This document shows positions 1-64,000 of a stretch of 64,000 bases of DNA, one piece after another (within the stretch, counting starts at the first letter, position 1; each line of letters begins with the position of its first letter). The stretch lies in the NCBI GenBank assembly GCA_944323695.1, contig CALUTI010000004.1, positions 62,001 through 126,000 of the forward strand, given 5' to 3'. The notes beneath the pieces are model-generated. The model searched no databases and had not been told where the DNA came from. It saw nothing but the letters and a program-made list of their open reading frames with translations. Source of the stretch: Candidatus Gastranaerophilales bacterium (lineage in GTDB: Bacteria; Cyanobacteriota; Vampirovibrionia; Gastranaerophilales; Gastranaerophilaceae). Both the position numbers and the translations under genes were made by a program.

Positions 1-81
1 CATCTCTTGAAAGCTTTGAAAACCTGTCATTTATGCCCAAATGTAAACTTCTTTTCTTAGCCTTGCCCACAAATTTGTCCT

Positions 82-954
82 TTACATTTTTTCAAACGCG
101 AGAATTGCCGCACCGACCATCCCTGAATAATTACCGACAGACGCTTTAACAACACGTGTCGGGGTTGTCACGATTTCACTATTCACCGCCTCTGTCAGGT
201 AATCCGTATTAACAAATTCAGCCATAGAACCTGATAACACAATAACCTCCGGATCAAAAAGGTTTGCAAGCCCGATAAGCCCTTGCAGAATGTCATTTTG
301 CCAGCGTTCGTAAATCATTGTCATAACAACATCACAAAGCTTATACCCGCCTATTATGTCGTAAGTCGTAATATTCGGATTGCCTGAAATTTCTTCGCCG
401 GTAAGTTTCAGCCCCGTGCCTGACGCGTAAGCTTCAAAGCAGTCCCAAGAACCGCAGGAACATTTTCTGTGCTTGTCACAGCGCATTTTAAAATGCATTT
501 CGCCTGCCGCACCGTTTTGACCTTTCAAAAGTTTTCCGTCAATGATAATTCCGCCGCCCACACCTGTTCCGAGTGTAAGGGTTATGGAATGCCCGCAGCC
601 TTTTGAAGCGCCAATTCTATATTCTGCCCATGCAGCGCAATTTGCATCATTTTCAAGAAATACGGGCTTTGATGATAAGCTTTGAAAATCCGTTGTCGGA
701 TATTCTTTTGCAATATTTCCGGTTGAGCCTAAAATCTTTGTGTTTTCGTTATTAACGGCACCGCAGGTTGAAATTGCTATCAAATCAACCTCTTTTTCTG
801 CTTTGTGAATAATATTTTTTAAGGTTAAAATCAAACCTTCATACTGTTTCGGGGTAGAAGTTTTTTCGACGCGCGAAAGGATTTCGCCTTTTTCATCCAC
901 AATTGCCGAATAAATTTTTGTACCTCCGATATCAATAGCAAGCGCTTTTCTCAT
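82..954 (-). CDS. nanK: ROK-family kinase, probable N-acetylmannosamine kinase
   Basis: A 290-residue ROK sugar kinase. It has the N-terminal phosphate-binding motif DIGGT (residues 8-12), the ENDAN segment (101-105) that carries the catalytic Asp region, a glycine-rich LGTGVGGG loop (128-135), and a Cys cluster CSCGSWDCFE (165-174) like the ROK zinc site. Substrate is inferred from context: the gene overlaps nanE as TAATG, so the pair would phosphorylate ManNAc and epimerise ManNAc-6-P during sialic-acid use. On sequence alone it could also be a glucokinase. The neighbour makes ManNAc kinase more likely. Confidence 0.8.
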   Translation of the reverse strand: MRKALAIDIGGTKIYSAIVDEKGEILSRVEKTSTPKQYEGLILTLKNIIHKAEKEVDLIAISTCGAVNNENTKILGSTGNIAKEYPTTDFQSLSSKPVFLENDANCAAWAEYRIGASKGCGHSITLTLGTGVGGGIIIDGKLLKGQNGAAGEMHFKMRCDKHRKCSCGSWDCFEAYASGTGLKLTGEEISGNPNITTYDIIGGYKLCDVVMTMIYERWQNDILQGLIGLANLFDPEVIVLSGSMAEFVNTDYLTEAVNSEIVTTPTRVVKASVGNYSGMVGAAILAFEKM

Positions 955-1643
955 TATTTATTTCCCCTCTGGACAAACCGTTTTGTAATAAGCTGCGGGC
1001 GGGTAATAGCGGATCCGATAACAACACAGTGCGCACCGAGCGCAAATGCTCTGTCAACTTCTTCGGGCGCCCAAATTCTGCCTTCCAGACAAACTGGTAC
1101 ATTAACTGATTGCACAAGTCTTTCCAGCAGAGGAAAATCCGGACCTGCCGGAGAATCTTTTGATTCCAGCGTATATCCCGCAAGCGTTGTTGATAAAATA
1201 TCAGCACCGAGCTTTGCCGCCTCAATTCCTTCTTCAACCGTTGAAATATCGGCCATTGCAGCTTTGTTATTAATGTGAATATATTTAATCATTTCCGCCA
1301 AAGATGCCTTATTAGGGCGCGGTCTTTGGGTTCCGTCAAATGCTATAATATCAGCACCTGCTTCTATAAGCGAAATTACATCCTTTAATTCCGGCGTAAT
1401 ATAGACTATTTCTTTATAATTTGCCGGAATAATATCGGGCTTTGTAATTCCTATAACAGGGACGTCAAAAAGTGTCTTTGCATTTCTGACATCACGTGTT
1501 CCCGCAACCCGCAGGCCGCCTGCTCCGCCTTTTACAACAGATTTCATCATTGCAGCCATGCACTTTTCCAAATACAAAGGCTCGCTCGGCATTGCCTGAA
1601 CAGAAACCACTACCTTGTTTTTCAAACGATCAATAATATACAT
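954..1643 (-). CDS. nanE: N-acetylmannosamine-6-phosphate 2-epimerase
   Basis: A 229-residue TIM-barrel protein of the NanE family, which converts ManNAc-6-P to GlcNAc-6-P. The N-terminal VSVQAMPSEPLY segment, the GGAGGLRVAGTRD strand-loop and the C-terminal phosphate-binding VVIGSAITRP are family features. Length is normal. It is the first gene of a two-gene unit with nanK. The start has no SD. Instead a TATAAT box (1656-1651) lies 7 nt before the ATG, which suggests a leaderless mRNA. A divergent M16 peptidase gene starts 62 bp away, so the two promoters are packed into that gap. Confidence 0.9.
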   Translation of the reverse strand: MYIIDRLKNKVVVSVQAMPSEPLYLEKCMAAMMKSVVKGGAGGLRVAGTRDVRNAKTLFDVPVIGITKPDIIPANYKEIVYITPELKDVISLIEAGADIIAFDGTQRPRPNKASLAEMIKYIHINNKAAMADISTVEEGIEAAKLGADILSTTLAGYTLESKDSPAGPDFPLLERLVQSVNVPVCLEGRIWAPEEVDRAFALGAHCVVIGSAITRPQLITKRFVQRGNK

Positions 1644-1705
1644 ACATTATATTATATACCAAAAAAACTTTTTGCGATATAATTATTAATAACGAGAGAG
1701 GTAAT

Positions 1706-3037
1706 ATGAAAAAAAGTTTGGTAAAATACCCGTATTTAACGCAGGATGTTGAAGTTTACACCCGCGACAACGGGCACAAAATTGTTCTGGCACACAAAGA
1801 AGGCACCCTTGCAAACCTTAGTACATGGGTTAAAACAGGCTCCATTAACGAAAATGACCAAAATAACGGAATTTCGCATTTTCTGGAGCACTTGATGTTC
1901 AAAGGAACCCATAAGCATAAAGCAGGCTACTTTGACAAAACCCTTGAGGCAAAAGGCGCTATTGTCAATGCCGCAACCTGGAAAGACTATACTTTTTATT
2001 ATGTTACCCTTCCGAAAGGTGAAAACTGCTCTGATTTGAACCTTGCAATTGAGCTTCATGCGGATATGATGCTTGACCCTGTTTTGCCGGAAGAAGAAAT
2101 TGGCGCACCGTTTAATCTTAATGACCCCGAGGTTAAGGACAAACGCGAACGCCACGTTGTTATTGAAGAAATCAGAATGCGCAAGGATCAATCCTGGACA
2201 AAAGTTTATAACACATGTAATTTTAACATGTACACAAAACATCCTTACAAACGTGATGTTATCGGCACGCCGGAAATCATTTCACAGGTTACCCGCGACG
2301 ACATAATGAATTATTACAGAACTTTTTACACGCCCGAAAATATGACAACAATTGTTGTGGGCGACTTTGACCACGAAGAAATCCTTAAAAAAATCGAGCA
2401 GGAATTTGATTTTAAAGGACGTGCAAATACCCCGGTTCAAATCCACGAACAGGATTTGCCGGTTACCGAGACAAAATATATTGAACAGACCTCGCATATA
2501 AATACTTCTTACGCGATGTTCGGCTGGCTCGGCCCAAAGGCAAACGACCTGTACGGCACAATCTGCCTTGATTTAATCAGCATAATTTTCGGCGACGGTA
2601 CAAGTTCAAGGCTTTACAGAAATTTAATCGAAAAATTGCCTGAACCGATATTCAATATGGTAAGTTCAGAGCATTACCAGTTCAAAGACGGAGATAATTT
2701 CTTTATTCAGGCGAACTTTAAACCTGAAAAGAAAGATTTGGCGTTGGATTTGATTAAGCAGGAGCTTGAAAAGCTTTTGACCGAAAGGATTACGGAAGAC
2801 GAGCTTTTAAAAGCCAAGAAAAAAACAAAATCAAAATTTGCATACACAGCCGAAACAGTTTCCGAAATAGGCGAAAACATCGGTTACTATATGACGGTTT
2901 GCGATGATTTAAAAATCATAGAGCATTACCTGAATGATCTGGAAAACATTACCGTAGAGGATTTGGAAAACACTATTAAAAAATACCTCAACATAAACAA
3001 TGCAGTAATATCAGTACTGGTTCCGGAAAATGAGTGA
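1706..3037 (+). CDS. M16 family zinc metallopeptidase
   Basis: A 443-residue pitrilysin/insulinase-type (M16) peptidase of the one-domain-pair bacterial kind. The inverted zinc motif HFLEH is at residues 58-62, and the downstream Glu ligand lies in VVIEEIRM (about 154-155). It also has the NAATWKDYTFYYV strand that lies beside the active site in this family. No signal peptide is seen, so it is probably cytoplasmic. A TATAAT box at 1678-1683 and an SD-like GAGAGG before the ATG support the start. It overlaps the following uracil-DNA glycosylase gene by 8 nt. The physiological substrate is unknown. Confidence 0.9.
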   Translation: MKKSLVKYPYLTQDVEVYTRDNGHKIVLAHKEGTLANLSTWVKTGSINENDQNNGISHFLEHLMFKGTHKHKAGYFDKTLEAKGAIVNAATWKDYTFYYVTLPKGENCSDLNLAIELHADMMLDPVLPEEEIGAPFNLNDPEVKDKRERHVVIEEIRMRKDQSWTKVYNTCNFNMYTKHPYKRDVIGTPEIISQVTRDDIMNYYRTFYTPENMTTIVVGDFDHEEILKKIEQEFDFKGRANTPVQIHEQDLPVTETKYIEQTSHINTSYAMFGWLGPKANDLYGTICLDLISIIFGDGTSSRLYRNLIEKLPEPIFNMVSSEHYQFKDGDNFFIQANFKPEKKDLALDLIKQELEKLLTERITEDELLKAKKKTKSKFAYTAETVSEIGENIGYYMTVCDDLKIIEHYLNDLENITVEDLENTIKKYLNINNAVISVLVPENE

Positions 3038-3629
3038 AGATTTACAAAAAAAGCTGGAAGAAGTTCGAGCAAAATGTCTTAACTGCGATAAATGCGGATT
3101 GTGCAAAACCCGTACGAACGTTGTGTTTTCAGGTGGTGTCCCGAACAATAAACTTATGCTCATAGGCGAGGCTCCCGGGTACTATGAAGATCAAAAAGGA
3201 GAGCCGTTTGTCGGAAAAGCAGGCCAGCTTTTGGATAAAATACTGGCGAGTGTCGGGTTATCAAGGGATAAAGACATTTACATCTGCAACACCATAAAAT
3301 GTCGTCCGCCGGAAAACCGTGACCCTTTACCGGAGGAAAAAGCGGCTTGCAGGGAATATTTAGACGCCCAGATTGAAATTTTAAAGCCCCGAATAATTCT
3401 TTTGTGCGGCAGAGTTGCGGTAAATTCCATGATGAATACGACACAGGGGATTACAAGACTTCGCGGAAAATGGTTTGAGGGGCCGAATTTTTCAAAAATG
3501 ATGCCGATTTTTCATCCGTCATATTTGTTAAGAAATGACAGCCGCGAAAAAGGCAGTCCGAAATGGCTTATGTGGCAGGATATTAAAGAAATCAAAAAGG
3601 CATACGATATGCTGGACAATGCAATTTAA
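3030..3629 (+). CDS. type-4 uracil-DNA glycosylase
   Basis: A 199-residue family-4 (iron-sulfur) uracil-DNA glycosylase that removes uracil from DNA for base-excision repair. Visible motifs are GEAPG (46-50), the FVGKAGQLLD segment, NTIKCRPPENRDP and the C-terminal HPSYLLR (His162). Cys16, Cys19, Cys91 and Cys107 fit the positions of the 4Fe-4S ligands in this family. Two extra cysteines, Cys22 and Cys25, continue the N-terminal CxxC pattern. The start overlaps the end of the M16 gene, consistent with translational coupling. It ends 8 bp before the convergent ilvB gene. Confidence 0.92.
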   Translation: MSEDLQKKLEEVRAKCLNCDKCGLCKTRTNVVFSGGVPNNKLMLIGEAPGYYEDQKGEPFVGKAGQLLDKILASVGLSRDKDIYICNTIKCRPPENRDPLPEEKAACREYLDAQIEILKPRIILLCGRVAVNSMMNTTQGITRLRGKWFEGPNFSKMMPIFHPSYLLRNDSREKGSPKWLMWQDIKEIKKAYDMLDNAI

Positions 3630-3637
3630 GACCGATT

Positions 3638-5260
3638 TTATAAAACCTCCATCGGCTCGACTATAAATTCCACAATCGTTGTACCTTTATCCGCAAAGGC
3701 TTTTTGCAATGCCGGAAGGATTTCCGCGCGGTTTGAAACCCTATAAGCTTTTAACCCGTAGCTTTCGGCTATTTTCATAAAATCGGGGTTGGAAATTTTT
3801 GTTTCAAAATACCTTCCGTCGCACTGTTTTTCCTGCAATTGGCGAACCATACCCAGATAGCCGTTATTTAATATCAAAACCTTAACCGGCAAATCGTAAT
3901 CACAGCATGTAGCCAATTCCTGCATATTCATCTGGAAAGAGCCGTCGCCCGCAATACAGATAACGGGTTTTGAATTGTCATACACAGCCGCCCCGATTGC
4001 AGCGGGGAAACCAAACCCCATTGTGCCCGAGCCGCCTGAGGTTAGAAAGTTTTCAGGCTTTGAAAAATGCAGGTTCTGCGCTGCCCAGAGCTGATGCTGG
4101 CCGACTTCCGTTGTCACAACCAAATCTTTTCCGGCTATAAATTTATCCAGCTCGCGCATAACCTCAAAAGAATGAAGCATATTGGTTTTCGGCTCGCGTT
4201 TAACGTTTTCGGCGCGTATTTGGGCGATATTCTCCCAAGAGCAATTTGTTATGTTACCGCCTTTTTCAAGCGTTGTAATCATATCGTTTAGGATAACTTT
4301 TGCATCGCCGACGACAAAATCGTGCGCCTTTATAACCCGCGAAATTTCACCCGCATTTATATCAAGCTGAATGAATTTTTTCTCCAAATCAGCCTTTTCA
4401 AAGCAACAGGTAATCCTGTCATTAAATCTTGCGCCGATTGAAAAAATCAAATCGCTTTCTTTGATGATTCTATTTGCCGCCCTGTCGCCGAAAATTCCTA
4501 TCATGCCGAAATAGTTTTCGTCCGCATGCGGATAAACCCCGAGTCCCATCATTGTAGTTACAACAGGAAATTTCAAAATTTTATTAAGTCTGCGGACTTC
4601 ATCGTACGCACCTTTTGCGCCGCCGCCCGTGACGATTACAGGGTGCTTTGCCGCGCAAATTTCTTTTAAAATATTTGTTATATCGGGGTGAATTTCAGGC
4701 TCTGCCGTAATATCAGCCGCCCCTGTAATTTCCGTTTCTTCATACAAAATATTTTTTGCCAAATCAACAACAACCGGCCCTTTTTTGCCTGACATTGCGG
4801 TTTTGAAGGCATCATAAAGCGTTTTTTCAAGGTCTTTAACAGATTTCACCTGATAAACTTTTTTTGTACAGGATTTAGTAATATCACAAATATCAGCCTC
4901 CTGAAAAGCATCTTTGCCAATCAAATCCGCATTGACCTGACCTGTTAAAACAACAAGCGGTGCGCCGTCGAGATAAGCATTTACAATACCGGAAACCGTA
5001 TTTGTAGCTCCGGGGCCTGAGGTTACAAGCACAACACCGGGTTTGCCGCTAACTCTTGCATAGCCTTCAGCGGCATGAACGGCTGCTTGTTCGTGTCGCA
5101 CAAGAATATGCCGGATATCGTTTTGCTTATAAAGTTCGTCGTATATTTTCAAAACAATTCCGCCGGGGTAGCCGAAAATCTTTTCAACTCCAAGTTTTTT
5201 AAGCGTTTCAATTATAATTTTTGCACCGGTTAGTGTTGTTGTTTTTGTTAAATTATTCAT
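3638..5260 (-). CDS. ilvB: acetolactate synthase, large catalytic subunit
   Basis: A 540-residue ThDP-dependent enzyme that condenses two pyruvates to acetolactate, or pyruvate with 2-oxobutyrate, in valine/leucine/isoleucine synthesis. The catalytic Glu lies in RHEQAAVHAAEGYAR (Glu57). The ThDP/Mg motif GDGSFQMNMQEL followed by NN is near the C-terminal third. No small regulatory subunit (ilvN/ilvH) is next to it. ilvC lies 23 kb away. The start has no good SD, and a TGTGCTAAAAT extended -10 box ends 6 nt before the ATG, suggesting leaderless expression just after the terminator of the upstream gene. Confidence 0.93.
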   Translation of the reverse strand: MNNLTKTTTLTGAKIIIETLKKLGVEKIFGYPGGIVLKIYDELYKQNDIRHILVRHEQAAVHAAEGYARVSGKPGVVLVTSGPGATNTVSGIVNAYLDGAPLVVLTGQVNADLIGKDAFQEADICDITKSCTKKVYQVKSVKDLEKTLYDAFKTAMSGKKGPVVVDLAKNILYEETEITGAADITAEPEIHPDITNILKEICAAKHPVIVTGGGAKGAYDEVRRLNKILKFPVVTTMMGLGVYPHADENYFGMIGIFGDRAANRIIKESDLIFSIGARFNDRITCCFEKADLEKKFIQLDINAGEISRVIKAHDFVVGDAKVILNDMITTLEKGGNITNCSWENIAQIRAENVKREPKTNMLHSFEVMRELDKFIAGKDLVVTTEVGQHQLWAAQNLHFSKPENFLTSGGSGTMGFGFPAAIGAAVYDNSKPVICIAGDGSFQMNMQELATCCDYDLPVKVLILNNGYLGMVRQLQEKQCDGRYFETKISNPDFMKIAESYGLKAYRVSNRAEILPALQKAFADKGTTIVEFIVEPMEVL

Positions 5261-5276
5261 ACCCTAATTTTAGCAC

Positions 5277-5306
5277 AAAAAAGCCTGCAGGTTATGCAGG
5301 CTTTTT
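5277..5306 (-). terminator. intrinsic terminator after the small exported-protein gene
   Basis: A perfect 7-bp stem GCCTGCA/TGCAGGC with a 5-nt loop (5283-5301) is flanked by A and T runs. On the minus strand it ends the transcript of the gene at 5312-5563, just before the ilvB promoter. The A/T symmetry means it could work on either strand. Confidence 0.85.
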
Positions 5307-5311
5307 GTAAA

Positions 5312-5563
5312 CTATTCACTGATTAATTCGTTCCATAATTTTTTCTTATGTTCGATTTTCTTTTGAGCTGCTTCACGTTTTCTTTGTTGTTCTGCTTGTT
5401 GTTTTTCTCTTTCAAGTCTTGCAGCTTCTTGTTTTTGGGTTACTGCAGCTTCTTTTTGGTTAATTTTGTTAGTTGTTTGCTGTGCCCAATCACCTAAAGG
5501 ACCTGCAAATGCGCCTGTTGCTGTGAACATAACGATAAGTGATGCAATCAATGTTTTTTTCAT
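5312..5563 (-). CDS. small exported coiled-coil protein
   Basis: An 83-residue protein of no recognised family. A typical signal peptide (MKKTLIASLIVMFTATGAFA, cleavage after AFA) is followed by about 60 residues very rich in Lys, Glu, Gln and Arg, which predicts one long helix or coiled coil. A strong SD (AAGGAG) sits 7 nt before the ATG. It follows the similar gene at 5575-5892 by 11 nt, so the two are co-transcribed and end at the terminator before ilvB. An envelope or periplasmic structural role is a guess. Confidence 0.8.
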   Translation of the reverse strand: MKKTLIASLIVMFTATGAFAGPLGDWAQQTTNKINQKEAAVTQKQEAARLEREKQQAEQQRKREAAQKKIEHKKKLWNELISE

Positions 5564-5574
5564 GGTTTTTCTCC

Positions 5575-5892
5575 TTATTCCTCTAACAGTATTCTCAACT
5601 GTTCTTTCTTTTCCTCTAAGCGTTTTTGGTTAGCTTCATAGAGCTCCTGGCGTTTTTTCTGTTCTTCCAGAATTTTTTGTTCTCGTTCGGCCTGTTTAGC
5701 CTCGAATTTTTTCTGCTGGGCTTCGTTTTTAGCCTGAATATCGTCAATTTTGGCGTTCACGTCGTCATTAAACTTCCATAATTTACTAAAAAATGACGAA
5801 ACAGGATTTGTTGTTTCCTCTGCCATAGCAGGAGTTGAGAGCACAGCTGTCAGTGCTGCAATTGCTATTAAAACCGTAAAATACTTTTTCAT
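5575..5892 (-). CDS. small exported coiled-coil protein, paralog of the downstream gene
   Basis: A 105-residue protein with a signal peptide ending at PAMA, a short hydrophobic/aromatic segment (SSFFSKLWKF) and then about 65 residues of charged heptad-like sequence rich in Glu, Lys and Gln. Its build matches the gene immediately downstream: signal peptide plus helical tail. The pair probably arose by duplication and may form a coiled-coil hetero-oligomer outside the inner membrane. No known family is recognised. The start is supported by the signal peptide and an SD-like AAAGG upstream. Confidence 0.78.
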   Translation of the reverse strand: MKKYFTVLIAIAALTAVLSTPAMAEETTNPVSSFFSKLWKFNDDVNAKIDDIQAKNEAQQKKFEAKQAEREQKILEEQKKRQELYEANQKRLEEKKEQLRILLEE

Positions 5893-5927
5893 AAACCAAC
5901 CTTTCTAAAAAGATTATAACAATATTT

Positions 5928-6620
5928 TTAATACTTTGCAATAATTTCATCAATACCTTTTTTGGCAATTTGGAAAATTTGTAACATTTGTTCGTAATTG
6001 TACGGTTCGCCTTCCGCGGTTGTTTGAAATTCAATAATCTTGCCGCTTTTGGTTAAAACCACATTTGAATCAACCTGAGCATGGGAATCCTCTTCGTAAT
6101 TCAAATCGAGCCGGACTTCCCCGTCAATTATACCTGCGGAAATCGCCGCAATGGGTTCTGTAATCGGGTTTTCAGTTAAAGCACCTTCTTTCAAAAGCTT
6201 TTCAACAGCATCTTTTAATGCGACAAATCCGCCGCAAATGCTTGCCGTGCGGGTTCCGCCGTCTGCCTGAATTACATCCGCATCAATTGTTACGGTTAAA
6301 TCGGGCATTTTAGTCAAATCAACGCAGGCTCTCAGGCTTCTTCCTATAAGCCGTTGGATTTCCTGAGTTCTGCCTGAAATTTTTGTACGTTCTCTCTGGC
6401 ATCTGGTGTTTGTTGATGCCGGAAGAAGCGAGTATTCTGCAGTAACCCAGCCTCTGGGGTCGTCTTTTTCCATCCATTTGGGCTTTGTACGCTCAACCGA
6501 TGCCGTCACAATTACCTTTGTGTCGCCAAATTCAGCCAGAACAGAGCCGGGCGCGTGTTTTGTATAGTTGTGTGTAAATTTAATTTCACGGGTTTCATCA
6601 TTTTTTCTGTTTTCTCTCAT
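5928..6620 (-). CDS. rph: ribonuclease PH
   Basis: Phosphorolytic 3'-5' exoribonuclease that trims tRNA 3' ends. The start is placed at 6620 (MRENRKNDETREIKF), giving 230 residues, because an SD-like AGAGGA precedes it and the family begins with this R-rich segment. The open frame extends 21 codons upstream into the preceding gene but that part has no homology to the family. Recognisable segments are GSVLAEFGDTKVIVTASVE, RGWVTAEYSLLPAST, RTQEIQRLIGRSLRACVDL and DADVIQADGGTRTASI. It follows the zinc-ribbon gene at 6625-6849 by 4 bp. Confidence 0.95.
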   Translation of the reverse strand: MRENRKNDETREIKFTHNYTKHAPGSVLAEFGDTKVIVTASVERTKPKWMEKDDPRGWVTAEYSLLPASTNTRCQRERTKISGRTQEIQRLIGRSLRACVDLTKMPDLTVTIDADVIQADGGTRTASICGGFVALKDAVEKLLKEGALTENPITEPIAAISAGIIDGEVRLDLNYEEDSHAQVDSNVVLTKSGKIIEFQTTAEGEPYNYEQMLQIFQIAKKGIDEIIAKY

Positions 6621-6624
6621 AGTT

Positions 6625-6849
6625 TTATCCTCTGTAATCGTAATCCCACATATAAATTTGTCCGCAATAGCGGCAGACTGCATGCTCGTTCATAAACCTT
6701 AAATCCGGCACAAAGGTGTAGCCGTCAACGGTAATTTCGATTTCGTTTTTGCCGTTGTAGCGCTGCTCGAAGTGTTTGTCCCCCTTATAATCCGGCGCAA
6801 ACATTAATTCAAATTTATCAACGGATTTGCAGTTTTTGCATATAAACAT
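6625..6849 (-). CDS. small zinc-ribbon protein
   Basis: A 74-residue protein with two CxxC knuckles (CKNC near residues 5-8, CRYC near 59-62), predicting one structural zinc. The segment between is acidic and aromatic. No function is recognised. It overlaps the stop of the membrane-protein gene upstream by one base and lies 4 bp before rph, so it belongs to a three-gene unit. Zinc ribbons this small often bind nucleic acid or a partner protein, but nothing here decides which. Confidence 0.7.
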   Translation of the reverse strand: MFICKNCKSVDKFELMFAPDYKGDKHFEQRYNGKNEIEITVDGYTFVPDLRFMNEHAVCRYCGQIYMWDYDYRG

Positions 6850-7763
6850 TATTTACCTTTAGTCTTTTTTTCGGATTTATTTTCTGACAAATTTTTGTAC
6901 CACAAAGTCCAGCAAATGCTCCTCATAGGCAGCGTAAGCCCCGCAACCACAAACAATACGGCTGATGCCCAGATTTCATTTGCTATCATAAGCGGAGTTA
7001 TTGTCTGCATTTTGAAATATTCCAAAGTACCGTTAATATCTGTCAGAGGAAGTGTTGAAGCCCAATTTTCAAAAATACCTTTAAAAAATTCGCCGAGCTT
7101 AACCGCATCCAGCAAAGCCATTGCGCCTAAGTTAATCAAATAGTGCGAAATTAAAGCCAGAACAAACATTATAAAAAATGTTCTGCCGAAATTCCCTTTT
7201 ACAAGGTTAAAACTGTGCTTGAAACAGCTTGTAACAGTCGCATCAGGCTCAAATGCAAATACTTGAAACACAAGAATAAAGTAGATAAAAAAGATTAATC
7301 CCAGAACCCAGAAAAGCGGGTTAATCGCAATCAGCGACAAAACACTTATTATCAAAAGCAAAAAGATAAATGTTCCTGTTCTTGAGGTTACAACCTGATT
7401 ATGCGCCTTAAAGTCATAAAGTTTGCCGGTTGTGATTACGGCTTCCGTCATGGAGTTCAGCGCGCCGTAGGCTACAAGATAATCCCAAAACGCCTTTAAA
7501 AATATCGCAAACCCCGGTAATGTCAGCAGCAAAAGCACGAAAGTTATCGTTGTAAAATTATTCAAAAACCCATACTTTTCGGTTAAATACGGCAGTGCAA
7601 ACGTAAACCACCCCGTTAAACCAAATATCAAAGCAACTCCGATTACCTGTCCGAATACCGGAAACAGCATATACTGCGTGAATTTCAAAAAGTTTGTAAA
7701 ATAAATCTTTAACCCTTCGCCCAAAACACTCCACAGGCTGTCTTTTATCTTGAATTTCGCCAT
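6849..7763 (-). CDS. multi-pass membrane protein of unknown function
   Basis: A 304-residue integral membrane protein with about six hydrophobic segments and a charged, Lys-rich C-terminal tail. The pattern of long helices and the CFKHSFNLVKGNFGRTF segment resembles uncharacterised membrane-domain families such as DUF4013-like or glycerophosphodiester-phosphodiesterase membrane domains; this is a weak impression only. It begins a unit with the zinc-ribbon gene and rph. A good SD (AAAGGAG) precedes the start. The divergent PHP gene promoter is adjacent. Confidence 0.7.
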   Translation of the reverse strand: MAKFKIKDSLWSVLGEGLKIYFTNFLKFTQYMLFPVFGQVIGVALIFGLTGWFTFALPYLTEKYGFLNNFTTITFVLLLLTLPGFAIFLKAFWDYLVAYGALNSMTEAVITTGKLYDFKAHNQVVTSRTGTFIFLLLIISVLSLIAINPLFWVLGLIFFIYFILVFQVFAFEPDATVTSCFKHSFNLVKGNFGRTFFIMFVLALISHYLINLGAMALLDAVKLGEFFKGIFENWASTLPLTDINGTLEYFKMQTITPLMIANEIWASAVLFVVAGLTLPMRSICWTLWYKNLSENKSEKKTKGK

Positions 7764-7815
7764 ATTTTCTCCTTTGATGTATAATAATTTTATTACAAAT
7801 AAATTTAAAAAAACA

Positions 7816-8439
7816 ATGAAAAATTACAAAGAATTAATAAAAGGTTTCACAGAAGAAGATTATACCGAACACAGGGTTAATCTGCATATCCATACAACCT
7901 TTTCCGACGGCAGAGGTGAATTCAGCACTCTTGTAAGGCAAGGGGCTGGATACAAAGCTATTGCTATTTCTGACCACAATACAATTGAGGGCTATCTGGA
8001 AAATGAAATTCCCGATAATGTAATCCCCGCCGTGGAATTTGATGTTTGGTGCGGATATGTGTTTATGCACCTTCTTGCCTACGGAATTGATGTGAATTCC
8101 GATGCTTTAAAGCCTTTTCTTGCAAAATCTAAAAGAGAAACCGAGCTTGATATAGTACGCATATTTGCAAAACGGGATATCAAAAAGCTTATTGCGGCAA
8201 TTCACGAGGCGGGCGGAATTGCCGTCATTGCGCATCCGGCTTGCTGCTGGGCGTTCAGTCTCGACAGATTTTTTAAAAAGCTCAAAAACTTCGGACTTGA
8301 CGGGGCTGAAGTTTACTACCCCTACGAACGCCACAGAGGAATAATAAAATTCCACACGGTTGCAGAAGTCAAAAAAGCCGCTGAAAAGCACGGTCTGCTT
8401 ATGACCGGCGGAACTGATCTTCACGGGGAAAATTTATAG
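7816..8439 (+). CDS. PHP-domain phosphoesterase
   Basis: A 207-residue PHP (polymerase and histidinol phosphatase) domain protein. Metal-binding motifs are visible in order: HIHTTFSDG, ISDHNTIEG, the Glu of PAVEFDVW, IAHPAC, and TGGTDLHGE near the C-terminus. This matches the small RNase AM/YciV-like group, which hydrolyse phosphodiesters or nucleotides. The open frame begins at 7750, inside the divergent gene, but a TGTATAAT box at 7778-7785 places transcription start after that, so the ATG at 7816 is preferred. No clear SD is seen. Confidence 0.82.
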   Translation: MKNYKELIKGFTEEDYTEHRVNLHIHTTFSDGRGEFSTLVRQGAGYKAIAISDHNTIEGYLENEIPDNVIPAVEFDVWCGYVFMHLLAYGIDVNSDALKPFLAKSKRETELDIVRIFAKRDIKKLIAAIHEAGGIAVIAHPACCWAFSLDRFFKKLKNFGLDGAEVYYPYERHRGIIKFHTVAEVKKAAEKHGLLMTGGTDLHGENL

Positions 8440-8440
8440 A

Positions 8441-9181
8441 CTAGACAAAAAGTTTATACAAAACAACCGCGCACGAAACGCTTAAGTTCAAGGATTCAAC
8501 GCTCTCTTTCATCTCGATTTTTACGCTGTCCGTCGCAAAGTCCTGCAACTCTTCGCTCAAGCCATCGGCTTCGGAGCCGAACATTACAAGGCAGGGTTCT
8601 TTTACCTCAAAACTCTTCAAATAATTCTTTGCCCTCGGAAGCGTTGCTATACGGCGAAATCCGGAAAATGCCGCCTTAATTTCGTTATGATTTTTCATAT
8701 CAAAAACGGGTATTTTCCATAAATTTCCGACGGCGGATCTTACACACTTCGGGTTATACAAATCCACGCTGTCGCCGTACAAAACAACCGCGTCCACCCC
8801 GAAAGCCGCTGATGTCCGCAAAATTGTGCCTAAATTCCCCGCATCTTTAATTCCTTCCAAAAGTACAACTCTTTTGGCAGAATCCAAAATCCCGCGGTCA
8901 TATTGCTTTTTAAACCCGACCCCGACCGCATTTGGCGCCGTATCAGTTGTGGAAATCTTTTTCAAAACCTGTTCGTTGGTTAAAATTATCTTGTCGCCTA
9001 AAAACTTGTATTCATCGGCTTTTTCTGCTAAAACAAAAACGTAATCAATTTTTATCCCTGAATTATAAGCACCTTCAATTGGCTTAAAGCCTTCCAGCAA
9101 AAACTTTTCGGTTCTGTATTTTTTCTGCTGAAGCTTTACTGTTTCTTTTACAAGGTCATTGTTTACGCTCGTTATTTCCAT
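8441..9181 (-). CDS. TrmH/SpoU-family RNA 2'-O-methyltransferase
   Basis: A 246-residue SPOUT methyltransferase acting on rRNA or tRNA ribose. The N-terminal part resembles the substrate-binding domain. The SAM-binding knot is shown by LEGIKDAGNLGTILRTSAAFG, PKCVRSAVGNLWKIPVF, the motif VMFGSEADGLS and the C-terminal ESLNLSVSCAVVLYKL. The precise target nucleotide cannot be told. It is the last gene of the ppiC-pepP-trmH unit, starting right after the aminopeptidase stop. Confidence 0.9.
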   Translation of the reverse strand: MEITSVNNDLVKETVKLQQKKYRTEKFLLEGFKPIEGAYNSGIKIDYVFVLAEKADEYKFLGDKIILTNEQVLKKISTTDTAPNAVGVGFKKQYDRGILDSAKRVVLLEGIKDAGNLGTILRTSAAFGVDAVVLYGDSVDLYNPKCVRSAVGNLWKIPVFDMKNHNEIKAAFSGFRRIATLPRAKNYLKSFEVKEPCLVMFGSEADGLSEELQDFATDSVKIEMKESVESLNLSVSCAVVLYKLFV

Positions 9182-10741
9182 CTAAATCACCCCGAATTCT
9201 TCCAGCCACTCTTTTTCGACATTCGTCATCATAGAGTAGTCAATAAGTTTTTTCTCGTAAGGCATTTTTACAAACGAATTAATTTTGCCATTTTTTAAAT
9301 AGCAGGAATTCTCAAGCCTTACGCCGAAATGCTCCGCGTTATAAAGCCCCGGTTCAATCGTGAAGCACATATTATCCTTTAAAGGAGTTTTTGCGATTTC
9401 GTTTTTTCCGAGATTTGGCGGTGCCTCGTGAACATTTATCCCGATGCCGTGCCCTAATCCGTGGTTGAAAACAAACCCGTCGATTTTGTTTTCGTCAAAA
9501 AATACGCGTGCCTCGCTGTCAATATCATAACCTGACAAATCCTCTTTAACCTCCGTATTATATGCATGCAAAAATGCCCTCAAAACTGTTGTGTAAACCT
9601 TTTTCTGCAATTCATCGGGTTCGCCTTTTACAAAAACTCTTGTAATATCGGTTGCCAGTCCGCCTTCAAAATATGCGCCGCAATCTATTAAAACGAGGCT
9701 TCCGTCCTCCAAAACCTCGTCCGCTGAGGATTTGGAATAGTGTGCAAGCGCGGAATTCTTGTCCTTTGCAATAATTGAGTTAAAGCTCAAGCCTTTTGCG
9801 CCGTTTTTTATGAATTCTTCTTCAAGTTTTCTTGCAATATCAAATTCCGAAATATTCTCAACGGAATTTATGTAATCCCTGACCGCCCGCACAGCATTAT
9901 CTGTCCGTCTGAAAGCATCTTTATAATGCACAATTTCCGCATCCGTTTTAACTGCCTTCATTAATTTGACCGGACTTGAGGTCATTTCCGCCGCACGGCT
10001 TCCCAAAAGTGCATAATCGTAAGCGTTTATTGAACTTTTATCAACGTATATCTTTTTATCAAGCGTTTTGATGAATTCTTCAAACTTATCCGGCCTGTTT
10101 TCTTCAAATAAAAGGGCTTTGTCTTTCAAAATAACCGCTTTTGCCTTGATTTTAGAGGAAAACGGCATTGAAAAATCCCTTAAATTGAAAAGATACGAAA
10201 CTTCTTCCAAATTCGTCAAGAGGATTGCTTCATCGTCATTCAGTTTGATTTGAGCGATTTTTTCCTCGCTTGAAAGCCCCGTAAGACTCTTATCAAGCGG
10301 AACTATCTCCTCATGTGCCGCGGATACAAAAATATCCAGCGGATCTTTGTCCAAAAGCTTAATCCTGCGCTGTTTTTGGATTAAATCCACCACGGACTGA
10401 GGATTTTTTTCGGAAAAAAGCCCTAAAACCGCATCACAGGGCACGTTTTTCAGCATTTCTTCCAAAAAAGTCTGTCCTGTTTGCAGTTTTACAACGGTGA
10501 TAATATTATGATCGACTTCCAAATCCGCCTGAATATGGTATCTTCCGTCAACAAACAAAAGCACTTTGTCCAAAGACACCAGCGCATCGCCCGTGGAGCC
10601 CGTAAATCCGGTGAGATGATATCTGGAATTTTCGCTCAGGGTGTTGTATTCCACCAGAAATTTGTTAGTGGAATTTACAAGCAGATAGTCGACCTTTTGC
10701 TCGGTCATAAATTCTCTTAGAATCGGCAGAACGCTGTTCAT
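9182..10741 (-). CDS. M24-family Xaa-Pro aminopeptidase
   Basis: A 519-residue aminopeptidase P-type enzyme that removes N-terminal residues preceding proline. It has a creatinase-like N-terminal domain with GRYHIQADLEVD, a middle domain, and a C-terminal pita-bread catalytic domain. Metal ligands are visible in DCGAYFEGGLATDITR (two Asp), HGLGHGIGINVHE (His), FTIEPGLY (Glu) and VRLEN (Glu). The layout follows the eukaryote-like three-domain XPNPEP form but is shorter. It overlaps the end of the parvulin gene upstream by one base. Confidence 0.9.
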   Translation of the reverse strand: MNSVLPILREFMTEQKVDYLLVNSTNKFLVEYNTLSENSRYHLTGFTGSTGDALVSLDKVLLFVDGRYHIQADLEVDHNIITVVKLQTGQTFLEEMLKNVPCDAVLGLFSEKNPQSVVDLIQKQRRIKLLDKDPLDIFVSAAHEEIVPLDKSLTGLSSEEKIAQIKLNDDEAILLTNLEEVSYLFNLRDFSMPFSSKIKAKAVILKDKALLFEENRPDKFEEFIKTLDKKIYVDKSSINAYDYALLGSRAAEMTSSPVKLMKAVKTDAEIVHYKDAFRRTDNAVRAVRDYINSVENISEFDIARKLEEEFIKNGAKGLSFNSIIAKDKNSALAHYSKSSADEVLEDGSLVLIDCGAYFEGGLATDITRVFVKGEPDELQKKVYTTVLRAFLHAYNTEVKEDLSGYDIDSEARVFFDENKIDGFVFNHGLGHGIGINVHEAPPNLGKNEIAKTPLKDNMCFTIEPGLYNAEHFGVRLENSCYLKNGKINSFVKMPYEKKLIDYSMMTNVEKEWLEEFGVI

Positions 10742-11022
10742 TAGTTTTTACCGGTAAGCTGAATCAAATGCCAGCCGAATTGGGTTTGAACGGGTTTGGA
10801 AACCTCGCCGACTTCCATATCAAATGCCGCATCTTCAAAAGGTTTAACCATCATTCCGCGTCCGAAATAGCCCAAATCCCCGCCTGCTCGACCTGACGGA
10901 CATAGTGAATATTCCTGTGCGGCTTCGGCAAAAGATTTGCCGTTTTTAATTTCTTCGTACAATTTTTTAGCTTCTTCTTCTGTTTTAACAAGAATATGGC
11001 TTGCTTTTACTTCTGTTGTCAT
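10741..11022 (-). CDS. parvulin-type peptidyl-prolyl isomerase
   Basis: A 93-residue stand-alone rotamase (PpiC family) without signal peptide, so cytoplasmic. The sequence runs KASHILVKTEEEA, SFAEAAQEYSLCPS, GGDLGYFGRGMM and FGWHLIQL, covering the whole domain. The start is set at 11022 because an AAAGGAG SD lies upstream and a promoter maps after the longer in-frame start at 11097. It heads an operon with aminopeptidase P and the SpoU methyltransferase. Confidence 0.93.
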   Translation of the reverse strand: MTTEVKASHILVKTEEEAKKLYEEIKNGKSFAEAAQEYSLCPSGRAGGDLGYFGRGMMVKPFEDAAFDMEVGEVSKPVQTQFGWHLIQLTGKN

Positions 11023-11047
11023 AATTTTTAAACTCCTTTTTTTTCGG

Positions 11048-11076
11048 ATTATAACCCAAAAAACCGAGTTGCGCAA
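11048..11076 (-). promoter_or_regulatory. sigma-70 type promoter of the parvulin operon
   Basis: On the minus strand TTGCGC (11076-11071) and a perfect TATAAT (11053-11048) are separated by exactly 17 nt. The predicted start at about 11041 gives a short leader with the AAAGGAG SD, which excludes the longer 11097 start. Confidence 0.75.
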
Positions 11077-11108
11077 CAGACACAATATTGCTCTCAAAAA
11101 TTTTGCAT

Positions 11109-11203
11109 AAAAAAGCGTAGACCCAAAATATTTTCAACCAAACCCGCTAAAGAAAAACTCTTGTCGCAACCCCGAAAAAGTGCCTGGATATCTTGAGTCT
11201 ACG
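11109..11203 (-). ncRNA. candidate stand-alone small RNA, rod-shaped, about 95 nt
   Basis: On the minus strand the ends pair as a 16-bp helix (11203-11188 with 11131-11116) that includes one U-G and one G-U wobble. On the plus strand those pairs would be mismatches, so the minus strand is the transcribed one. A second helix CCAGGC/GUUUGG (11187-11182 with 11143-11138) stacks on it, leaving a 6-nt one-sided bulge UUGAAA. The closing helix is followed by six U, so it also works as a terminator. A TATGAT box (11214-11209) lies 5 nt before the 5' end. The conserved SRP (GGAAG/GCAG) and 6S features were looked for and are absent, so the family is unknown. Confidence 0.6.
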
Positions 11204-11283
11204 TATATATCATAACTCTTTTTTTAAGTGTTTTCACCCTTCCAAAGAATTACTTTTATTGTGAAAAAAATAACGATTAATGA

Positions 11284-11301
11284 CTAATTCTAAAGAATTA
11301 G
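11284..11301. repeat. 18-bp AT-rich palindrome
   Basis: A perfect inverted repeat CTAATTCT-AA-AGAATTAG lies between the candidate small RNA and tRNA-Gly. It could be a protein-binding site for either of the divergent transcripts. No family is recognised. Confidence 0.35.
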
Positions 11302-11312
11302 AATGTGAGTGC

Positions 11313-11341
11313 TTGCAATTTTTTTATTTTTATCATAGGAT
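11313..11341 (+). promoter_or_regulatory. promoter of tRNA-Gly
   Basis: TTGCAA (11313-11318) and TAGGAT (11336-11341) with a 17-nt spacer. The spacing puts the transcript start a few bases before the tRNA at 11352. Confidence 0.6.
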
Positions 11342-11351
11342 AGGTGTTGTT

Positions 11352-11423
11352 GCGGAAGTAACTCAATGGTAGAGTCCCTGCCTTCCAAGCAGGTTGTTGC
11401 GAGTTCGAATCTCGTCTTCCGCT
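11352..11423 (+). tRNA. tRNA-Gly (anticodon TCC)
   Basis: A 72-nt cloverleaf. The acceptor stem GCGGAAG/CTTCCGC is perfect, the D-arm has AATGGTAGAG, the anticodon stem CCTGC/GCAGG encloses loop CTTCCAA with anticodon TCC reading GGA, and the T-loop is GTTCGAATC. The 3' CCA is not encoded. It is followed directly by a strong terminator shared with prfB. Confidence 0.97.
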
Positions 11424-11460
11424 AATAAAAAACACCCTTTGCGGGGTGTTTTTTATTAGC
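11421..11460. terminator. bidirectional terminator between tRNA-Gly and prfB
   Basis: A perfect 17-bp inverted repeat (11421-11437 with 11444-11460) has a CACCC/GGGTG core flanked by A6 and T6, so it ends both the plus-strand tRNA and the convergent minus-strand prfB transcript. Confidence 0.9.
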
Positions 11461-11483
11461 TAATGGCAGAGATGAGAACTCTT

Positions 11484-12573
11484 TTAAGGAGTTCGAGCGG
11501 ATTTGCGCAAATATTCTTCAACAAACCCGTCGATATCGCCGTCCATAACAGCGTCGACATTTCCGACCTCGTAATTTGTTCTGTGGTCTTTAACCATTTT
11601 ATAGGGGTGGAAAACATAAGAGCGGATTTGGGAGCCGAAATTTATATCAACGTTTTCGCCTTTAAGCTCTGCGAGCTTTTTCTCGTGTTCGGCCTGACGG
11701 ATTGCAAGAAGTTTTGCCGCAAGCATTTGCATGGCATTTTCTTTATTCTGTAATTGAGAGCGTTCCTGCTGGCACTTAACAACAATACCTGTCGGCTTAT
11801 GGAGAATTCTGACGGCGGTTTCGACTTTGTTAACATTTTGTCCGCCGGCTCCGCCTGAGCGCATTGTATCAATTTCCAAATCCTCGGGTGGGATGTGGAT
11901 TGTTTTTTCGTAATCTTCAATAATCGGGGAAACCTCTAATGAGGCAAAACTTGTCTGGCGCTTGCCGTTTGCGTTAAACGGTGAAATTCTGACAAGTCTG
12001 TGGACGCCTTTTTCCGCTTTTGCGTAACCGAAAGCGTATTTGCCGGTGATTTTTATAGTCGCTGACTTAATCCCGGCTTCTTCACCGTCGAGTTTATCCA
12101 GCAATTCCACTTTCCAGCCGCGTTTTTCAGCCCAGCGCATATACATTCTTAAAAGCATACTTGCCCAATCCTGCGCATCAGTTCCGCCTGCGCCCGCATT
12201 AATTGTCAAAATCGCATCCGCCTCGTCGTATTCACCGGAAAGCATCTGTCTTAATTCAAAACTATCAAGCTCTTTTTCCGTTTTTGCCAAGGCATTTTCG
12301 CTTTCCGAAATAAGTTCGGCATCCTGAATTTCAAGGGCGGCACCCGCATCATCAAGTGCGGATTCCCAATTTTTGAGCATTTCAAGATTATCTTTAATCT
12401 CACGGATTTCAGCGCCCAATTTTGACGCAAGATTTTTATCCGACCAAACCTCGGGCGACTGCATTTTTTCTTCAAGCTCTGATAATTTCACCTCGGCGGG
12501 GTCAAAGACACTCCTTTATCTTTTTAACACGCGGACGCAAAATATTTATCTGCTGTTTTAATTCGGTTTCCAT
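11484..12573 (-). CDS. prfB: peptide chain release factor 2, with programmed +1 frameshift
   Basis: Release factor 2 recognises UAA and UGA. The ATG at 12573 opens a 23-codon frame ending in an in-frame TGA (12504-12502). A +1 shift on CTT-T-GAC joins it to the long frame, giving about 362 residues, close to the E. coli length. The long frame contains the anticodon-like SPF motif (VRISPFN) and the catalytic GGQ loop ([10 protein letters not shown]), so it is RF2 rather than RF1. An SD-like GGAG lies just upstream of the shift site. Annotation from the first long-frame start (12491) would lose the N-terminus and the autoregulation. An AGGA precedes the true ATG. Confidence 0.96.
12501..12515 (-). 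promoter_or_regulatory. prfB frameshift-stimulating site
   Basis: On the minus strand AGGAG (12515-12511) stands a few bases before CTTTGAC (12507-12501), which holds the zero-frame TGA. This is the classic RF2 recoding signal: low RF2 lets the ribosome slip +1 and make more RF2. Confidence 0.93.
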
Positions 12574-12652
12574 AACTCAATCCTACAATAAACTTTTTTC
12601 TATTGCAATTCCGCGCTAAAAATGGTATTCTTAAAGACGAAAGGAGTTTTTC

Positions 12653-13426
12653 ATGTTAGGAATCAAGGATGCTTTCAAAAAAATTTATTCAGGCGATGAC
12701 GCACTTTTAAAACACATGATGCTGTTTGTTCTTTCCGGAGTGCCTGTCATGCTTTCAACACCGCTGAATGAAATAAGCCGGCGCGAGGACCTGAGCACAA
12801 TGGATATTACTATGATTTTTGCGGCACTTGCCGTTATGCTTGTAATTGCAATATATCTTGCAGGATACACATACGGAATTATGCATAATTCATTTGATAA
12901 AACAAAAGAGACTATTCTGCCGGATTTTGACAAAAGCTGGTTTAAGATATTTTTCAAAAGTCTGCCTTTATTGCTTTGCTGGCTTTCATATGCAATTATT
13001 TATATAATCTTATTTTTTATAGCTGCAGTTATACTTAACACAGGATTATCGCTTTTAATACCGGTACAAATCTCAAGCGGGATAATCATGACAATTTATA
13101 CTGTCATTGCTGCGCTAATACTTCTTATGATACAATTTATATCCGTCGGATTTTCAAAGGAATACAAACGCGACGGGCTTTATCACTTCGGGTTAATCTT
13201 CACCTATTTACGCAAAACAATTAAAAGTGTTTTGTGGCTTATGGTAAAACTTATCCCGATATTTTTAGTTGTTGCCATAGTCAATATTTTCGGCCGCGGA
13301 AATGATGTTATGTCATACATTTTTATGGCATTAGGGGCTTACTTAACAACTATGATGCAATATATTGCAAGCTACTGCTACGTTCAGATTTATAAAGAAA
13401 AACTATCTGACACTGCTGTTGAATAG
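12653..13426 (+). CDS. multi-pass membrane protein, DUF4013-like
   Basis: A 257-residue integral membrane protein with about six hydrophobic helices. The N-terminal DAFKKIYSGDDALLKHMMLFVLSGVP segment and the overall helix pattern resemble the poorly characterised DUF4013 family; this is an impression, not an alignment. An AAAGGAG SD precedes the ATG. Its role is unknown. It is transcribed away from prfB and converges on the hydrogenase-regulator-like gene. Confidence 0.65.
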   Translation: MLGIKDAFKKIYSGDDALLKHMMLFVLSGVPVMLSTPLNEISRREDLSTMDITMIFAALAVMLVIAIYLAGYTYGIMHNSFDKTKETILPDFDKSWFKIFFKSLPLLLCWLSYAIIYIILFFIAAVILNTGLSLLIPVQISSGIIMTIYTVIAALILLMIQFISVGFSKEYKRDGLYHFGLIFTYLRKTIKSVLWLMVKLIPIFLVVAIVNIFGRGNDVMSYIFMALGAYLTTMMQYIASYCYVQIYKEKLSDTAVE

Positions 13427-13435
13427 CTTTGAATA

Positions 13436-13669
13436 TCAGAACTCCATTTTTTGACAGTGCCATTTTTCCTGTAATTTTTCAAAAAGGCGGGTGGCGCTGT
13501 CATCTGTAATTTCAAGAATTACGATACCTGAATTTACGCATTTATCCTGAAAAGTATCGTGAAGCCCGATTCTGGTTTTAATCCCGCAGCCGAATTCCGT
13601 AATTATTTTTTGGAATTCTTCTGCTTCTTCTTTTCTGTTTTCTAATTTAACTCCGATGATTGTTTTCGT
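13436..13669 (-). CDS. ACT-like regulator resembling the iron-only hydrogenase system regulator (TM1266 type), apparent ACG start
   Basis: A 78-residue protein beginning TKTIIGVKLENRKEEAEEF, with GIKTRIGLHD and SGIVILEITDD following. This layout (beta strand, helix, RIG turn, strand, helix) resembles the small ferredoxin-like TM1266 family found near [FeFe]-hydrogenase maturation genes. A perfect SD AAGGAGG (13684-13678) lies 8 nt upstream of an in-frame ACG, where an ATG is expected. The frame stays open to an ATG at 13744, but that lies within an inserted inverted-repeat element and has no SD. Either ACG is used or the start codon has mutated and the gene is decaying. Confidence 0.55.
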   Translation of the reverse strand, partial: TKTIIGVKLENRKEEAEEFQKIITEFGCGIKTRIGLHDTFQDKCVNSGIVILEITDDSATRLFEKLQEKWHCQKMEF

Positions 13670-13694
13670 ATTTTTTACCTCCTTAATATATTTA

Positions 13695-13822
13695 TTTTGT
13701 TCACTTTTTCTTTTCTTGTTTGCTCGCGTTAAACGGGACTGCAACGCCGTCGCCTACGCGCCGCCGTTTCGCCCTCTGCTCGCAATCCGCTTTGTTGCGA
13801 TGCAAAAAGAAAAAGTGAACAC
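13695..13822. mobile_element. MITE-like element, 128 bp, flanked by 10-bp direct repeats
   Basis: A 16-bp perfect inverted repeat GTTCACTTTTTCTTTT (13699-13714, partner 13805-13820) bounds a visibly GC-rich interior unlike the AT-rich surroundings. The same 10 bases AATATATTTA occur directly outside both ends (13685-13694 and 13823-13832), as expected for a target-site duplication. No transposase is encoded. It sits immediately upstream of the SD of the TM1266-like gene. Confidence 0.6.
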
Positions 13823-13845
13823 AATATATTTAAATCAAAACCAGC

Positions 13846-13880
13846 AAAAAAATAACACCCACATATGGGTGTCATTTTTT
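13846..13880. terminator. terminator downstream of the 102-residue gene
   Basis: A 7-bp stem ACACCCA/TGGGTGT (13855-13872) with loop CATA is flanked by A-run and T-run. On the minus strand it ends the gene at 13899-14207. Confidence 0.75.
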
Positions 13881-13898
13881 ATCTAATTTGACAATCAC

Positions 13899-14207
13899 CT
13901 ACTGTTGATCATCTTCTGCTTGAAGCTGTTTTTTCATCATGTTGTGCATCACCGCATCAACCAAAAGCTCATAAGACTTCATGCTCTCAATATTCGGGAA
14001 TTCAGCCTTGAGCTGTTCTCTGACCATTGCTTCCAGCTTTTGTGCGTCAGACATTGACTGCAGTTCAACCCCGCTCACCATTTGAATATAATCCGTCGAG
14101 GTTTTGTCTGCGTTTTTATTAGAAAACTTTAACCAGCGCAATTTCGGGCTGATTTCTGTTTTCAATTTCTTTACTATCTTTAAATTCTGGAATCGGTTAA
14201 ACATCAC
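13899..14207 (-). CDS. small hypothetical protein
   Basis: A 102-residue soluble protein of no recognised family. The basic N-terminal third (KIVKKLKTEISPKLRWLKFS) is followed by a Met/Gln/Glu-rich helical half ending in AEDDQQ. A GAGGT SD lies just before the ATG and a terminator follows the stop, so it appears to be a real single-gene unit. A shadow frame on the other strand was ignored. Confidence 0.65.
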   Translation of the reverse strand: MMFNRFQNLKIVKKLKTEISPKLRWLKFSNKNADKTSTDYIQMVSGVELQSMSDAQKLEAMVREQLKAEFPNIESMKSYELLVDAVMHNMMKKQLQAEDDQQ

Positions 14208-14313
14208 TACCTCAAATTTTCCCTTTGGTACTATTTTAAAGTATCCTCAAAAAAATTATTTACTGTTTTTACACTATTGTTTACAAAATTTAATATTCCG
14301 CCGCAAAAAGTGC

Positions 14314-16305
14314 TTATAGCTTGCTAAAATCTGCAAGATGCTCATACTTATGTTTCAACAATGTTAACAGAGAAATCCTGTTTTTCTTAACATTTTCGTC
14401 CTTGTCGTTCACAAGAACATCCTCGAAAAACTTTTCTACAACAGGGTTTATGGATTTTAAAGCGTCAAGATAAGCCCCGTATTTAAAGTTTTCGTTAACG
14501 GATGAAATTGCCTCGTAGAGCATGCCTTCTGCCGGGTCTTTAAACAATTTTGCATCAACCGGCGCAGGATTTTCTTCTTTAAGAATTCTGATAACCCTGT
14601 TTGCGCTTTCGAGCATTTCCGGGCAGTCAAGATTAGAAAGGATTTTAACCCTTTCGATATAGTCATTCAAATCCACAAGCGGATTACGGGAAGCAGCGCA
14701 GGCTTCAAGAACATTTTTTCTGAATTTATCGGAAAGCATAATAATCAAGCGCTGTGTGAAAAATTCGTTAACCTCACCGGCGCAGTCTTTTTGAACCGGA
14801 AGCAGCTTCACTGCTTTATCAATAAATTTTGCGATATTAATTTTCAAACCTGCATCCAAAACCGTTCTCATAACGCCGAGAGCTGCGCGTCTTACGCCCA
14901 AAGGATCGGATGAGCCGGTCGGTTTTTTGCCGTCTGCGAACACCGCGCAAATTGTATCCAATTTATCTGCTATACCAACGATTTGACCTTCAATTGATTT
15001 TGCGGTTTCGCTTTCCGCGTTAAGCGGGAAGTAGTGCTCCTTAATACCTTCTGCGACTCTTTCATCTTCTTTTGAAACTCTTGCGTAATCCGCGCCGATA
15101 AAACCTTGAAGCTCCGTAAACTCAAACACAAGGCTTGTTGTCAAATCAGCTTTGCATAAAAGTGCAGTACGCTCAATTGTCTGCGAGGTTTCGCCAAGGT
15201 CTGACGCGATATCTTTTGAAAGAGCAATAATTCTTTGGGTTTTGTCATAGACAGAGCCCATACCTTTTTGGAAGGTGACGCCTTTTAAATCTTCCACATA
15301 GTCAGCAAGCGGCTTTTTGGTATCTTCCGTAAAGAAAAATACCGCATCGTCAAGTCTTGCCTTAATTACGCGGACATTTCCGGCTTTGATATTTGCAAAT
15401 TCATCACCGATGTAATTTGTCATTGTAATAAATTTATTAATCAATTTGCCGTCTTTATAGAGTGCGAAATATCTTTGATGAACCGCCATAACGGTTACGG
15501 TAACCTCTTCCGGAATTTCGAGATATTTCGGGTCAAATTCACACACAACAGCCACCGGATACTCGGTAATATAAGTAACCTCATCCAGCAAATCATCGGA
15601 GTATCTGACGGTTGCACCGAGCTTATCGGCTTCGGCTTTAGCTTTTTCAATAATAATTTGTTTTCTTTCGTTCTGGTCAACGATAACGCAGGCATTTCGC
15701 ATAGTTTCCACGTAATCGTCCGGATGCCCTATCATAACTTTTTGCTGGGCAAATCTGTGACCGCGTGAATAGATTGATGATTCCTTGTCTATAATTTTTA
15801 TTTTAACTTCGTCTCTGTCAAGGACTGAAACAATCCAGCGGATAGGGCGGGAGAATTTTTCGTCATTGTAGCCCCAGCGCATAAAGTGAGAGCCTTGAAG
15901 CTTCATAACGATTGCCGGAACGTTTTCTTTTAAAAGTTCAACAATCGGCTTGCCTTTTATGGTAATTTTAGCGTGGATGTAATCGTTTTCGATATAGATA
16001 TCGTCGGGTGTCAAGCCGTTTTTATTCAAAAAACCTTCGCCGGCACGTGACAGATTGCCGTTTTCGTCATAAGCAACTTTTTTAATCGGACCTTTAACAA
16101 TTTTTTCTTCATCCGGACTTTTTGCAGCAAGCCCGCCGACAATTACAGCCAGACGGCGCGGGGTTGCATATACCTCAACCTTGTCAAATCCGACTTTATT
16201 TGTGTTTAAAAAGTTCTCAAAACCCGCCTTCAACTGTTCAATTGCAGAGGGTATGAACCTGTAGGGTAATTCTTCCGTTCCGATTTCCAATAAATATTTG
16301 CTCAT
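14314..16305 (-). CDS. glyS: glycyl-tRNA synthetase beta subunit
   Basis: A 663-residue beta chain of the bacterial alpha2-beta2 glycyl-tRNA synthetase, which charges tRNA-Gly. It starts with the family's LLEIGTEELPYRFIP and contains YATPRRLAVIV, KALQ-like SHFMRWG, RPIRWIVSVLD and the HD-like region; the C-terminal DALR anticodon-binding part is present. The catalytic alpha subunit glyQ is not adjacent, although it usually is. An AAGGA SD precedes the start. tRNA-Gly(TCC) lies 3 kb away. Confidence 0.95.
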   Translation of the reverse strand: MSKYLLEIGTEELPYRFIPSAIEQLKAGFENFLNTNKVGFDKVEVYATPRRLAVIVGGLAAKSPDEEKIVKGPIKKVAYDENGNLSRAGEGFLNKNGLTPDDIYIENDYIHAKITIKGKPIVELLKENVPAIVMKLQGSHFMRWGYNDEKFSRPIRWIVSVLDRDEVKIKIIDKESSIYSRGHRFAQQKVMIGHPDDYVETMRNACVIVDQNERKQIIIEKAKAEADKLGATVRYSDDLLDEVTYITEYPVAVVCEFDPKYLEIPEEVTVTVMAVHQRYFALYKDGKLINKFITMTNYIGDEFANIKAGNVRVIKARLDDAVFFFTEDTKKPLADYVEDLKGVTFQKGMGSVYDKTQRIIALSKDIASDLGETSQTIERTALLCKADLTTSLVFEFTELQGFIGADYARVSKEDERVAEGIKEHYFPLNAESETAKSIEGQIVGIADKLDTICAVFADGKKPTGSSDPLGVRRAALGVMRTVLDAGLKINIAKFIDKAVKLLPVQKDCAGEVNEFFTQRLIIMLSDKFRKNVLEACAASRNPLVDLNDYIERVKILSNLDCPEMLESANRVIRILKEENPAPVDAKLFKDPAEGMLYEAISSVNENFKYGAYLDALKSINPVVEKFFEDVLVNDKDENVKKNRISLLTLLKHKYEHLADFSKL

Positions 16306-16376
16306 GTTTTGTCCTTTTATTTCTGCGAATTAGTATTTGCCACGATTATAACCAAAACAAAGTCCGTTGTAAATAG

Positions 16377-16404
16377 AAAAACACCGCAGATATACTCTGC
16401 GGTG
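16377..16404 (-). terminator. terminator of the prepilin-fibre gene
   Basis: On the minus strand a 9-bp stem CACCGCAGA/TCTGCGGTG (16404-16382) is followed by five T. A second palindrome, AACATCC-GGGG-GGATGTT (16407-16424), lies between it and the stop codon. Confidence 0.85.
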
Positions 16405-16424
16405 GTAACATCCGGGGGGATGTT

Positions 16425-18002
16425 TTAAGATAATTGTTTTTCAAGCTTTTCAAGTCTTTCTCTTAATTCTTTATTCTCTTTTTGAAGCTGTTGAATTTCT
16501 TCATCATGCTTATCAAGTCTTGAAATAGCTGTTTTTATATCTTCAACAAGATTTTGTACAATTGCATCAAGCTCTTTTATGGCATTAACCATTGCGTAAA
16601 ACATATCATCACGACGAATTTTTAGATAGCCGTCATCACCTTTTATTACCGCGTTCGGGAATATTTTTTCCAAATCCTGCGCAATTACTCCTACTTGCGG
16701 TTTATTTTCTTTATCTTTTTTAAATGTATAATCATATACCTTTAATTCTCGCACTTGTGCCAATCCTGATTTGTTTTCTCCTTTGATATTTTTTAACCTG
16801 CGATCAGAGGTGATAGCGTCTGACGGAGTGCTATAATCGATAGTTTCTTTTGCCTTAAATGTCTTACCAACTATCAAATCACCGGGAATATAAACAACTG
16901 TACCACTATCACCCAGATAAATTACATGCTTACCATTTGTTGTTGCAGCAGAGGAAGTTTTAGGTCCAGAAGAAAAACCAATACATGTCTTGTAACTTCC
17001 AGATGTAACCGATTGACATGCTAAAGTACCAATCCCGATATTCGATACACCAGTCGTAACGCCTGTCAATGCACTTGTTCCTATTGCTATATTATTAGCC
17101 CCATAAATACCCTCCCCATTAAGGTTGAGTAATGCATATTTTCCTATTGCGATATTCTGGAAACCTGCTTCATTCTTATATAAAGCATTATATCCGATAG
17201 CAATATTAGCATCAGCTGTTGTATTACTATATAAAGAATTTTGTCCAATAGCTACATTCTCTTCCCCTGTAGTATTTGAAAATAATGCTTGATTCCCTAT
17301 AGCCGTATTAGCATCAGCTGTATTACTATATAAAGAATTTTGTCCAATAGCTACATTCTCTTCCCCTGTAGTATTTGAAAATAATGCTTGATTTCCTATA
17401 GCCGTATTACTGGCACCAGTTGTATTGCTTGAAAGTACACTGCGTCCTATTGCGGTATTGTTGCTTCCGGTAGTATTTACCCTTAATGTTTCATGTCCTA
17501 ATGCGGTATTATTACCACCCGTTGAAACTGACCTGAGCGAGTTTTGCCCAAATGCAGTATTGTATAAACCGGTGATAGAAGATTCACTATTCGATTTTGG
17601 AACATTAAAGAAAAAATTATTATTGCGTAAGCTTATTGCAGCACGTACTATAGAATTATTATCTTTAAATACAATAGGATATACATCATAAGGATATTTT
17701 ATTATTAAACGGCTATTCAAATCATCGCTTTGCTTTGCATTCTGACCGATCATTGCGGTCTGTGTATCTGCCAAACCAAAATATGCATCACTATTATTCG
17801 TTGCGTATCGCCATGGACTTGTTACGTCTGCTGATTTCCTTTTTGTCATCATCGGTGCAAATGCCGCCAGTACTATTGTCAATATCAGCATTACAACCAT
17901 CATTTCAGCCAAGGTAAAACCAATATGACCGAAATTATTTTTTCGTCCGTATAAAGAAGCTACAGCTTCCTCATTTGTCCCCATTTTTAACAATTTTTTC
18001 AA
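16425..18002 (-). CDS. prepilin fused to head-repeat fibre and S74 self-cleaving chaperone domain
   Basis: A 525-residue modular surface protein, numbered from a TTG start at 18002. The order is: a 28-residue leader ending in Gly, the type IV prepilin motif G-FTLAEMM with Glu at +5 and a hydrophobic helix (about 29-52); a linker; about twelve 16-17-residue repeats of the NTAIGxxALxSNTTG kind (about 145-345) resembling YadA-like or phage-fibre heads; a short connector; and an endosialidase-type (peptidase S74) intramolecular chaperone starting at SDRRLKN (Ser399), ending in a heptad coiled coil. S74 domains trimerise fibres and cleave themselves before that Ser. TTG is chosen because the upstream ATG (18029) lies inside the -10 box, while GGGGG stands 8 nt before the TTG. 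Confidence 0.85.
   Translation of the reverse strand: MKKLLKMGTNEEAVASLYGRKNNFGHIGFTLAEMMVVMLILTIVLAAFAPMMTKRKSADVTSPWRYATNNSDAYFGLADTQTAMIGQNAKQSDDLNSRLIIKYPYDVYPIVFKDNNSIVRAAISLRNNNFFFNVPKSNSESSITGLYNTAFGQNSLRSVSTGGNNTALGHETLRVNTTGSNNTAIGRSVLSSNTTGASNTAIGNQALFSNTTGEENVAIGQNSLYSNTADANTAIGNQALFSNTTGEENVAIGQNSLYSNTTADANIAIGYNALYKNEAGFQNIAIGKYALLNLNGEGIYGANNIAIGTSALTGVTTGVSNIGIGTLACQSVTSGSYKTCIGFSSGPKTSSAATTNGKHVIYLGDSGTVVYIPGDLIVGKTFKAKETIDYSTPSDAITSDRRLKNIKGENKSGLAQVRELKVYDYTFKKDKENKPQVGVIAQDLEKIFPNAVIKGDDGYLKIRRDDMFYAMVNAIKELDAIVQNLVEDIKTAISRLDKHDEEIQQLQKENKELRERLEKLEKQLS
17209..17409. repeat. near-identical tandem duplication inside the fibre gene
   Basis: Two copies, 102 bp (17209-17310) and 99 bp (17311-17409), differ only by a 3-base indel and one substitution. 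Each encodes two head repeats. This is a recent in-frame duplication that changes fibre length by two repeats. Confidence 0.9.
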
Positions 18003-18027
18003 AGTTATATCCCCCAGTCTTATTTTC

Positions 18028-18056
18028 ATTATACCATTTTATTCACAAAATTGCAA
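18028..18056 (-). promoter_or_regulatory. promoter of the prepilin-fibre gene
   Basis: TTGCAA (18056-18051) and a perfect TATAAT (18033-18028) with a 17-nt spacer on the minus strand. The -10 box covers the first ATG of the open frame, so that ATG cannot be in the mRNA. Confidence 0.8.
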
Positions 18057-18060
18057 AGCT

Positions 18061-19155
18061 TTACAAACTTTCGTTAATAAGTTTTACAATATCAAATGCC
18101 GCATTAAATTTTGCAAGGCTCAAGGCATTTTTTTGCAGCGTTTGAAGCTTATCAGGTGTATCAACAAGCCCGACTACAGTATTAAGCAAAATTTCCGGCG
18201 TAATTTCATCATCTTCTATATAAATTCCTGCGCCTTTTTGCTCCATGAACCTTGCATTTTTACGCTGATGGTCAGCCGCAGCATGCGGATACGGCACAAA
18301 AATTGAGGCAATTCCCGATGCGCAAAGCTCGGATATGCTTAATGAACCCGCACGCGAAACCGCTATGTCGGAAGCCTTCAAAACGCTTACCATATCGTCA
18401 AAATACGGCCTGATAATTATATTTTTGTCGGATTTATATTCCGGATAGCACATTGCCAAGTGTTCTTCAACCGTACTAAACTTCTTTTTGCCGGTTTGGA
18501 AAATTATCTGCATATCGTATTTTTGTGAAAGAGTTTTCAAAATTTCTACGGCGGCTGAATTTATTGATTTTGCCCCCTGAGAACCGCCCATAATACAGAG
18601 AGTTAATTTATCCTCCAATCCCAAAGCTCGACGGGCATCAGCTTTTGTAAGTGTTTTAAAGCCCTCGCGCAAAGGGTTGCCCGTGATATAGCAGTTTTCG
18701 TTGTTAATATAATCCTGGGCGCATTCAAACGCAAGAGAAACCCCTGCTGCATAGGGCGAAAGATGTCTTGTAACAAGTCCCGGCTGAGCATCGCAATCGT
18801 GCATTACAAAAGGTGTTTTTAAAATTGCCGCCGCAATCAAAACAGGCGCGGACACATACCCGCCTGTTCCGAAAATCACATCCGGCTTATATTTCAAGAT
18901 ATAATAAACCCCTTTTATAACGGCAATTGCGAGCAAAAACGTCCATTTTATCAAATCCAGACAGGCTTTCCTCGGCAGCCCCCGAACATTCACGGGCAAG
19001 AATTTGTAACCTTTTTGTTTTACGATATCAAATTCAAGATTGCGGGGGTTACCAACGTAGAAGATTTCCCCGTCGTCTTTCAGGTAATCCGCTATTGCAA
19101 TTGCAGGATATATATGGCCGCCCGTGCCGCCGCCCGTAATAAAATATCTAGTCAC
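18061..19155 (-). CDS. murG: UDP-N-acetylglucosamine--lipid II transferase
   Basis: A 364-residue GT-B glycosyltransferase that adds GlcNAc to lipid I on the inner membrane face. The N-terminal glycine loop GGGTGGHIYPA, the second-domain loop MGGSQGAKSIN and the donor-binding SRAGSLSISELCA and PYPHAAADHQ segments are present. It overlaps the end of ftsW by 8 nt and is the last gene of the murF-mraY-murD-ftsW-murG run. The prepilin-fibre gene follows but has its own promoter. Confidence 0.96.
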   Translation of the reverse strand: MTRYFITGGGTGGHIYPAIAIADYLKDDGEIFYVGNPRNLEFDIVKQKGYKFLPVNVRGLPRKACLDLIKWTFLLAIAVIKGVYYILKYKPDVIFGTGGYVSAPVLIAAAILKTPFVMHDCDAQPGLVTRHLSPYAAGVSLAFECAQDYINNENCYITGNPLREGFKTLTKADARRALGLEDKLTLCIMGGSQGAKSINSAAVEILKTLSQKYDMQIIFQTGKKKFSTVEEHLAMCYPEYKSDKNIIIRPYFDDMVSVLKASDIAVSRAGSLSISELCASGIASIFVPYPHAAADHQRKNARFMEQKGAGIYIEDDEITPEILLNTVVGLVDTPDKLQTLQKNALSLAKFNAAFDIVKLINESL

Positions 19156-20323
19156 CTTCTGCGTTCCTTATTTTTTTAATACGTTTTTTAGAAATGTTCA
19201 GCAAAATTCCGACCATCCACAATGAAACAATCAAAGATGAACCGCCGTAACTTATGAAAGGAAGCGGAACACCCGTTGTCGGAAGAAAAGAACTTGCTAC
19301 ACTCATATTCAAAAATGCCTGAAATCCTATTGAAAAAGTAATTCCGACCGCCAGAAGCTTTCCGTACATATCAGGGCATCTTCCCGCAATCAAAAATCCG
19401 CGCTGGACAAAGGTGAAGAACAATCCGATTACCAGAATGCACCCGATAAAGCCCATTTCCTCCGCAATAATTGCAAAAATAAAGTCCGTATGGCATTCGG
19501 GAAGATAATAAAGCTTCTGAATAGAACCGCCATAGCCCACACCGCTAAAACCGCCTGAAGCAAACGCTATTAAGGATTGAATTATGTTATACCCCGCACC
19601 CTGCGGATCGGTTTCCGGGTGTCTCCAAATTCTCAAACGCTGTAATTGATAAGGCTTAATAACCGTAGTTGCTGCAATTACAATTGATGTAATACCCGCC
19701 ACAAGACAGCTTATGAACAATTTCAAAGACCCGCCGCCGCACAAATACATTACAACTGACGTTGCAAGAAGCAAAATTACCATACTAAGGTTCGGCTGGG
19801 CAAAAATAAACGCTATCATTATCAAAATCGGAATGAACGCAAACACCCATTTATTCTGGTCAAAAAGGTTTGCGTCGTTTTTAAAAGCAGATGCCAGAAG
19901 CATTACGACCGCAGGTTTTGCAAATTCCGACGGCTGAAGCTGAAATCCGGCTATGTTAATCCATCTTTTTGCACCGTTTACCGTAACCCCCAATGGCGTA
20001 AAATCAACCAGAATTAACGCCAAGATAATTATTATCATGAAAATCGTATTCCACTGCGCAAGCTTTTTGTAATCGTAATTTGAAAAGAATTTTAACCCGA
20101 TAAACCCGACAACAAACGCAAGAATCTGCTTAATCAAAAACTGTGCGGGATTTCCGCCCTCATCAAGACATTTTGGAGCCGTAGCGGAAAATATTGCCAT
20201 AAATCCGATTATTACAAGAAATGCAACCGCCACCAGTAAAGTCGTATCAGGCGATGAAACTATGATACTCTGTATCGGATGGCGCCTTCCGGGTTCTCTG
20301 TTTTCAGATCTTTGATAAGACAT
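19148..20323 (-). CDS. ftsW: FtsW-type lipid II polymerase (SEDS)
   Basis: A 391-residue SEDS-family membrane glycosyltransferase that polymerises septal peptidoglycan. About ten transmembrane helices are visible, with GAKRWINIAGFQLQPSEFAKPA and the C-terminal LPTTGVPLPFISYGGSSL signatures. The start is taken at 20323 (MSYQRSENREPG), overlapping murD by 20 nt. The frame is open 27 codons further upstream, but that part lies inside murD and is not family-like. Position between murD and murG favours FtsW over RodA. Confidence 0.93.
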   Translation of the reverse strand: MSYQRSENREPGRRHPIQSIIVSSPDTTLLVAVAFLVIIGFMAIFSATAPKCLDEGGNPAQFLIKQILAFVVGFIGLKFFSNYDYKKLAQWNTIFMIIIILALILVDFTPLGVTVNGAKRWINIAGFQLQPSEFAKPAVVMLLASAFKNDANLFDQNKWVFAFIPILIMIAFIFAQPNLSMVILLLATSVVMYLCGGGSLKLFISCLVAGITSIVIAATTVIKPYQLQRLRIWRHPETDPQGAGYNIIQSLIAFASGGFSGVGYGGSIQKLYYLPECHTDFIFAIIAEEMGFIGCILVIGLFFTFVQRGFLIAGRCPDMYGKLLAVGITFSIGFQAFLNMSVASSFLPTTGVPLPFISYGGSSLIVSLWMVGILLNISKKRIKKIRNAEGD

Positions 20324-21614
20324 AGTCTTTGAAAACGTCCCCCCTTTCCTCGTAGCTCTTGAACATGTCAAAACTTGCACATGCCGGCGAAAGCAGCACA
20401 ACATCCGGCTTTAATTCAATTCCCATATCTATTGCAGCTTCAAGACTTTCTGCATGCAAAATATTTTCAAACCCGCTTGCTCTGAGGTTCTTTTCAAATC
20501 TTTCGGCAGCCTCCCCGATTAATACTACGGTTTTGATATGATTTTTAATCTCATCACAAAATTCTTTCAGGCTTGTATTTTTGTCTCTGCCGCCCGCGAT
20601 AAGCATTACATCCTTGTCGTTAAAGGATTTAATCGCAACGATTGCAGCTTCCGGGTTTGTTGCTTTTGAATCGTTATAGAAAGCTGTTTTGCCGATATTT
20701 ACGACATATTCCAGACGGTGCGGCGGGGATTTGAATTCTTTTATAGCCTGTCTTATTGTATCGTTATCAATTCCGGCAAGTTTTGCACAAATTATTGCAC
20801 ACTCAACGTTTTGGAAGTTATGTTCGCCGACCAGAGGACAATCCTCAACAGGCATTACAAACTCGACAACGCCGTCTTTTTCATAAATAAATTCGTTATT
20901 TTTAACGTAGCAGGAATTGCCTGTTTTGCGTTCACCGAAATAAAACACAACGCCCTCTGCCGGAAAATCCTTCAGCCTATCATCACACGCATTCAAAACC
21001 GAAAATTTCGGTGCCTGAGGGGATTTGAAAATTTTAGCCTTAGCAGCAAAATAATTTTCAATACCCTGATGCCAGTCAATATGATCCGGCGTAAAATTAG
21101 TCCAGACGGAGATAAACGGGGTTAAAGTCGGACTCATCGCAATCTGATAAGAACTCATTTCGCAAACGTAATAATCCAAATTGTCATCCGCAAAGTCACT
21201 CGGCGGCTGACCGATATTTCCGCAGGCTTTTGCCTTAAATTTTTTCTCAAAAATATGCGCCGTCAAAGCCGTGGTCGTGGTTTTTCCGTTAGTACCGGTA
21301 ATTGCCACAAACGGAGTTTTGCTCATTCTGTAGCAAAGTTCAAGTTCTGAAATTACCGGAATATTTTTCATCCGCAAAAGTTCAATAATAGTACTGAACG
21401 GAGGTATTCCCGGACTTGTCACGGCAAATTCCGAACCCTCTGCAAAACCTAGAGAATGCCCGCCGGTTTCTATATGAATGCCGAGTTTTTCAAGCTCCGG
21501 ATCGGGCTCAACGCTTTTGCTTTCCGTCAAAAACACGTCATACCCATGCTTTTTCAAGAATTTTGCCGCCGCAATTCCGCTTTTTGATAACCCCAGTACC
21601 AGAACCTTTTTCAT
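20304..21614 (-). CDS. murD: UDP-N-acetylmuramoylalanine--D-glutamate ligase
   Basis: A 436-residue Mur ligase adding D-Glu to UDP-MurNAc-L-Ala. The N-terminal Rossmann motif VLGLSKSGIAAAKFL, the P-loop ITGTNGKTTTTALTAHIF, the NFTPDHIDWH segment, FYNDSKATNPEAA and the C-terminal LIAGGRDKN are the family hallmarks. It follows mraY by one base. Length is normal. Confidence 0.96.
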   Translation of the reverse strand: MKKVLVLGLSKSGIAAAKFLKKHGYDVFLTESKSVEPDPELEKLGIHIETGGHSLGFAEGSEFAVTSPGIPPFSTIIELLRMKNIPVISELELCYRMSKTPFVAITGTNGKTTTTALTAHIFEKKFKAKACGNIGQPPSDFADDNLDYYVCEMSSYQIAMSPTLTPFISVWTNFTPDHIDWHQGIENYFAAKAKIFKSPQAPKFSVLNACDDRLKDFPAEGVVFYFGERKTGNSCYVKNNEFIYEKDGVVEFVMPVEDCPLVGEHNFQNVECAIICAKLAGIDNDTIRQAIKEFKSPPHRLEYVVNIGKTAFYNDSKATNPEAAIVAIKSFNDKDVMLIAGGRDKNTSLKEFCDEIKNHIKTVVLIGEAAERFEKNLRASGFENILHAESLEAAIDMGIELKPDVVLLSPACASFDMFKSYEERGDVFKDYVLSKI

Positions 21615-21615
21615 C

Positions 21616-22596
21616 TTATATTATCCCTTTTACAAATACTTCAAATAACCCTATTGCTATTATAGCAAAAACGAGAGAAACAGCCGCAAACACCGCAACG
21701 ATTTTTTTCTCGCTCCATCCGCAAAGTTCAAAATGGTGGTGAATAGGCGCCATCTTGAAAACTCTTTTACCCGTTGTCTTAAAACTTGCGACCTGAATAA
21801 TTACGGACAAAGTTTCCGTAACAAAAACAGCCGCAATAAAGATTAAAAGAAACTCAAATTTGCCCATAACAGCCAAGGTTCCCAACAAACCTCCTATTGC
21901 AAGCGAGCCTGTGTCGCCCATAAATACCTGAGCTTTCGGCTTATTGTATTTTAAAAATCCGATTAAAGCTCCCGCAACAGCAGCTGATATAATTGCAACT
22001 TCCGGATAGCCCGTAAACATTGCAATCAACGCACACGCAATAAATGCAGGAACTCCGGTAGATGCCGCAAGACCGTCAAGCCCGTCGGTTAAGTTGTAAG
22101 CGTTTGACGCCCCCGTTATGATAAATATTGAAAGCAGCGGATACGCCCAGCCCAAATTTATTGTCCAATGCCCTATTGAAAAATATGCCCCGAACGGGTT
22201 TGTCATCATAACGTATAATGTAGGCAAAAGCGCAATCGCAACCTGTCTTAAGAATTTCCCGCGCGGAGTCAGTCCGTCATTGCCTTTGCCCTTGATTTTT
22301 ATGTAATCATCCTGAAATCCCGCAAATGTGTAAAATACAAGCGTCATTAAAATTATCAAAGCATCTGTCGTAAGCCTCTGGGCAAGCATTAATGTAGTCA
22401 ACGATGCCGCAATTATCGCAACAATTATAAAAACACCGCCCGTTGTCGGGGTGCCCTGCTTTTTGGCATGAGCCTCCGGCGCCAAATCCTTTACATACTG
22501 CCCTATCATCTTTTTCTTTAAAAAATCTATATACGGAACCCCGAATAAAAGGCACAAAATCATTCCCAAAAGAAATGATACCGTAATCATTATCAT
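21616..22596 (-). CDS. mraY: phospho-N-acetylmuramoyl-pentapeptide transferase
   Basis: A 326-residue polytopic transferase that makes lipid I. Signature segments are KKQGTPTTGGVFI, FAGFQDDYIKI (the Asp-rich metal site), NAYNLTDGLDGLA, VFMGDTGSLAIGG and MAPIHHHFELCGW. It overlaps murF by 4 nt. About ten transmembrane helices are visible. Confidence 0.97.
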   Translation of the reverse strand: MIMITVSFLLGMILCLLFGVPYIDFLKKKMIGQYVKDLAPEAHAKKQGTPTTGGVFIIVAIIAASLTTLMLAQRLTTDALIILMTLVFYTFAGFQDDYIKIKGKGNDGLTPRGKFLRQVAIALLPTLYVMMTNPFGAYFSIGHWTINLGWAYPLLSIFIITGASNAYNLTDGLDGLAASTGVPAFIACALIAMFTGYPEVAIISAAVAGALIGFLKYNKPKAQVFMGDTGSLAIGGLLGTLAVMGKFEFLLIFIAAVFVTETLSVIIQVASFKTTGKRVFKMAPIHHHFELCGWSEKKIVAVFAAVSLVFAIIAIGLFEVFVKGII

Positions 22597-23924
22597 AGCT
22601 TACCTCTTTTTAAATTTTCAATTATTTCTTCAAACTTCATAGCTCTTGATGCCTTCAAAAATATTGTATTACCGACATTTGAATTATCAAGAATGTAACA
22701 AGATACATCATTATTGTTATCAAATTTTTTGACAAAAACGCCTGATTTTTCAAGTTCTAAGCCGATTTCAGCGGCGAGATTTCCGACTGTCAAAAATTTT
22801 ACATTTTTAATATTTTTCTGCGCTGTCAGATATCTTCCGACCTCGCGGTGAAGTTCAACTTCATTTTCGCCAAGCTCACACATATTCCCGAGGACAACAA
22901 CCGGATTTTTGTAAAGCTCAATAAAAGTTTTGACCGACGCCTTCATGGAATCCGGATTTGCATTGTAGCTGTCGTTGATAATTTTTACCCCTGCAAGATT
23001 TTGGACTTCCCAGCGCTTTTCAATGGGTTTGTAAGCGAAAAGTCCGCTTCTTATATCCGTATAGGACACCCCGAGCTTTTCGGCTGTTTCAATTATCCCC
23101 AGAGCATTTTCTATATTATAATCCCCCTCAACATTTAATTCATACTCTTTGTTTTTGTAAATAAATTTTGAATAAGAAGGCTTTTTCTCTAAAATTCTGA
23201 CATTCTTCAAAGAATAGTATATTTTTTCGCCGTCAAAATGTACATTATTTTTAATTCTGTCCTGCTCCAGCGCGATAAAAACGCCTTTAGGGTTAAGATG
23301 TTGTGCAATCTCGCATTTGGCTTTTGCAATATTTTCAAGGCTTCCCAATCGCCCGATGTGAGAGGTGCCGGCATTTGTAATCACCGCGATATCAGGCTGT
23401 GCATAGCGTGAAATCAGCTCAATTTCTCCCAAGCCCCGCATTCCCATCTCTACAATCAACACTTCTGTACCCGGTGCCATATCAAAAACAGTCTGGCAAA
23501 ATCCGATTTCGTTGTTATGGTTGGAAAAAGTCTTAACAGTCCTGAATTTTCTGCTCAAAACCGAATACATCATCTCTTTTGCGGTGGTTTTACCCGAGCT
23601 TCCGGTAATCCCTATGACCTTCGGGTTAATCTTTTTACGATAAAATCCCGCAAGTTTTAAATATGCCTCAAGTGTATCGTCAACTTTGAAAACAACCTTT
23701 GCCCCGTCAAAAACCTCGTCACTTGTTGTAAAATATCCGGCAGCACCTTTTTTTAAGGCATCTTGAATAAATTTTTCCCCGTCAAAGTTTGCACCCTTTA
23801 AAGGAAGATAAATTTCGCCTTCTTTTATGCTTCTCGTATCGGTCGAAAATACATAATCCGCCGTACTTCCGGCCGATTTCAAAATTTGCGCCCCCGTGGC
23901 TTTTACAATCTCATCTTCTCTCAT
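22593..23924 (-). CDS. murF: UDP-N-acetylmuramoyl-tripeptide--D-alanyl-D-alanine ligase
   Basis: A 443-residue Mur ligase that adds D-Ala-D-Ala. The P-loop ITGSSGKTTAKEM, the NHNNEIGFCQT segment, GMRGLGEIELISRYAQPDIAVITNAGTSH, and NDSYNANPDSM are present. The start at 23924 (MREDEIVKATGAQIL) fits the family N-terminus; the longer frame to 23960 adds unrelated residues. There is no SD; TAAAAT (23937-23932) ends 7 nt before the ATG, predicting a leaderless mRNA. It heads the murF-mraY-murD-ftsW-murG operon, divergent from rplU. murE, murC and murB are not here. Confidence 0.95.
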   Translation of the reverse strand: MREDEIVKATGAQILKSAGSTADYVFSTDTRSIKEGEIYLPLKGANFDGEKFIQDALKKGAAGYFTTSDEVFDGAKVVFKVDDTLEAYLKLAGFYRKKINPKVIGITGSSGKTTAKEMMYSVLSRKFRTVKTFSNHNNEIGFCQTVFDMAPGTEVLIVEMGMRGLGEIELISRYAQPDIAVITNAGTSHIGRLGSLENIAKAKCEIAQHLNPKGVFIALEQDRIKNNVHFDGEKIYYSLKNVRILEKKPSYSKFIYKNKEYELNVEGDYNIENALGIIETAEKLGVSYTDIRSGLFAYKPIEKRWEVQNLAGVKIINDSYNANPDSMKASVKTFIELYKNPVVVLGNMCELGENEVELHREVGRYLTAQKNIKNVKFLTVGNLAAEIGLELEKSGVFVKKFDNNNDVSCYILDNSNVGNTIFLKASRAMKFEEIIENLKRGKL

Positions 23925-23984
23925 ATTTATAATTTTACTGCAAAAAATAACCGAAATCACAAACTTTACAAATATTAAAACTAC

Positions 23985-24013
23985 TTGACAAGTATTTTTC
24001 TGTATCGGATAAT
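23985..24013 (+). promoter_or_regulatory. promoter of rplU-rpmA
   Basis: Consensus TTGACA (23985-23990), 17-nt spacer, GATAAT (24008-24013). It gives a leader of about 115 nt before rplU. Confidence 0.85.
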
Positions 24014-24019
24014 GAATTT

Positions 24020-24136
24020 ACGTATTAGTATGCGGTAACTCGTTATAAAAATCCCCAAAAGCCGAAATGGGTAATCCCTGACGAAATTTCGTTACGGCAA
24101 AAGGGATACGAAACCCAAAATGAAAGGAAATATGAA
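24020..24136 (+). promoter_or_regulatory. structured 5' leader of rplU, possible L21 autoregulatory element
   Basis: The untranslated leader is long for this gene-dense genome and contains nested complementary segments: GGGTAATCCC, the palindrome CGAAATTTCG, AAGGGATACG and GAAACCC. These could form a multi-stem structure just before the AAAGGAAAT SD. Ribosomal protein leaders that bind L21 are known in other phyla. Whether this is one is inference. Confidence 0.45.
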
Positions 24137-24493
24137 ATGTACGCAATTGTAGAAACAGGCGGAAAGCAGTATCAGGTCGAAGAAGGCCGCTACGTTGATG
24201 TAGAATTGCTCGACGCAGACAAAGACAGCAAAATCGTTTTTGATAAAGTTGTTATGATAGTAAACGGTAAAAAATCAAAAGTAGGCCAGCCTTACGTTAC
24301 AGGCGCTTCTGCCGAAGGCACCGTTTTAGCTCATGACAAAGCTAAAAAAATCATTGTTTTCAAACAAAGACCTAAAAAAGGCTACAGAAGAAAACAAGGT
24401 CACAGACAAGGCTTTACAAGAGTTATGATTAACAAAATCAGAACATCAGCTCAGAAAAAAGCAGCCGAAACAACTGAAGCAGCTGCTGAATAG
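24137..24493 (+). CDS. rplU: 50S ribosomal protein L21
   Basis: A 118-residue L21 starting MYAIVETGGKQYQVEEGRYVDVE and containing VFKQRPKKGYRRKQGHRQGFTRVMI, both diagnostic. It is slightly longer than usual because of an Ala/Glu-rich tail. L21 binds 23S rRNA domain VI. It is followed by rpmA after 31 nt, the usual rplU-rpmA pair; obgE is not next to it. Confidence 0.97.
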   Translation: MYAIVETGGKQYQVEEGRYVDVELLDADKDSKIVFDKVVMIVNGKKSKVGQPYVTGASAEGTVLAHDKAKKIIVFKQRPKKGYRRKQGHRQGFTRVMINKIRTSAQKKAAETTEAAAE

Positions 24494-24524
24494 TTTACAA
24501 AAGAATCAACAAGGAGAATAAAAA

Positions 24525-24779
24525 ATGGCACATAAGAAAGGTATGGGATCTACCCGTAACGGACGCGACTCAGAAGCTAAGCGCCTGGGCGTTAAGAAAT
24601 TCGGCGGCGAAACTGTTAAAGCCGGCAATATTCTTGTTCGCCAGAGAGGTACTAAAATCCACCCCGGAAACAATGTAGGCATTGGTTCTGATGACACTTT
24701 GTTTGCTTTGATTGACGGTCAGGTTAAATTTGAACCTCACAGACGCGACAGAAAACAGGTTAGCGTTTACGCGGTGTAA
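24525..24779 (+). CDS. rpmA: 50S ribosomal protein L27
   Basis: An 84-residue L27. It begins [22 protein letters not shown], so the flexible N-terminal arm that reaches the peptidyl-transferase centre is encoded directly, without the cleaved extension seen in Firmicutes. [17 protein letters not shown] follows. AAGGAG precedes the start and a terminator follows the stop. Confidence 0.97.
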
Positions 24780-24800
24780 AACTTAAAAAAAAACTAACAA

Positions 24801-24830
24801 AAAAGAGGACAAATAAGTCCTCTTTTTTTA
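24801..24830 (+). terminator. rho-independent terminator of rplU-rpmA
   Basis: A 10-bp stem AAAAGAGGAC/GTCCTCTTTT with a 6-nt loop is followed by a T run. Confidence 0.9.
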
Positions 24831-24918
24831 TGTAAAAATTTATTTACAATTAAAAATTTTGATTAAAGTTTTTGAAGCAATACTCCGATAAAAAAAATAT
24901 AATGAAAAGGAGTGCCTC

Positions 24919-25074
24919 ATGCTAAAAAAGATTTCACAACCTTCGTGTAATGTAAGCGATAGTGTTGAATTTATATTAAGAGGAGCGAGAAAACGCCGTT
25001 CTATGGCGTTAATGAATGCGAATGCAATCAATGCGGACGCAGGTATTCAGGCCAAACTGAGAGCTGTAAAATAG
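24919..25074 (+). CDS. 51-residue small protein of unknown function
   Basis: The frame encodes MLKKISQPSCNVSDSVEF, then a basic RGARKRRSMALMNANAIN segment and ends KLRAVK. A good AAGGAG SD stands 7 nt before the ATG and a strong terminator lies 25 bp after the stop, so the gene has its own transcription and translation signals. The basic core (ARKRR) is compatible with nucleic-acid or ribosome binding, but no family is recognised. Confidence 0.65.
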   Translation: MLKKISQPSCNVSDSVEFILRGARKRRSMALMNANAINADAGIQAKLRAVK

Positions 25075-25097
25075 CGATTAATAAGAAGAGAGTTTTT

Positions 25098-25130
25098 AAA
25101 AGGCGGATTAAAAAATCCGCCTTATTTATT
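25098..25130 (+). terminator. terminator of the 51-residue gene
   Basis: Stem AAGGCGGATT/AATCCGCCTT with a 4-nt A loop (25100-25123), then TATTTATT. It may also act on the convergent dehydrogenase transcript. Confidence 0.8.
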
Positions 25131-25142
25131 ATCGAATTATTA

Positions 25143-26180
25143 TTAGTTATTGGGCTTAATCAAAAACTTCAAAGCTTTACCTTCAATATGTTTTTGCATT
25201 GCATACTCAACTTTTTCAAGCGGAAGGGTATCGGTTATAAGCTTTTCTACTTCGACCTCGCCTGATGCGATATAATCAAGCGCCATACGGAAGTATTTCG
25301 GCGTGTGGTGAAAAACACTCATCATTGTAATATCGCCGTAATGCATTTTTGTAGTGTCAAAAGTTACGGTAGAACCTGACTTACAGCCGCCGAAAAAGTG
25401 CACCGTACCGCCGGGGCGTACACATGAAAAAATTCTTTCCCAAATTTCGGGAAGCCCTACGCACTCAACTGCAATATCCAGACCTTTTTCTTCCTCCGTG
25501 AAGGCTTTAAAAATCTTTTCAGGGTTCGGATACTTAGTCAAATCCACGATTTCATCAGCATGAGCGAATTCCTCCGCCATTTTCAATTTCAACGGATTTC
25601 TGCCTGCCGCAATAACCCTTGCGCCTTTAAGCTTTGCAAGTCTTGCAAACATCAAGCCAATCGGCCCTATTCCGATAATCCCGACGGAATCACCCGGTTT
25701 TATACCGGTTCTTTCAACGCCGTGCACCACATTTGCAAGCGGTTCGCAAAATGCCGCCCTCTCAAAACTTAAATCATCAGGCAAAATAAGCATATTTTTC
25801 TTTACAATTCTTGCCGGAACTGTAATATATTCTGCGTAAGCACCGTTTAACAGGTTAAGATTTTCGCAAAGGTTATACTCTCCGCGCCTGCAAAAAAAGC
25901 ATTCTCCGCAGGGAGCCGAATTTGCCGCAACAACTCTGTCGCCGGGTTTGAAATCTTCCACGCCGCGACCGACTTTTTCGACAATTCCGGAAAACTCATG
26001 CCCGAAACCGGAGGGGATATCTTTAATCAAAACCGGATGACCGCGCCTGTAAGTTTTGACATCAGTTCCGCAGGTCAATGCAGCCATAACCTTAACGACA
26101 ACTTCACCTTCTTCGGGCGGTTTTACCATAACGTTTTCAAGTTTTATATTTTGAGGACCGTAATACTGTATCGCTCTCAT
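25143..26180 (-). CDS. zinc-dependent medium-chain alcohol/polyol dehydrogenase
   Basis: A 345-residue MDR-family enzyme. Catalytic zinc ligands are Cys in LTCGTDVK and the GHE motif (SGFGHEFSGIVE). The structural zinc loop is CGECFFCRRGEYNLC. The NAD(P)-binding loop is GIGPIGLMFARLAK. The sequence is nearest in feel to sorbitol/threonine dehydrogenase-like enzymes acting on sugar alcohols; the substrate cannot be told. It follows a second, clearly related dehydrogenase by 4 bp, so the two form an operon and could act on related substrates. Confidence 0.87.
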   Translation of the reverse strand: MRAIQYYGPQNIKLENVMVKPPEEGEVVVKVMAALTCGTDVKTYRRGHPVLIKDIPSGFGHEFSGIVEKVGRGVEDFKPGDRVVAANSAPCGECFFCRRGEYNLCENLNLLNGAYAEYITVPARIVKKNMLILPDDLSFERAAFCEPLANVVHGVERTGIKPGDSVGIIGIGPIGLMFARLAKLKGARVIAAGRNPLKLKMAEEFAHADEIVDLTKYPNPEKIFKAFTEEEKGLDIAVECVGLPEIWERIFSCVRPGGTVHFFGGCKSGSTVTFDTTKMHYGDITMMSVFHHTPKYFRMALDYIASGEVEVEKLITDTLPLEKVEYAMQKHIEGKALKFLIKPNN

Positions 26181-26184
26181 ATTA

Positions 26185-27168
26185 CTACTCCTTAATTTTT
26201 ATGTAAGCCTTCATAATTCTGTTATTCATAGTGTCATCAAAGGCTTTTTGGATATCCTCCAGCGCGTAAACCGTTGAAAGCCCGTCGACTTTGACCTGAT
26301 GTGATCTTAAAAGGTTCAAAGAATCCTGCAAATCAACAGGCGCAGGTGAATAACTGCCCAAAACCGTCAATTCTCTATAATAAATTTCGTTATTTGCATA
26401 GCCCCAATTGTTCGGAGTGCTTGAAAATACAAGAATTTTCCCGCCGTTTCTGACGTATTTAAGCGCGGTATTAATAGCCTTATCAGCGCCTGAGGTCATA
26501 AAAACGCCGTCCGCTTTGAAATTCGGATCCATTTCTTTTACGTTAAACGCGGCAATTCCAAGGTCACGCAAGCGATTAACCCTGTCAGGGATTAAGTCGC
26601 AGCCCATAACATCCATTCCGAAAGCCTTTAGAGCCTGCGCCATCATAATTCCGATTGTGCCGAGACCTATTACAAGCGCGGTTGAATTTCCTCTTAAATT
26701 CGCTCTTTTTATTGCTCTGACGCAGCAGCCGAGAGGTTCATAAAAAGATGCCTCAATGTCCGTTAAATTCTCGGGTTTAATATGGGCAACATTTTTCAAA
26801 TGCTCCTCTGATAAGTAAACATACTCGCTGAACCCGCCGGGGACTATATTTGTAGCTTTGAAATGCTCGCACATTGAAACGTTACCGTTTTTGCAGTAAA
26901 CGCATTCCCCGCAAGGAATGTGGTGCGACGTAATAATTTCGTCGCCGGCTTTAAAATTAGTTTTTGAATTAATTTCCACAATCTCCGCAACAATTTCATG
27001 GCCAAGGACAGTTCCGTCTTTAGAAATTTTGTGAACAAATTTTACGATATCGGAACCGCAAAGCCCGCAGCCGAGAACTCTTACAACAGCACCTTCTCTG
27101 CCGTTCAATTCAATATCGGGGGTTTCTTTTACAACAATTTTGCCTTTATTAATAACAGCTATTTTCAT
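26185..27168 (-). CDS. zinc-dependent medium-chain dehydrogenase, second of a tandem pair
   Basis: A 327-residue MDR-family protein. CGLCGSDIVKF and VLGHEIVAEI carry the catalytic zinc ligands, CGECVYCKNGNVSMC the structural zinc, and GLGTIGIMMAQALKAFG the nucleotide fold. It resembles galactitol/sorbitol dehydrogenase-like oxidoreductases. It is divergent from the GNAT gene, with about 78 bp between. Identity to the downstream gene is limited, so duplication is old. Confidence 0.85.
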   Translation of the reverse strand: MKIAVINKGKIVVKETPDIELNGREGAVVRVLGCGLCGSDIVKFVHKISKDGTVLGHEIVAEIVEINSKTNFKAGDEIITSHHIPCGECVYCKNGNVSMCEHFKATNIVPGGFSEYVYLSEEHLKNVAHIKPENLTDIEASFYEPLGCCVRAIKRANLRGNSTALVIGLGTIGIMMAQALKAFGMDVMGCDLIPDRVNRLRDLGIAAFNVKEMDPNFKADGVFMTSGADKAINTALKYVRNGGKILVFSSTPNNWGYANNEIYYRELTVLGSYSPAPVDLQDSLNLLRSHQVKVDGLSTVYALEDIQKAFDDTMNNRIMKAYIKIKE

Positions 27169-27211
27169 ATTTCGCCTCGCAAATACTTTGCAAAAAATAT
27201 TCTAACACAAC

Positions 27212-27240
27212 TTGCATGAAAATAAAAGATATATTAAAAT
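27212..27240 (+). promoter_or_regulatory. promoter predicting a leaderless mRNA
   Basis: TTGCAT (27212-27217), 17-nt spacer, TAAAAT (27235-27240). Only 6 nt separate the -10 box from the ATG at 27247 and there is no SD. Confidence 0.65.
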
Positions 27241-27246
27241 ATACAT

Positions 27247-28227
27247 ATGACGAGGATTCGAAAATTATTCTGCTTTGATTATCCTAAAATAGAAAAAATG
27301 ATTTCGTATCTGGGCTCCGAGGAACATGACAGGTTTTTAAAAATGATTATGGAAGAACCTGCGGGAATCCTGAATAATTTGCTGCCCTTGCAATACAAAT
27401 TCAAGCACGAATCATACATACTGCTTGAAGGTGATGAAATTTTAGGCTTGATTACAATTGAGCCGACCGTCGGAAACCCTTACAAAATCAATATTACACG
27501 CCTTGTCTTTAAACAGGATTTTTATAATGTAGGCAAGCAGTTAATTGAATTTATCATAGCCAAATACGGAGCAAAAGGCGCGCATTGCTTTACTGTTTAC
27601 GTTGATATAAGCCACGACGAGCTTTGTACATTGTTTGTGGAAGGCTGCGGGTTCAGACAGTGTTCTTATGAAAACTTATGGAAGCTTGATAATTTTCAGC
27701 CGCAAAATTCAACAGCGGCAAACTTCCGCCCCTGCCAGAATGAAGATGCAAAAGCAGTTGCGCAGCTTTATAACGGCGAGTTGAATAATCTTTACAAGCC
27801 CTCAATGGAGCGGATTCCGTCTGAATATATCGAACCTTTGCTTGCAGGATTTAACACCTGCTATAAAAACCGCTACGTGCTTGAAGACGGCGGAAACATC
27901 ATTGCTTATCTTTCGCTCACCACCGTTGATAATCTGAATTTTATAATAGATATTTCAACAAATAACGGCTACAACTTTGACTACGACGAGATTTTGAACT
28001 TTGCCCTCGGAGAAATCAAACGCAGGAAAAGCCATTTTACGGCATTTTTAAAACACCGCCAGTACGCAAAAAACGCCGATATTTTGGAAGACTACCTTCA
28101 CAGCCGTAACCTCAATTGCGTTCAGACACAGTGCGTTTTTGTAAAAGATTTCTACAAGCCCGTTAAAGAAGCCGAAAGCGCCTTAAAAGTATTTTTGTTC
28201 GGAGAAAACAGCCTTATATCGAATTAA
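27247..28227 (+). CDS. GNAT-like acetyltransferase, probably two tandem domains
   Basis: A 326-residue protein. The N-terminal half has the GNAT order: a beta strand with YILLEGDEILGLITIEP, INITRLVFKQDF, a helix, then VYVDISHDELCTLFVEGCGFRQCSYENLWKL. The acetyl-CoA Q/RxxGxG/A loop is not clear. The second half (FRPCQNEDAKAVAQLYNGELN onward) looks like a second, degenerate GNAT fold. Substrate is unknown. It is expressed from its own promoter and followed by repeat sequences. Confidence 0.6.
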   Translation: MTRIRKLFCFDYPKIEKMISYLGSEEHDRFLKMIMEEPAGILNNLLPLQYKFKHESYILLEGDEILGLITIEPTVGNPYKINITRLVFKQDFYNVGKQLIEFIIAKYGAKGAHCFTVYVDISHDELCTLFVEGCGFRQCSYENLWKLDNFQPQNSTAANFRPCQNEDAKAVAQLYNGELNNLYKPSMERIPSEYIEPLLAGFNTCYKNRYVLEDGGNIIAYLSLTTVDNLNFIIDISTNNGYNFDYDEILNFALGEIKRRKSHFTAFLKHRQYAKNADILEDYLHSRNLNCVQTQCVFVKDFYKPVKEAESALKVFLFGENSLISN

Positions 28228-28236
28228 AATTTTTCT

Positions 28237-28256
28237 GTTGGGCAAGTATGCCCAAC
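28237..28256. repeat. palindromic dispersed repeat, copy 1
   Basis: GTTGGGCAAGTATGCCCAAC is an 8-bp perfect hairpin with loop AGTA, followed by CTACGGGC. The same unit recurs at 31716, 38387 and 38560. Confidence 0.85.
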
Positions 28257-28273
28257 CTACGGGCTTTCAAATT

Positions 28274-29500
<1,227 letters not shown>

Positions 29501-29502
29501 TT

Positions 29503-30354
29503 ATGTTTGATACGGAAACAATTTATGAAGTGGTAAATTTTGCGACAGGTGACACAAAAGCCGGCACAAAAATGGGTAAACTCCAGCTTAAAGACACAAA
29601 AAACAATTCCGTTTTGAATTGTGTTTTGTGGGAGGAAACCCTAAACAGGCTGGACTCTAAACTTTTCAGAACAGGCAATCAGGTCAGAATTGTGACGGCA
29701 AGCTTTAACGAAAAATTCAACAACTGCCTTGTGTCCTCGCTTGAGCTTATAAAAGAAGCAAAAACAGGACTCGATGAGGCTCAACGCGAAGAAACCTACA
29801 AAAAACTTACCGGTTACTTTGACACAATTAAAGACGAAAAGCTCCGGAATTTTTTGAGCACATACTTTGAAGAACACAAGGAAAAAATCAAAATAATGCC
29901 TGCTGCCAAAGTTATGCACCACAACTATATCGGCGGGCTTATGGTACACACGATTGAGTGCGTGCAGTTTGCGGAGAAAAATCTTGAGATGTTTACGCTA
30001 AAAATCAGCCGTGATGTAGCAATTGCCGCCTGTATCCTGCACGATATCGGAAAGATTTTTGAATACACAGTTGATTTAGAAACCGGACTGATTGACTATG
30101 ACGAAAATTTCCGCTCAGAATGGTTAAGCCACTCTCAATACGGATTTTCACTGTGCATGATGAACGGGTTTAAACGTATCGCAAAAATGATTGCGGCACA
30201 CCACGGACGCGATGAGTGGGGCGCAATTATTGATTTGGACGAAAAAGACCTTGAGCCGGAATTGTATTTCCTGCACTTTATGGATAATTTGTCCGCAAAA
30301 TTCGGCAGAATTAACGTTGCTATGATAGAAAGAGGATTAAATTGGCAAAATTAA
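29503..30354 (+). CDS. YhaM-like 3'-5' exoribonuclease (OB fold plus HD domain)
   Basis: A 283-residue protein with an N-terminal OB-fold (about 1-85: KMGKLQLKDTKNNSVLNCVLWEE) and an HD phosphohydrolase domain. Metal-binding residues are visible in HHNYIGGLMVHTIE, the HDIGK motif and IAAHHGRDEW, with a final Asp in HFMDNLSAK. This is the YhaM/CBF1 layout, a nuclease that trims RNA or DNA 3' ends. It is between ilvC (2-bp gap) and two thymidylate-kinase-like genes (13-bp overlap). Confidence 0.87.
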   Translation: MFDTETIYEVVNFATGDTKAGTKMGKLQLKDTKNNSVLNCVLWEETLNRLDSKLFRTGNQVRIVTASFNEKFNNCLVSSLELIKEAKTGLDEAQREETYKKLTGYFDTIKDEKLRNFLSTYFEEHKEKIKIMPAAKVMHHNYIGGLMVHTIECVQFAEKNLEMFTLKISRDVAIAACILHDIGKIFEYTVDLETGLIDYDENFRSEWLSHSQYGFSLCMMNGFKRIAKMIAAHHGRDEWGAIIDLDEKDLEPELYFLHFMDNLSAKFGRINVAMIERGLNWQN

Positions 30355-31016
30355 CCGAAAAACACAATTATGAAGGTACGCTCGTCTGCGTTGAAGGGAT
30401 TGACGGGTCAGGAAAATCAACCCAGCTTTCGCTTTTACGGGATTGGCTTAAGGCAAACGGAAAAGACGTTATTTATACAGAGTGGAATTCTTCGCCCTTA
30501 ATCTCTCAGACAACAAAGCTTGCCAAGAAAAAAAATATGCTGTCGCCGAGAACCTTCAGCCTGCTGCATGCGGTTGACTTTGCGGACAGACTTAAGCAGG
30601 TTATTGCACCGGCCCTGAAGGCAGGGTTTATCGTACTTGCAGACAGATATGCTTTCACGGCTTTTGCACGTGACGTTGCCCGCGGAGTTGATCCGAAATG
30701 GGTTCGTCAGGTTTATGATTTTGCAATCCGCCCCGATTTGACAATATATTTTGATATTGACCCCAAAACCTCAATGGAGAGAATCTGCTTTAACAGAACT
30801 CCTAAATTCTATGAGGCGGGGATGGATTTGAAATTAAGCAATGACCCGTTTGAAAGCTACCTGATTTTTCAAACCCGTGTGATTAATGAATACAAAAAAA
30901 TGCTCGAAGAGTTTGATATAGTTAAACTTGATGCAAATGATTCAATCCACAGCAAACAGGTCGAAATCAGAAAAATGCTCACCAAAATTCTTGAGGCTAA
31001 GGGGGTTGAACTCTAA
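30342..31016 (+). CDS. thymidylate-kinase-like protein 1
   Basis: A 224-residue P-loop kinase of the thymidylate kinase fold. Walker A is GIDGSGKSTQ, the DRY-type motif is LADRYAFTAFARDVARG, and DLTIYFDIDPKTSMERI matches the region preceding the lid. It differs from canonical dTMP kinases (DRFxxSxxAYQG), so dTMP may not be the substrate. The start is TTG at 30342, with AGAGGA 5 nt upstream, inside the end of the HD-nuclease gene. It overlaps the second copy. Confidence 0.8.
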   Translation: MAKLTEKHNYEGTLVCVEGIDGSGKSTQLSLLRDWLKANGKDVIYTEWNSSPLISQTTKLAKKKNMLSPRTFSLLHAVDFADRLKQVIAPALKAGFIVLADRYAFTAFARDVARGVDPKWVRQVYDFAIRPDLTIYFDIDPKTSMERICFNRTPKFYEAGMDLKLSNDPFESYLIFQTRVINEYKKMLEEFDIVKLDANDSIHSKQVEIRKMLTKILEAKGVEL

Positions 31017-31681
31017 TGACAAAATTCAAACACGGCTATGAAGGTTTATTAATAGTAATAGAAGGCACGGACGGTTCCGGAAAATCAACCCAGCTTGAGC
31101 TTTTGAAGCGTTCTTTGCAGGATCAGTCCTACGGCGTTATGGTGTCAGAGTGGAAAACCTCAAGGCTTATTGCGGATGTAATTGATGACGCAAAAGACAG
31201 AAATCTGCTTAATGCAACAACCTACAGCCTTTTGTATGCGGCGGATTTTGCTGACAGACTGGAAAACCAGATTATACCGGCTTTGAAATCAGGCTTTGTG
31301 GTACTTTTAGACAGATATTACTACACGGCACTTGCACGCGACGTTGTGAGAGGACAAAATATCGAATGGGTTAAAAACCTTTACGATTACGCGCCTGAGC
31401 CGGATTTGGTATTTTATCTTGATATGCCTGTTGATGTATTATTGAAAAGAATTATCGGCACAACGGGGCTGGATTTTTATGAAAGCGGCAGAGATGTCGG
31501 ATTTTCAACGGATTTTTACAACAGCTTTGAAATCTATCAGAATAAATGTCTTGAGCAGTATGAAAAAATGAAAAAGCGCTATGGTTTTATAAGTATCGAC
31601 GGAACAAAAACAATTTCCGAAATTCATAAGATTATGAGCGGGGAAGTCCAAAAAATTCTCGACACCGGCGTTTTGGATTAA
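31016..31681 (+). CDS. thymidylate-kinase-like protein 2, tandem paralog
   Basis: A 221-residue paralog of the preceding gene, overlapping it as TAATG. Walker A GTDGSGKSTQ, LLDRYYYTALARDVVRG and DLVFYLDMPVDVLLKRI line up with copy 1, and both share a FYESG/FYEAG segment. Tight coupling suggests a heterodimer or two related nucleotide kinases. Which copy, if either, is the housekeeping dTMP kinase cannot be told. Confidence 0.8.
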   Translation: MTKFKHGYEGLLIVIEGTDGSGKSTQLELLKRSLQDQSYGVMVSEWKTSRLIADVIDDAKDRNLLNATTYSLLYAADFADRLENQIIPALKSGFVVLLDRYYYTALARDVVRGQNIEWVKNLYDYAPEPDLVFYLDMPVDVLLKRIIGTTGLDFYESGRDVGFSTDFYNSFEIYQNKCLEQYEKMKKRYGFISIDGTKTISEIHKIMSGEVQKILDTGVLD

Positions 31682-31689
31682 TTTTTACT

Positions 31690-31735
31690 GTTGAGCAGGT
31701 CCGCCCAAGTTTTCTGTTGGGCAAGTATGCCCAAT
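31690..31735. repeat. palindromic dispersed repeat, copies 2a (degenerate) and 2b
   Basis: GTTGGGCAAGTATGCCCAAT at 31716-31735 differs from copy 1 by one base and is again followed by CTACGGGC. A degenerate copy, GTTGAGCAGGTCCGCCCAAG, lies at 31690-31709. Downstream (to about 31800) is other non-coding repeat-like sequence with TCAGAATGACGGC and GTGTCATTGCGAGG. Confidence 0.75.
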
Positions 31736-31940
31736 CTACGGGCTACGGGCTTCGCTGGCGCTCAGAATGACGGCAGTGTCATTGCGAGGTGCCAAAGGCA
31801 CGATATTTATAAAGAAATATAACAATTGTAAAATATTCAACATAAAAATTTACGTTATGAAACATTTCGTACTTTTAGGTCATGGTTTGTGCTAAGTTAA
31901 ATATTGTGAAAGAGATTATTAGGTTTAAGGAGATTAATGA

Positions 31941-32525
31941 ATGTCTGAATATTTGAGCAAAGAAGAGATAAAACAATGGAGAAGCTCATTAGAAAAGATT
32001 ACATTAGAAGAATTCGCTGCCAGACTGGGGAAAAAATTAGCAGAAGATAAACCGACAAACGACATTGTAGATATAGTCTTAAAAGGTCAGCCGGTAATCT
32101 CAAACGATACGGAATGGTCACAAACACGTACGGAAAGATTAAGCACAATCGCAGACAGAGCCTATGCCCGCGAAAAAGAAATTGCGCCGTCACCGTTTGT
32201 GGCTCCGAAACACGAAATTCATCATACAACTGCTAAAAAAACTGCAGCTCCGAAAAAATCAGCACCCAAACCTGTTGAAAAACCGGCAGCTGATTTGAGA
32301 GAAGAAGTTAGAATTGTATTCAAAAAAGCTCTCACTGACAGAGAACAAAAAGTTTTTGATTATTTTGCACAAAACAGCAACAAAATTGTTTATGCAAAAG
32401 ATCTGGCAACACTTTTGGATTTGCCGAGAGACTATGTTTATAAATATATCAAAAACTTACGTGCAAAAATTGACGGCGATAACCTCAAAAACGCTGATAA
32501 AGGCGGATTTATTCTGTCAATATAA
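31941..32525 (+). CDS. winged-helix protein of the OmpR output-domain type, without receiver domain
   Basis: A 194-residue protein. The C-terminal part (LTDREQKVFDYFAQNSNKIV, then DLATLLDLPRDYVYKYIKNLRAKI and GGFIL) follows the pattern of OmpR/PhoB DNA-binding domains, including the recognition helix and the final GGF/Y turn. The N-terminal 60 residues are helical and unfamiliar. A Lys/Pro/Ala-rich linker joins the two. There is no phosphorylatable receiver. An AAGGAG SD precedes the start. Probable DNA-binding regulator with an unknown input. Confidence 0.65.
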   Translation: MSEYLSKEEIKQWRSSLEKITLEEFAARLGKKLAEDKPTNDIVDIVLKGQPVISNDTEWSQTRTERLSTIADRAYAREKEIAPSPFVAPKHEIHHTTAKKTAAPKKSAPKPVEKPAADLREEVRIVFKKALTDREQKVFDYFAQNSNKIVYAKDLATLLDLPRDYVYKYIKNLRAKIDGDNLKNADKGGFILSI

Positions 32526-32541
32526 TTAATAAAACCGAATC

Positions 32542-32578
32542 AAAAAATTAAGCTCCTTTTTAAGGGGCTTAATTTTTT
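32542..32578. terminator. bidirectional terminator between convergent genes
   Basis: A 15-bp stem AAAAAATTAAGCTCC/GGGGCTTAATTTTTT with a single wobble. It serves the winged-helix gene and the convergent 179-residue gene, whose stop lies within it. Confidence 0.85.
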
Positions 32579-33108
32579 CCGAATAAAAATTCCAGATTTC
32601 TGATTTTATTTTCAATCGCTTTATCGTGTTCTAACGGCATTTTATCGTGCAGATGCTGTTTTACGTTTGAATAAAGGATGTCATCTTCATACAGTGCTAT
32701 TTGCTTTGCCGCAAAAAATTCGTGCGGGATACCTGTTTCTTCCGTATCCTTAAGCATTTTCCTTGCGCCTTTTCCGCCGTCCGGGATGTAATAATCTTCA
32801 ATCTGTTTGAATTTTTTATCCCCGAATCTTTTTACTACGACCTCATAAACACTGTGTTTATCACCACATAAATAATCAGCTTTGGCAAAATCTGACATTT
32901 TTCTCTTTCCGAAAACATTTTTAACAAAAACGTCCTTACCGTCGTAAATTACATCGGTCTTTGTGTTTTTCAAAGGTAAAACAATGCGGCGCATAAAAAC
33001 TTTTTCATACTGAGGATCATTTACAAATTTTTCAGCCAAAACTTTAGCCCCGTCGGCTTTTAGCTTAAAGCCCGTAAAAGATTGGTTATTCACAGGGGTT
33101 ATATGCAT
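32569..33108 (-). CDS. hypothetical protein with N-terminal SFTGF motif
   Basis: A 179-residue protein starting MHITPVNNQSFTGFKLKADG. Short N-termini of this kind (a few residues, then N/Q-x-SFTGF or similar) appear repeatedly, in my recollection, in proteins from gut Melainabacteria; this is not a documented signal. The rest is mixed alpha/beta with no known motif: PLKNTKTDVIYDGKDVFVKNV in the middle and a helical C-terminal third. An AAAGGAG SD precedes the ATG. Function is unknown. Confidence 0.65.
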   Translation of the reverse strand: MHITPVNNQSFTGFKLKADGAKVLAEKFVNDPQYEKVFMRRIVLPLKNTKTDVIYDGKDVFVKNVFGKRKMSDFAKADYLCGDKHSVYEVVVKRFGDKKFKQIEDYYIPDGGKGARKMLKDTEETGIPHEFFAAKQIALYEDDILYSNVKQHLHDKMPLEHDKAIENKIRNLEFLFGKN

Positions 33109-33158
33109 AATTTTCTCCTTTGGGAAATATTAAAACCCGGGCAAAATATTTTTTGCCG

Positions 33159-34532
33159 CTAATCTTCCTTAATTGTTCTTGTAATAAATGCCGCACATAA
33201 AAGACAAACCGCGCCGATTAAAAACGCGTATTCCCAGTGATAATTAACCAGCCCTTCTCCCGCGTCAAACACACATTTTGAAATAAACCATGCAACAAGT
33301 GTGCATACAAATACCTGCGGACCTGCGATAAATATATTAAATATTCCCATAACAGAGCCTTCCGTGCCTTTTTTTATGTATCTTGAAAGCATTGCAAAAG
33401 GCAAAGCACAGATACTTGCCCAGCCGATACCGGCAAGCCCCATTAATATCGCAACGTACACAGTGTTTGCAGTAAAAGCCATTCCTAAATACGCAACAAC
33501 CATTGATAAAAGTGATATTATATGAACCTTTTTGTTGCCGTATTTTTCCGCCAGTGCACCGATTGGAATTGCAACCAAAAAGCAAATAAGATTAAAGATT
33601 GCAAAACAAATTGATGAGAAATTAGTTCCGTTTACAACAGCTTCTTCAAAAGTGTGGCGGGCAGTTTCCGTTGCAGTTGTCAAATCCGGAACCCCGAAAA
33701 GAGTATGCACTGAATATTGCGTAAAAAATATCAACATACACATTGTGCTCATCCAGGTGAAAAACTGCATAAGACAAATTTTTGAGACCTCCGGCGACAT
33801 TAAAAAGAAATTTTTCAACGAATCCCAGAAGCTGTCCTCTTCAATATTCGCAACAGCAACCTCTTTGAGGTTTTCTTTCCGCGTTTGATGTTCTTTAATC
33901 GTCATACAAGTCCAAATCATCGCAAGCGAAAACGCAAGAGCCGCCATAATAAACTGTGCCGGAATAGACATCTGATAATTAAATGCCCATTTCAAAAACG
34001 GAGCAGTTGCAGCAGCAACAACAGAGCCTAGTCCGATTGAAAGACTTATGTAAGAATTTGCCATAGCGTGCTGCTCCTGAGGCACAACATCGGGAATTAA
34101 TGCTCTATAAGGTCCCTGCGCAACATTTATACACGCATCAATTACCCAAATCATAATTGCAGCAACAAAAAGCGCCGTCCAAATAGGAAGTTCAACCCCC
34201 AGAACACTTTCAAGAGCAATTGCAACATTTTGAGAATTCGGAAAAATCCACAACGCCAAACTTGCAATCAACGCACCGCCCAACAAATACGGGCGTCTTC
34301 TGCCGAATCTTGATACGGTTTTATCGCTCAATGCACCGACAAGCGGCTGGACAACCATTCCGGTAAACGGGCCGGCAAGCCATATAAGCCCGTACAAAAA
34401 AGGTGATGCCCCCAAATTTTCCGTAACAGGCCCTGATAATATAATTCTCATCTGCCATGCAAATTGCAGCCCGAAAAATCCGAGCGCAAAATTCAAAAAT
34501 TGAGCAGTACCAAATTTCTTTAAATCTGACAT
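33159..34532 (-). CDS. MFS transporter, SLC45/sucrose-transporter-like
   Basis: A 457-residue major facilitator protein with twelve predicted helices. The first segments (FALGFFGLQFAWQMRIILSG, GLIWLAGPFTGMVVQPLVGALSDKTVSRFGRRRPYLLGG) carry the typical loop 2-3 motif and match the glycoside-pentoside/SLC45 style of sugar-proton symporters. The substrate is probably a di- or oligosaccharide, by family. It follows pyrG by 12 bp and may be read through from it. A GGAG SD precedes the start. Confidence 0.85.
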   Translation of the reverse strand: MSDLKKFGTAQFLNFALGFFGLQFAWQMRIILSGPVTENLGASPFLYGLIWLAGPFTGMVVQPLVGALSDKTVSRFGRRRPYLLGGALIASLALWIFPNSQNVAIALESVLGVELPIWTALFVAAIMIWVIDACINVAQGPYRALIPDVVPQEQHAMANSYISLSIGLGSVVAAATAPFLKWAFNYQMSIPAQFIMAALAFSLAMIWTCMTIKEHQTRKENLKEVAVANIEEDSFWDSLKNFFLMSPEVSKICLMQFFTWMSTMCMLIFFTQYSVHTLFGVPDLTTATETARHTFEEAVVNGTNFSSICFAIFNLICFLVAIPIGALAEKYGNKKVHIISLLSMVVAYLGMAFTANTVYVAILMGLAGIGWASICALPFAMLSRYIKKGTEGSVMGIFNIFIAGPQVFVCTLVAWFISKCVFDAGEGLVNYHWEYAFLIGAVCLLCAAFITRTIKED

Positions 34533-34544
34533 TGTTTCTCCATA

Positions 34545-36146
34545 TTACAATCTTTTAACAGCCGCGTCAATTAACCCCTTAAACAACGGGTGCGGTTTAT
34601 CCGGACGTGACTTAAATTCAGGGTGGAACTGTGATGCCACAAACCAATCATTTTTAGGCAATTCAACAACTTCAGCAAGCATTCCGTCCGGTGACATGCC
34701 GGAAAATACAAGTCCTGCGTCCGCAATTTGTTTCAAAAATTCATTATTAACTTCATATCTGTGTCTGTGGCGTTCGGAAATTTTTTCCTTACCGTAAGCT
34801 TTTGCGGCAACAGAACCTTTTTTCAAAATACAATCGTAAGCACCGAGCCTCATTGTACCGCCGTAGCCCTTGACGTTTTTTTGCTCCATCATCAAATCAA
34901 TTACCGGATACTGTGCATTTTCGTCAAACTCTGCGGAATTTGCGCCCTTAAGCCCTGCAACGTTTCTTGCATACTCAATTACCGCGCACTGCATACCCAA
35001 ACAAAGTCCCAAAAACGGCAAATTATTTTCTCTGGCAAACTTAATTACGTTCAACTTACCTTCAATACCTCGAACCCCAAAGCCTCCCGGCACAACGACC
35101 GCCTGAACGTCTTTCAAAAGCTCTTTGCAGCGTTTTTCGTCAATACATTCCTCCGAATTTATCCACTTAACCTCAATTGCTGCATCATTTGCATAACCTG
35201 CGTGTTTTAAAGATTCCACAACAGAAATATATGCATCGGAAAGTTTTGTATATTTGCCTGCAATTGCAACTTTAATTGTCTTTTTCGGGTTTTTAATTTT
35301 TTCAACGAGGTGCTCCCAGCCTTTTAAATCAGGCTTTTTAGATGCCACACCCATCATCTGCAAAATTACATCCGCCATTTTTTGTTCTTCGAGCGCAAGA
35401 GGAACCTCGTAGATACTTTTCATATCTCGGCATTCTATAACAGCGTCCTTCGGAACGGAACAGAAAAGCGCAAGTTTTTCTTTTTCGGTTTTCGGTATCG
35501 GGCGGGTTGTACGGCAAACAAGGATTTCCGGCTGAATACCGTAGCTTCTTAAAACGCTTACACTATGCTGTGACGGTTTTGTTTTTAATTCGCCTGAGGT
35601 TAGCAAATACGGCAAAAGCGTACAGTGAACAGATATTGCGTTTCCGATTCCGACTTCTGATTTGAATTGTCTGATTGATTCAATAAACGGCAAACTTTCA
35701 ATGTCACCGATAGTTCCGCCGATTTCAATCAGTTGAAAATCAGGTTTAAACTGTTTTGTAGCGCCCGCAATTCTTGATTTAATTTCATTTGTTATGTGCG
35801 GGATAACCTGAACTGTTGCGCCAAGGTAATCGCCTTTTCTTTCTTTTTCAATAACTCTCTGGTAAACGCTTCCTGAGGTTACGTTATTAAATTTGCCCAG
35901 ATTAGTGTCGGTAAATCTTTCATAGTGTCCCAAATCCAAATCAGTTTCCGCGCCGTCATCGGTTACGAACACTTCACCGTGCTGGAACGGGCTCATTGTA
36001 CCCGGATCAACGTTTATATACGGGTCAAATTTCTGGTTAATTACGGAAAATCCCCGTGCTCTCAATAATTTTCCCAAAGACGCAGCGATAATGCCTTTTC
36101 CTAAAGAACTTACAACCCCGCCTGTTATAAAAATGTATTTTGTCAT
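34545..36146 (-). CDS. pyrG: CTP synthase
   Basis: A 533-residue glutamine-dependent CTP synthase. The N-terminal synthase domain has [61 protein letters not shown]. The C-terminal class I glutamine amidotransferase has the nucleophile loop [16 protein letters not shown], and the His-Glu pair in [10 protein letters not shown]. Length and domain order are standard. A GGGG SD lies before the ATG. Confidence 0.97.
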
Positions 36147-36207
36147 TTACATACCCCAATTATTACTATGAACCCTTACACCTGTGTGCCACCCCTCGGC
36201 AGAGGAC

Positions 36208-36489
36208 TTAATTTATTTTCGGAACCTTGAAAAATCCGTTTTCTTCCTCAGGAGCATTTGCCATTAACTGCTCTTTTGTCTGTTCGTAAACAACTTTGTC
36301 TTCTCTCATTACGTTTACAAAATCAATAGCATGTGACATAGGTTTAACATTTGTTGTGTCAACCTCGTTCATCTGGTCAACATATTTCAAAACATCACCG
36401 AGCTGTTTTGTATAAAGTTCTTTTTCTTCTTCTGTTAATTCCAATCTTGCAAGCTTTGCAACATGCTCTACATCTTTTATGGTTATCAT
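36208..36489 (-). CDS. gatC: aspartyl/glutamyl-tRNA amidotransferase subunit C
   Basis: A 93-residue GatC, the small subunit that stabilises GatA-GatB during conversion of misacylated Glu-tRNA-Gln or Asp-tRNA-Asn. It begins MITIKDVEHVAKLARLELTEEE and has VDTTNVKPMSHAIDFVNVMREDKV near the end. The start at 36489 has a TAGGAG SD; the longer frame to 36540 has none. gatA and gatB are not adjacent. Confidence 0.95.
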   Translation of the reverse strand: MITIKDVEHVAKLARLELTEEEKELYTKQLGDVLKYVDQMNEVDTTNVKPMSHAIDFVNVMREDKVVYEQTKEQLMANAPEEENGFFKVPKIN

Positions 36490-36612
36490 ATTTTTGCTCC
36501 TATAGATTAATTGTAGCATAAACAAAGCGGCATGTTTCAAAAATTATTACATAAAATTAAAATTTAGATATAAATCAAAAATATGCTATAATAAATCATG
36601 AGAGAGTAACAA

Positions 36613-37383
36613 ATGAACAAGACTTACGAAAAACTTGACGATTTAATCGCATCCTTTAAGGCTTGCAAAGACGAAAAGAAAAAACGTATGCTGCATCTTA
36701 AAATAGTTGAAGATGCAATGTCGCTTGTCAAAAAAATTGCAAACACAATTGCAATGCAGTCAGGTGTAAGCAACGAAGATTTAATACAGGTTGGTTCTTT
36801 AGGGCTTATAAAAGCAATTGAAGCCTATAAATTAAATATGAATACCAGATTCAGAACCTATGCGACTTATTTTATAAAAGGCGAGATAAAACATTATCTG
36901 AGGGACAAAGCCGCTATGATAAAAGCTCCCAGAGAGCTTCAAGAGCTTGTTTTCAAAATCTCCTCCGCCGCTAAAAAGCTTACGGAAGAAGGCATTGAAG
37001 ATCCGACAGCGGAAGATATAGCAAATGTTTTAAATATACCTGCCGGAAAAGTTGAGGAAGTCTTGAATATTGACAAATATAAAAACGCTCTCTCTCTCGA
37101 TCAATATTTCAAAGGCGAGGATGAAGATTTGCCGCTGCTTGACAGGATTCCTGCAGGCGACTACAAGGAATTTATGAATTCCTATGAGGATAAAATCATG
37201 CTTTCCTCTACAATTAAAAAATTGCCGGCAGAATTGAGACAGATTATTGAATTAAGCTACTATGAGGATCTTAACCAGCGGGAAATTGCCGAAAGAATTC
37301 ACATTTCCCAGATGCAGGTTTCAAGAAGACTGAAAAAGGCGCTTAACAGAATGTATGAACTTATAAAAAATTATGAAAGATAA
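36613..37383 (+). CDS. group 3 sigma factor, SigF/FliA-like
   Basis: A 256-residue sigma-70 family member with regions 2 (GVSNEDLIQVGSLGLIKAIEAY, RFRTYATYFIKGEIKHYLRD), 3 (KAPRELQELVF and following helices) and 4 (LPAELRQIIELSYYEDLNQREIAERIHISQMQVSRRLKKAL). There is no region 1. It is closest to the SigF/SigB/FliA group. In cyanobacteria SigF is needed for type IV pilus gene expression, and here the next gene, 12 bp downstream, is the prepilin peptidase. A TATAAT box at 36590-36595 fits a promoter. Confidence 0.88.
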   Translation: MNKTYEKLDDLIASFKACKDEKKKRMLHLKIVEDAMSLVKKIANTIAMQSGVSNEDLIQVGSLGLIKAIEAYKLNMNTRFRTYATYFIKGEIKHYLRDKAAMIKAPRELQELVFKISSAAKKLTEEGIEDPTAEDIANVLNIPAGKVEEVLNIDKYKNALSLDQYFKGEDEDLPLLDRIPAGDYKEFMNSYEDKIMLSSTIKKLPAELRQIIELSYYEDLNQREIAERIHISQMQVSRRLKKALNRMYELIKNYER

Positions 37384-37395
37384 AAGGAGTAAAAT

Positions 37396-38379
37396 ATGCT
37401 TGTAATAGCTGTATTGTTGTTGATTTTTATTATCGGACTTTGTATCGGAAGCTTCTTAAATGTAGTTATTTTAAGAGCATTGAGCAATGAATCCATTGTT
37501 TTTCCGGCATCAAAATGCCCCACATGCCAGCATAAGCTCTTATGGTGGCACAATATTCCGATATTATCTTACGTAATCCTGCGCGGCAAATGCGGGTTCT
37601 GCGGAGAAAAAATCAGCATTCAATATCCAATTGTAGAGCTTTTAACAGGCATAATGTTTACGCTGGTATTTTTAAAATTCGGCATAAGCTGGGACACTTT
37701 GTTTGCATGGGTTATCGGAAGCTTATTTATAGTAATTGCAGGCACCGATTGGAAGGAAAAAGTTGTATTTGACATACATACTTATTCATTAATCGGAGTA
37801 GGGATTTTATACGGAATACTTGTAACAGCGCTTGATTTATACCAGTTCCACAAAATAACGGGCGGATTTAATTTTACAACCGAATGGGTTGTAGGCAATC
37901 CTATATCAAGCACATTGCTCGGGATAATTTTAGGTTTTGTAATTATGGAAGTTGTTGCAAGAATAGGGTATTTAATAGCCGGCTCCAGAGCTTTCGGTGA
38001 AGGAGATTCATTTATTGCAGCAGGTCTGGGGGCTGTTTTCGGCTGGAGAATGATGCTTGTGGCGCTTGTTCTGGCCGTAATTATCCAGATAATTATTACT
38101 TTGCCACTGTATATTAAAAAAGAAATCGAAAACAGAAACTGGATGATTGTAATTTCACTGGGTGCATTTGTTATTTATACGATAGCATTTTTAATGGCAT
38201 TGCAGTTTGGCTGGCTTGCAAATACGATTGCGTATGCATTGAGCGCAATTGTGCTTGCAGTAATCGGTGTTTTTGCATGCAGAGAAATTTTAAGAGGAAT
38301 AAAAGAACCCGAAAACAGAACTTATCTGCCTTTTGGGCCTGCATTAATCCTTGCCGGGTTTGTGATTTTGTTGATATAA
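37396..38379 (+). CDS. pilD: prepilin peptidase (A24), leader peptidase/N-methyltransferase
   Basis: A 327-residue polytopic aspartyl protease that cleaves prepilin leaders after Gly and methylates the new N-terminus. The N-terminal cytoplasmic domain has two CxxC pairs (Cys41/44, Cys66/69) typical of the bifunctional form. Catalytic Asp residues are Asp118 (GTDWKEK) and Asp204 in GEGDSFI. It is longer than usual, with extra C-terminal helices. Its likely substrates in this window are the prepilins at 16425-18002 and 61495-62319. It forms a unit with the SigF-like gene. Confidence 0.93.
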   Translation: MLVIAVLLLIFIIGLCIGSFLNVVILRALSNESIVFPASKCPTCQHKLLWWHNIPILSYVILRGKCGFCGEKISIQYPIVELLTGIMFTLVFLKFGISWDTLFAWVIGSLFIVIAGTDWKEKVVFDIHTYSLIGVGILYGILVTALDLYQFHKITGGFNFTTEWVVGNPISSTLLGIILGFVIMEVVARIGYLIAGSRAFGEGDSFIAAGLGAVFGWRMMLVALVLAVIIQIIITLPLYIKKEIENRNWMIVISLGAFVIYTIAFLMALQFGWLANTIAYALSAIVLAVIGVFACREILRGIKEPENRTYLPFGPALILAGFVILLI

Positions 38380-38386
38380 ATAAGTA

Positions 38387-38600
38387 GTTGGGCAGGTATG
38401 CCCAACCTACAGGTTTCGGAATCTCCATAAAGAGATTCTGAAATAAATTCAGGATGACATAATAATGCGATTACTACGTCGGACTTACGTCCTCCTCTCA
38501 ATGATTTACATTCCCTCCCCACACGAGGGGGAGGGTTAGGGTGGGGGGTAAGCCCGCAGGTTGGGCATACTTGCCCAACAGAAAACTTCGCCTCAGGATG
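38387..38600. repeat. composite intergenic repeat with two palindromic copies in opposite orientation
   Basis: GTTGGGCAGGTATGCCCAAC (38387-38406) and, inverted, GTTGGGCATACTTGCCCAAC (38560-38579) bracket other repeat modules: TTTCGGAATCTCC, CTGAAATAAATTCAGGATGACA-like sequence (also inside the MITE at 28339-28386), and a purine/pyrimidine block with CCCTCCCC and GAGGGGGAGGG. No gene is seen in 38380-38642. Confidence 0.75.
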
Positions 38601-38642
38601 ACAAATTTCAGTTCGGATTATCCGACAATAAACTTTCCCAAC

Positions 38643-39263
38643 TTACGCAGACAGGATTTTAAGGGTTTCCTTCAAAATATCCTCAGCGGAAGAATTATCC
38701 TTGATAAGGCTTACAGCTTTGGACATAGCGGATTTTATCTCATCTTTTTCGTAGCCCAAAGACACCAGAACCATCTGCGCATCTTCTACCGCTTGTGAAT
38801 TTTGAACACTCGGCGCTGAAATTTTTATAGGTTCGGTTTCCTTATAATTCATCAATTTATCTTTTAATTCAAGGATAATTTTTTGTGCAAGCTTTGGCCC
38901 GACACCTTTTGCGCGGGTTAATTCTTTGTAATTTCCCTCTATAACAAACCCGATAAGCTCTGAGGACGGGAATTCATCCAATAGAGTCAAAGCCATTTTG
39001 CTTCCGACGCCCGAAACCGATGTCAGAATATTAAAAATATCCCTGTCCTCGCGTTTTAAAAATCCGCAAAGACTCATTTTATCCTCTCTGTGGATTAAAA
39101 CAGCGTACAGCTTTACTTTTTCGTCTAAAGAAGGCAATTCGCCGTAGTCGCGGGCGGTGATTTCCATCAAATATCCGACTCCGCCGCCTGTTTCAACAGT
39201 TGCCGTGAAACCTTTTGTCCCGCCTGATTTGTTTGTCAAAACTCCTTTTATGTAATCGTACAT
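38643..39263 (-). CDS. ruvA: Holliday junction branch-migration protein RuvA
   Basis: A 206-residue RuvA. It has the N-terminal OB fold (MYDYIKGVLTNK, TVETGGGVGYLMEI), the helix-hairpin-helix pair (LTSVSGVGSKMALTLL and LTRAKGVGPKLAQKIILELKDKL), and the C-terminal domain that contacts RuvB. It directs RuvB to Holliday junctions. It follows dnaA by 4 bp. Confidence 0.96.
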   Translation of the reverse strand: MYDYIKGVLTNKSGGTKGFTATVETGGGVGYLMEITARDYGELPSLDEKVKLYAVLIHREDKMSLCGFLKREDRDIFNILTSVSGVGSKMALTLLDEFPSSELIGFVIEGNYKELTRAKGVGPKLAQKIILELKDKLMNYKETEPIKISAPSVQNSQAVEDAQMVLVSLGYEKDEIKSAMSKAVSLIKDNSSAEDILKETLKILSA

Positions 39264-39267
39264 GGTT

Positions 39268-40656
39268 TTAATCCTTTAATTTATTTTTAATTTCTGAAAT
39301 TGCTCTGTCGAGGTCTTTATTTGTTTTCAAATCCTCTTTGATTTTTTCGTAAGAATAAAGCATTGTGGTGTGTTTTTTGTTAAAGTATTCCGCAATACTT
39401 TCAAAACTTTTGCCTGTAATCTCACGTGACAAATAAACCGCAACATGGCGCGCGCTTGAGACTTTCTGGTTGCGCGAGGTGCTTTTAAAATCCTGCAGGG
39501 TGACGTTAAAATATTCCGCAGCTGCTTTTGCGACCCTGTCAATTGTGATTGCTTTTTTCATGGCCTCGCAGTTAAGAACTTTTTTGGCATAAGCAATGGT
39601 TACATCAACTTTTTCAATATCCGCGTATGCGCTTACTTTGTTGAACGCACCTTCAAGCTCCCTTACATTATTTACAAAATTATTTGCAATGTATTCAAAA
39701 ACCTCAAATTCAATATTCATGGAGATTTGTTCCGCAAGATTTTTCAAAATAGCAACACGGGTTTCAAAATCCGGCGGCGTAATATCCACGACAAGTCCCA
39801 TCTCAAAACGGGTTCTTAACCTGTCAGGAAGCGTCGGGATGTCTTTTGGAAGCCTGTCGGAGGTTATTACAATCTGTTTATTGTTATTATGCAAGGTATC
39901 GAAGGTATGGAAAATTTCTTCCATAGTGTAAGTTTTGGATTCCAAAAACTGGATATCATCAATTAACAAAACGTCTATATTTCTGTACTTCTGGCGGAAT
40001 TTTTCCATGCGGGCGTTACGCTCGCCGCCGTGCTGAAGGTTTTTAATCAGCTCGTTTACGTATTCCTCGGTTTTAATATAACGGACTTTTAATTTGGGCT
40101 TGTGAAAAACAATATAATGCCCGATTGCCTGCATAAGGTGAGTTTTGCCCAAACCTGAGGCACCGTATATAAAAAGCGGATTGTATTTTTTTGCGGGGTT
40201 CTGGGCAACGGCAAAGGCTGCGGCGTGCGCAAATCTGCTGTTTTCACCCACTACAAAATTATCAAATCTGTATTTTAAGTTCAAATTGGAAAACGACTGC
40301 ATTTGAGCGAGATTATCCATTGTTTTGGAGATTTTTTCATCGTCGTCTTTTTTAATTTTTAGTCGTTCTTTCTGCTTTTCCTTTTTATATTTTTCAGCCA
40401 AATCCGCATCATAGTTAAGCGAAAATTCAACGCTTTTACCCAGAACCTTTTCCAACGCCGCTTTAATCTGTGCGTAATGGTTTTTGCGGATAATTTCGAC
40501 AGCCATCTGGTGAACCGTCAAAAGCGAAAAAATATTGTTATCAAACCCGACAGCCTCCAACGGCGTAATCCATGTATCAAAAACATGCGCGGGCAAAGAG
40601 TTTTTCAGCTCTGATTTTGCATCTTCCCAAACTTGTTTTACTTCAGTTACTTCCAT
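39268..40656 (-). CDS. dnaA: chromosomal replication initiator DnaA
   Basis: A 462-residue DnaA with domain I (VWEDAKSELKNSLPAHVFDTWI), linker, AAA+ domain with Walker A GASGLGKTHLMQAIGH and Walker B LLIDDIQFLESK, and the DNA-binding signature in SSARHVAVYLSREITGKSFESIAEYFNKKHTTM (quoted parts: SARHVAVYLSRE, KKHTTM). dnaN is not adjacent and no DnaA boxes were seen nearby, so there is no sign of oriC here. There is no SD; TGCTAAAAT ends 6 nt before the ATG, suggesting a leaderless mRNA. Confidence 0.96.
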   Translation of the reverse strand: MEVTEVKQVWEDAKSELKNSLPAHVFDTWITPLEAVGFDNNIFSLLTVHQMAVEIIRKNHYAQIKAALEKVLGKSVEFSLNYDADLAEKYKKEKQKERLKIKKDDDEKISKTMDNLAQMQSFSNLNLKYRFDNFVVGENSRFAHAAAFAVAQNPAKKYNPLFIYGASGLGKTHLMQAIGHYIVFHKPKLKVRYIKTEEYVNELIKNLQHGGERNARMEKFRQKYRNIDVLLIDDIQFLESKTYTMEEIFHTFDTLHNNNKQIVITSDRLPKDIPTLPDRLRTRFEMGLVVDITPPDFETRVAILKNLAEQISMNIEFEVFEYIANNFVNNVRELEGAFNKVSAYADIEKVDVTIAYAKKVLNCEAMKKAITIDRVAKAAAEYFNVTLQDFKSTSRNQKVSSARHVAVYLSREITGKSFESIAEYFNKKHTTMLYSYEKIKEDLKTNKDLDRAISEIKNKLKD

Positions 40657-40671
40657 ACATAAATTTTAGCA

Positions 40672-40701
40672 TAAAAAAAAGACCTTGTAATATTCAAGGC
40701 C
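40672..40701 (-). terminator. terminator downstream of the thioredoxin-like gene
   Basis: On the minus strand a 7-bp stem GGCCTTG/CAAGGTC with one wobble is followed by nine T. It separates the thioredoxin-like gene from dnaA. Confidence 0.8.
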
Positions 40702-40800
40702 TATCCGTTTAAATAAGAAGAGAGAGCTTTATACTATTATAAAGTCCCACATCTTCTAAAAATTGCTAACTTTTTCCGATAAATTTTACAATAGTTAACA

Positions 40801-41271
40801 TTAATTTACCGGAACCAAATCCAAAAGTCCTCTGATGCGCAAATAGCGGTCAAGTTCAACTCTTAATTTTTTCAAATCCATGTAAATTGCGTTATTTAAC
40901 AAAACTCTGTTATCATACTTCGGATCAATAATATATAATGTCGGAAATCCGCTCAGTGCAACATCTTCAACCAATTTTTCATTTGCGGGATCTTCGGCGT
41001 TTAACATTACAATATTAAATTTGTCTTTGTAAATGTTGCTTACTGTCTTATATTTCGGCATAAATTTCAAACAATAACCGCACCAGTCAACGTAAAGCAA
41101 AGCAAGCATAGGTTTATCAGACTTCAATGCCTCATCATATTTTATCCCGATTTTGTAATCGGATGGTTTATGCTTCTGTTCCGCAGCAGGATTTGTCAAT
41201 GCATAAGTAATTGCTGACGTCAAAACAATAATACCTGCTATTATTAATGTCATTAAAACTTTCTTCTTCAT
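40801..41271 (-). CDS. membrane-anchored thioredoxin-like protein
   Basis: A 156-residue protein with an N-terminal hydrophobic anchor or signal (VLMTLIIAGIIVLTSAITYAL) and a thioredoxin fold with active site WCGYC (Cys64, Cys67) and cis-Pro in SGFPTLYII. It would act outside the cytoplasmic membrane in thiol-disulfide exchange. The start at 41271 is supported by an AAGGAA SD and the signal sequence; the open frame continues upstream to 41373 without homology. Confidence 0.87.
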   Translation of the reverse strand: MKKKVLMTLIIAGIIVLTSAITYALTNPAAEQKHKPSDYKIGIKYDEALKSDKPMLALLYVDWCGYCLKFMPKYKTVSNIYKDKFNIVMLNAEDPANEKLVEDVALSGFPTLYIIDPKYDNRVLLNNAIYMDLKKLRVELDRYLRIRGLLDLVPVN

Positions 41272-41383
41272 TTCCTTCCCCCTTATATAAAAAATTTTAC
41301 TATAAAAAATACTGTTATTAAAGATTTTTTCAACTTTTTCAAAAATTTTAGCTTTACATAACTTAACATCCATGTTAAGAATA

Positions 41384-41420
41384 ATATATACTGTGGTATA
41401 TACTTAGTATATATTATTAT
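41384..41420. promoter_or_regulatory. AT-rich inverted repeats upstream of the second sigma factor gene
   Basis: AATATATAC and GTATATATT face each other across about 15 nt, with an internal GTATATAC palindrome. It lies between the divergent thioredoxin-like and sigma genes and could bind a regulator or form part of a promoter. Confidence 0.35.
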
Positions 41421-41495
41421 GTAATTTTGTTGTATCATCGTGCTTAGAATAAGGCTTGGAGCCTGGATTCGTGTTAAGAAGAAGAGGAGTTTAAA

Positions 41496-42398
41496 ATGAA
41501 AAAAAATTCGCCGATTAAATTGAAAAAAGTGACAAAATTTTCAAATCCTGCAAAAAATGAAGTATTACAGGCCGACAGTGTATTATCAAATTATTTAAGA
41601 GAGATTTCAGAGTATCCGTCACTGAGCGCAAAAGAAGAAAAAGAGCTTGCAAAACGTGCAAAAGAGGGTGATTTAGATGCAAAAAGACAGTTAATACAGG
41701 CAAATTTAAAGCTTGTAATAACAATTGCGAGAAAAGCAATCCACGCTTCAAATCTGCCGCTGACCGATTTAATTCAGGAGGGCAATTTAGGGCTAATGAT
41801 AGCCGCAGAAAAATTCAACTACAAGCTCGGCTACAAATTTGCGACCTATGCAAGCTGGTGGATAAAGCAATCAATGTTCAAGGCGATTTCCGAGCAGTCA
41901 CACTGCATGAAGATTCCGGTGTACATTCAGGAAACGCTTTCCAAATTTTCAAAAATCAAATCAGACATGGAAAAAACAGCAAATGCACAGGTAAAAACAG
42001 AAGATGTTGCGAAAAAGATGAACATTTCCGCAGAAAAAATCGACACATTTTTATCAGCATACACAAAAACCATTTCAATCGAAAGCGGACTTGAAAAAGC
42101 CGACGGCAAAGAATTCAATGTTGCGGACATTTTAGCGGACGAAAACACATCAGTTGCAGAAAGCGTAGAATTTGAAAGTCTGAAAACCGACATAGAAATG
42201 GTAGTTTCAACCTTAAAAGACAGAGAACGCGATGTTGTAAAAATGCGCTACGGACTTGGCGACACAACCAGAAGAACGCTGGAAGAAATCGGCAATATTT
42301 ACGGCGTAACAAAAGAATGCATCCGTCAAACAGAATTGAGAGCTTTGAAAAAAATGAAACTGACAGGCGAAGAAATCCTGTCAGGCTACATTTCGTAA
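41496..42398 (+). CDS. RpoD-like group 2 sigma factor
   Basis: A 300-residue sigma-70 protein lacking region 1.1. Region 1.2/2.1 begins DSVLSNYLREISEYPSLSAKEE; regions 2.2-2.4 are LTDLIQEGNLGLMIAAEKFNYKLGYKFATYASWWIKQS (quoted parts: LIQEGNLGLM, FATYASWWIKQS). Region 4.2 is RTLEEIGNIYGVTKECIRQTE. Compared with the housekeeping VTRERIRQIEAKALRKL, several positions are changed, including Arg to Cys, so it is more likely an alternative factor than the primary one. A strong SD (AGAGGAG) precedes the ATG. Confidence 0.87.
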   Translation: MKKNSPIKLKKVTKFSNPAKNEVLQADSVLSNYLREISEYPSLSAKEEKELAKRAKEGDLDAKRQLIQANLKLVITIARKAIHASNLPLTDLIQEGNLGLMIAAEKFNYKLGYKFATYASWWIKQSMFKAISEQSHCMKIPVYIQETLSKFSKIKSDMEKTANAQVKTEDVAKKMNISAEKIDTFLSAYTKTISIESGLEKADGKEFNVADILADENTSVAESVEFESLKTDIEMVVSTLKDRERDVVKMRYGLGDTTRRTLEEIGNIYGVTKECIRQTELRALKKMKLTGEEILSGYIS

Positions 42399-42420
42399 TT
42401 TCCTTGTATCTAAAAATTTG

Positions 42421-42457
42421 ACCGCCCTAATTTAACTGACAAAAGGGCGGTTTTTTA
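42421..42457 (+). terminator. terminator of the second sigma factor gene
   Basis: Stem ACCGCCC/GGGCGGT (42421-42427 with 42445-42451) followed by a T run. Confidence 0.85.
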
Positions 42458-42509
42458 TATCCTGCAAATGATTGGTTTACTTATCAGAAAAAAACATTAT
42501 TATAAATAT

Positions 42510-43043
42510 ATGAGAAAAATTATTGTAATAATTTTTGCACTGTTATTTTTTACCGGAAACGCAAGTTTTGCGGACACAGACATCTGGGACTATTTTGGGG
42601 ATCAAAATGTTTACGGGCAAAAACCTGTTTCCGATAAGGAGTTTGAACAAGCACTGGAAAGCAAGAAAAAAAAGAAAAAACGCGACAAAAATATTCCAAA
42701 AGGCGAAGAATTCCATCAGAGTAACGAAACCCAATTTATAAAAGAAACAGAAGAAGAAATGCCTGTGCTTTGCGTGCCTGCCAATATAAAACTTTCAGAA
42801 ACCGAAATTCTGCCTGTCGGACACTATCAGGTAGCAGGAGAAAAGAAAAACGGCAAGCCTTATTTAAAATTTTACCAGGCGCACTACCTGATGGCGGAAA
42901 TTCCGGCTGTTGAGACGCATGACGACTTTAATCAGGAGACGGTGCATTTTGTTAATTTGCTTGAAAACGGCGACAAACAGGTTAAAATAATCTTCGGCTC
43001 GCTTGATTTTAACGCATACAGCGTGGTTAATATTGCGGAATAA
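42510..43043 (+). CDS. hypothetical exported protein
   Basis: A 177-residue protein starting with a clear signal peptide (MRKIIVIIFALLFFTGNASFA). The mature part has a Lys-rich stretch (SKKKKKKRDKN), then a beta-rich region with LSETEILPVGHYQVAGEKKNG. No known family. The start at 42510 is chosen for the signal peptide; there is no SD, and TATTAT (42498-42503) lies 6 nt before the ATG, so it may be leaderless. It precedes deoB by 40 bp. Confidence 0.68.
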   Translation: MRKIIVIIFALLFFTGNASFADTDIWDYFGDQNVYGQKPVSDKEFEQALESKKKKKKRDKNIPKGEEFHQSNETQFIKETEEEMPVLCVPANIKLSETEILPVGHYQVAGEKKNGKPYLKFYQAHYLMAEIPAVETHDDFNQETVHFVNLLENGDKQVKIIFGSLDFNAYSVVNIAE

Positions 43044-43083
43044 ACCCGTTTTGTGATATAATAAAGCCAAAAGGGGTTAAGTT

Positions 43084-44253
43084 ATGAAAAGAGCAATAAT
43101 TGTCGTAATAGATTCAATGGGAATAGGCGCAATGCCGGATTGCAGAGAATTCAATGATGTTCCTGAATGCAATACGCTGAAAAACGTCTGCAAATTCAAC
43201 CACGGCCTTAAGCTTCCCAACATGGCAAAAATGGGATTGGGTAATATTCAGGACTTTGAAGGTTTGGAAAGAACCGACACGCCGACTGCAAAATACGGTA
43301 CAATGTTTGAAAAATCCAAAGGCAAAGACACAACAACAGGCCACTGGGAAATTGCAGGATTAATTTCCGAAAAGCCTTTTGCAACATTCCCGAACGGATT
43401 TCCTGCTGAATTAATTGAAAAATTTATAAAGGAAACAAACTGCGGCGGAGTTCTGGCAAATATTCCGGCAAGCGGAACTGTCATAATTGAGCAGCTTAAC
43501 GACGAACATCACCGGACAAAATTCCCGATAGTCTATACATCTGCGGACAGCGTTTTCCAAATTGCGGTTGACACTGACCTTATCCCGCTTGAAACGCTTT
43601 ACGACTGGTGCCATATTGCGCGCAGACTGCTTGATGAAGGGAATTACAACGTATCAAGGGTAATTGCACGGCCTTATAAAGTTATTGACGGCAAGCCGAC
43701 AAGGATTTCCAAAGACAGACGCGACTACTCAATGGCGCCGAAACACACAATTCTTGACGACATCAAAAATAAAGGCGGAAAAGTTATCGCAATCGGCAAA
43801 ATCGAAGATATTTTCGCAAAAAAAGGAATAACCCACGCCATCCACACAGGTTCAAATAAAGAAGGGCTTGAACTTACAATAAAAGCGATTAAAAATGAGC
43901 TTGAACTTGATAAAATTGCTTACGAAAACAAAGCCTACGGCGAGCCGACTTTGATTTTCACAAACCTTGTGGACACAGACATGCTCTACGGACACAGAAA
44001 TGACGCACCCGGCTATGGTAAAGCGCTGGAGGAAATCGACCGTTATCTTGAGATAATATTAAAAGAGCTTACGGATGAGGATTTGCTGATAATTACGGCA
44101 GATCACGGCTGTGACCCGACGGTCGAAGGCACTGACCACACGCGCGAAACAGTTCCCGTACTTGTTTATAACAAAAAAATTAAAGGCGAAAATCTGGGTA
44201 AACTTGAAGGTTTTGATAATGTTGCAAAATTTATAAAAGACTGGATATTTTAA
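43084..44253 (+). CDS. deoB: phosphopentomutase
   Basis: A 389-residue alkaline-phosphatase-superfamily mutase that interconverts (deoxy)ribose-1-P and -5-P in nucleoside salvage. It has the N-terminal metal site VVIDSMGIGAMPD, the catalytic Thr region KDTTTGHWEIAG, and the C-terminal metal ligands in DTDMLYGHRND and TADHGCDPT followed by DHTRE. Length is standard. An AAAGGGG SD and a TATAAT box lie upstream. Confidence 0.96.
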   Translation: MKRAIIVVIDSMGIGAMPDCREFNDVPECNTLKNVCKFNHGLKLPNMAKMGLGNIQDFEGLERTDTPTAKYGTMFEKSKGKDTTTGHWEIAGLISEKPFATFPNGFPAELIEKFIKETNCGGVLANIPASGTVIIEQLNDEHHRTKFPIVYTSADSVFQIAVDTDLIPLETLYDWCHIARRLLDEGNYNVSRVIARPYKVIDGKPTRISKDRRDYSMAPKHTILDDIKNKGGKVIAIGKIEDIFAKKGITHAIHTGSNKEGLELTIKAIKNELELDKIAYENKAYGEPTLIFTNLVDTDMLYGHRNDAPGYGKALEEIDRYLEIILKELTDEDLLIITADHGCDPTVEGTDHTRETVPVLVYNKKIKGENLGKLEGFDNVAKFIKDWIF

Positions 44254-44321
44254 TTTTTTTGTTTTATAATAAGTTCGTGAAAGAAATTTCACAAGTGAAA
44301 TATAAATAAGGAGAAAACAAA

Positions 44322-44498
44322 ATGACAGTAAAAATTAATGACGGATGCATCGGATGCGGCGCTTGCGAATCAATTTGCGATGCAGTATTCAAAGTAGAAG
44401 ACGTTGCAACAGTTAACCAAGCTGCAGTAGCTGATAACATGGATTGTGTAAAAGAAGCTGCTGATTCTTGCCCGGTTGGCGTTATCGAAATCGAATAG
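44322..44498 (+). CDS. mono-cluster [4Fe-4S] ferredoxin
   Basis: A 58-residue ferredoxin too short for the usual ORF cutoffs. MTVKINDGCIGCGACESICDAVF carries Cys9, Cys12 and Cys15; the fourth ligand is Cys50 in SCPVG. Extra Cys19 and Cys42 are placed like the disulfide pair of related single-cluster ferredoxins. It is a low-potential electron carrier. An AAGGAG SD precedes the ATG and a terminator follows. Acidic residues dominate the rest. Confidence 0.95.
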   Translation: MTVKINDGCIGCGACESICDAVFKVEDVATVNQAAVADNMDCVKEAADSCPVGVIEIE

Positions 44499-44513
44499 TT
44501 TCAAAATAATATA

Positions 44514-44547
44514 AAAAAGAGTCTCCCAAAAGGAGGCTCTTTTTTTG
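44514..44547 (+). terminator. terminator of the ferredoxin gene
   Basis: Stem AAAGAGTCTCC/GGAGGCTCTTT with one wobble and a CAAAA loop, ending in seven T. Confidence 0.9.
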
Positions 44548-44652
44548 TGCTAATGATAATAAAAACAGAATTCCCGACCGCCGACCAAAACGCCTTATAA
44601 AAAGAAAGGCAATTTTTTTCGTAAAAAGTTTTTATAAATAAAAGGGGAAAAT

Positions 44653-45585
44653 ATGGCAAATATAGGGAAAATTATTTACAAAGCCACGGGAATTATGTCA
44701 AAAAGACAAATTATGAAGACGTGTTCAAATATTGGCGATGAACTTTCCGAAAATTTAATTAACGGTAAAAATATCAATGCCGGAAAAATTCAAGAGATAC
44801 TGACAAAAAATATAGGTTCCAAAAATGTTAAACAAATAAAAGTTGCCGACGATATTGACAGTTTCAAAAAATTCGTAAAGCAAGAAATCGGTTTAACAGA
44901 CGAATTTGCGGAATATGCATTTCAAAAATCCAAATCTGCTGTTATTCCGAGCGCAAACGGCAAGTCCAGCCTCTTAAGCTTGCGAATAAACTCGATGGCA
45001 CCGGATGAAATTGTCAATATTACAACGCATGAAATAGAACACGTTTTAAGCCAACATTTGGGCTTAAGAGAAAAATTTGCAAAACTGTGTCTGAAAATCA
45101 GAGGCAAAAAATTTGCTGAAAAAAACCTGCAAAAATACGGTCAACTGTTTAATGAAAAAAATATGGAACTGCAAACAAACCTGCTGGCGAAATCAGGATT
45201 AGACAGCGTGACACAAGGATTGACCGCATTTAAAGCCGGTCAGGAAGGGCTTTGCAAACAAATCGGTCTAAAAACAAAAGAGGAGCTTGACAAAACAATT
45301 ACAGATATTATTCATAAAAATGCTCTTCTGCCGGATGGTGACAAACGCAACCTCAAAATTTTAAAAGCCATTAAAATTATACTAAAAGACGAAGCAAGAG
45401 CCTATAAAGCCGGCGGTCTGGCAGAAAAAAACTTTCTCAAAAAAACAGGCGCAGCACAATCCGAAAATATTACAAAATCAGAAATGTACTCCCAGTTCTA
45501 TGATGAAACAATCAAAATGCTGAAAAAAGAAATCAATAAACAAACAATTGACAGATTTAAAACTGCAATCGGATTAAAAAATTAA
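44653..45585 (+). CDS. putative HExxH metallopeptidase of unknown family
   Basis: A 310-residue, Lys-rich protein. THEIEHVLSQH contains HEIEH (126-130), a match to HExxH in a helix flanked by hydrophobic residues, and DEARAYKAG (246-254) could give a third Glu ligand as in gluzincins. No signal peptide is evident, although proteins of this build may be effectors. An AAAGGGG SD precedes the ATG. Rest of the sequence is helical and unfamiliar. Peptidase activity is inference from the motif only. Confidence 0.6.
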   Translation: MANIGKIIYKATGIMSKRQIMKTCSNIGDELSENLINGKNINAGKIQEILTKNIGSKNVKQIKVADDIDSFKKFVKQEIGLTDEFAEYAFQKSKSAVIPSANGKSSLLSLRINSMAPDEIVNITTHEIEHVLSQHLGLREKFAKLCLKIRGKKFAEKNLQKYGQLFNEKNMELQTNLLAKSGLDSVTQGLTAFKAGQEGLCKQIGLKTKEELDKTITDIIHKNALLPDGDKRNLKILKAIKIILKDEARAYKAGGLAEKNFLKKTGAAQSENITKSEMYSQFYDETIKMLKKEINKQTIDRFKTAIGLKN

Positions 45586-45620
45586 CAAAAAAGCGGACTT
45601 TAAAAAAGCCCGCTTTTTAT
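45586..45620. terminator. bidirectional terminator between the HExxH gene and pckA
   Basis: Arms AAAAAGCGGACTT (45588-45600) and AAGCCCGCTTTTT (45606-45618). The one odd pair is a G-U wobble only on the minus strand, so it best fits the convergent pckA transcript but can serve both. Confidence 0.75.
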
Positions 45621-45635
45621 TAGCCTTAATATAAA

Positions 45636-47297
45636 TTATACTCTTGCCAATTCAGTTGCTTCTTTAACAACAGCCTGTAAAGCTTCAAGAGCATCAGCAG
45701 GAAGTTTGTCAATACCTGCTTTTTCAGTTTCTCTTGATTTAACAAACTCAATTCTGTCGTTCATACGTGCAACAAACTGAGCTGCGTATTCTTTGTTAGA
45801 GAAAGAAGCGTCAAAACCTTCGATATCCATAATTTCGATATCAGAGAAGTTTTCCCATTTATGGAACTTAGCAGTGCCTTCAACAATAGCCTCAATAATA
45901 CCGAGGGTATGTTTCGGCTGAACTTTAGTACCCATAAACTCGCCTGTATTCAAGATGTAGCAGTCAACGCCGTCAGCGATTAACTGTTTAAATCTTGTGT
46001 AATCAACTTCCAACGGGTAAACTCTGAACGGGTTAGCATAAGGTTCAACAACCAATGCGTTCGGGTCAACGCCTGCTGCAAGTCTTTCAGCAGATGAACG
46101 TTTTGTTGCAAGAGTTGCACCCATAGCAGAGCCTAATGAAGCGCCTGACAATTTCAAAACAGGAGGAATTGTCGGGTCTTTCATTAACCAGAAAATAGCG
46201 TTAATCGGCTGGTCAATTCTGTCAACTCTGTTTGGAGACCAGAGTTTTGACTTAACGGCACGTCCGTTACCGTTTCTGATATCTTCTGTAACAGATACCA
46301 CTTTGCCGTCTGCAAGCTGGATTGCGCCTGCGTTCTGCTGAGTCAAGATATATTTGTTATCGTCGCAACCGATAGGATAGTCGGCAGTTTTGTCGAAATA
46401 AGCCGGCTCAAGCGCGATTGTATATTTGTCATGAACGTTAATAATAAACGCATCATCGTGAAGCACGGTGATATTGTATTTATTATTGTGTTTTGCGTGG
46501 GTAATAGTTGATTTACCGGAACCTGACAAACCAAATACGGCAACCTGGAATGATTTACCGTTATCAAGGTTATAACGTTTCATACCGCCGTGGCATGATG
46601 CATAACCGTTACGGGCAGCGCATCCCCAGGCAAGTGTAAGTGTGCCTTTTTTGTGTTCACCGAAATATCTCATACCCAAAATAGCCGCACAGTTGTGTTC
46701 AGGATCAAAGAAAGTCAAACCATACGGGAAGTCAGGGTGTGTCCAGTCAGGATCAGAGAATACATAAATATCTCCGTCCGGTAATGCACGTGATTCTGAA
46801 TACATATCAGCATATTTTTCGTTGATATACTGGAAGTTCAGCATCCATGAATACATAATATTTTCAAACCCTTCCGGAATCATAAGGTGAGCTTTAACCA
46901 TAAAGTCTTCTTCCAAACCGACAACGACTTCGGTTTTATACATTAATTTATCACGGGTTTGATATATGGCTTCACGAATAATCGGTAATAAATATTTCAG
47001 GTCGCAATTCGGTTCGCCGACGATTTTTCTTGCGGCGGCGCAGCGGCCGACAACGGTTCCGTCATTGAATAATAATTGATTTGCACCTTGAGGCAAACCT
47101 ATTTTTTCAGGTTTGTACACAGGCATGCCTGTAAGCTCAATAGTACCGGGGCTTGATTTTGCCAGCTTGTAAGCTTCGGAAACAGATTTAACTTCTTCAA
47201 CATTGTTTCCGAAAAACGGCGCAGTAATAGTTGCGCGGGCTGCTGACATCATCTTTTTCAATTCTTCAGAATTGGTAAAGAATTCTTTTGTTGTCAT
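45636..47297 (-). CDS. pckA: ATP-dependent phosphoenolpyruvate carboxykinase
   Basis: A 553-residue PEPCK that interconverts oxaloacetate and PEP with ATP/ADP. The kinase P-loop FGLSGSGKSTITH is present, followed by LHDDAFII, as is the lid-side segment LWSPNRVDRIDQPINAIFW and GEFMGTKVQPKHT. In fermenters it often works in the CO2-fixing direction toward succinate, which is inference here. An AAAGGAG SD precedes the ATG. Confidence 0.94.
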   Translation of the reverse strand: MTTKEFFTNSEELKKMMSAARATITAPFFGNNVEEVKSVSEAYKLAKSSPGTIELTGMPVYKPEKIGLPQGANQLLFNDGTVVGRCAAARKIVGEPNCDLKYLLPIIREAIYQTRDKLMYKTEVVVGLEEDFMVKAHLMIPEGFENIMYSWMLNFQYINEKYADMYSESRALPDGDIYVFSDPDWTHPDFPYGLTFFDPEHNCAAILGMRYFGEHKKGTLTLAWGCAARNGYASCHGGMKRYNLDNGKSFQVAVFGLSGSGKSTITHAKHNNKYNITVLHDDAFIINVHDKYTIALEPAYFDKTADYPIGCDDNKYILTQQNAGAIQLADGKVVSVTEDIRNGNGRAVKSKLWSPNRVDRIDQPINAIFWLMKDPTIPPVLKLSGASLGSAMGATLATKRSSAERLAAGVDPNALVVEPYANPFRVYPLEVDYTRFKQLIADGVDCYILNTGEFMGTKVQPKHTLGIIEAIVEGTAKFHKWENFSDIEIMDIEGFDASFSNKEYAAQFVARMNDRIEFVKSRETEKAGIDKLPADALEALQAVVKEATELARV

Positions 47298-47448
47298 AAA
47301 ATTTCTCCTTTTTTAGCTAATTAAATTTCAGCTACACATAACGAGCGTACCACAAACAAAAAAAGACTACAACATATAAACAAATCTATTCGGGTAGTTA
47401 CCAAAAAATAATTATTGTGATAGAATATTACTAAAGGGGATATAAGAT

Positions 47449-47964
47449 ATGAAAAACATAACAAAATTAGTAATTATTACGGCATTAACGGTATTTACGG
47501 CAAACACGGCACTTATGGCACAACCTACAGCAACACCTGTTGCAAAACCTCCTGTACAGGAGCAAGCTGCGGCATACCCTCAGGTGAATGCACTTGATAT
47601 GGTTGCTGCACCTTCCAGATATTTAAACAAAACCGTAACCGTAAAAGGCAAATTTGATAAATTTTCGACTCTCGGGCTGGATTACGCACCGGCAATGAGA
47701 AGTTCCGAGGATTATATTACGTTTTTAATCCAAAGACCGGACATAACCGATCATAACATCCCTCTTTCAGAAATGAAAGTATTTTTAAAACGCGCAGAAG
47801 CAGAAAAACACATTGATCTTAATGCAGGCGACGAAATTGAATTCACAGGCAGAGTATTTTCAAACGCACTGGGCGATGTGTGGATGGATGCCGAAAAATT
47901 CACTGTCTTAACACAAAAATCAAAAGACGAAAAAGCATCTGAACAAGCACCCGCAACAAAATAA
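47449..47964 (+). CDS. hypothetical exported OB-fold-like protein
   Basis: A 171-residue protein with a signal peptide ending at LMA, a Pro/Ala/Thr-rich linker, then a beta-rich domain (LNKTVTVKGKFDKFSTL, then GDEIEFTGRVFSNALGDVWMDAEKFTVL) that resembles a five-stranded OB-like fold, as in bacterial BOF-type exported proteins. A charged tail ends in QAPATK. A GGGG SD precedes the ATG. It is followed after 23 bp by the GH57 gene. Confidence 0.65.
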   Translation: MKNITKLVIITALTVFTANTALMAQPTATPVAKPPVQEQAAAYPQVNALDMVAAPSRYLNKTVTVKGKFDKFSTLGLDYAPAMRSSEDYITFLIQRPDITDHNIPLSEMKVFLKRAEAEKHIDLNAGDEIEFTGRVFSNALGDVWMDAEKFTVLTQKSKDEKASEQAPATK

Positions 47965-47987
47965 AAATTGAATAAACGGAGTTAAGT

Positions 47988-50483
47988 ATGGCAAATAATG
48001 AAAAGTTTTTAACAATACACGGTCACTTTTACCAGCCGCCGAGAGAAAACCCATGGCTTGAAGCAATAGAACTTCAAGACAGCGCACTGCCTTTCCACGA
48101 CTGGAATGAAAGGATTACAAAAGAGTGCTACAACCCGAATTCCGTATCCAAAATCGTGGATAACAGGAACAGAATTCTTGACGTTGTTAACAACTATTCA
48201 TTAATGAGTTTTAACTTCGGTCCGACGCTTTTATCGTGGATGGAACAGTATGCGCCTTTGACATACGAAAGAATTATAAAAGCCGATATTGAAAGCATAG
48301 ACCTCAACGACGGTCACGGAAACGCAATGGCGCAAGTGTATAACCACATCATAATGCCGCTTGCAAATGAACATGATAAGCAAACTCAGGTCAAATGGGG
48401 CATAAGAGATTTTGAATATCGTTTCGGCAGAAAACCCGAAGGTATGTGGCTTGCGGAAACCGCTGTTGATGACGACACTTTGCGCGTTCTGGAAGAAAAC
48501 GGAATAAAATTCACCGTGCTTTCTCCTTATCAGGCGCTCAAAATCAAAGGCCCAAAAGACAAAGAATGGACAGACGTAAGCTGGGGCAACATTGACCCTG
48601 CACGTTCATACAAATATAACATAAAATCCGCACCCGGAAAATCAATTGATTTATTCTTTTATGACGGTGCAATTTCGCGCTCCGTCGCATTTGATGAGCT
48701 TTTAAAAGACGGAAATAAATTCATAAAACGTTTAAAAGAAGGCGTATCCGATACAAGGAATTACCCCCAGCTTATAAATATCGCAACAGACGGCGAAAGC
48801 TACGGTCACCATACAAAATTCGGCGATATGGCACTTTCCTATGTGCTTAAAATAAGAGCTGAAGACGAAGGATTTAAAATAATCAATTACGCGGCATATC
48901 TGGATAAATACAGAAGCGACTACGAAGCCGACATAAAACAGGCGTCCTCCTGGAGCTGCTTCCACGGAGTCGGCAGATGGTGCGAGGATTGCGGATGTTC
49001 AACAGGCGGACACCCCGGCTGGAACCAGAAATGGCGCCGTCCGCTAAGAGATGCCTTAGATTATTTGAGAGATGAATTGGCAAAAGTCTTTGAAAAAGAG
49101 GGGCCGAAATACTTTAATACTGATGTTTGGGAAGTCCGAAACAATTATATCGACGTAATTTTGACCAGAACTGAGGCTAATATTAAAAAATTCCAGAGCA
49201 AATATTTCTTGCCGGAATTAAGCGACGAGGACAAAGTCCGCGGTATGAAGTTATTGGAAATCCAGCGTCAGGCACTTTTAATGTACACAAGCTGCGGCTG
49301 GTTCTTCTCTGAAATTTCAGGGATAGAAACCGTTCAGATTATGAAATATGCAGCCCGCGCAATGCAATTGGCAGCATACTTTACAAAACAAAACTATGAA
49401 AAGAAATTTTTGGAAATCTTGAGTGATGCCAAAAGTAATATTCAGGAATACGGCACGGGAAAAGATATTTACGAAAGATTTGTAAAACCGTCCGTCGTAA
49501 CCCCGAAACAGATTGCAAGCCTCTGGGCAATTTCATCCTTGTATGAAGATTTTGGCGATGAAGAAGATGTCTATTGCTACAAAATCAAAAACTACGACTA
49601 CCAGAAGGTTCAAAAAGGCACTTCGACATTTGTTGTAGGACATATAGAGATGCAGTCAAGAATTACGCTTGAGAGTGTAAACCAAATTTTTGCACTCGTA
49701 CAATTCTCAGGCGGAGACTTCCACTGTGCGATTAAGGAATACTCCGACGAAACAGCTTATAACGAAGTAAAAACCGAGCTTATAAAGACATTTATGCTGA
49801 ACCCGCTGACGGAAATCATAAGAGCGCTGGACGAAAACTTCGGCAAAGAATACTTTACGCTTAAAGACATATTTATTGAAGAAAGACGCAAAATCCTTCA
49901 AATTATGCTTAAAGGTAAGCTCGAAAAATTCGCCCAAACCTACAAAGACATGTATGACGAAGGCAAAGGTTCAATTTATCACATGCAAAATCTCGGGCTT
50001 AAAATTCCGGATGAATTTAAGATTTCGGCAAATTATACATTGAGCCGCAAATTCAATGATCTTGTGGCGCATTCCGGCGGATTTGTGGATCCTGCAACAC
50101 TTCAGCAGGCGTTTGATATTAATTATGAAGCTAAAAAAATGGGCATAAAATTAGACAGAAGCCCGTCAAATACAGTGTTTGCAAAGAAAATTCTTCAAAA
50201 CACAATCCGCCTTGCCCAAAGCTTTGAAAGCCAGCAGGCAGAAGTATTATTGGAAATCTTTGATAACGTTGAAAAACTTGATCTGGAAATTGATATAGCA
50301 GAGGCCCAGAATATTTACTTCAACAGAATTTACCACAAAATCGGCGATATAATTGATAATTATACTAAAACAGGCAGAAACAAAGATAAAGAATTTATCC
50401 AAATGCTGCTTGATATAGGTACAAAACTCAACATCAACACTGATTTTTATAAAAATATGCTCTTAAATCCGGCAAAAGCATAA
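47988..50483 (+). CDS. GH57-family glycoside hydrolase with DUF3536-like C-terminal part
   Basis: An 831-residue protein. The N-terminal half is a GH57 (alpha-amylase-type, retaining) barrel: TIHGHFYQPPRENPW, NFGPTLLSW, HIIMPLANEHDK, GMWLAETAVDDDTL (probable nucleophile Glu) and IATDGESYGHH (probable acid/base Asp). The C-terminal half is largely helical and matches the arrangement known as DUF3536. There is no signal peptide, so it probably acts on intracellular alpha-glucan; activity is not established for this group. A GGAG SD precedes the ATG. Confidence 0.85.
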   Translation: MANNEKFLTIHGHFYQPPRENPWLEAIELQDSALPFHDWNERITKECYNPNSVSKIVDNRNRILDVVNNYSLMSFNFGPTLLSWMEQYAPLTYERIIKADIESIDLNDGHGNAMAQVYNHIIMPLANEHDKQTQVKWGIRDFEYRFGRKPEGMWLAETAVDDDTLRVLEENGIKFTVLSPYQALKIKGPKDKEWTDVSWGNIDPARSYKYNIKSAPGKSIDLFFYDGAISRSVAFDELLKDGNKFIKRLKEGVSDTRNYPQLINIATDGESYGHHTKFGDMALSYVLKIRAEDEGFKIINYAAYLDKYRSDYEADIKQASSWSCFHGVGRWCEDCGCSTGGHPGWNQKWRRPLRDALDYLRDELAKVFEKEGPKYFNTDVWEVRNNYIDVILTRTEANIKKFQSKYFLPELSDEDKVRGMKLLEIQRQALLMYTSCGWFFSEISGIETVQIMKYAARAMQLAAYFTKQNYEKKFLEILSDAKSNIQEYGTGKDIYERFVKPSVVTPKQIASLWAISSLYEDFGDEEDVYCYKIKNYDYQKVQKGTSTFVVGHIEMQSRITLESVNQIFALVQFSGGDFHCAIKEYSDETAYNEVKTELIKTFMLNPLTEIIRALDENFGKEYFTLKDIFIEERRKILQIMLKGKLEKFAQTYKDMYDEGKGSIYHMQNLGLKIPDEFKISANYTLSRKFNDLVAHSGGFVDPATLQQAFDINYEAKKMGIKLDRSPSNTVFAKKILQNTIRLAQSFESQQAEVLLEIFDNVEKLDLEIDIAEAQNIYFNRIYHKIGDIIDNYTKTGRNKDKEFIQMLLDIGTKLNINTDFYKNMLLNPAKA

Positions 50484-50484
50484 G

Positions 50485-51069
50485 CTACCAGTTTTCGGAG
50501 CCGTGTTTTTTATAAAGCTCAATATTATTAAGCATTTTTTGCTCGACGGATGTAATTTTGAGCAGGATATCCGGATCTTTGGTTTTCTTTTTCAAAAGCT
50601 GAAGCTCAAGAAGCTCCTCTTTTATCTTGCGGATTTTTTGCTTGGCCTCCTCGCGTTTCATAAAAAGCCAGCCCTCATAGCCGCATCCGGGAGGGACTAT
50701 CGCCCATGGAGAGGCAGGGAAATGCTTACACAGCGCAAGCCTTGTTTCATATCTTGTGCATAAATTGTTGTCATCAAGGTATTTGCACTTATAGAAGGTC
50801 ATATCTTCTTCTTTATAATTTCCGTCCTCGGATAAACATTTTATAATATTATCAACTGTTTTCGCAGAAACCTGACGCGCAGCCTCAATAGATTCATAAG
50901 GCTCAAATACACTTAGAAAATCAATTGCGCCCTGATCGCCCTGATCGCACATTTCAAGAAGCTTTTTATACGGCGTTGTCGTTGTTGCAACACGGCAGCA
51001 AAGTCCGCATCTTACACACATTTCAGGACGCTGAGACAAATAATTTTTTTCATAATTATCCATAATCAC
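50485..51069 (-). CDS. YkgJ-family cysteine-cluster protein 1
   Basis: A 194-residue protein with MCVRCGLCCRVA near residue 17 and CKYLDDNNLCTRYETRLALCKHFP in the middle (parts: FYKCKYL, LALCKHFP), the Cys pattern of the YkgJ/UPF0153 family that binds zinc or iron-sulfur. The C-terminal third is a Lys/Glu-rich helix. A paralog lies at 56298-56966. Function is unknown. The second Met (51063) is also a possible start. Confidence 0.78.
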   Translation of the reverse strand: MIMDNYEKNYLSQRPEMCVRCGLCCRVATTTTPYKKLLEMCDQGDQGAIDFLSVFEPYESIEAARQVSAKTVDNIIKCLSEDGNYKEEDMTFYKCKYLDDNNLCTRYETRLALCKHFPASPWAIVPPGCGYEGWLFMKREEAKQKIRKIKEELLELQLLKKKTKDPDILLKITSVEQKMLNNIELYKKHGSENW

Positions 51070-51188
51070 ATTATATCCCCTTTAATAAATTAAATAAAAT
51101 TGCGTAATATTTCTTAAAATATTCTAAAAAATAGCAATAATTAAAAAGTTTTATACTTTATAAAAATAAGTAGTGAAAAGGTAGTATT

Positions 51189-52043
51189 ATGCAAAATACG
51201 GTAGGACAACAGCAATATCAACAGTGTAATTGCCCGCAATATGCGACAGCACCTGCAGTTCAGCAGCCTCAAGTGCAAACTCAAGCTGCAGGACAGACTT
51301 ATACTGCACCGGCATATACCCAGCCGCAAACCGCATACTATCCGGCGCCGCAGGTAAGCACGCAGGGGCAAACCGTTTCCGTTCCGAATTATTCAGGCGT
51401 AAATATTCAAATCTTCAACCCATCTGTCGGAGTTCCGGGCGGGGCCCCTGTTTATAACGTAAATGCTCCTCAATACCAAAACCCCGGATGCTACCCTTCA
51501 GGTTACTATACAAATAACTGGGGACAAGGCGCAAACGCATCCAACGCTGCAAATAACGCAAATAATGCAAATTCTTCCAATACAACAACAAACACAACAA
51601 ATACAACGACGACAAAAACGGAAGAAAAGAAAAAGACCGAAAAACGCGATATCGTAATGTTGACTGACGATTACATAAAGAATCTTGAAAACTATCTGAA
51701 CAGTCAGGATAAAGAAATAAGGTTAATGGGTGCAAAAGAAGTTGCAGCAAGACTTCAAGAGGACGAATCCAGAAAAGACGACAAAGCATTAACCGCATTG
51801 ATTAACAAAATGCTTCAGGATCCTTATCAGCCCGTAAGATTTTTAGCACTCGGAATGCTTGACACAAGAGCCGTAACAGGTGATGATTATACCGTACAGC
51901 TTCTTCAACAAATGCAGCAATCAGATTCCGGTTACGGACAGGATGCACTTCAGGCAAGCCAGATACTTCTTAAGATGTCCGGACAAACCGTCAAAAAAGA
52001 ATTTGAAGTAAAAGATACTCCCAAAAAGGATGACAAAAAATAA
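51189..52043 (+). CDS. low-complexity plus HEAT-like repeat protein
   Basis: A 284-residue protein. The first 120 residues are low complexity, rich in Gln, Pro, Tyr and Ala, followed by an Asn/Thr tract (about 115-145). The C-terminal part (LENYLNSQDKEIRLMGAKEVAARL, then PYQPVRFLALGMLDTRAV and ALQASQILLKMSG) looks like three HEAT-type helical repeats, a protein-interaction module. An AAAGG SD precedes the ATG. It overlaps the next gene by one base (TAATGA), so the two are co-expressed. Confidence 0.68.
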   Translation: MQNTVGQQQYQQCNCPQYATAPAVQQPQVQTQAAGQTYTAPAYTQPQTAYYPAPQVSTQGQTVSVPNYSGVNIQIFNPSVGVPGGAPVYNVNAPQYQNPGCYPSGYYTNNWGQGANASNAANNANNANSSNTTTNTTNTTTTKTEEKKKTEKRDIVMLTDDYIKNLENYLNSQDKEIRLMGAKEVAARLQEDESRKDDKALTALINKMLQDPYQPVRFLALGMLDTRAVTGDDYTVQLLQQMQQSDSGYGQDALQASQILLKMSGQTVKKEFEVKDTPKKDDKK

Positions 52044-52537
52044 TGAGCGTAATAACAGCAATAAAATCCAATTACGGTAAATATTTAGCAAGGGGTGCAG
52101 GCGCTGCGGCACTGTATTTTATTGCGCGTGATGCCCATAACTTCGGCAAAATCAGGTCAGATATTGAAGTTAAAAGCAAAAACGCTAAAGCCGCCCAGTA
52201 TTTTTTGGATAACACAATGAGTATCGACCGACCGTCAAGGACTGCCATGGATATTCAAAACGGTATTTTTAAACTTGAATTAAATGACCGTTTCAGAGGT
52301 TTTGTAAACTCAATAATCGGTTACTTCAAAGGTATAGGTACAACTCTTGTTCACGATGTGGTTCCGTTAGGTCTTGGTCTTACCGCATTATTTGCAAAGA
52401 AAAGAGCATTGCCGCTTGCAAAAGGTTCCGCAATCGGGCTTGGAATTTACGGAATTTATACGGTATTAAAAGACGGTTTAGGTATAGGCAAGCACAACAA
52501 TCTGACTAACGCATCAGGTCAGGACGTCGCTCTTTAG
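52043..52537 (+). CDS. hypothetical membrane-associated protein, partner of the HEAT-like gene
   Basis: A 164-residue protein with two or three weakly hydrophobic, glycine-rich segments (LARGAGAAALYFIARDAHNF, VVPLGLGLTALFA, GSAIGLGIYGIYTVL) and a basic middle. No family is recognised. It is translationally coupled to the HEAT-like gene, and its 3' end overlaps the convergent trmD by 32 bp. Confidence 0.6.
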   Translation: MSVITAIKSNYGKYLARGAGAAALYFIARDAHNFGKIRSDIEVKSKNAKAAQYFLDNTMSIDRPSRTAMDIQNGIFKLELNDRFRGFVNSIIGYFKGIGTTLVHDVVPLGLGLTALFAKKRALPLAKGSAIGLGIYGIYTVLKDGLGIGKHNNLTNASGQDVAL

Positions 52538-53177
52538 TGCGTTTAATCCTTTGAGCCTGCCTGAATTCATTAATTTCTTTGTGATTGCCGTTTAAAAGAA
52601 CCTCGGGAACATTTAAACCTCTGTATTCACGCGGTTTTGTATATTGCGGGTATTCAAGAAGCCCGTCTGAAAAACTGTCATCATCCGCGGATTCAATCTT
52701 ACCCAAAGTGCCTTCAAGCTTTCTGCTTACTGCATCCAAAACACATAACGCGGGAAGCTCTCCGCCGGTCAAAACAAAATCCCCCAATGAAATTTCTCTG
52801 GGCTTAATAATATCCCGTATTCTCTCGTCAAAGCCCTCATAATGCCCGCATAACATTACAATCTGATCGTATTCGGCCAATTCTTTTACGAGACTTTCCT
52901 TCAAAGGCTCTCCCTGAGGCGAAAGCATAATCGTAATTGAGTTTTCACACCTTTCAACGCTTTCATACGCGTCAACATAAGGCTGTGGCATCAAAACCAT
53001 TCCCGCACCGCCGCCATAAGGGGTATCGTCTACTTTTTTGTGTTTATCAAGCGTAAAATCACGCGGATTTACCGTATTTACGCTGATAACACCCGCTTCA
53101 ACCGCGCGTTTTATGATACTTTGACTGCAATAGTCAGTAATCATTTCCGGAAAAAGCGTCAGGATATCAAATTTCAT
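52506..53177 (-). CDS. trmD: tRNA (guanine-N1)-methyltransferase
   Basis: A 223-residue SPOUT enzyme that makes m1G37 in tRNAs to prevent frameshifting. Family segments are FDILTLFPEMI, VNPRDFTLDKHKKVDDTPYGGGAGMVL, LCGHYEGFDERI, EISLGDFVLTGGELPA and LLEYPQYTKPREY. It overlaps rimM by 4 nt. rpsP and rplS, the usual flanking genes, are not here. Confidence 0.97.
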   Translation of the reverse strand: MKFDILTLFPEMITDYCSQSIIKRAVEAGVISVNTVNPRDFTLDKHKKVDDTPYGGGAGMVLMPQPYVDAYESVERCENSITIMLSPQGEPLKESLVKELAEYDQIVMLCGHYEGFDERIRDIIKPREISLGDFVLTGGELPALCVLDAVSRKLEGTLGKIESADDDSFSDGLLEYPQYTKPREYRGLNVPEVLLNGNHKEINEFRQAQRIKRTKERRPDLMR

Positions 53178-53686
53178 TCCAAAAGCCCCTCCAGATTGTT
53201 AATGGTAACCTTTTTGCCCTTCAAATCAACATCTGTGACAATCGCTTTTACAAAAGGCACAAGAGAAATATTTTTTGATTTGGTTTTCACGGACAGCAAA
53301 TCGCTTGCGCCGTTATTGGAAACCCCGACGATAAACCCGAGCTTTTTGCCTTCTGAATCCACAACATCAAGCCCTACAAGCTCATCTATCAAAAACTCAT
53401 CCTCCTCTAAGTTCTCGCGAATAGTCGTTTCTTCAACAAACAAAAGGCACCCTTTTAAGGGTAAAAATTCATTTATGGAGTTTATTCCGTCAAACTTTAC
53501 CACGGCAACATTTTTATTAAGCCTTGAGCGGGTAATCTTTAACGGCTTATATTCACTTTGTATTTTTACAAAAACCTCTTTTAAAGACAGGAAAAAATCA
53601 GCCTGATTTTTGGAAAAACCAACCTTAGCTTCTCCCTGAATTCCGTGGAAATTCAAAATCTTGCCGACAGAAATAAACTTACTCAT
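53174..53686 (-). CDS. rimM: 16S rRNA processing protein RimM
   Basis: A 170-residue RimM, an assembly factor for the 30S head. The N-terminal barrel begins ISVGKILNFHGIQGEAKVGF and the PRC-barrel part has DEFLIDELVGLDVVDSEGKKLGFI, then LVPFVKAIVTDVDLKGKKV. It overlaps the upstream disordered-protein gene by 8 nt and trmD downstream by 4 nt. Confidence 0.95.
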   Translation of the reverse strand: MSKFISVGKILNFHGIQGEAKVGFSKNQADFFLSLKEVFVKIQSEYKPLKITRSRLNKNVAVVKFDGINSINEFLPLKGCLLFVEETTIRENLEEDEFLIDELVGLDVVDSEGKKLGFIVGVSNNGASDLLSVKTKSKNISLVPFVKAIVTDVDLKGKKVTINNLEGLLE

Positions 53687-54623
53687 CAGCCTCTTTTTTA
53701 GGTTTTCTGCCGCGTTTCGGTTTTTCAGCTTCTGCAGCCGGTGCAGCTTCTTCAGCTTTCACCTCTGTTTTTGGCTTTTTGAATTCTTCAGGAGCATCTT
53801 CTCTTTCCTGATTCCAACGTTCAAGTCCCATTTGAGAACGGATTAAGCCGATACCGACGTGTACACGCCATTCATCCATTTTTAATTGCGCCGCAATAAT
53901 TTTGTGGCAGCCGATAGGCGGAAGCGGCAATAACGGTTCGTAAAGATTTTTTATTGCAAACAGCTGATCCGGTGAAATCGCCAATTTACGTTTCGGGAAC
54001 GGCAATTTCGGAAGCATCATTTTTTGTCTTACAAGATTTATGCCAAAGAAAACTTTTCTCGGCTCAAGCCCGATTTTTTCACCTATAACCTCGTGTGCGT
54101 CAGGGTTTGGCAGCGGAAGCATAGGTTTATAAAGCTTTTCAATCAGTTCAAGCTGTTCTTTGCTTACCAGAAGCTGTTTAGGTCCTTTAGCCTTATTCAT
54201 CGGACGACGGTTATTAAAGCCCGGTCGTTGATTTCTGTTAGAATTAGGTCTGTTAAAGCCTCCGGGGCGCTGGTTACGGTTGTAGCCGCCCTGTTGTGGT
54301 CTTTGGTTATTGTTATAACGACGATTGTTGTTATTCGGTCTGTTATAATTATTTCCTTGCCTATTGTAATTGTTGTTTCTGTTGTAGTTGTTATTAGGAC
54401 GCTGCTGAGGGCGTGTGTCGCGACCTTCACCTGCACTGTAGCTGCTGTAGAATTTCGGCTGTTCTTCATTAACCGGTTTTACCTCCTCAGCCGGGACTTC
54501 CGGAGTTACGGAAGGTGATATAATCATCTTTTTATCAGGATACAAACAATCAGGACAGATAACTCTTTTGGGGTTTTTTGTCTCAAACTCGCGACCGCAT
54601 TTAATGCATTTGTTCACATACAT
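53679..54623 (-). CDS. zinc-ribbon protein with long Asn/Arg/Gly-rich disordered region
   Basis: A 314-residue protein. It opens with a zinc ribbon (Cys6, Cys9, Cys23, Cys26), followed by an acidic linker, a low-complexity region at about 72-145 made of Asn, Arg, Gly, Tyr, Gln and Pro (repeats like NYNRNNNYNR and QRPGGFNRP), a folded middle with two similar segments (KEQLELIEKLYKPMLPLP and PDQLFAIKNLYEPLLPLP), and a Lys/Ala/Glu-rich tail. The RG/NR-rich part predicts RNA binding. Overlap with rimM-trmD suggests a role in ribosome assembly or RNA metabolism. Confidence 0.75.
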   Translation of the reverse strand: MYVNKCIKCGREFETKNPKRVICPDCLYPDKKMIISPSVTPEVPAEEVKPVNEEQPKFYSSYSAGEGRDTRPQQRPNNNYNRNNNYNRQGNNYNRPNNNNRRYNNNQRPQQGGYNRNQRPGGFNRPNSNRNQRPGFNNRRPMNKAKGPKQLLVSKEQLELIEKLYKPMLPLPNPDAHEVIGEKIGLEPRKVFFGINLVRQKMMLPKLPFPKRKLAISPDQLFAIKNLYEPLLPLPPIGCHKIIAAQLKMDEWRVHVGIGLIRSQMGLERWNQEREDAPEEFKKPKTEVKAEEAAPAAEAEKPKRGRKPKKEADE

Positions 54624-54782
54624 AATTTTAAAAGCCTCTTAATTGAATAATAAAATAATACTCCTCGAAAAAATCGATTTCAAAAAAATAATACAAATTT
54701 GCATGTACATTTTAACATAAAAAATAAATCTTGACAAGGGGGTAATACAGATATTGTTAAGGTCTTACAACTTATAGGTCAA

Positions 54783-55220
54783 TTACTTTTCAATAAAGAA
54801 GGTAACAGGGCCGTCGTTTACCAGCTCAACATCCATCATTGCCCGAAATTTGCCGGTTTCCGTCTTCACATCGTGTTCTTTAACCTTTATAATGAAATAT
54901 TCATACAAGTCAACGGCCTTATCTAAAGGTGCTGATTTGTCAAAGCTCGGGCGGGTTCCCTTTTTGCAATCGCCGCATAAAGTAAACTGTGACACCACAA
55001 GAATTTCGCCTTTAACATCTTTCAAAGACAAATTCATCTTGCCGAATTCATCCTCAAAAATTCTAAGGTTGACGATCTTATCCGCAAGTTTTTCGGCATT
55101 TATTTTTTCGTCTGTTTTTTCAACCCCGACAAAAACCAGAAGACCTTTGCCGATTTTTGAAAAAATCTCGCCGTCAATTGTTACAGATGCGCTTTTAACT
55201 CTCTGGATTAATGCTTTCAT
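54783..55220 (-). CDS. dtd: D-aminoacyl-tRNA deacylase
   Basis: A 145-residue DTD that removes D-amino acids (and Gly) from tRNA. Active-site motifs SQFTLCGD and NDGPVTF are intact, and the start [18 protein letters not shown] is typical. It overlaps rlmN by 4 nt. It ends before a 155-bp non-coding stretch in which I see nothing definite. Confidence 0.96.
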
Positions 55221-56236
55221 GAGACTTTTCCTTTCAACTGACCGCAGGCAGCATCGATATCCGCGCCGCGTTCAAGTCTTACGGTAACCTTTTTGCCTGA
55301 ATGTTCCAAAAGACACTTAAATTTCATTATTGCGTTATTTGAAGGTCGCTTGTAATCGTTGTCGCTTGTCGGATTGTAGGGGATTAAATTAACGTTGCAT
55401 TTTATATCGTGAAGATATTCAGCCAACTGTTTTGCGCATTCAACCGTATCATTCAGGTCTTTTATCAAAAGGTATTCAATGGTAATCCTTCTGCCTGTTT
55501 TTTCAACGTAATTTTTAAGCGCAATTTTTAAATCACGCAAATTATATTTTTCTTCAATCTGCATTAATTTTTTACGAAGCTCGTGATTTGGGGCGTGCAG
55601 AGAAAGTGCAAGCGTAGACTGCATATCAAGTTCGGCCAATCTGTTAATCCCGGGGATTATTCCGCTTGTGGAAACCGTCAGGCGGCGCTGACCTATCTGG
55701 AAGCTTTCGTTAAAAATTTCCATTGCCTTTAAAACGTTATCAAGGTTCAAAAGCGGCTCGCCCTGCCCCATAAAGACAACGTTTGTAACCTTCAAGCCTG
55801 TGTCTCTTTGGATTGTCAAAACCTGCTCAATTATTTCTTTATATGTTAAATTTCTTATAAAACCGCGTTTTCCCGTTGCACAAAAAGAACAATTCACGGC
55901 ACATCCGACCTGTGAGCTTACGCAGGCGGTGAGATTCGCGCGGTTGTCAAAACGCATTAATACCGTCTCAACGCACTCTCCGTCAGGATATTCAAGCAGA
56001 TATTTCAAAGTCCCGTCGGCACTTTCCTGTTTAATTTTAATTTTTACATCCGTAACTTTAGCAATTTTTTTCAAATCTTCGCGGAAATCTTTTGACAGAT
56101 CCGTCATATCGTCAATGGATTTTGCGGATTTTAAATAAATCCAGTTATGAATCTGGCGCGCGCGGAATTTTGACTGGTGAAGCTCATCAGTTATTTTTTC
56201 TATCTCTTTTTGACTTAAACCTGTTAATATTTGCAT
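55217..56236 (-). CDS. rlmN: dual-specificity rRNA/tRNA (adenine-C2)-methyltransferase
   Basis: A 339-residue radical SAM enzyme that makes m2A2503 in 23S rRNA and m2A37 in tRNA. The radical SAM Cys triad is in [15 protein letters not shown], preceded by [44 protein letters not shown] and the final catalytic Cys region [10 protein letters not shown] are present. dtd follows with a 4-nt overlap. Confidence 0.96.
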
Positions 56237-56297
56237 ATTTTATTATTCCTTTACAACACCCTTCACCCGAATTTCTGACACTCGCACCCCAAAATTC

Positions 56298-56966
56298 TCA
56301 AGGGGTAATATGGTCTTTATAGTACTCAATAATTTCCAACATGGAATGGAGCATCAAAGCAACCGGCTCAACCTCTTGTTTCCACGCATTATATCCGCAG
56401 GATTTCGGCAAAAGCGCAAGCGGATTATCGGGAAAATCGCGGCAAATTTGCGGACGGTGTTCGTAATCCGTACATCTGCTGCAATCGTTGAGTTTCGGAC
56501 AATGGTAAAAATACACATCCTCCTCTTTGTTATCTTCTAGCATCTTGATGTATTCCGGATAAATCTCACGCGCCTCAGCCTTTGATTTATATGGCACAAA
56601 AACGCTTAAAAACTGGTTTGCAAAATTATCACCGTGCTCGGCTTTTATTTTTAGTTCTTCCGGAGAAAACTCGCTGCATGCCAGACGGCAGCAGGTTCCG
56701 CATCCTACACATGAAAATTCCCTGCGGTATGCAAGAATTTCCGTCCATTTTCTGAAAATTTCGCGGCAAATATCTTCATCAAACATCTTTAAAACTGATT
56801 TTTGCCACAAAGCACCGGGGGTTCCCGCAGGATAATTATCAAAAATATCACCGGCGCCTTCGGGTTTTAATTCATCCACACGTTTTTGAATTTCATCAGC
56901 AGAGGTTTTGAAAATCTCTCTGTACTTTTGCCGTAAATTTTTAACTGATGCTGTCAAATCTTCCAT
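56298..56966 (-). CDS. YkgJ-family cysteine-cluster protein 2
   Basis: A 222-residue paralog of the protein at 50485-51069. It shares the core CVGCGTCCRLACSEFSPEE, a FLSVFVPYKSKAEAR-like segment (in the paralog FLSVFEPYESIEAAR), FYHCPKLNDCSRCTDYEHRP and CRDFPDNPLALLP. It has an additional 90-residue N-terminal region. Metal binding by the Cys cluster is predicted; function is unknown. Confidence 0.78.
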   Translation of the reverse strand: MEDLTASVKNLRQKYREIFKTSADEIQKRVDELKPEGAGDIFDNYPAGTPGALWQKSVLKMFDEDICREIFRKWTEILAYRREFSCVGCGTCCRLACSEFSPEELKIKAEHGDNFANQFLSVFVPYKSKAEAREIYPEYIKMLEDNKEEDVYFYHCPKLNDCSRCTDYEHRPQICRDFPDNPLALLPKSCGYNAWKQEVEPVALMLHSMLEIIEYYKDHITP

Positions 56967-56986
56967 AACAACAGTTTAGCACAAAA

Positions 56987-57619
56987 TTATCCGAAAAGAT
57001 TTTTATATCCTTGTCTAAGCTTAAAAGAAATCATATTATCCGCATCCTCTTTAAGCTCGCGGTAAGCTATTGCGTAATCCATCGGGGTAATTTTACCGTT
57101 AAGATAAAATCCCTTGAACTTATTATTTTCATCACGCTCGCTTTTCATATCCAGAGCATATATAAATGCCGCAAAATCCTTGTTATCAATTAAATTGTCG
57201 CCGGTTTCTTCACCATGGTTTGCGAGCTTTTTAAACTGGGTTTCTATTTTTTTGTTGTAATTAGCAAGTTCTATTTTGTCGTTAGGAATTGCGGTTTTAT
57301 CAACATTTGTTGTTATAAGAAAATTTTTATAGTCGTCAAGGGTGAATTTATACGTCTTGTTATTTGTTTTAGCACCCATATATATAATACAGGAATCCGC
57401 CAAATCGCGAATTTCCATTCTGTAATCCTCATCGACTTTTTTGAGTTCTTCAGGCGACTTGTCTTTTTTATCCGCAAGTTTTCGCCAGCTCGGGGAAACT
57501 ATTTCAAACTCACCGATGCGCGAAAAAGGTATGCCGTCACGAACAACCATTTTATTGATAATTTCAAAAAATGCTTCACCAAGTTCGTAATTTGCATAAG
57601 CGGATAAATTTTCGCTCAT
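56987..57619 (-). CDS. hypothetical protein, possibly EF-hand-like
   Basis: A 210-residue protein, mostly helical and charged. Two segments have the spacing of degenerate EF-hand loops: EETGDNLIDNKD and GFYLNGKITPMD, about 30 residues apart, each followed by a hydrophobic helix. Calcium binding is plausible but the first acidic position is weak in both. It follows the activase gene by 9 bp with an AGGAG SD, so they are co-transcribed. No signal peptide. Confidence 0.6.
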   Translation of the reverse strand: MSENLSAYANYELGEAFFEIINKMVVRDGIPFSRIGEFEIVSPSWRKLADKKDKSPEELKKVDEDYRMEIRDLADSCIIYMGAKTNNKTYKFTLDDYKNFLITTNVDKTAIPNDKIELANYNKKIETQFKKLANHGEETGDNLIDNKDFAAFIYALDMKSERDENNKFKGFYLNGKITPMDYAIAYRELKEDADNMISFKLRQGYKNLFG

Positions 57620-57628
57620 AAAAAACTC

Positions 57629-58633
57629 CTATGCAATATCCCAGCGCCCGCAGGTTCCGCCCCAGCGAGCTATTATATTGCCTTTGATATCCTTAATTTT
57701 TTCAACATGCTGGATTTCATCAACGCCTTCCACAATTGTGATAATTTCGCAATTGTTAGAACAGCCGTTGCATTCGCATGTAATTGAAGAAAAATGCATG
57801 TCACCGACTTCCCAGCCTTTGAATTTAGTCGGAGTTTCGGTATATTGATGATTTTCCATTGCAAGAAGCGCCGCACCTATCGCACCCATTGTCTGGTGGT
57901 TTTCAGGAACAACAACTTTGTGTCCGAGAGCTTCTTCAAACGCCTTTACCATACCGGAATTTGTTGCAACACCGCCCTGGAAGGAAAACACCGGAAGTAA
58001 TTCTTTACCGAGAGCGAGGTTTGAAAGATAATTTCTGACCAAAGCCTGACAAAGTCCGTATAACAAATCTTCCACAGGATAGCCGAGCTGCTGTTTGTGA
58101 ATCAAATCGCTTTCCGCAAAAACTCCGCAGCGGCCTGCAATTCTTGCGGGGTTTTCGGATTTCAAAGCAGTTTCACCAAACTTTTCAATAGGAACATTAA
58201 GTCTGTTTGCCTGTTGATCCAAAAAGCTTCCGGTACCTGCCGCACAAACAGTGTTCATCGCAAAATCGGTTACAATACCGTCTCTCAGCAAAATGATTTT
58301 GCTGTCCTGACCGCCGATTTCAAGAATTGTCTGAACTCCGGGAACATTTGTGCTTGCTGCAACCGCGTGTGCCGTAATTTCGTTTTTTATAATATCGGCA
58401 CCGACCAAAGCTCCTGCAAGATTTCTTCCGGAACCCGTTGTACCAACGCCCATAACCTCGTAATCGGTTAATTTTTTACCGTATAATTCTTTTAAACCTT
58501 TTTGAACTGCCATAACCGGTTTGCCGGCTGTTCTGAGCATGTAACTGTCTACATATTTCCCTTTTTCATCAACAAGTGCAAGTTTTGTTGTTACTGATCC
58601 TACGTCTATCCCTAAATATACTGTTAAACTCAT
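57629..58633 (-). CDS. 2-hydroxyacyl-CoA dehydratase-type activase (BadF/HgdC family)
   Basis: A 334-residue ASKHA ATPase. The phosphate loop GIDVGSVTTKLALVDE, EIGGQDSKII, and the two Cys positions CAAGTGSFLDQQANRL and CGVFAESDLIHK that hold the dimer-bridging [4Fe-4S] cluster are present. A C-terminal Cys-rich part (CECNGCSNNCEI and GGTCGRW) resembles that of the very large activases. In the family it passes one energised electron to a radical dehydratase or reductase. No partner dehydratase is adjacent. An AAAAGGAAG SD precedes the ATG. Confidence 0.87.
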   Translation of the reverse strand: MSLTVYLGIDVGSVTTKLALVDEKGKYVDSYMLRTAGKPVMAVQKGLKELYGKKLTDYEVMGVGTTGSGRNLAGALVGADIIKNEITAHAVAASTNVPGVQTILEIGGQDSKIILLRDGIVTDFAMNTVCAAGTGSFLDQQANRLNVPIEKFGETALKSENPARIAGRCGVFAESDLIHKQQLGYPVEDLLYGLCQALVRNYLSNLALGKELLPVFSFQGGVATNSGMVKAFEEALGHKVVVPENHQTMGAIGAALLAMENHQYTETPTKFKGWEVGDMHFSSITCECNGCSNNCEIITIVEGVDEIQHVEKIKDIKGNIIARWGGTCGRWDIA

Positions 58634-58665
58634 GTTATACTTCCTTTTCCAAGTTTATTATAACA

Positions 58666-58700
58666 CAAAAAAAGAAACCGCACCTTTCGGTGTGGTTTTC
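58666..58700 (-). terminator. terminator of the 62-residue gene
   Basis: On the minus strand a hairpin with arms around ACCACACC and GGTGCGGT and a GAAA loop is followed by a T run, 33 bp after the stop at 58733. Confidence 0.75.
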
Positions 58701-58732
58701 TGAAACTTTGCATCGGACCGGACATTAAAATT

Positions 58733-58921
58733 TTAACTTCTCAAATCAAGTCTTTGCAATTCACCGTGTAGATCAACGAACCCGTCATCAGAGCTGTGTT
58801 TTGAAAAATACTCACGAAACATGTCGTCAATATTTTCTTTCCTGGGAAACATTGACTCAAATCCGAAATGTTTTGATTTTATATCTGGTCTTGTTGCATG
58901 TCCTACAGTAAATTCGCCCAT
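58733..58921 (-). CDS. small hypothetical protein
   Basis: A 62-residue acidic protein (MGEFTVGHATRPDIKSKHF and an HSSDDGFVDLHGELQRLDL end). Support is a GCGGGG SD-like sequence 6 nt before the ATG, a TAATAC box further upstream and a terminator soon after the stop. No family is recognised. It could still be a chance frame. Confidence 0.5.
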   Translation of the reverse strand: MGEFTVGHATRPDIKSKHFGFESMFPRKENIDDMFREYFSKHSSDDGFVDLHGELQRLDLRS

Positions 58922-59049
58922 AGCAAACCCCGCAGCTTGTACCCCAAGTGTATTATTCCCGTTTTTTTAAAACGCATATCCGACTGTTTATTTTTATTAA
59001 AAACAAAGACCGTTTCTCATTTTTATTTTAATAGATTTTGCATAATAAA

Positions 59050-59079
59050 TTTATCCCCCGCAGAATTTTGGGGGATAAA
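59050..59079 (-). terminator. hairpin downstream of the coiled-coil gene, probable terminator
   Basis: A perfect 10-bp stem TTTATCCCCC/GGGGGATAAA with a 10-nt loop, followed on the minus strand by TTTATT. It lies 44 bp after the stop at 59123. Confidence 0.6.
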
Positions 59080-59122
59080 TAATAATTTTATCAAATTATT
59101 TCCGGACAACGTCAGATAAACA

Positions 59123-59536
59123 TTAGGGTACATCTTTTTGGTTTAATGTGCTATCTGTTTGTTCTACTTTATCTTGAGCGAGAGAAAATTTAATAATCTT
59201 CTTTTGTTCATCACGTTGATTTTGACGCTTTACTTCTTCTTTAGACTCATTGATTTGTTTTTGCAGATCATGATTAGCGTGCAGCTTTTTCAATTCATCC
59301 ATTTTAGTTTTTGGAATATCCTGAGAATTTTTCAAGATATAATCAACCTTTTCCTCAAACCTCAGCTGCTCAAGAGTTTTTTTATACTCCTTAGATATTT
59401 CGAAATACTGTTGAATCTGTTCTGCAGTCTTGCTTTTCTCCATTTTTGATTTTTCTTCAGCAGATTTTTTGCTATTAGGTTTCACTTTACCAACTTGCTT
59501 GTTAGAAGCGCCTTCTACGTTCACTTTTTCAAACAT
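59123..59536 (-). CDS. hypothetical coiled-coil protein
   Basis: A 137-residue protein of Lys, Glu, Gln and Asp-rich helical sequence (about 30-115), with no signal peptide or membrane segment. An AAGGAG SD stands before the ATG and a hairpin follows. The composition resembles the tails of the small exported proteins at 5.3-5.9 kb, but there is no alignable identity. Confidence 0.65.
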   Translation of the reverse strand: MFEKVNVEGASNKQVGKVKPNSKKSAEEKSKMEKSKTAEQIQQYFEISKEYKKTLEQLRFEEKVDYILKNSQDIPKTKMDELKKLHANHDLQKQINESKEEVKRQNQRDEQKKIIKFSLAQDKVEQTDSTLNQKDVP

Positions 59537-59638
59537 AAAATTTTCTCCTTATATATTTCTACATAAAGTTATCGGATTTTAATATATAAAACTTTAATAA
59601 TATTATTTTATCTTTACATAATTTTACAAGTTAATCAG

Positions 59639-60541
59639 TCAATTATTGTTTTGGACCGGTATTCCGGCAAGCATACTCAAAATATACGGCTTAACCGTAT
59701 AATTATGCGGAAAATTTACACGAAGTGCCACGTATGTAATAACTTTTTCAAGGTGTGTTTTAAAATCTTCAAATTCTTTGCGGGTTAAGGGCTGAGATTT
59801 TACATATTTTGCAAGAATAGAATACAGATAAGCTTTATCGCAGTCGAAATCTCTTATCATATTATCCAAAAGCACAACCGTAACCATTTTATCCTGCCAC
59901 TTTTGGTTGGTTTTAGAAACGCCGTCCTCGTGGCTTCTTATAAATGTCAAAACTTCCGGAATTACCGCAAGATCACAATAATATGTCAAATCCGCCCAGA
60001 ACTTGAAATCTTCAGCGTGCAGGCAATTTTTATCGTATTCAAGATTATTCTCAACAAGAACAGAACGCCTTATCATACCGGAAGGATTTGAAATACAGCC
60101 CCTGACATAACGTGATAACAATTTAACATCTTCGGGTTCTGTGGGAAGCTCAATTTCTTCCCCTGTATGTAAACGCTTAAAAAACGTTCCCAAACCGCCC
60201 ACATTCGGGTGTTTTTCCATATATTCAACCTGATGTTCAAGACGCTCCGGAGCACTGTAATCATCCGCATCAAGCCGTGCAATATATTTACCGCGGCACA
60301 ACTTGAGACCTTTATTTAAACTTGCGATAATCTTTAAATTTGTTTCATTTTTTACATATCGGATTCTCTTGTCGTTGTAAGACAAAATAACATCTTCCGT
60401 GTCATTTGTAGAGCCGTCGTTAATAATTATAAATTCAAAATCCTTAAATGTTTGATTAAGAATACTCTCAATAGCCTGACGAAGTTCATGGGAACGCGCA
60501 TTATATACTGACATTAAAACTGATACTAATGGTTCATCCAT
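59639..60541 (-). CDS. family 2 glycosyltransferase, copy 2 of a tandem pair
   Basis: A 300-residue GT-A enzyme. It starts VSVLMSVYNARSHELRQAIESIL, with FEFIIINDGSTNDTE, then the metal-binding ARLDADDYS (DxD) and an acceptor-side ED (HAEDFKFWADL). It is soluble and would transfer a sugar in capsule, LPS or glycoprotein synthesis. It overlaps the upstream paralog by 16 nt. A GAGG SD is present. Confidence 0.88.
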   Translation of the reverse strand: MDEPLVSVLMSVYNARSHELRQAIESILNQTFKDFEFIIINDGSTNDTEDVILSYNDKRIRYVKNETNLKIIASLNKGLKLCRGKYIARLDADDYSAPERLEHQVEYMEKHPNVGGLGTFFKRLHTGEEIELPTEPEDVKLLSRYVRGCISNPSGMIRRSVLVENNLEYDKNCLHAEDFKFWADLTYYCDLAVIPEVLTFIRSHEDGVSKTNQKWQDKMVTVVLLDNMIRDFDCDKAYLYSILAKYVKSQPLTRKEFEDFKTHLEKVITYVALRVNFPHNYTVKPYILSMLAGIPVQNNN

Positions 60542-61434
60542 ATAGTTTTAACCTCTTTTATTATCTTAAAATGCTGAATAATAGCTTCCAAATACTGAAT
60601 AATTCTTGCGTTATACGGTTCTGAAAGCTTGGGTACAAGAGAATTTATAACGGATTTAAACAATTCCTTTGTCATCTTAAATTCATTTTCCGTCAGAGGA
60701 ATTGATTTTGTAAATTTCACAAGAATAGGGTACATTTTTTCTCTATCACACTCAAAATCTTTTATTATATTATCAAATGAAATTAGCATCAGCATTTTGT
60801 TCTGGAAGTTTTCATTTTGTGCACAAATACCGGTCTCCGTCTGCCTGTAATATGTTAAAACCTCCGGCAAAACTGCCACATTTGCTACTCTGCTGATGTC
60901 CGACCACATTTTAAAATCTTCGGCATGCAAACAGTCTGAATTATAATAAAGCTTATTGTCCGTCAAAACGGATTTTCTCATCATAGCTGACGAATGCAAA
61001 AGGCAGCCCGGTATATATCTTATACAAAGCGGTATATCTTCAACATTCACAATCTCTCTAACGTGTTCAGGAACAAATTCAAATAAAGTACCCAAAACAC
61101 CTGTTTCAGGATGAGTGTCCATATATTCAACCTGTTTTTCAAGTCTTTGCGACGAACAATAATCATCCGAATCAAGACGTGCAATGTATTTTCCGCTACA
61201 CAAATCCAACCCTTTATTCAAGGTTGCAATAAGCTTCAAATTCCGTTCATTTTTATAATACTTAATCCTGTTGTCTTTATAAGAAAGGATTACATCCTCA
61301 GCGTTATCAGTTGAGGCATCATTAATTATTATCAGCTCAAAATCTTCATACGTCTGGCTTAAAATACTTTCTATTGCCTGACGCAAAAAATCGTACTTTG
61401 TGTTATATACCGGCATCAAAACAGAAACTGACAA
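60526..61434 (-). CDS. family 2 glycosyltransferase, copy 1 of a tandem pair
   Basis: A 302-residue GT2 protein closely related to the downstream gene: VSVLMPVYNTKYDFLRQAIESIL, ELIIINDASTDNAED, ARLDSDDYC and HAEDFKMWSDI. The start is placed at a TTG (61434), because AAGGAG lies 6 nt upstream and the protein then begins right at the first strand of the fold, as in its paralog. The ATG-started frame from 61482 adds 16 residues with no SD. Confidence 0.87.
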   Translation of the reverse strand: MSVSVLMPVYNTKYDFLRQAIESILSQTYEDFELIIINDASTDNAEDVILSYKDNRIKYYKNERNLKLIATLNKGLDLCSGKYIARLDSDDYCSSQRLEKQVEYMDTHPETGVLGTLFEFVPEHVREIVNVEDIPLCIRYIPGCLLHSSAMMRKSVLTDNKLYYNSDCLHAEDFKMWSDISRVANVAVLPEVLTYYRQTETGICAQNENFQNKMLMLISFDNIIKDFECDREKMYPILVKFTKSIPLTENEFKMTKELFKSVINSLVPKLSEPYNARIIQYLEAIIQHFKIIKEVKTIWMNH

Positions 61435-61494
61435 ATTTGTCTCCTTCTTCTTATAGAATAGCAAAAAAAATTCCCCGTTCAACGCAAGATATAA

Positions 61495-62319
61495 CTACTT
61501 ACAATATCGCGAGAATAAATAATCCGCACTTTTTGCACATGTTCCGGTTGCACTGTCAAAGTAAAATCCATAGGCGAGGCAAGTACCGTGTTCCGGATCA
61601 GCATCTTCATAAAAACCACCTAAAGCCTCACAACCTTCTTCTGTCTTGCAGGTTGAAATTGTTTCAGGAGTACATTCCGGAGGATCCGGCAATAACGTAG
61701 CTGTCATATCCGCCAATACAGCATTTCCGCTCAATGAAAACAAAAAGAAATCTTCATTTACGATATTTGGTTTATTGTCACCGTTTAAATCAGTATAAAA
61801 GAACAAAGATTCCGTATCCGGCAACAGCAAATAAGACATACCGTCATTAGTCTGAAAAGCCGGCATTCCCATTGATAAATAAGTGTTGAAATCAAACGTT
61901 TGCGGTAAACCAGGGATATCATATTCTCCGGCAAATGCAGTTGACATATCAGAACTTGCGCTGTCTTTCAACATTTTAAAAACACTTTTATGCGACGCAA
62001 AAACACAATCCATATCTCTGCATTCCGTAAACATAGACAAATTTTTCACATCAAAGACCTGCTCTTTTGCCATCATTAATTTGTAGCCGTTGATTAATAT
62101 ATTTTTTGCCTTTTTGTATCTGGTTTCCAAAACTTTATCCTGATAATTACTTATCAGGGCCGGTATTGTAATTGCGGCAACAACACCAATTATACCGAGT
62201 GTTATCAACACCTCGGCAAGAGTAAAACCATATACCGGAACTTCATAATACCGTTCAAACCCTTGAGGAGTGTAGTTTTTTAGATGCCCCCCCGTTGTCT
62301 GAAAATTCAATTTTTTCAT
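61495..62319 (-). CDS. type IV prepilin-like protein
   Basis: A 274-residue prepilin. A 31-residue leader precedes G-FTLAEVLITLGIIGVVAAITI, with Glu at +5 and the usual hydrophobic helix. The following YKKAKNILINGYKLMMAKEQ is typical of pseudopilin-like proteins in this lineage. The C-terminal domain has several Cys (PPECTPETISTC, GTCLAYGF, YCK) that may form disulfides. AAGGAGG stands before the ATG. It is a likely substrate of the prepilin peptidase at 37396-38379. Confidence 0.88.
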   Translation of the reverse strand: MKKLNFQTTGGHLKNYTPQGFERYYEVPVYGFTLAEVLITLGIIGVVAAITIPALISNYQDKVLETRYKKAKNILINGYKLMMAKEQVFDVKNLSMFTECRDMDCVFASHKSVFKMLKDSASSDMSTAFAGEYDIPGLPQTFDFNTYLSMGMPAFQTNDGMSYLLLPDTESLFFYTDLNGDNKPNIVNEDFFLFSLSGNAVLADMTATLLPDPPECTPETISTCKTEEGCEALGGFYEDADPEHGTCLAYGFYFDSATGTCAKSADYLFSRYCK

Positions 62320-62379
62320 GCGTCCTCCTTTTTTATTACATTTAATAATACCAATGCCGCCAGTTCATGTCAAGATATT

Positions 62380-62415
62380 AAAAAGAAAGCGCCTCCGAAA
62401 ACGGAGACGCTTTTA
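62380..62415 (-). terminator. terminator of hppA
   Basis: Hairpin with arms AAAGCGCCTCCG and CGGAGACGCTTT (one mismatch) and an AAAA loop, followed on the minus strand by CTTTTTAAT. Confidence 0.8.
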
Positions 62416-62434
62416 ATTCTTTGCTGACTATCAA

Positions 62435-64000
62435 TTATTGTTTTGTAGTCGGGATTCTCATTCCGTAGAATGAACGAATTACGAAAATCAAAGCAATTAC
62501 CAACAAAATCCAGCCCGCAATAGGTGCAATAGCTTTGAAAGATTCGCTGATAGCGATTTCCATAGCCAAAAGACCAAATAATGTTGTGAATTTGATAATC
62601 GGGTTCATTGCAACTGAAGAAGTATCTTTGAAAGGATCACCCACAGTGTCGCCGACAACTGTTGCTTCGTGAAGCGGAGTGCCTTTTTCTTTCATATCAA
62701 CTTCAACAATTTTCTTTGCGTTATCCCAGCATCCGCCGGCATTTGCCATAAATACTGCCTGGAACAAGCCAAATACGGCAATTGCAATCAGGTAGCTTAC
62801 GAAAAATGCTACAGGATGTGAGTTTTCACCTGCAGGTGCTGAAAGACATGCAAGTGCTAACGCAAATGCAAACAATGAAATGAAGATATTTACCATACCT
62901 TTTTGAGCATATTGTGTACAAATTTTTACAACTTCTTTAGAGTTTTGAACATTTGCACTTTTGCAATTTGCATCATCAAGCTTGATATTTTCTTTGATGT
63001 ATTCGGTTGCACGGTAAGCACCTGTTGTAACCGCCTGCATAGAAGCGCCGCTGAACCAGTAAATTACCGCACCGCCTGTCAAAAGACCAAGCAATGTGTA
63101 TGGATTTAACATATTCAGAATCATTTCAGGCTGGATGCCGAGTGTGTTTTGGATTACCAAAATCAATGAGAAAATCATTGTTGTGGCACCAACTACAGCA
63201 GTACCGATCAAAACAGGTTTTGAAGTTGCTTTGAAAGTATTACCTGCGCCGTCGTTTTCTTCCAAATATTGTTTTGCGTTTTCAAAATCAGGTTTGAAAC
63301 CGTAATCGCGTTCGATTTCTTCTGCAACGCCTTCTCTTTCTTCAATCAAAGAAAGTTCGTAAACTGATTGAGCGTTGTCGGTTACAGGACCGTAGCTGTC
63401 AACAGCAATTGTTACAGGTCCCATACCCAAGAAACCGAATGCTACAAGACCGAATGCAAATACTGATGAGTAAACCATAATATCTGCCGGTATAAATGTG
63501 CTTGCAAAATAAGCAATACCCATTAAAAGTACGATTACCATACCTATCCAGAAGGCAGAGAAGTTACCTGAAACAATACCTGAAAGGATTGTCAAAGATG
63601 CACCGCCTTCTTTTGAAGCTGTAACAACTTCTTCAGTGTGTTTAGCTTTAGGAGAAGTAAAGATTTTTGTAAATTCAGGGATTAAAGCAGCACCGAGTGT
63701 TCCGCAAGAAATAATACCTGAAAGAACAAGCCATAAGCTTCCGCCTAAAGGAGCCAATAACCAGTGGCTTACGCCGAAAGTCATTGCGATTGATAAAATT
63801 GAAGTCAGCCATACAAGGTTTGTCAAAGGCTGTTCAAAGTCGAATTTAGATGCTTTTTTAGCGTAAACTCCGTCGATAATATTGTTAATCCAATATGCAA
63901 CAACGGAAGTTACGATCATCAAGAATCTCATAGTGAATATCCAGGTTAAAAGCTGAACCTGATATTCAGGCATAACACCCAAAAGAATAAATGAAACAAG
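62435..64000 (-). CDS. hppA: membrane-bound ion-pumping pyrophosphatase, 3' part (runs off the window)
   Basis: The frame is open to the last base (reading LVSFILLGVMPEYQ at the edge), so the N-terminal third is outside. Visible signatures are AVDSYGPVTDNAQS, GNTFKATSK, NAGGCWDNAKKIVE and VVGDTVGDPFKDTSSVAMN. These hydrolyse PPi to pump protons or sodium. Lys in GNTFKA matches the potassium-independent subclass, which has Lys where potassium-dependent forms have Ala. Ion specificity cannot be settled from this part. The TTG at 63982 is not the real start. Confidence 0.93.
   Translation of the reverse strand, partial: LVSFILLGVMPEYQVQLLTWIFTMRFLMIVTSVVAYWINNIIDGVYAKKASKFDFEQPLTNLVWLTSILSIAMTFGVSHWLLAPLGGSLWLVLSGIISCGTLGAALIPEFTKIFTSPKAKHTEEVVTASKEGGASLTILSGIVSGNFSAFWIGMVIVLLMGIAYFASTFIPADIMVYSSVFAFGLVAFGFLGMGPVTIAVDSYGPVTDNAQSVYELSLIEEREGVAEEIERDYGFKPDFENAKQYLEENDGAGNTFKATSKPVLIGTAVVGATTMIFSLILVIQNTLGIQPEMILNMLNPYTLLGLLTGGAVIYWFSGASMQAVTTGAYRATEYIKENIKLDDANCKSANVQNSKEVVKICTQYAQKGMVNIFISLFAFALALACLSAPAGENSHPVAFFVSYLIAIAVFGLFQAVFMANAGGCWDNAKKIVEVDMKEKGTPLHEATVVGDTVGDPFKDTSSVAMNPIIKFTTLFGLLAMEIAISESFKAIAPIAGWILLVIALIFVIRSFYGMRIPTTKQ

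Follow-up and report, generated by a model that had tools for sequence, protein, structure and literature searches.

A probable structured small RNA gene conserved across the order Gastranaerophilales

Analysis of a window of 64,000 nucleotides from a Candidatus Gastranaerophilales genome (G000, 1.73 Mb, 97.8% complete) points to a small RNA gene on the minus strand at 11203 to 11109. On sequence grounds, this is very probably a real, independent gene, conserved across the order Gastranaerophilales, for a structured regulatory small RNA. The Gastranaerophilales are common gut-dwelling relatives of cyanobacteria, for which almost no experimental genetics is known. The predicted RNA forms one rod and is located in an intergenic region between ppiC on one side and a divergent tRNA-Gly gene on the other, in agreement with the protein-free setting described in an earlier sequence-only reading of this DNA. 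The elements of the RNA are listed below.

11109 to 11203, minus strand: rod-shaped small RNA, short form of the window's genus, predicted transcript of about 95 nt (fold; covariance models R1 and R2 with homologues)
11188 to 11203, minus strand: 5' arm of the closing helix, 16 bp (fold; double-sided changes in all 12 modelled pairs)
11116 to 11131, minus strand: 3' arm of the closing helix, here predicted to double as terminator stem (fold; covariation)
11182 to 11187, minus strand: 5' arm of inner helix 2, CCAGGC, with its partner at 11143 to 11138 (fold; covariation)
11138 to 11143, minus strand: 3' arm of inner helix 2 (fold; covariation)
11144 to 11156, minus strand: U-rich one-sided bulge of 13 nt (fold)
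11164 to 11175, minus strand: apical element UCGGGGUUGCGA with UCG/CGA stem and loop GGGUUG, proposed as the element of recognition (unchanged in 83 of the 100 homologues found by the model, the search itself being biased toward such members)
11109 to 11114, minus strand: U6 tract after the closing helix, predicted intrinsic terminator in the window's genus (sequence; U-run counts in homologues)

Folding of the minus strand gave a minimum energy of -29.2 kcal/mol, compared with a mean of -18.0 kcal/mol for 200 dinucleotide shuffles, none of which folded as well (z -3.93). The 95-nt rod described earlier could be recovered, and consists of the 16-bp closing helix with its G-U pairs, the 6-bp inner helix, the 13-nt one-sided bulge, an apical hairpin and the U6 tract. 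The plus strand of 11109 to 11203 folded far more weakly, with only -14.8 kcal/mol (z -2.35), so the claim that the wobble pairs favour one strand proved right.

The predicted helices are supported by covariation among relatives. In a plain MAFFT alignment of 27 sequences, which was not fitted to the structure, 9 of the 25 predicted pairs showed changes on both sides. The covariance model alignment of 88 sequences (82 distinct) was fitted to the structure and hence favours it; here 96.4% of the pair cells contained standard pairs, and double-sided changes were found at 20 of the 25 pairs in 273 cells, against 12.7 pairs and 60.9 cells in shuffles. Sliding the pairing by one to three columns reduced the paired cells to 27-48%. 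In the closing helix, double changes were seen at each of the 12 pairs modelled, while inner helix 2 was paired in 99.4% of the cells with changes on both sides at four of its six pairs. The comparison of relatives that had been proposed as a check thus revealed extensive compensatory change, and not the non-compensatory pattern that would speak against the helices. A peptide-coding reading of the locus was rejected, because the lengths of the members fall in all three mod-3 classes (41/32/27).

Three conserved elements could be located in the DNA upstream of the RNA, at the following positions in the window.

11209 to 11214, minus strand: -10 box TATGAT (sequence; in 99 upstream stretches TTATNAT with constant spacing)
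11232 to 11250, minus strand: -35/activator block ATTCTTTGGAAGGGTGAAA, including a weak -35 box GTGAAA at 11237 to 11232 (homologue upstreams compared with controls)
11285 to 11300, no strand assigned: palindrome TAATTCTAAAGAATTA about 90 bp upstream, probably the site of a regulator (homologue upstreams compared with controls; genome search)

In the aligned homologues these elements correspond to a palindrome TAATTCT-nn-AGAATTA about 85-100 bp upstream, a block ATTCTnnnGnrkGGTGAAA over the -35 position, and TTATNAT. Taken alone, the window promoter GTGAAA-17-TATGAT is near chance (2 found, 1.1 expected), and its conservation is what counts; the -10 box claimed earlier for this RNA is present and is retained in relatives. 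The promoter core was found with at most three mismatches within 120 bp upstream at 75 of 99 loci and in none of 95 control stretches, and the palindrome with at most two mismatches at 81 of 99 loci and likewise in none of the 95 controls. For one of the 100 members the flank was too short to be used, and controls had to extend 270 bp downstream. Some of these related loci had served to derive the patterns, so that the counts describe conservation and are no independent test. Within the window genome, the full promoter pattern was matched by the RNA gene with 0 mismatches and by the next four sites with 3, making it unique at two or fewer. Taken together, this looks like a dedicated promoter of the activator type.

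The palindrome occurs more widely, as 25 sites with at most one mismatch were present in the window genome, against 10 in the control. The five exact sites include the one at the RNA gene, one upstream of a pilin-like gene and two inside reading frames. An exact site at position 1501-1516 of locus L268 (G000:C2:51067-51082) is intergenic, flanked by a glucan-phosphorylase-like and a hypothetical gene; the sequence that follows it resembles that at the RNA gene, and both are possibly bound by the same regulator. Just upstream of the RNA gene, a MarR-like regulator gene was seen at L126 and four other loci, and a sigma factor/anti-sigma-like pair at L110 and four others, the identities being assigned by reading the sequences.

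At the DNA level, 133 of the 146 relatives searched showed a match, many of them through the tRNA alone. Covariance model R1, built from 27 loci, matched 149 of 239 genomes of the family, representing 25 of 41 genera and including 134 of 197 good genomes, nearly always with one copy per genome. Among 289 genomes drawn from the whole class, 132 were matched by R1, and all of the matches listed belonged to the same family. Model R2, built from 88 sequences, was applied at E up to 0.1 to 80 genomes, mostly such without an R1 match, and matched 12 of them. Nine of these were among 31 genomes of the family and three among 19 genomes from other families of the order; the 30 genomes from outside the order gave no match. 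The three order-level matches come from two other families and have E values of 0.0015-0.025, which is weak alone. Their upstream DNA is not part of the R2 model, and the promoter core was found there with 0 mismatches at L235 and 1 at L236, so these two are well supported; at L232 it had 5 mismatches, as in controls, with only 2 in the palindrome. We infer that the order containing families f1 to f7 is Gastranaerophilales, which NCBI taxonomy places as Candidatus Gastranaerophilales in Candidatus Melainabacteria. A search with a 21-base core pattern returned at least 116 stretches; among the matches listed with informative titles, almost all were from Gastranaerophilales or Melainabacteria, and no match was obtained in viral contigs.

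Two single loci from these searches deserve mention. A contig titled Muribaculaceae (L165, JAMPCZ010000034.1) carries the core motif of the RNA with ppiC downstream, and is probably a Gastranaerophilales contig that was mis-binned or mislabelled. In genome G011 of the same genus, a second, partial copy of the 3' half of the rod lies directly downstream of the complete RNA (L007, about 1810-1880, plus strand), apparently as a result of tandem duplication.

The 3' end of the RNA is present in two forms. At least five U follow the rod directly in 44 of 100 homologues, including 12 of 15 in the window's genus, where only the short form was found. A terminator scan reported 0 sites at the rod, its loop limit of 8 nt excluding the rod by design. 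In the long form, a conserved unpaired motif (CTCTATGTTTGATATG, TTTTCACGTTTGATATAC or TTTTTCATGTTTTATAAC) is followed by a separate terminator hairpin ending 56-121 nt past the rod, with changes on both sides at 8 of its 9 predicted pairs. This form was counted in 40 of 100 homologues with the stricter tail pattern, and in 42 of 100 with a slightly wider motif. Three members carry both U-run and module (the two members of genus g28 plus one from g7), and 17 of 100 carry neither. In genus g14 the second module stays beside the rod although ppiC is not adjacent, which indicates that the module belongs to the rod RNA. The earlier statement that the whole RNA is its own terminator is thus predicted to apply in the window's genus; as a general rule it lacks support, since many other genera are predicted to have a longer RNA with a separate terminator.

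Alternative explanations for the rod were considered in relation to its neighbour on the 3' side, its terminator-like shape and the known rod-shaped RNAs. The neighbouring gene and its promoter are situated as follows.

10741 to 11022, minus strand: ppiC, parvulin-type peptidyl-prolyl isomerase, neighbour outside the RNA gene (Pfam Rotamase_3)
11048 to 11076, minus strand: predicted ppiC promoter TTGCGC-17-TATAAT, between the RNA 3' end and ppiC (sequence; similar elements elsewhere in the genus)

The rod could be a cis-acting leader of ppiC, either a riboswitch or an attenuator, as the rod is followed on its own strand by ppiC in 72 of the 116 motif-selected loci listed and in 49 of the 100 loci found by the model. 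This explanation is very unlikely. The constant linkage to one downstream gene expected of a leader was not found: among the 116 loci listed, the gene that follows is convergent in 23 and a different one of the same strand in 9, with none resolved in 12, and the 49 model-found loci with ppiC are confined to 10 genera. In addition, ppiC of the window appears to have its own promoter after the U6 tract, a terminator and a spacer intervene in the long-form genera, and the second module remains with the rod in g14. Judging from this gene order, the RNA gene is independent of ppiC, in line with the isolated small RNA that had been proposed. That the structure is only a terminator or a chance inverted repeat with no function of its own has next to no probability; a long stem followed by U6 would indeed end transcription, but neither the covariation around an almost invariant loop nor the dedicated conserved promoter would be expected, and many genera keep the rod while the U-run is lost. 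A divergent 6S or SRP RNA, suggested by the rod shape and small size, is highly improbable. In the Rfam 15 covariance scan of the 64-kb window only the tRNA reached the gathering score; the rod itself drew only a few matches at E up to 10, all of them far below their cut-offs, and the 6S (RF00013) and SRP (RF00169) models did not match it even there. Candidates for both were found elsewhere in the genome: the sole RF00169 match (C2:57789-57874) has 53.4 bits, above the cut-off, while the sole RF00013 match (L032, C1:29912-30092, minus strand) is full length with 38.4 bits against a cut-off of 46.4, a score at which annotation pipelines would miss the 6S-like RNA of Gastranaerophilales. The rod is a third RNA beside these two, and represents an RNA family absent from Rfam 15, although of a known kind, the structured small RNA. 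The proposed Rfam check gave no family at or above the gathering score for the rod, and its description as neither SRP nor 6S was borne out.

Another gene of this region, prfB (release factor 2; window 12573-11484, minus strand), appears to carry the classical programmed frameshift. By eye, a short frame from an ATG at about 12573 ends ...AAGGAGTGT CTT TGA C, and the main frame with the RF-1/PCRF domains continues in another frame.

How the RNA acts is a more finely balanced matter. We tentatively favour, at little short of even probability, a trans-acting small RNA that works by base-pairing. An activator would bind at the ATTCT block and at the palindrome further upstream, and switch on the promoter with its weak -35 box. 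The covarying helices would provide a stable handle, which in the window's genus may serve as terminator too, and hold up the almost invariant apical hairpin UCGGGGUUGCGA. This hairpin could then act in trans by pairing with C-rich sites (...AACCCCGA) in target mRNAs, presumably without Hfq, and in many genera another unpaired motif (...CUAUGUUUGAUAU or UUUUCACGUUUGAUAU), conserved ahead of the separate terminator, may provide a second site for pairing. Such an RNA is expected to be transcribed independently, from its own promoter to its own terminator, and a unit of this kind is indicated here through conservation. Pairing is favoured by four rows of genus g6, in which GGUUGCGA is kept with an altered 5' half of the hairpin stem, as would be expected if it is read as linear sequence, and by the conserved unpaired motifs of the long form, such as occur in pairing small RNAs.

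It is also possible, if rather doubtful, that the RNA binds a protein, with the near-invariant hairpin and its UCG/CGA stem as the recognition element, and acts on a regulator or enzyme by titration or modification, in the manner of 6S and CsrB with their own partners. The UCG/CGA closing pairs are kept in 79, 79 and 80 of the 82 distinct rows, nearly as invariant as the loop, and family f7 retains the hairpin stem while the loop is altered (GGGUAU); both observations favour protein binding, as do the usually single copy and the spread across the order. With the apical hairpin altered further still in g39 and g40, these loop changes fit poorly with one fixed seed. Sites complementary to the apical element also showed no real enrichment, with 18 forward against 12 in the reversed control at up to two mismatches. 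Only one long duplex near a start codon was found, at fmt (-24.3 kcal/mol), where the site falls within codons for a presumably conserved motif of the protein; other candidate sites belong to a secreted-protein-like and an aconitase-like gene, named from reading their translations. Against protein binding stand the g6 rows and the unpaired motifs mentioned above, the separate 6S-like gene, and the lack of a CsrB/RsmZ-type sponge with repeated GGA loops and CsrA: the window RNA contains no GGA, and no CsrA match was obtained in the window genome or five other genomes of the family, while CsrA is present in both f7 genomes searched. For Hfq (PF17209) none of eight genomes gave a match, and as the model also missed a Synechococcus control, a divergent Hfq is possible. 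Pairing of GGGUUGCG with the 16S rRNA stretch CGCAACCC, which we take to be universal, was dropped as a candidate, since chance alone is expected to yield 8-mer matches to rRNA and the bases concerned are altered in members of f7, f4 and g30.

Base-pairing by the apical hairpin remains our tentative choice. A wider proposal, which we regard as unlikely, is that the rod is the third ubiquitous structured RNA beside 6S and SRP in this order of host-associated cyanobacterial relatives with reduced genomes, a master regulator with a hairpin that binds many mRNAs or a global factor, and which gained a second, unpaired targeting module in some genera. If true, it would be a master regulator in a lineage with no detected Hfq, and with no CsrA in the family genomes tested. 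With its single copy, its covariation and its dedicated promoter, the RNA would mark a regulatory circuit that was kept across the order, and the short and long forms in different genera offer a natural experiment in the acquisition of a second targeting region by a small RNA.

Judged by titles and the beginnings of abstracts, the open literature searched yielded no paper on small RNAs of Gastranaerophilales or Melainabacteria. The candidate structured RNAs reported from human microbiomes (PMC8040213) resemble the rod in being computationally found structured RNAs with no known role; the main text of that paper does not mention Melainabacteria or Gastranaerophilales, and the RNA may have been detected earlier under a number in its supplementary tables. 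The group names are likewise absent from the main text of PMC11109978, and in that of PMC8632094 the word cyanobacteria occurs once, in the title of a reference.

Among characterised RNAs, the rod shares with bacterial small SRP RNA a similar length and the shape of a single rod; it differs in giving no match to the SRP model in a genome that encodes SRP RNA elsewhere. Like 6S RNA, it is clade-wide, rod-shaped, non-coding and usually single copy. However, it is half as long, has no match to the 6S model, exists beside a separate 6S-like gene, and does not have the central open-promoter-like bubble that is a feature of 6S RNA, an RNA known for binding sigma70-RNA polymerase and for serving as template of pRNA. 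NsiR4, PsrR1 and IsaR1 are examples of trans-acting small RNAs under the control of regulators, from cyanobacteria and others. We know of no sequence relation of the rod to RNAs of this type. It resembles them in being a stand-alone gene with a regulated-looking promoter, a structured body and a predicted intrinsic terminator, and may likewise do without canonical Hfq. It differs in the place of its conserved element, which is the apical loop of a rod.

What the first reader, a model, noticed from the sequence alone, without database searches (positions are those of the whole stretch)
16425..18002. Type IV prepilin fused to a head-repeat fibre and a self-cleaving S74 chaperone
Seen directly: a GFTLAE prepilin motif, about twelve NTAIGxxAL-type repeats, and an SDRRLKN-initiated endosialidase-type intramolecular chaperone ending in a coiled coil. 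Known: S74 domains drive trimerisation of phage tail spikes and release themselves by cleavage before the Ser; prepilin peptidase removes the leader and sets the protein in the membrane or pseudopilus. Inference: an inner-membrane or pilus-borne trimeric fibre that matures by two proteolytic steps at opposite ends, a bacterial surface appendage using phage-fibre folding logic.
Basis: partly seen in the sequence, partly recalled or inferred. Interest (0 to 1): 0.78.

Follow-up and report, generated by a model that had tools for sequence, protein, structure and literature searches.

The report
Trimeric adhesin on a pilus anchor
A gut bacterium related to cyanobacteria makes a surface fibre that starts like a type IV pilus subunit, continues as a YadA-like sticky head, and ends in the chaperone that phage tail fibres use to join in threes and then cut themselves off; the combination had been listed once in a survey but its likely way of working had not been described.

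Summary
Window 16425-18002(-) (TTG start; 534 aa if read from ATG 18029) encodes a Candidatus Gastranaerophilales protein with a prepilin motif, about twelve 17-residue beta-roll repeats, a Peptidase_S74 intramolecular chaperone and a C-terminal coiled coil. It is not a chance fusion: 63 of 63 aligned relatives score for both N_methyl and Peptidase_S74. Both maturation sites are invariant (F1, E5 and P22 of the mature pilin; the S74 Ser-Asp....Lys dyad), while the residues just before the Ser are the least conserved in the protein. 61 of 63 end in the RhxxhE trimerisation motif (2.8 expected by shuffling). The repeats belong to the YadA-head type, yet 0 of 60 same-family genomes have a YadA anchor. 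Best reading: a modular minor pilin presenting a trimeric, self-maturing YadA-like adhesin, probably on type IV pili (PilB, PilC, secretin, two PilT and, in the window, PilD are present). Trimerisation, cleavage and pilus location were not shown. The N_methyl-S74 architecture was listed in 2021 (PMC8179133), read there as a peptidase. New lead: in related lineages S74 prepilins come as clusters of three different paralogs that mostly lack the homotrimer motif, suggesting heterotrimeric tip complexes.

The parts
16425..18029 (-). Whole prepilin-YadA-type-head-S74 gene (534 aa from ATG 18029; preferred start TTG 18002, 525 aa)
   Evidence: Pfam; start choice
18028..18057 (-). Promoter-like site with extended -10 (TTGCAA-17-TATAAT, TG before); overlaps the upstream ATG
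   Evidence: weak on its own: 11 found against 8.6 in shuffles
17919..18029 (-). Class III leader, ends in G(-1); residues 1-37 by ATG numbering
   Evidence: A or G at -1 in all 63 relatives
17841..17918 (-). Pilin alpha1N helix, mature residues 1-26, with F1, E5 and P22
   Evidence: N_methyl hit; F38, E42, P59 invariant in 63/63; helix in both models
17565..17840 (-). Conserved linker and beta region (residues 64-155) in place of a usual pilin globular head
   Evidence: alignment; low-confidence model
16935..17564 (-). Beta-roll repeats (NTAIGxxALxxNTTGxx, 17-residue period; residues 156-365)
   Evidence: fold matches CbpF, BoaA, YadA; profile match to TAA heads
16809..16934 (-). Neck before the cleavage site (...VVYIPGDLIVGKTF...), residues 366-407
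16605..16808 (-). Peptidase_S74 intramolecular chaperone; Ser408 codon 16806-16808, Lys413 codon 16791-16793
   Evidence: S408, D409, K413 invariant in 63/63; fold match MYRF ICA 7dc3, Z 7.4, rmsd 2.1 over 91
16428..16604 (-). C-terminal helix/coiled coil of the chaperone (residues 476-534)
16440..16457 (-). RhxxhE trimerisation motif R525-L-E-K-L-E530
   Evidence: 61/63 relatives, 2.8 expected by shuffling
16382..16404 (-). Intrinsic terminator just after the gene (9-bp stem, TTTTTC)
37396..38379 (+). Prepilin peptidase PilD, the only A24_N_bact hit in the genome
   Evidence: (E 7.7e-36), ORF

Best explanation
It is a modular minor pilin that carries a homotrimeric YadA-like adhesin. Proposed course: the prepilin is inserted in the inner membrane by its alpha1N helix (supported by sequence); PilD removes the leader at G37/F38 (inferred from the invariant motif and a PilD in the same genome); in the periplasm the C-terminal S74 domain and its RhxxhE coiled coil bring three chains together and register the beta-roll (inferred from homologues); once the trimer is folded, the Ser408-Lys413 dyad cuts before Ser408 and frees a chaperone of about 15 kDa, leaving a trimer of about 39-kDa chains with the neck at its free end (inferred from the conserved dyad and from K1F endosialidase and MYRF); the E5-bearing helices then let the trimer enter a type IVa pilus, most likely at its tip as for CofB/TcpB, so that retractable pili present a YadA-type adhesin to gut surfaces (inferred).
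For: Both domains in 63/63 relatives. F1, E5, P22 and S, D, K invariant. E5 is not needed just to stay in the membrane, so its invariance favours assembly into a filament. Conservation jumps from 0.15 in the residues before the Ser to 0.74 from the Ser on, and the P1 residue is free (14 kinds), as expected at a self-cleavage border. RhxxhE in 61/63, 2.8 expected. Heads: YadA_head Pfam hits in 39/63 relatives, profile matches to BpaC, YadA and CbpF, structural matches to CbpF Z 13.9, BoaA 10.8, YadA 10.7 and MYRF ICA 7.4. Machinery: PilB, PilC and secretin in one cluster, two PilT-family ATPases above the NCBIfam cut-off, PilD in the window. In related lineages S74 prepilins sit in compact operons with a further prepilin.
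Against: No experiment. Only monomer models, mean pLDDT 75, and the residues around the cleavage site (399-413) are under 50. The pilin part seems to lack the usual alpha1C helix and beta-sheet head (low confidence), so packing into a filament is uncertain, above all for a trimer of bulky chains. The gene is not near other pilus genes in the window; it sits between glyS and murG.
Confidence: 0.62

Rival explanations
1. Inner-membrane-anchored trimer that is never built into a filament: the prepilin helix is only an anchor, and the trimer works in the periplasm or passes the outer membrane through the secretin on its own.
For: The pilin globular head seems to be missing; no pilus genes next to the window gene; three bundled helices could be hard to fit in a pilus.
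Against: E5 and P22 invariant in 63/63; operons with a further prepilin in related families; trimeric minor pilins CofB and TcpB are known at pilus tips.
Confidence: 0.22
2. The S74 domain is a working peptidase displayed on pili, as suggested in PMC8179133.
For: Database family name; invariant Ser-Lys dyad; reading of the authors.
Against: S74 domains of K1F and MYRF cut only their own chain, before their first Ser, as trimers; here the domain lies after that Ser, so it would be shed by its own reaction; head and coiled coil are of fibre type.
Confidence: 0.04
3. The S74 domain trimerises the fibre but no longer cleaves; the chaperone stays as the distal tip.
For: No cleavage data; some phage chaperones have lost cleavage (own knowledge).
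Against: S, D and K kept in 63/63, and Ser and Lys in all members of the three-gene clusters that were read; sharp border of conservation at the Ser.
Confidence: 0.09
4. Decaying phage or prophage fibre gene fused by accident.
For: Repeats plus S74 resemble phage tail fibres; one paralog is frameshifted and one truncated.
Against: No phage genes around it; same locus glyS-gene-murG kept in L067 and L070, glyS side in L050; phage matches start only after the pilin part (query 104-159 onward); 63 relatives with both domains.
Confidence: 0.02

Closest known systems
Modular type IV pilins, architecture IPR012902-IPR030392 (Raynaud et al. 2021, PMC8179133)
   Same: Same pair of modules: N_methyl prepilin plus S74; idea of an effector module grafted on a pilin.
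   Different: There only listed and called a predicted peptidase; the main text does not name Gastranaerophilales or describe the YadA-type head, trimerisation or self-cleavage.
CofB/TcpB trimeric minor pilins of type IVb pili (PMC5207764, PMC10191384)
   Same: Minor pilin that makes a trimer at the pilus tip and presents a distal module.
   Different: No S74 chaperone, no YadA-type beta-roll; type IVb system. No homology found.
Trimeric autotransporter adhesins (YadA, BpaC) and the YadA-like trimeric adhesin CbpF
   Same: Left-handed beta-roll head; best structural match is CbpF.
   Different: Type Vc proteins are held by a C-terminal YadA anchor in the outer membrane; here the anchor is an N-terminal pilin helix and no YadA anchor was found in 60 genomes.
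K1F endosialidase chaperone (3gw6) and MYRF ICA domain (7dc3; PMC3742443)
   Same: S74 fold, Ser-Lys dyad five residues apart, following coiled coil, trimer-dependent self-cleavage known in those.
   Different: Phage tailspike and eukaryotic membrane transcription factor; here on a bacterial pilin.
PilV shufflon pilins of IncI plasmids (PMC9045228)
   Same: Minor pilin adhesin with variable C-terminal part.
   Different: Variation by a site-specific recombinase; no S74 known there (own knowledge).

Membership tests
Type IV (modular) pilin | Class III leader: G/A then F, E5, about 21 hydrophobic residues | tested here: met
   Pfam N_methyl 22.4 bits over cut-off 21.2; F1, E5, P22 invariant, A/G at -1 in 63/63
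Type IV (modular) pilin | Long alpha1 with alpha1C and a beta-sheet pilin head | tested here: inconclusive
   Only a 24-residue helix then strands in a low-confidence model (pTM 0.38), no PDB match
Type IV (modular) pilin | Cut by PilD and assembled in a filament | not testable with these tools
   PilD, PilB, PilC, secretin, PilT present
Peptidase_S74 intramolecular chaperone | Sequence profile and fold | tested here: met
   55.2 bits, cut-off 22; MYRF ICA Z 7.4, rmsd 2.1 over 91; K1F 3gw6 Z 6.1
Peptidase_S74 intramolecular chaperone | Catalytic Ser and Lys five residues apart | tested here: met
   S408 and K413 in 63/63; MYRF S578/K583
Peptidase_S74 intramolecular chaperone | Trimer-dependent self-cleavage | not testable with these tools
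   Needs expression; no multimer prediction available
Trimeric autotransporter adhesin (type Vc) | YadA-type beta-roll head | tested here: met
   39/63 relatives hit YadA_head, the window protein itself does not; profile and fold matches
Trimeric autotransporter adhesin (type Vc) | C-terminal YadA anchor in the outer membrane | tested here: not met
   No anchor in the protein; 0 of 60 same-family genomes have PF03895
Phage tail fibre / prophage | Phage structural genes around it | tested here: not met
   glyS, murG, ftsW, murD neighbours
CofB/TcpB tip pilin | Homotrimer at the pilus tip | not testable with these tools
   Analogy only; no CofB/TcpB homology seen in the PDB or family searches

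The most novel reading that the evidence does not exclude
In several related lineages S74 works as a heterotrimer clamp. S74 prepilins occur there as three different neighbouring genes (families f6, f7 and genus g8), in f6 abutting or overlapping and, in G045 and G048, followed by a fourth plain prepilin; only 13 of 47 keep RhxxhE against 66 of 67 of the other family members. The three minor pilins would be joined by their S74 domains into one tip complex, like GspI-J-K, and then all three chaperones would cut themselves off. All S74 trimers known to me are homotrimers.
Probability: 0.33. Interest if true: 0.82.

Novelty: new variant of a known kind. Interest (0 to 1): 0.6.

Why it matters
It shows how bacteria without trimeric autotransporters may still carry YadA-type trimeric adhesins: on a pilin anchor, folded by a phage-type chaperone that removes itself. 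It corrects the reading of a listed modular-pilin architecture from 'peptidase' to 'self-removing trimerisation chaperone', gives a ready test (a 15-kDa fragment that depends on one Ser), and offers an adhesin candidate for Gastranaerophilales, common uncultured gut bacteria. The three-gene clusters make it testable whether S74 can join three different chains, and so how a pilus tip complex gets its stoichiometry.

Tried and rejected
Phase variation by a homopolymer: the frameshifted paralog L187 lacks one base between repeats and S74, not in a homopolymer run; sequencing or assembly error not excluded. Silent-cassette (pilS-like) system: the truncated copy L186 2942-3889 resembles the L067 allele at 84% over 723 bp, but in the other genomes looked at the copies that truly lacked a prepilin lay at a contig end, so no system of silent cassettes is shown. 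RNA gene upstream of that copy: no Rfam hit. N-terminal region alone: no PDB match, model too weak to call. YadA_head in the own genome: none at E 0.001; the window's 17-residue repeats are outside that 14-residue model. S74 proteins of photosynthetic cyanobacteria: the two read in full, L243 and L244, show no prepilin motif; the other six stretches fetched (L245-L250) gave no hit with my S74 pattern and L237 was cut at its 5' end, so the limits of the fusion's spread are not settled. Plasmids: only partial, low-identity matches that start after the pilin part.

Full report
What is there. On the minus strand, 16425-18029 is one ORF of 534 aa. An intrinsic terminator follows the stop at 16404-16382, so the gene can be a unit of its own. 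Numbers below count from the ATG. Pfam finds N_methyl at 37-56 and Peptidase_S74 at 408-461, both above their cut-offs.

Where it is. Relatives by protein come almost all from Candidatus Gastranaerophilales MAGs. The window lies in a 1.73-Mb, 19-contig genome, 97.8% complete. The gene sits between glyS and murG. L067 and L070 keep this locus, and L050 shows the glyS side. Between these positional orthologs alpha1N and S74 are well kept (88% and 70% identity in S74) while the repeats are only 54% and 36% identical, the pattern expected of a binding part under change.

Is it a family. Of 63 aligned relatives all 63 carry both Pfam domains and 39 also YadA_head. Invariant columns include F38, E42 and P59, which are residues 1, 5 and 22 of the mature pilin, and S408, D409 and K413. 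MYRF keeps the same S, D and K with the same spacing; in endosialidases S and K form the dyad that cuts the chain once the trimer has folded (PMC3742443). Conservation is 0.15 in the stretch before the Ser and 0.74 from it on, with 14 kinds of residue at P1. The relatives were found by similarity to this protein or to the S74 profile, so some conservation is built in; the contrast across the Ser is not.

Signs of a trimer. Three independent ones: the S74 domain, the YadA-type head, and the RhxxhE motif about ten residues from the C-terminus in 61 of 63 (2.8 expected from shuffled tails). That RhxxhE directs short coiled coils to trimers is own knowledge. Repeat spacing over the family peaks at 14 (YadA type) and 17 (window type). 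The AlphaFold monomer (mean pLDDT 75, pTM 0.55) matches F. nucleatum CbpF (Z 13.9), BoaA (10.8), YadA (10.7), MYRF ICA (7.4, rmsd 2.1 over 91 residues) and K1F chaperone (6.1). The chaperone Z values are middling alone but agree with the sequence profile. No multimer prediction could be run.

The machine. The genome has one secretin, a PilB and a PilC in one cluster, two PilT-family ATPases far above cut-off, and a single PilD, which lies in this window at 37396-38379. Two retraction-type ATPases speak for type IVa pili. The genome also has 76 N_methyl hits; most are of another class. None of 60 same-family genomes has a YadA anchor, so the heads are not delivered by type Vc secretion.

Phage link. 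Phage matches cover the repeats and S74 (query 104-159 onward), not the pilin part. The simplest inference is that a fibre-like head plus chaperone was joined to a prepilin start; direction and donor are not shown.

Three-gene clusters. In families f6 and f7 and genus g8 S74 prepilins come in threes. In G045 and G048 the three reading frames overlap or abut and a fourth, plain prepilin follows. In g8 two are adjacent and the third lies on the other strand nearby. The Ser-Lys dyad is kept in every member read (the reading pattern itself asked for it), but RhxxhE is present in only 13 of 47, against 66 of 67 of the other members (Fisher p 3e-17, which overstates the case since the sequences are related). 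This suggests heterotypic triples there and homotrimers in the window's lineage. It is inference.

Prior knowledge. PMC8179133 lists IPR012902-IPR030392 among the 15 commonest modular-pilin architectures and reads S74 as a predicted peptidase. In the library held I found no other paper on this fusion; subscription journals are mostly absent. Trimeric tip pilins are known from CofB/TcpB.

Verdict. Observation confirmed; interpretation partly supported; new variant of a known kind. Shown: the architecture, its conservation, the fold matches of head and chaperone, the machinery. Inferred: trimer, both cleavages, pilus tip, adhesion.

Noticed in passing
own genome G000 (76 places); e.g. window 61495-62319 (-): About 76 prepilin-type genes in 1.73 Mb, most of one class with FTLAEVLITLGIIGVVAAMTIPTL at the start and different C-terminal parts; a very large pilin repertoire of unknown use.
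   Followed up: partly
L187 6617-8227 (-) (G000:C1): Second prepilin-S74 paralog, broken by a one-base frameshift between the repeats and the S74 domain; intact relatives exist. Decay or assembly error not told apart.
   Followed up: partly
L186 2942-3889 (-) (G000:C1): 5'-truncated copy of the repeats and S74 without prepilin start; 84% identical over 723 bp to the L067 allele at the glyS-murG locus, while it matches the window gene only in S74 (88.8% over 303 bp). Hints at recombination between copies.
   Followed up: partly
window 17197-17409: About 99-bp unit repeated twice at 94% inside the repeat region: recent duplication of repeats.
   Followed up: no
L251, L253, L254 (family f6), L252 and L268 (f7), L217 and L259-L266 (g8): Clusters of three different S74 prepilin genes; in L253 and L254 with a fourth plain prepilin.
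   Followed up: yes
L194 9260-11269 (-): The PilB carries an MshE-type cyclic di-GMP-binding domain (NF053729, 50.6 bits over cut-off 38), so pilus extension may answer to c-di-GMP.
   Followed up: no
G035 and other genomes: Up to 12 S74 genes in one genome, many at contig ends; these repeat genes seem to break assemblies, so counts are lower bounds.
   Followed up: no
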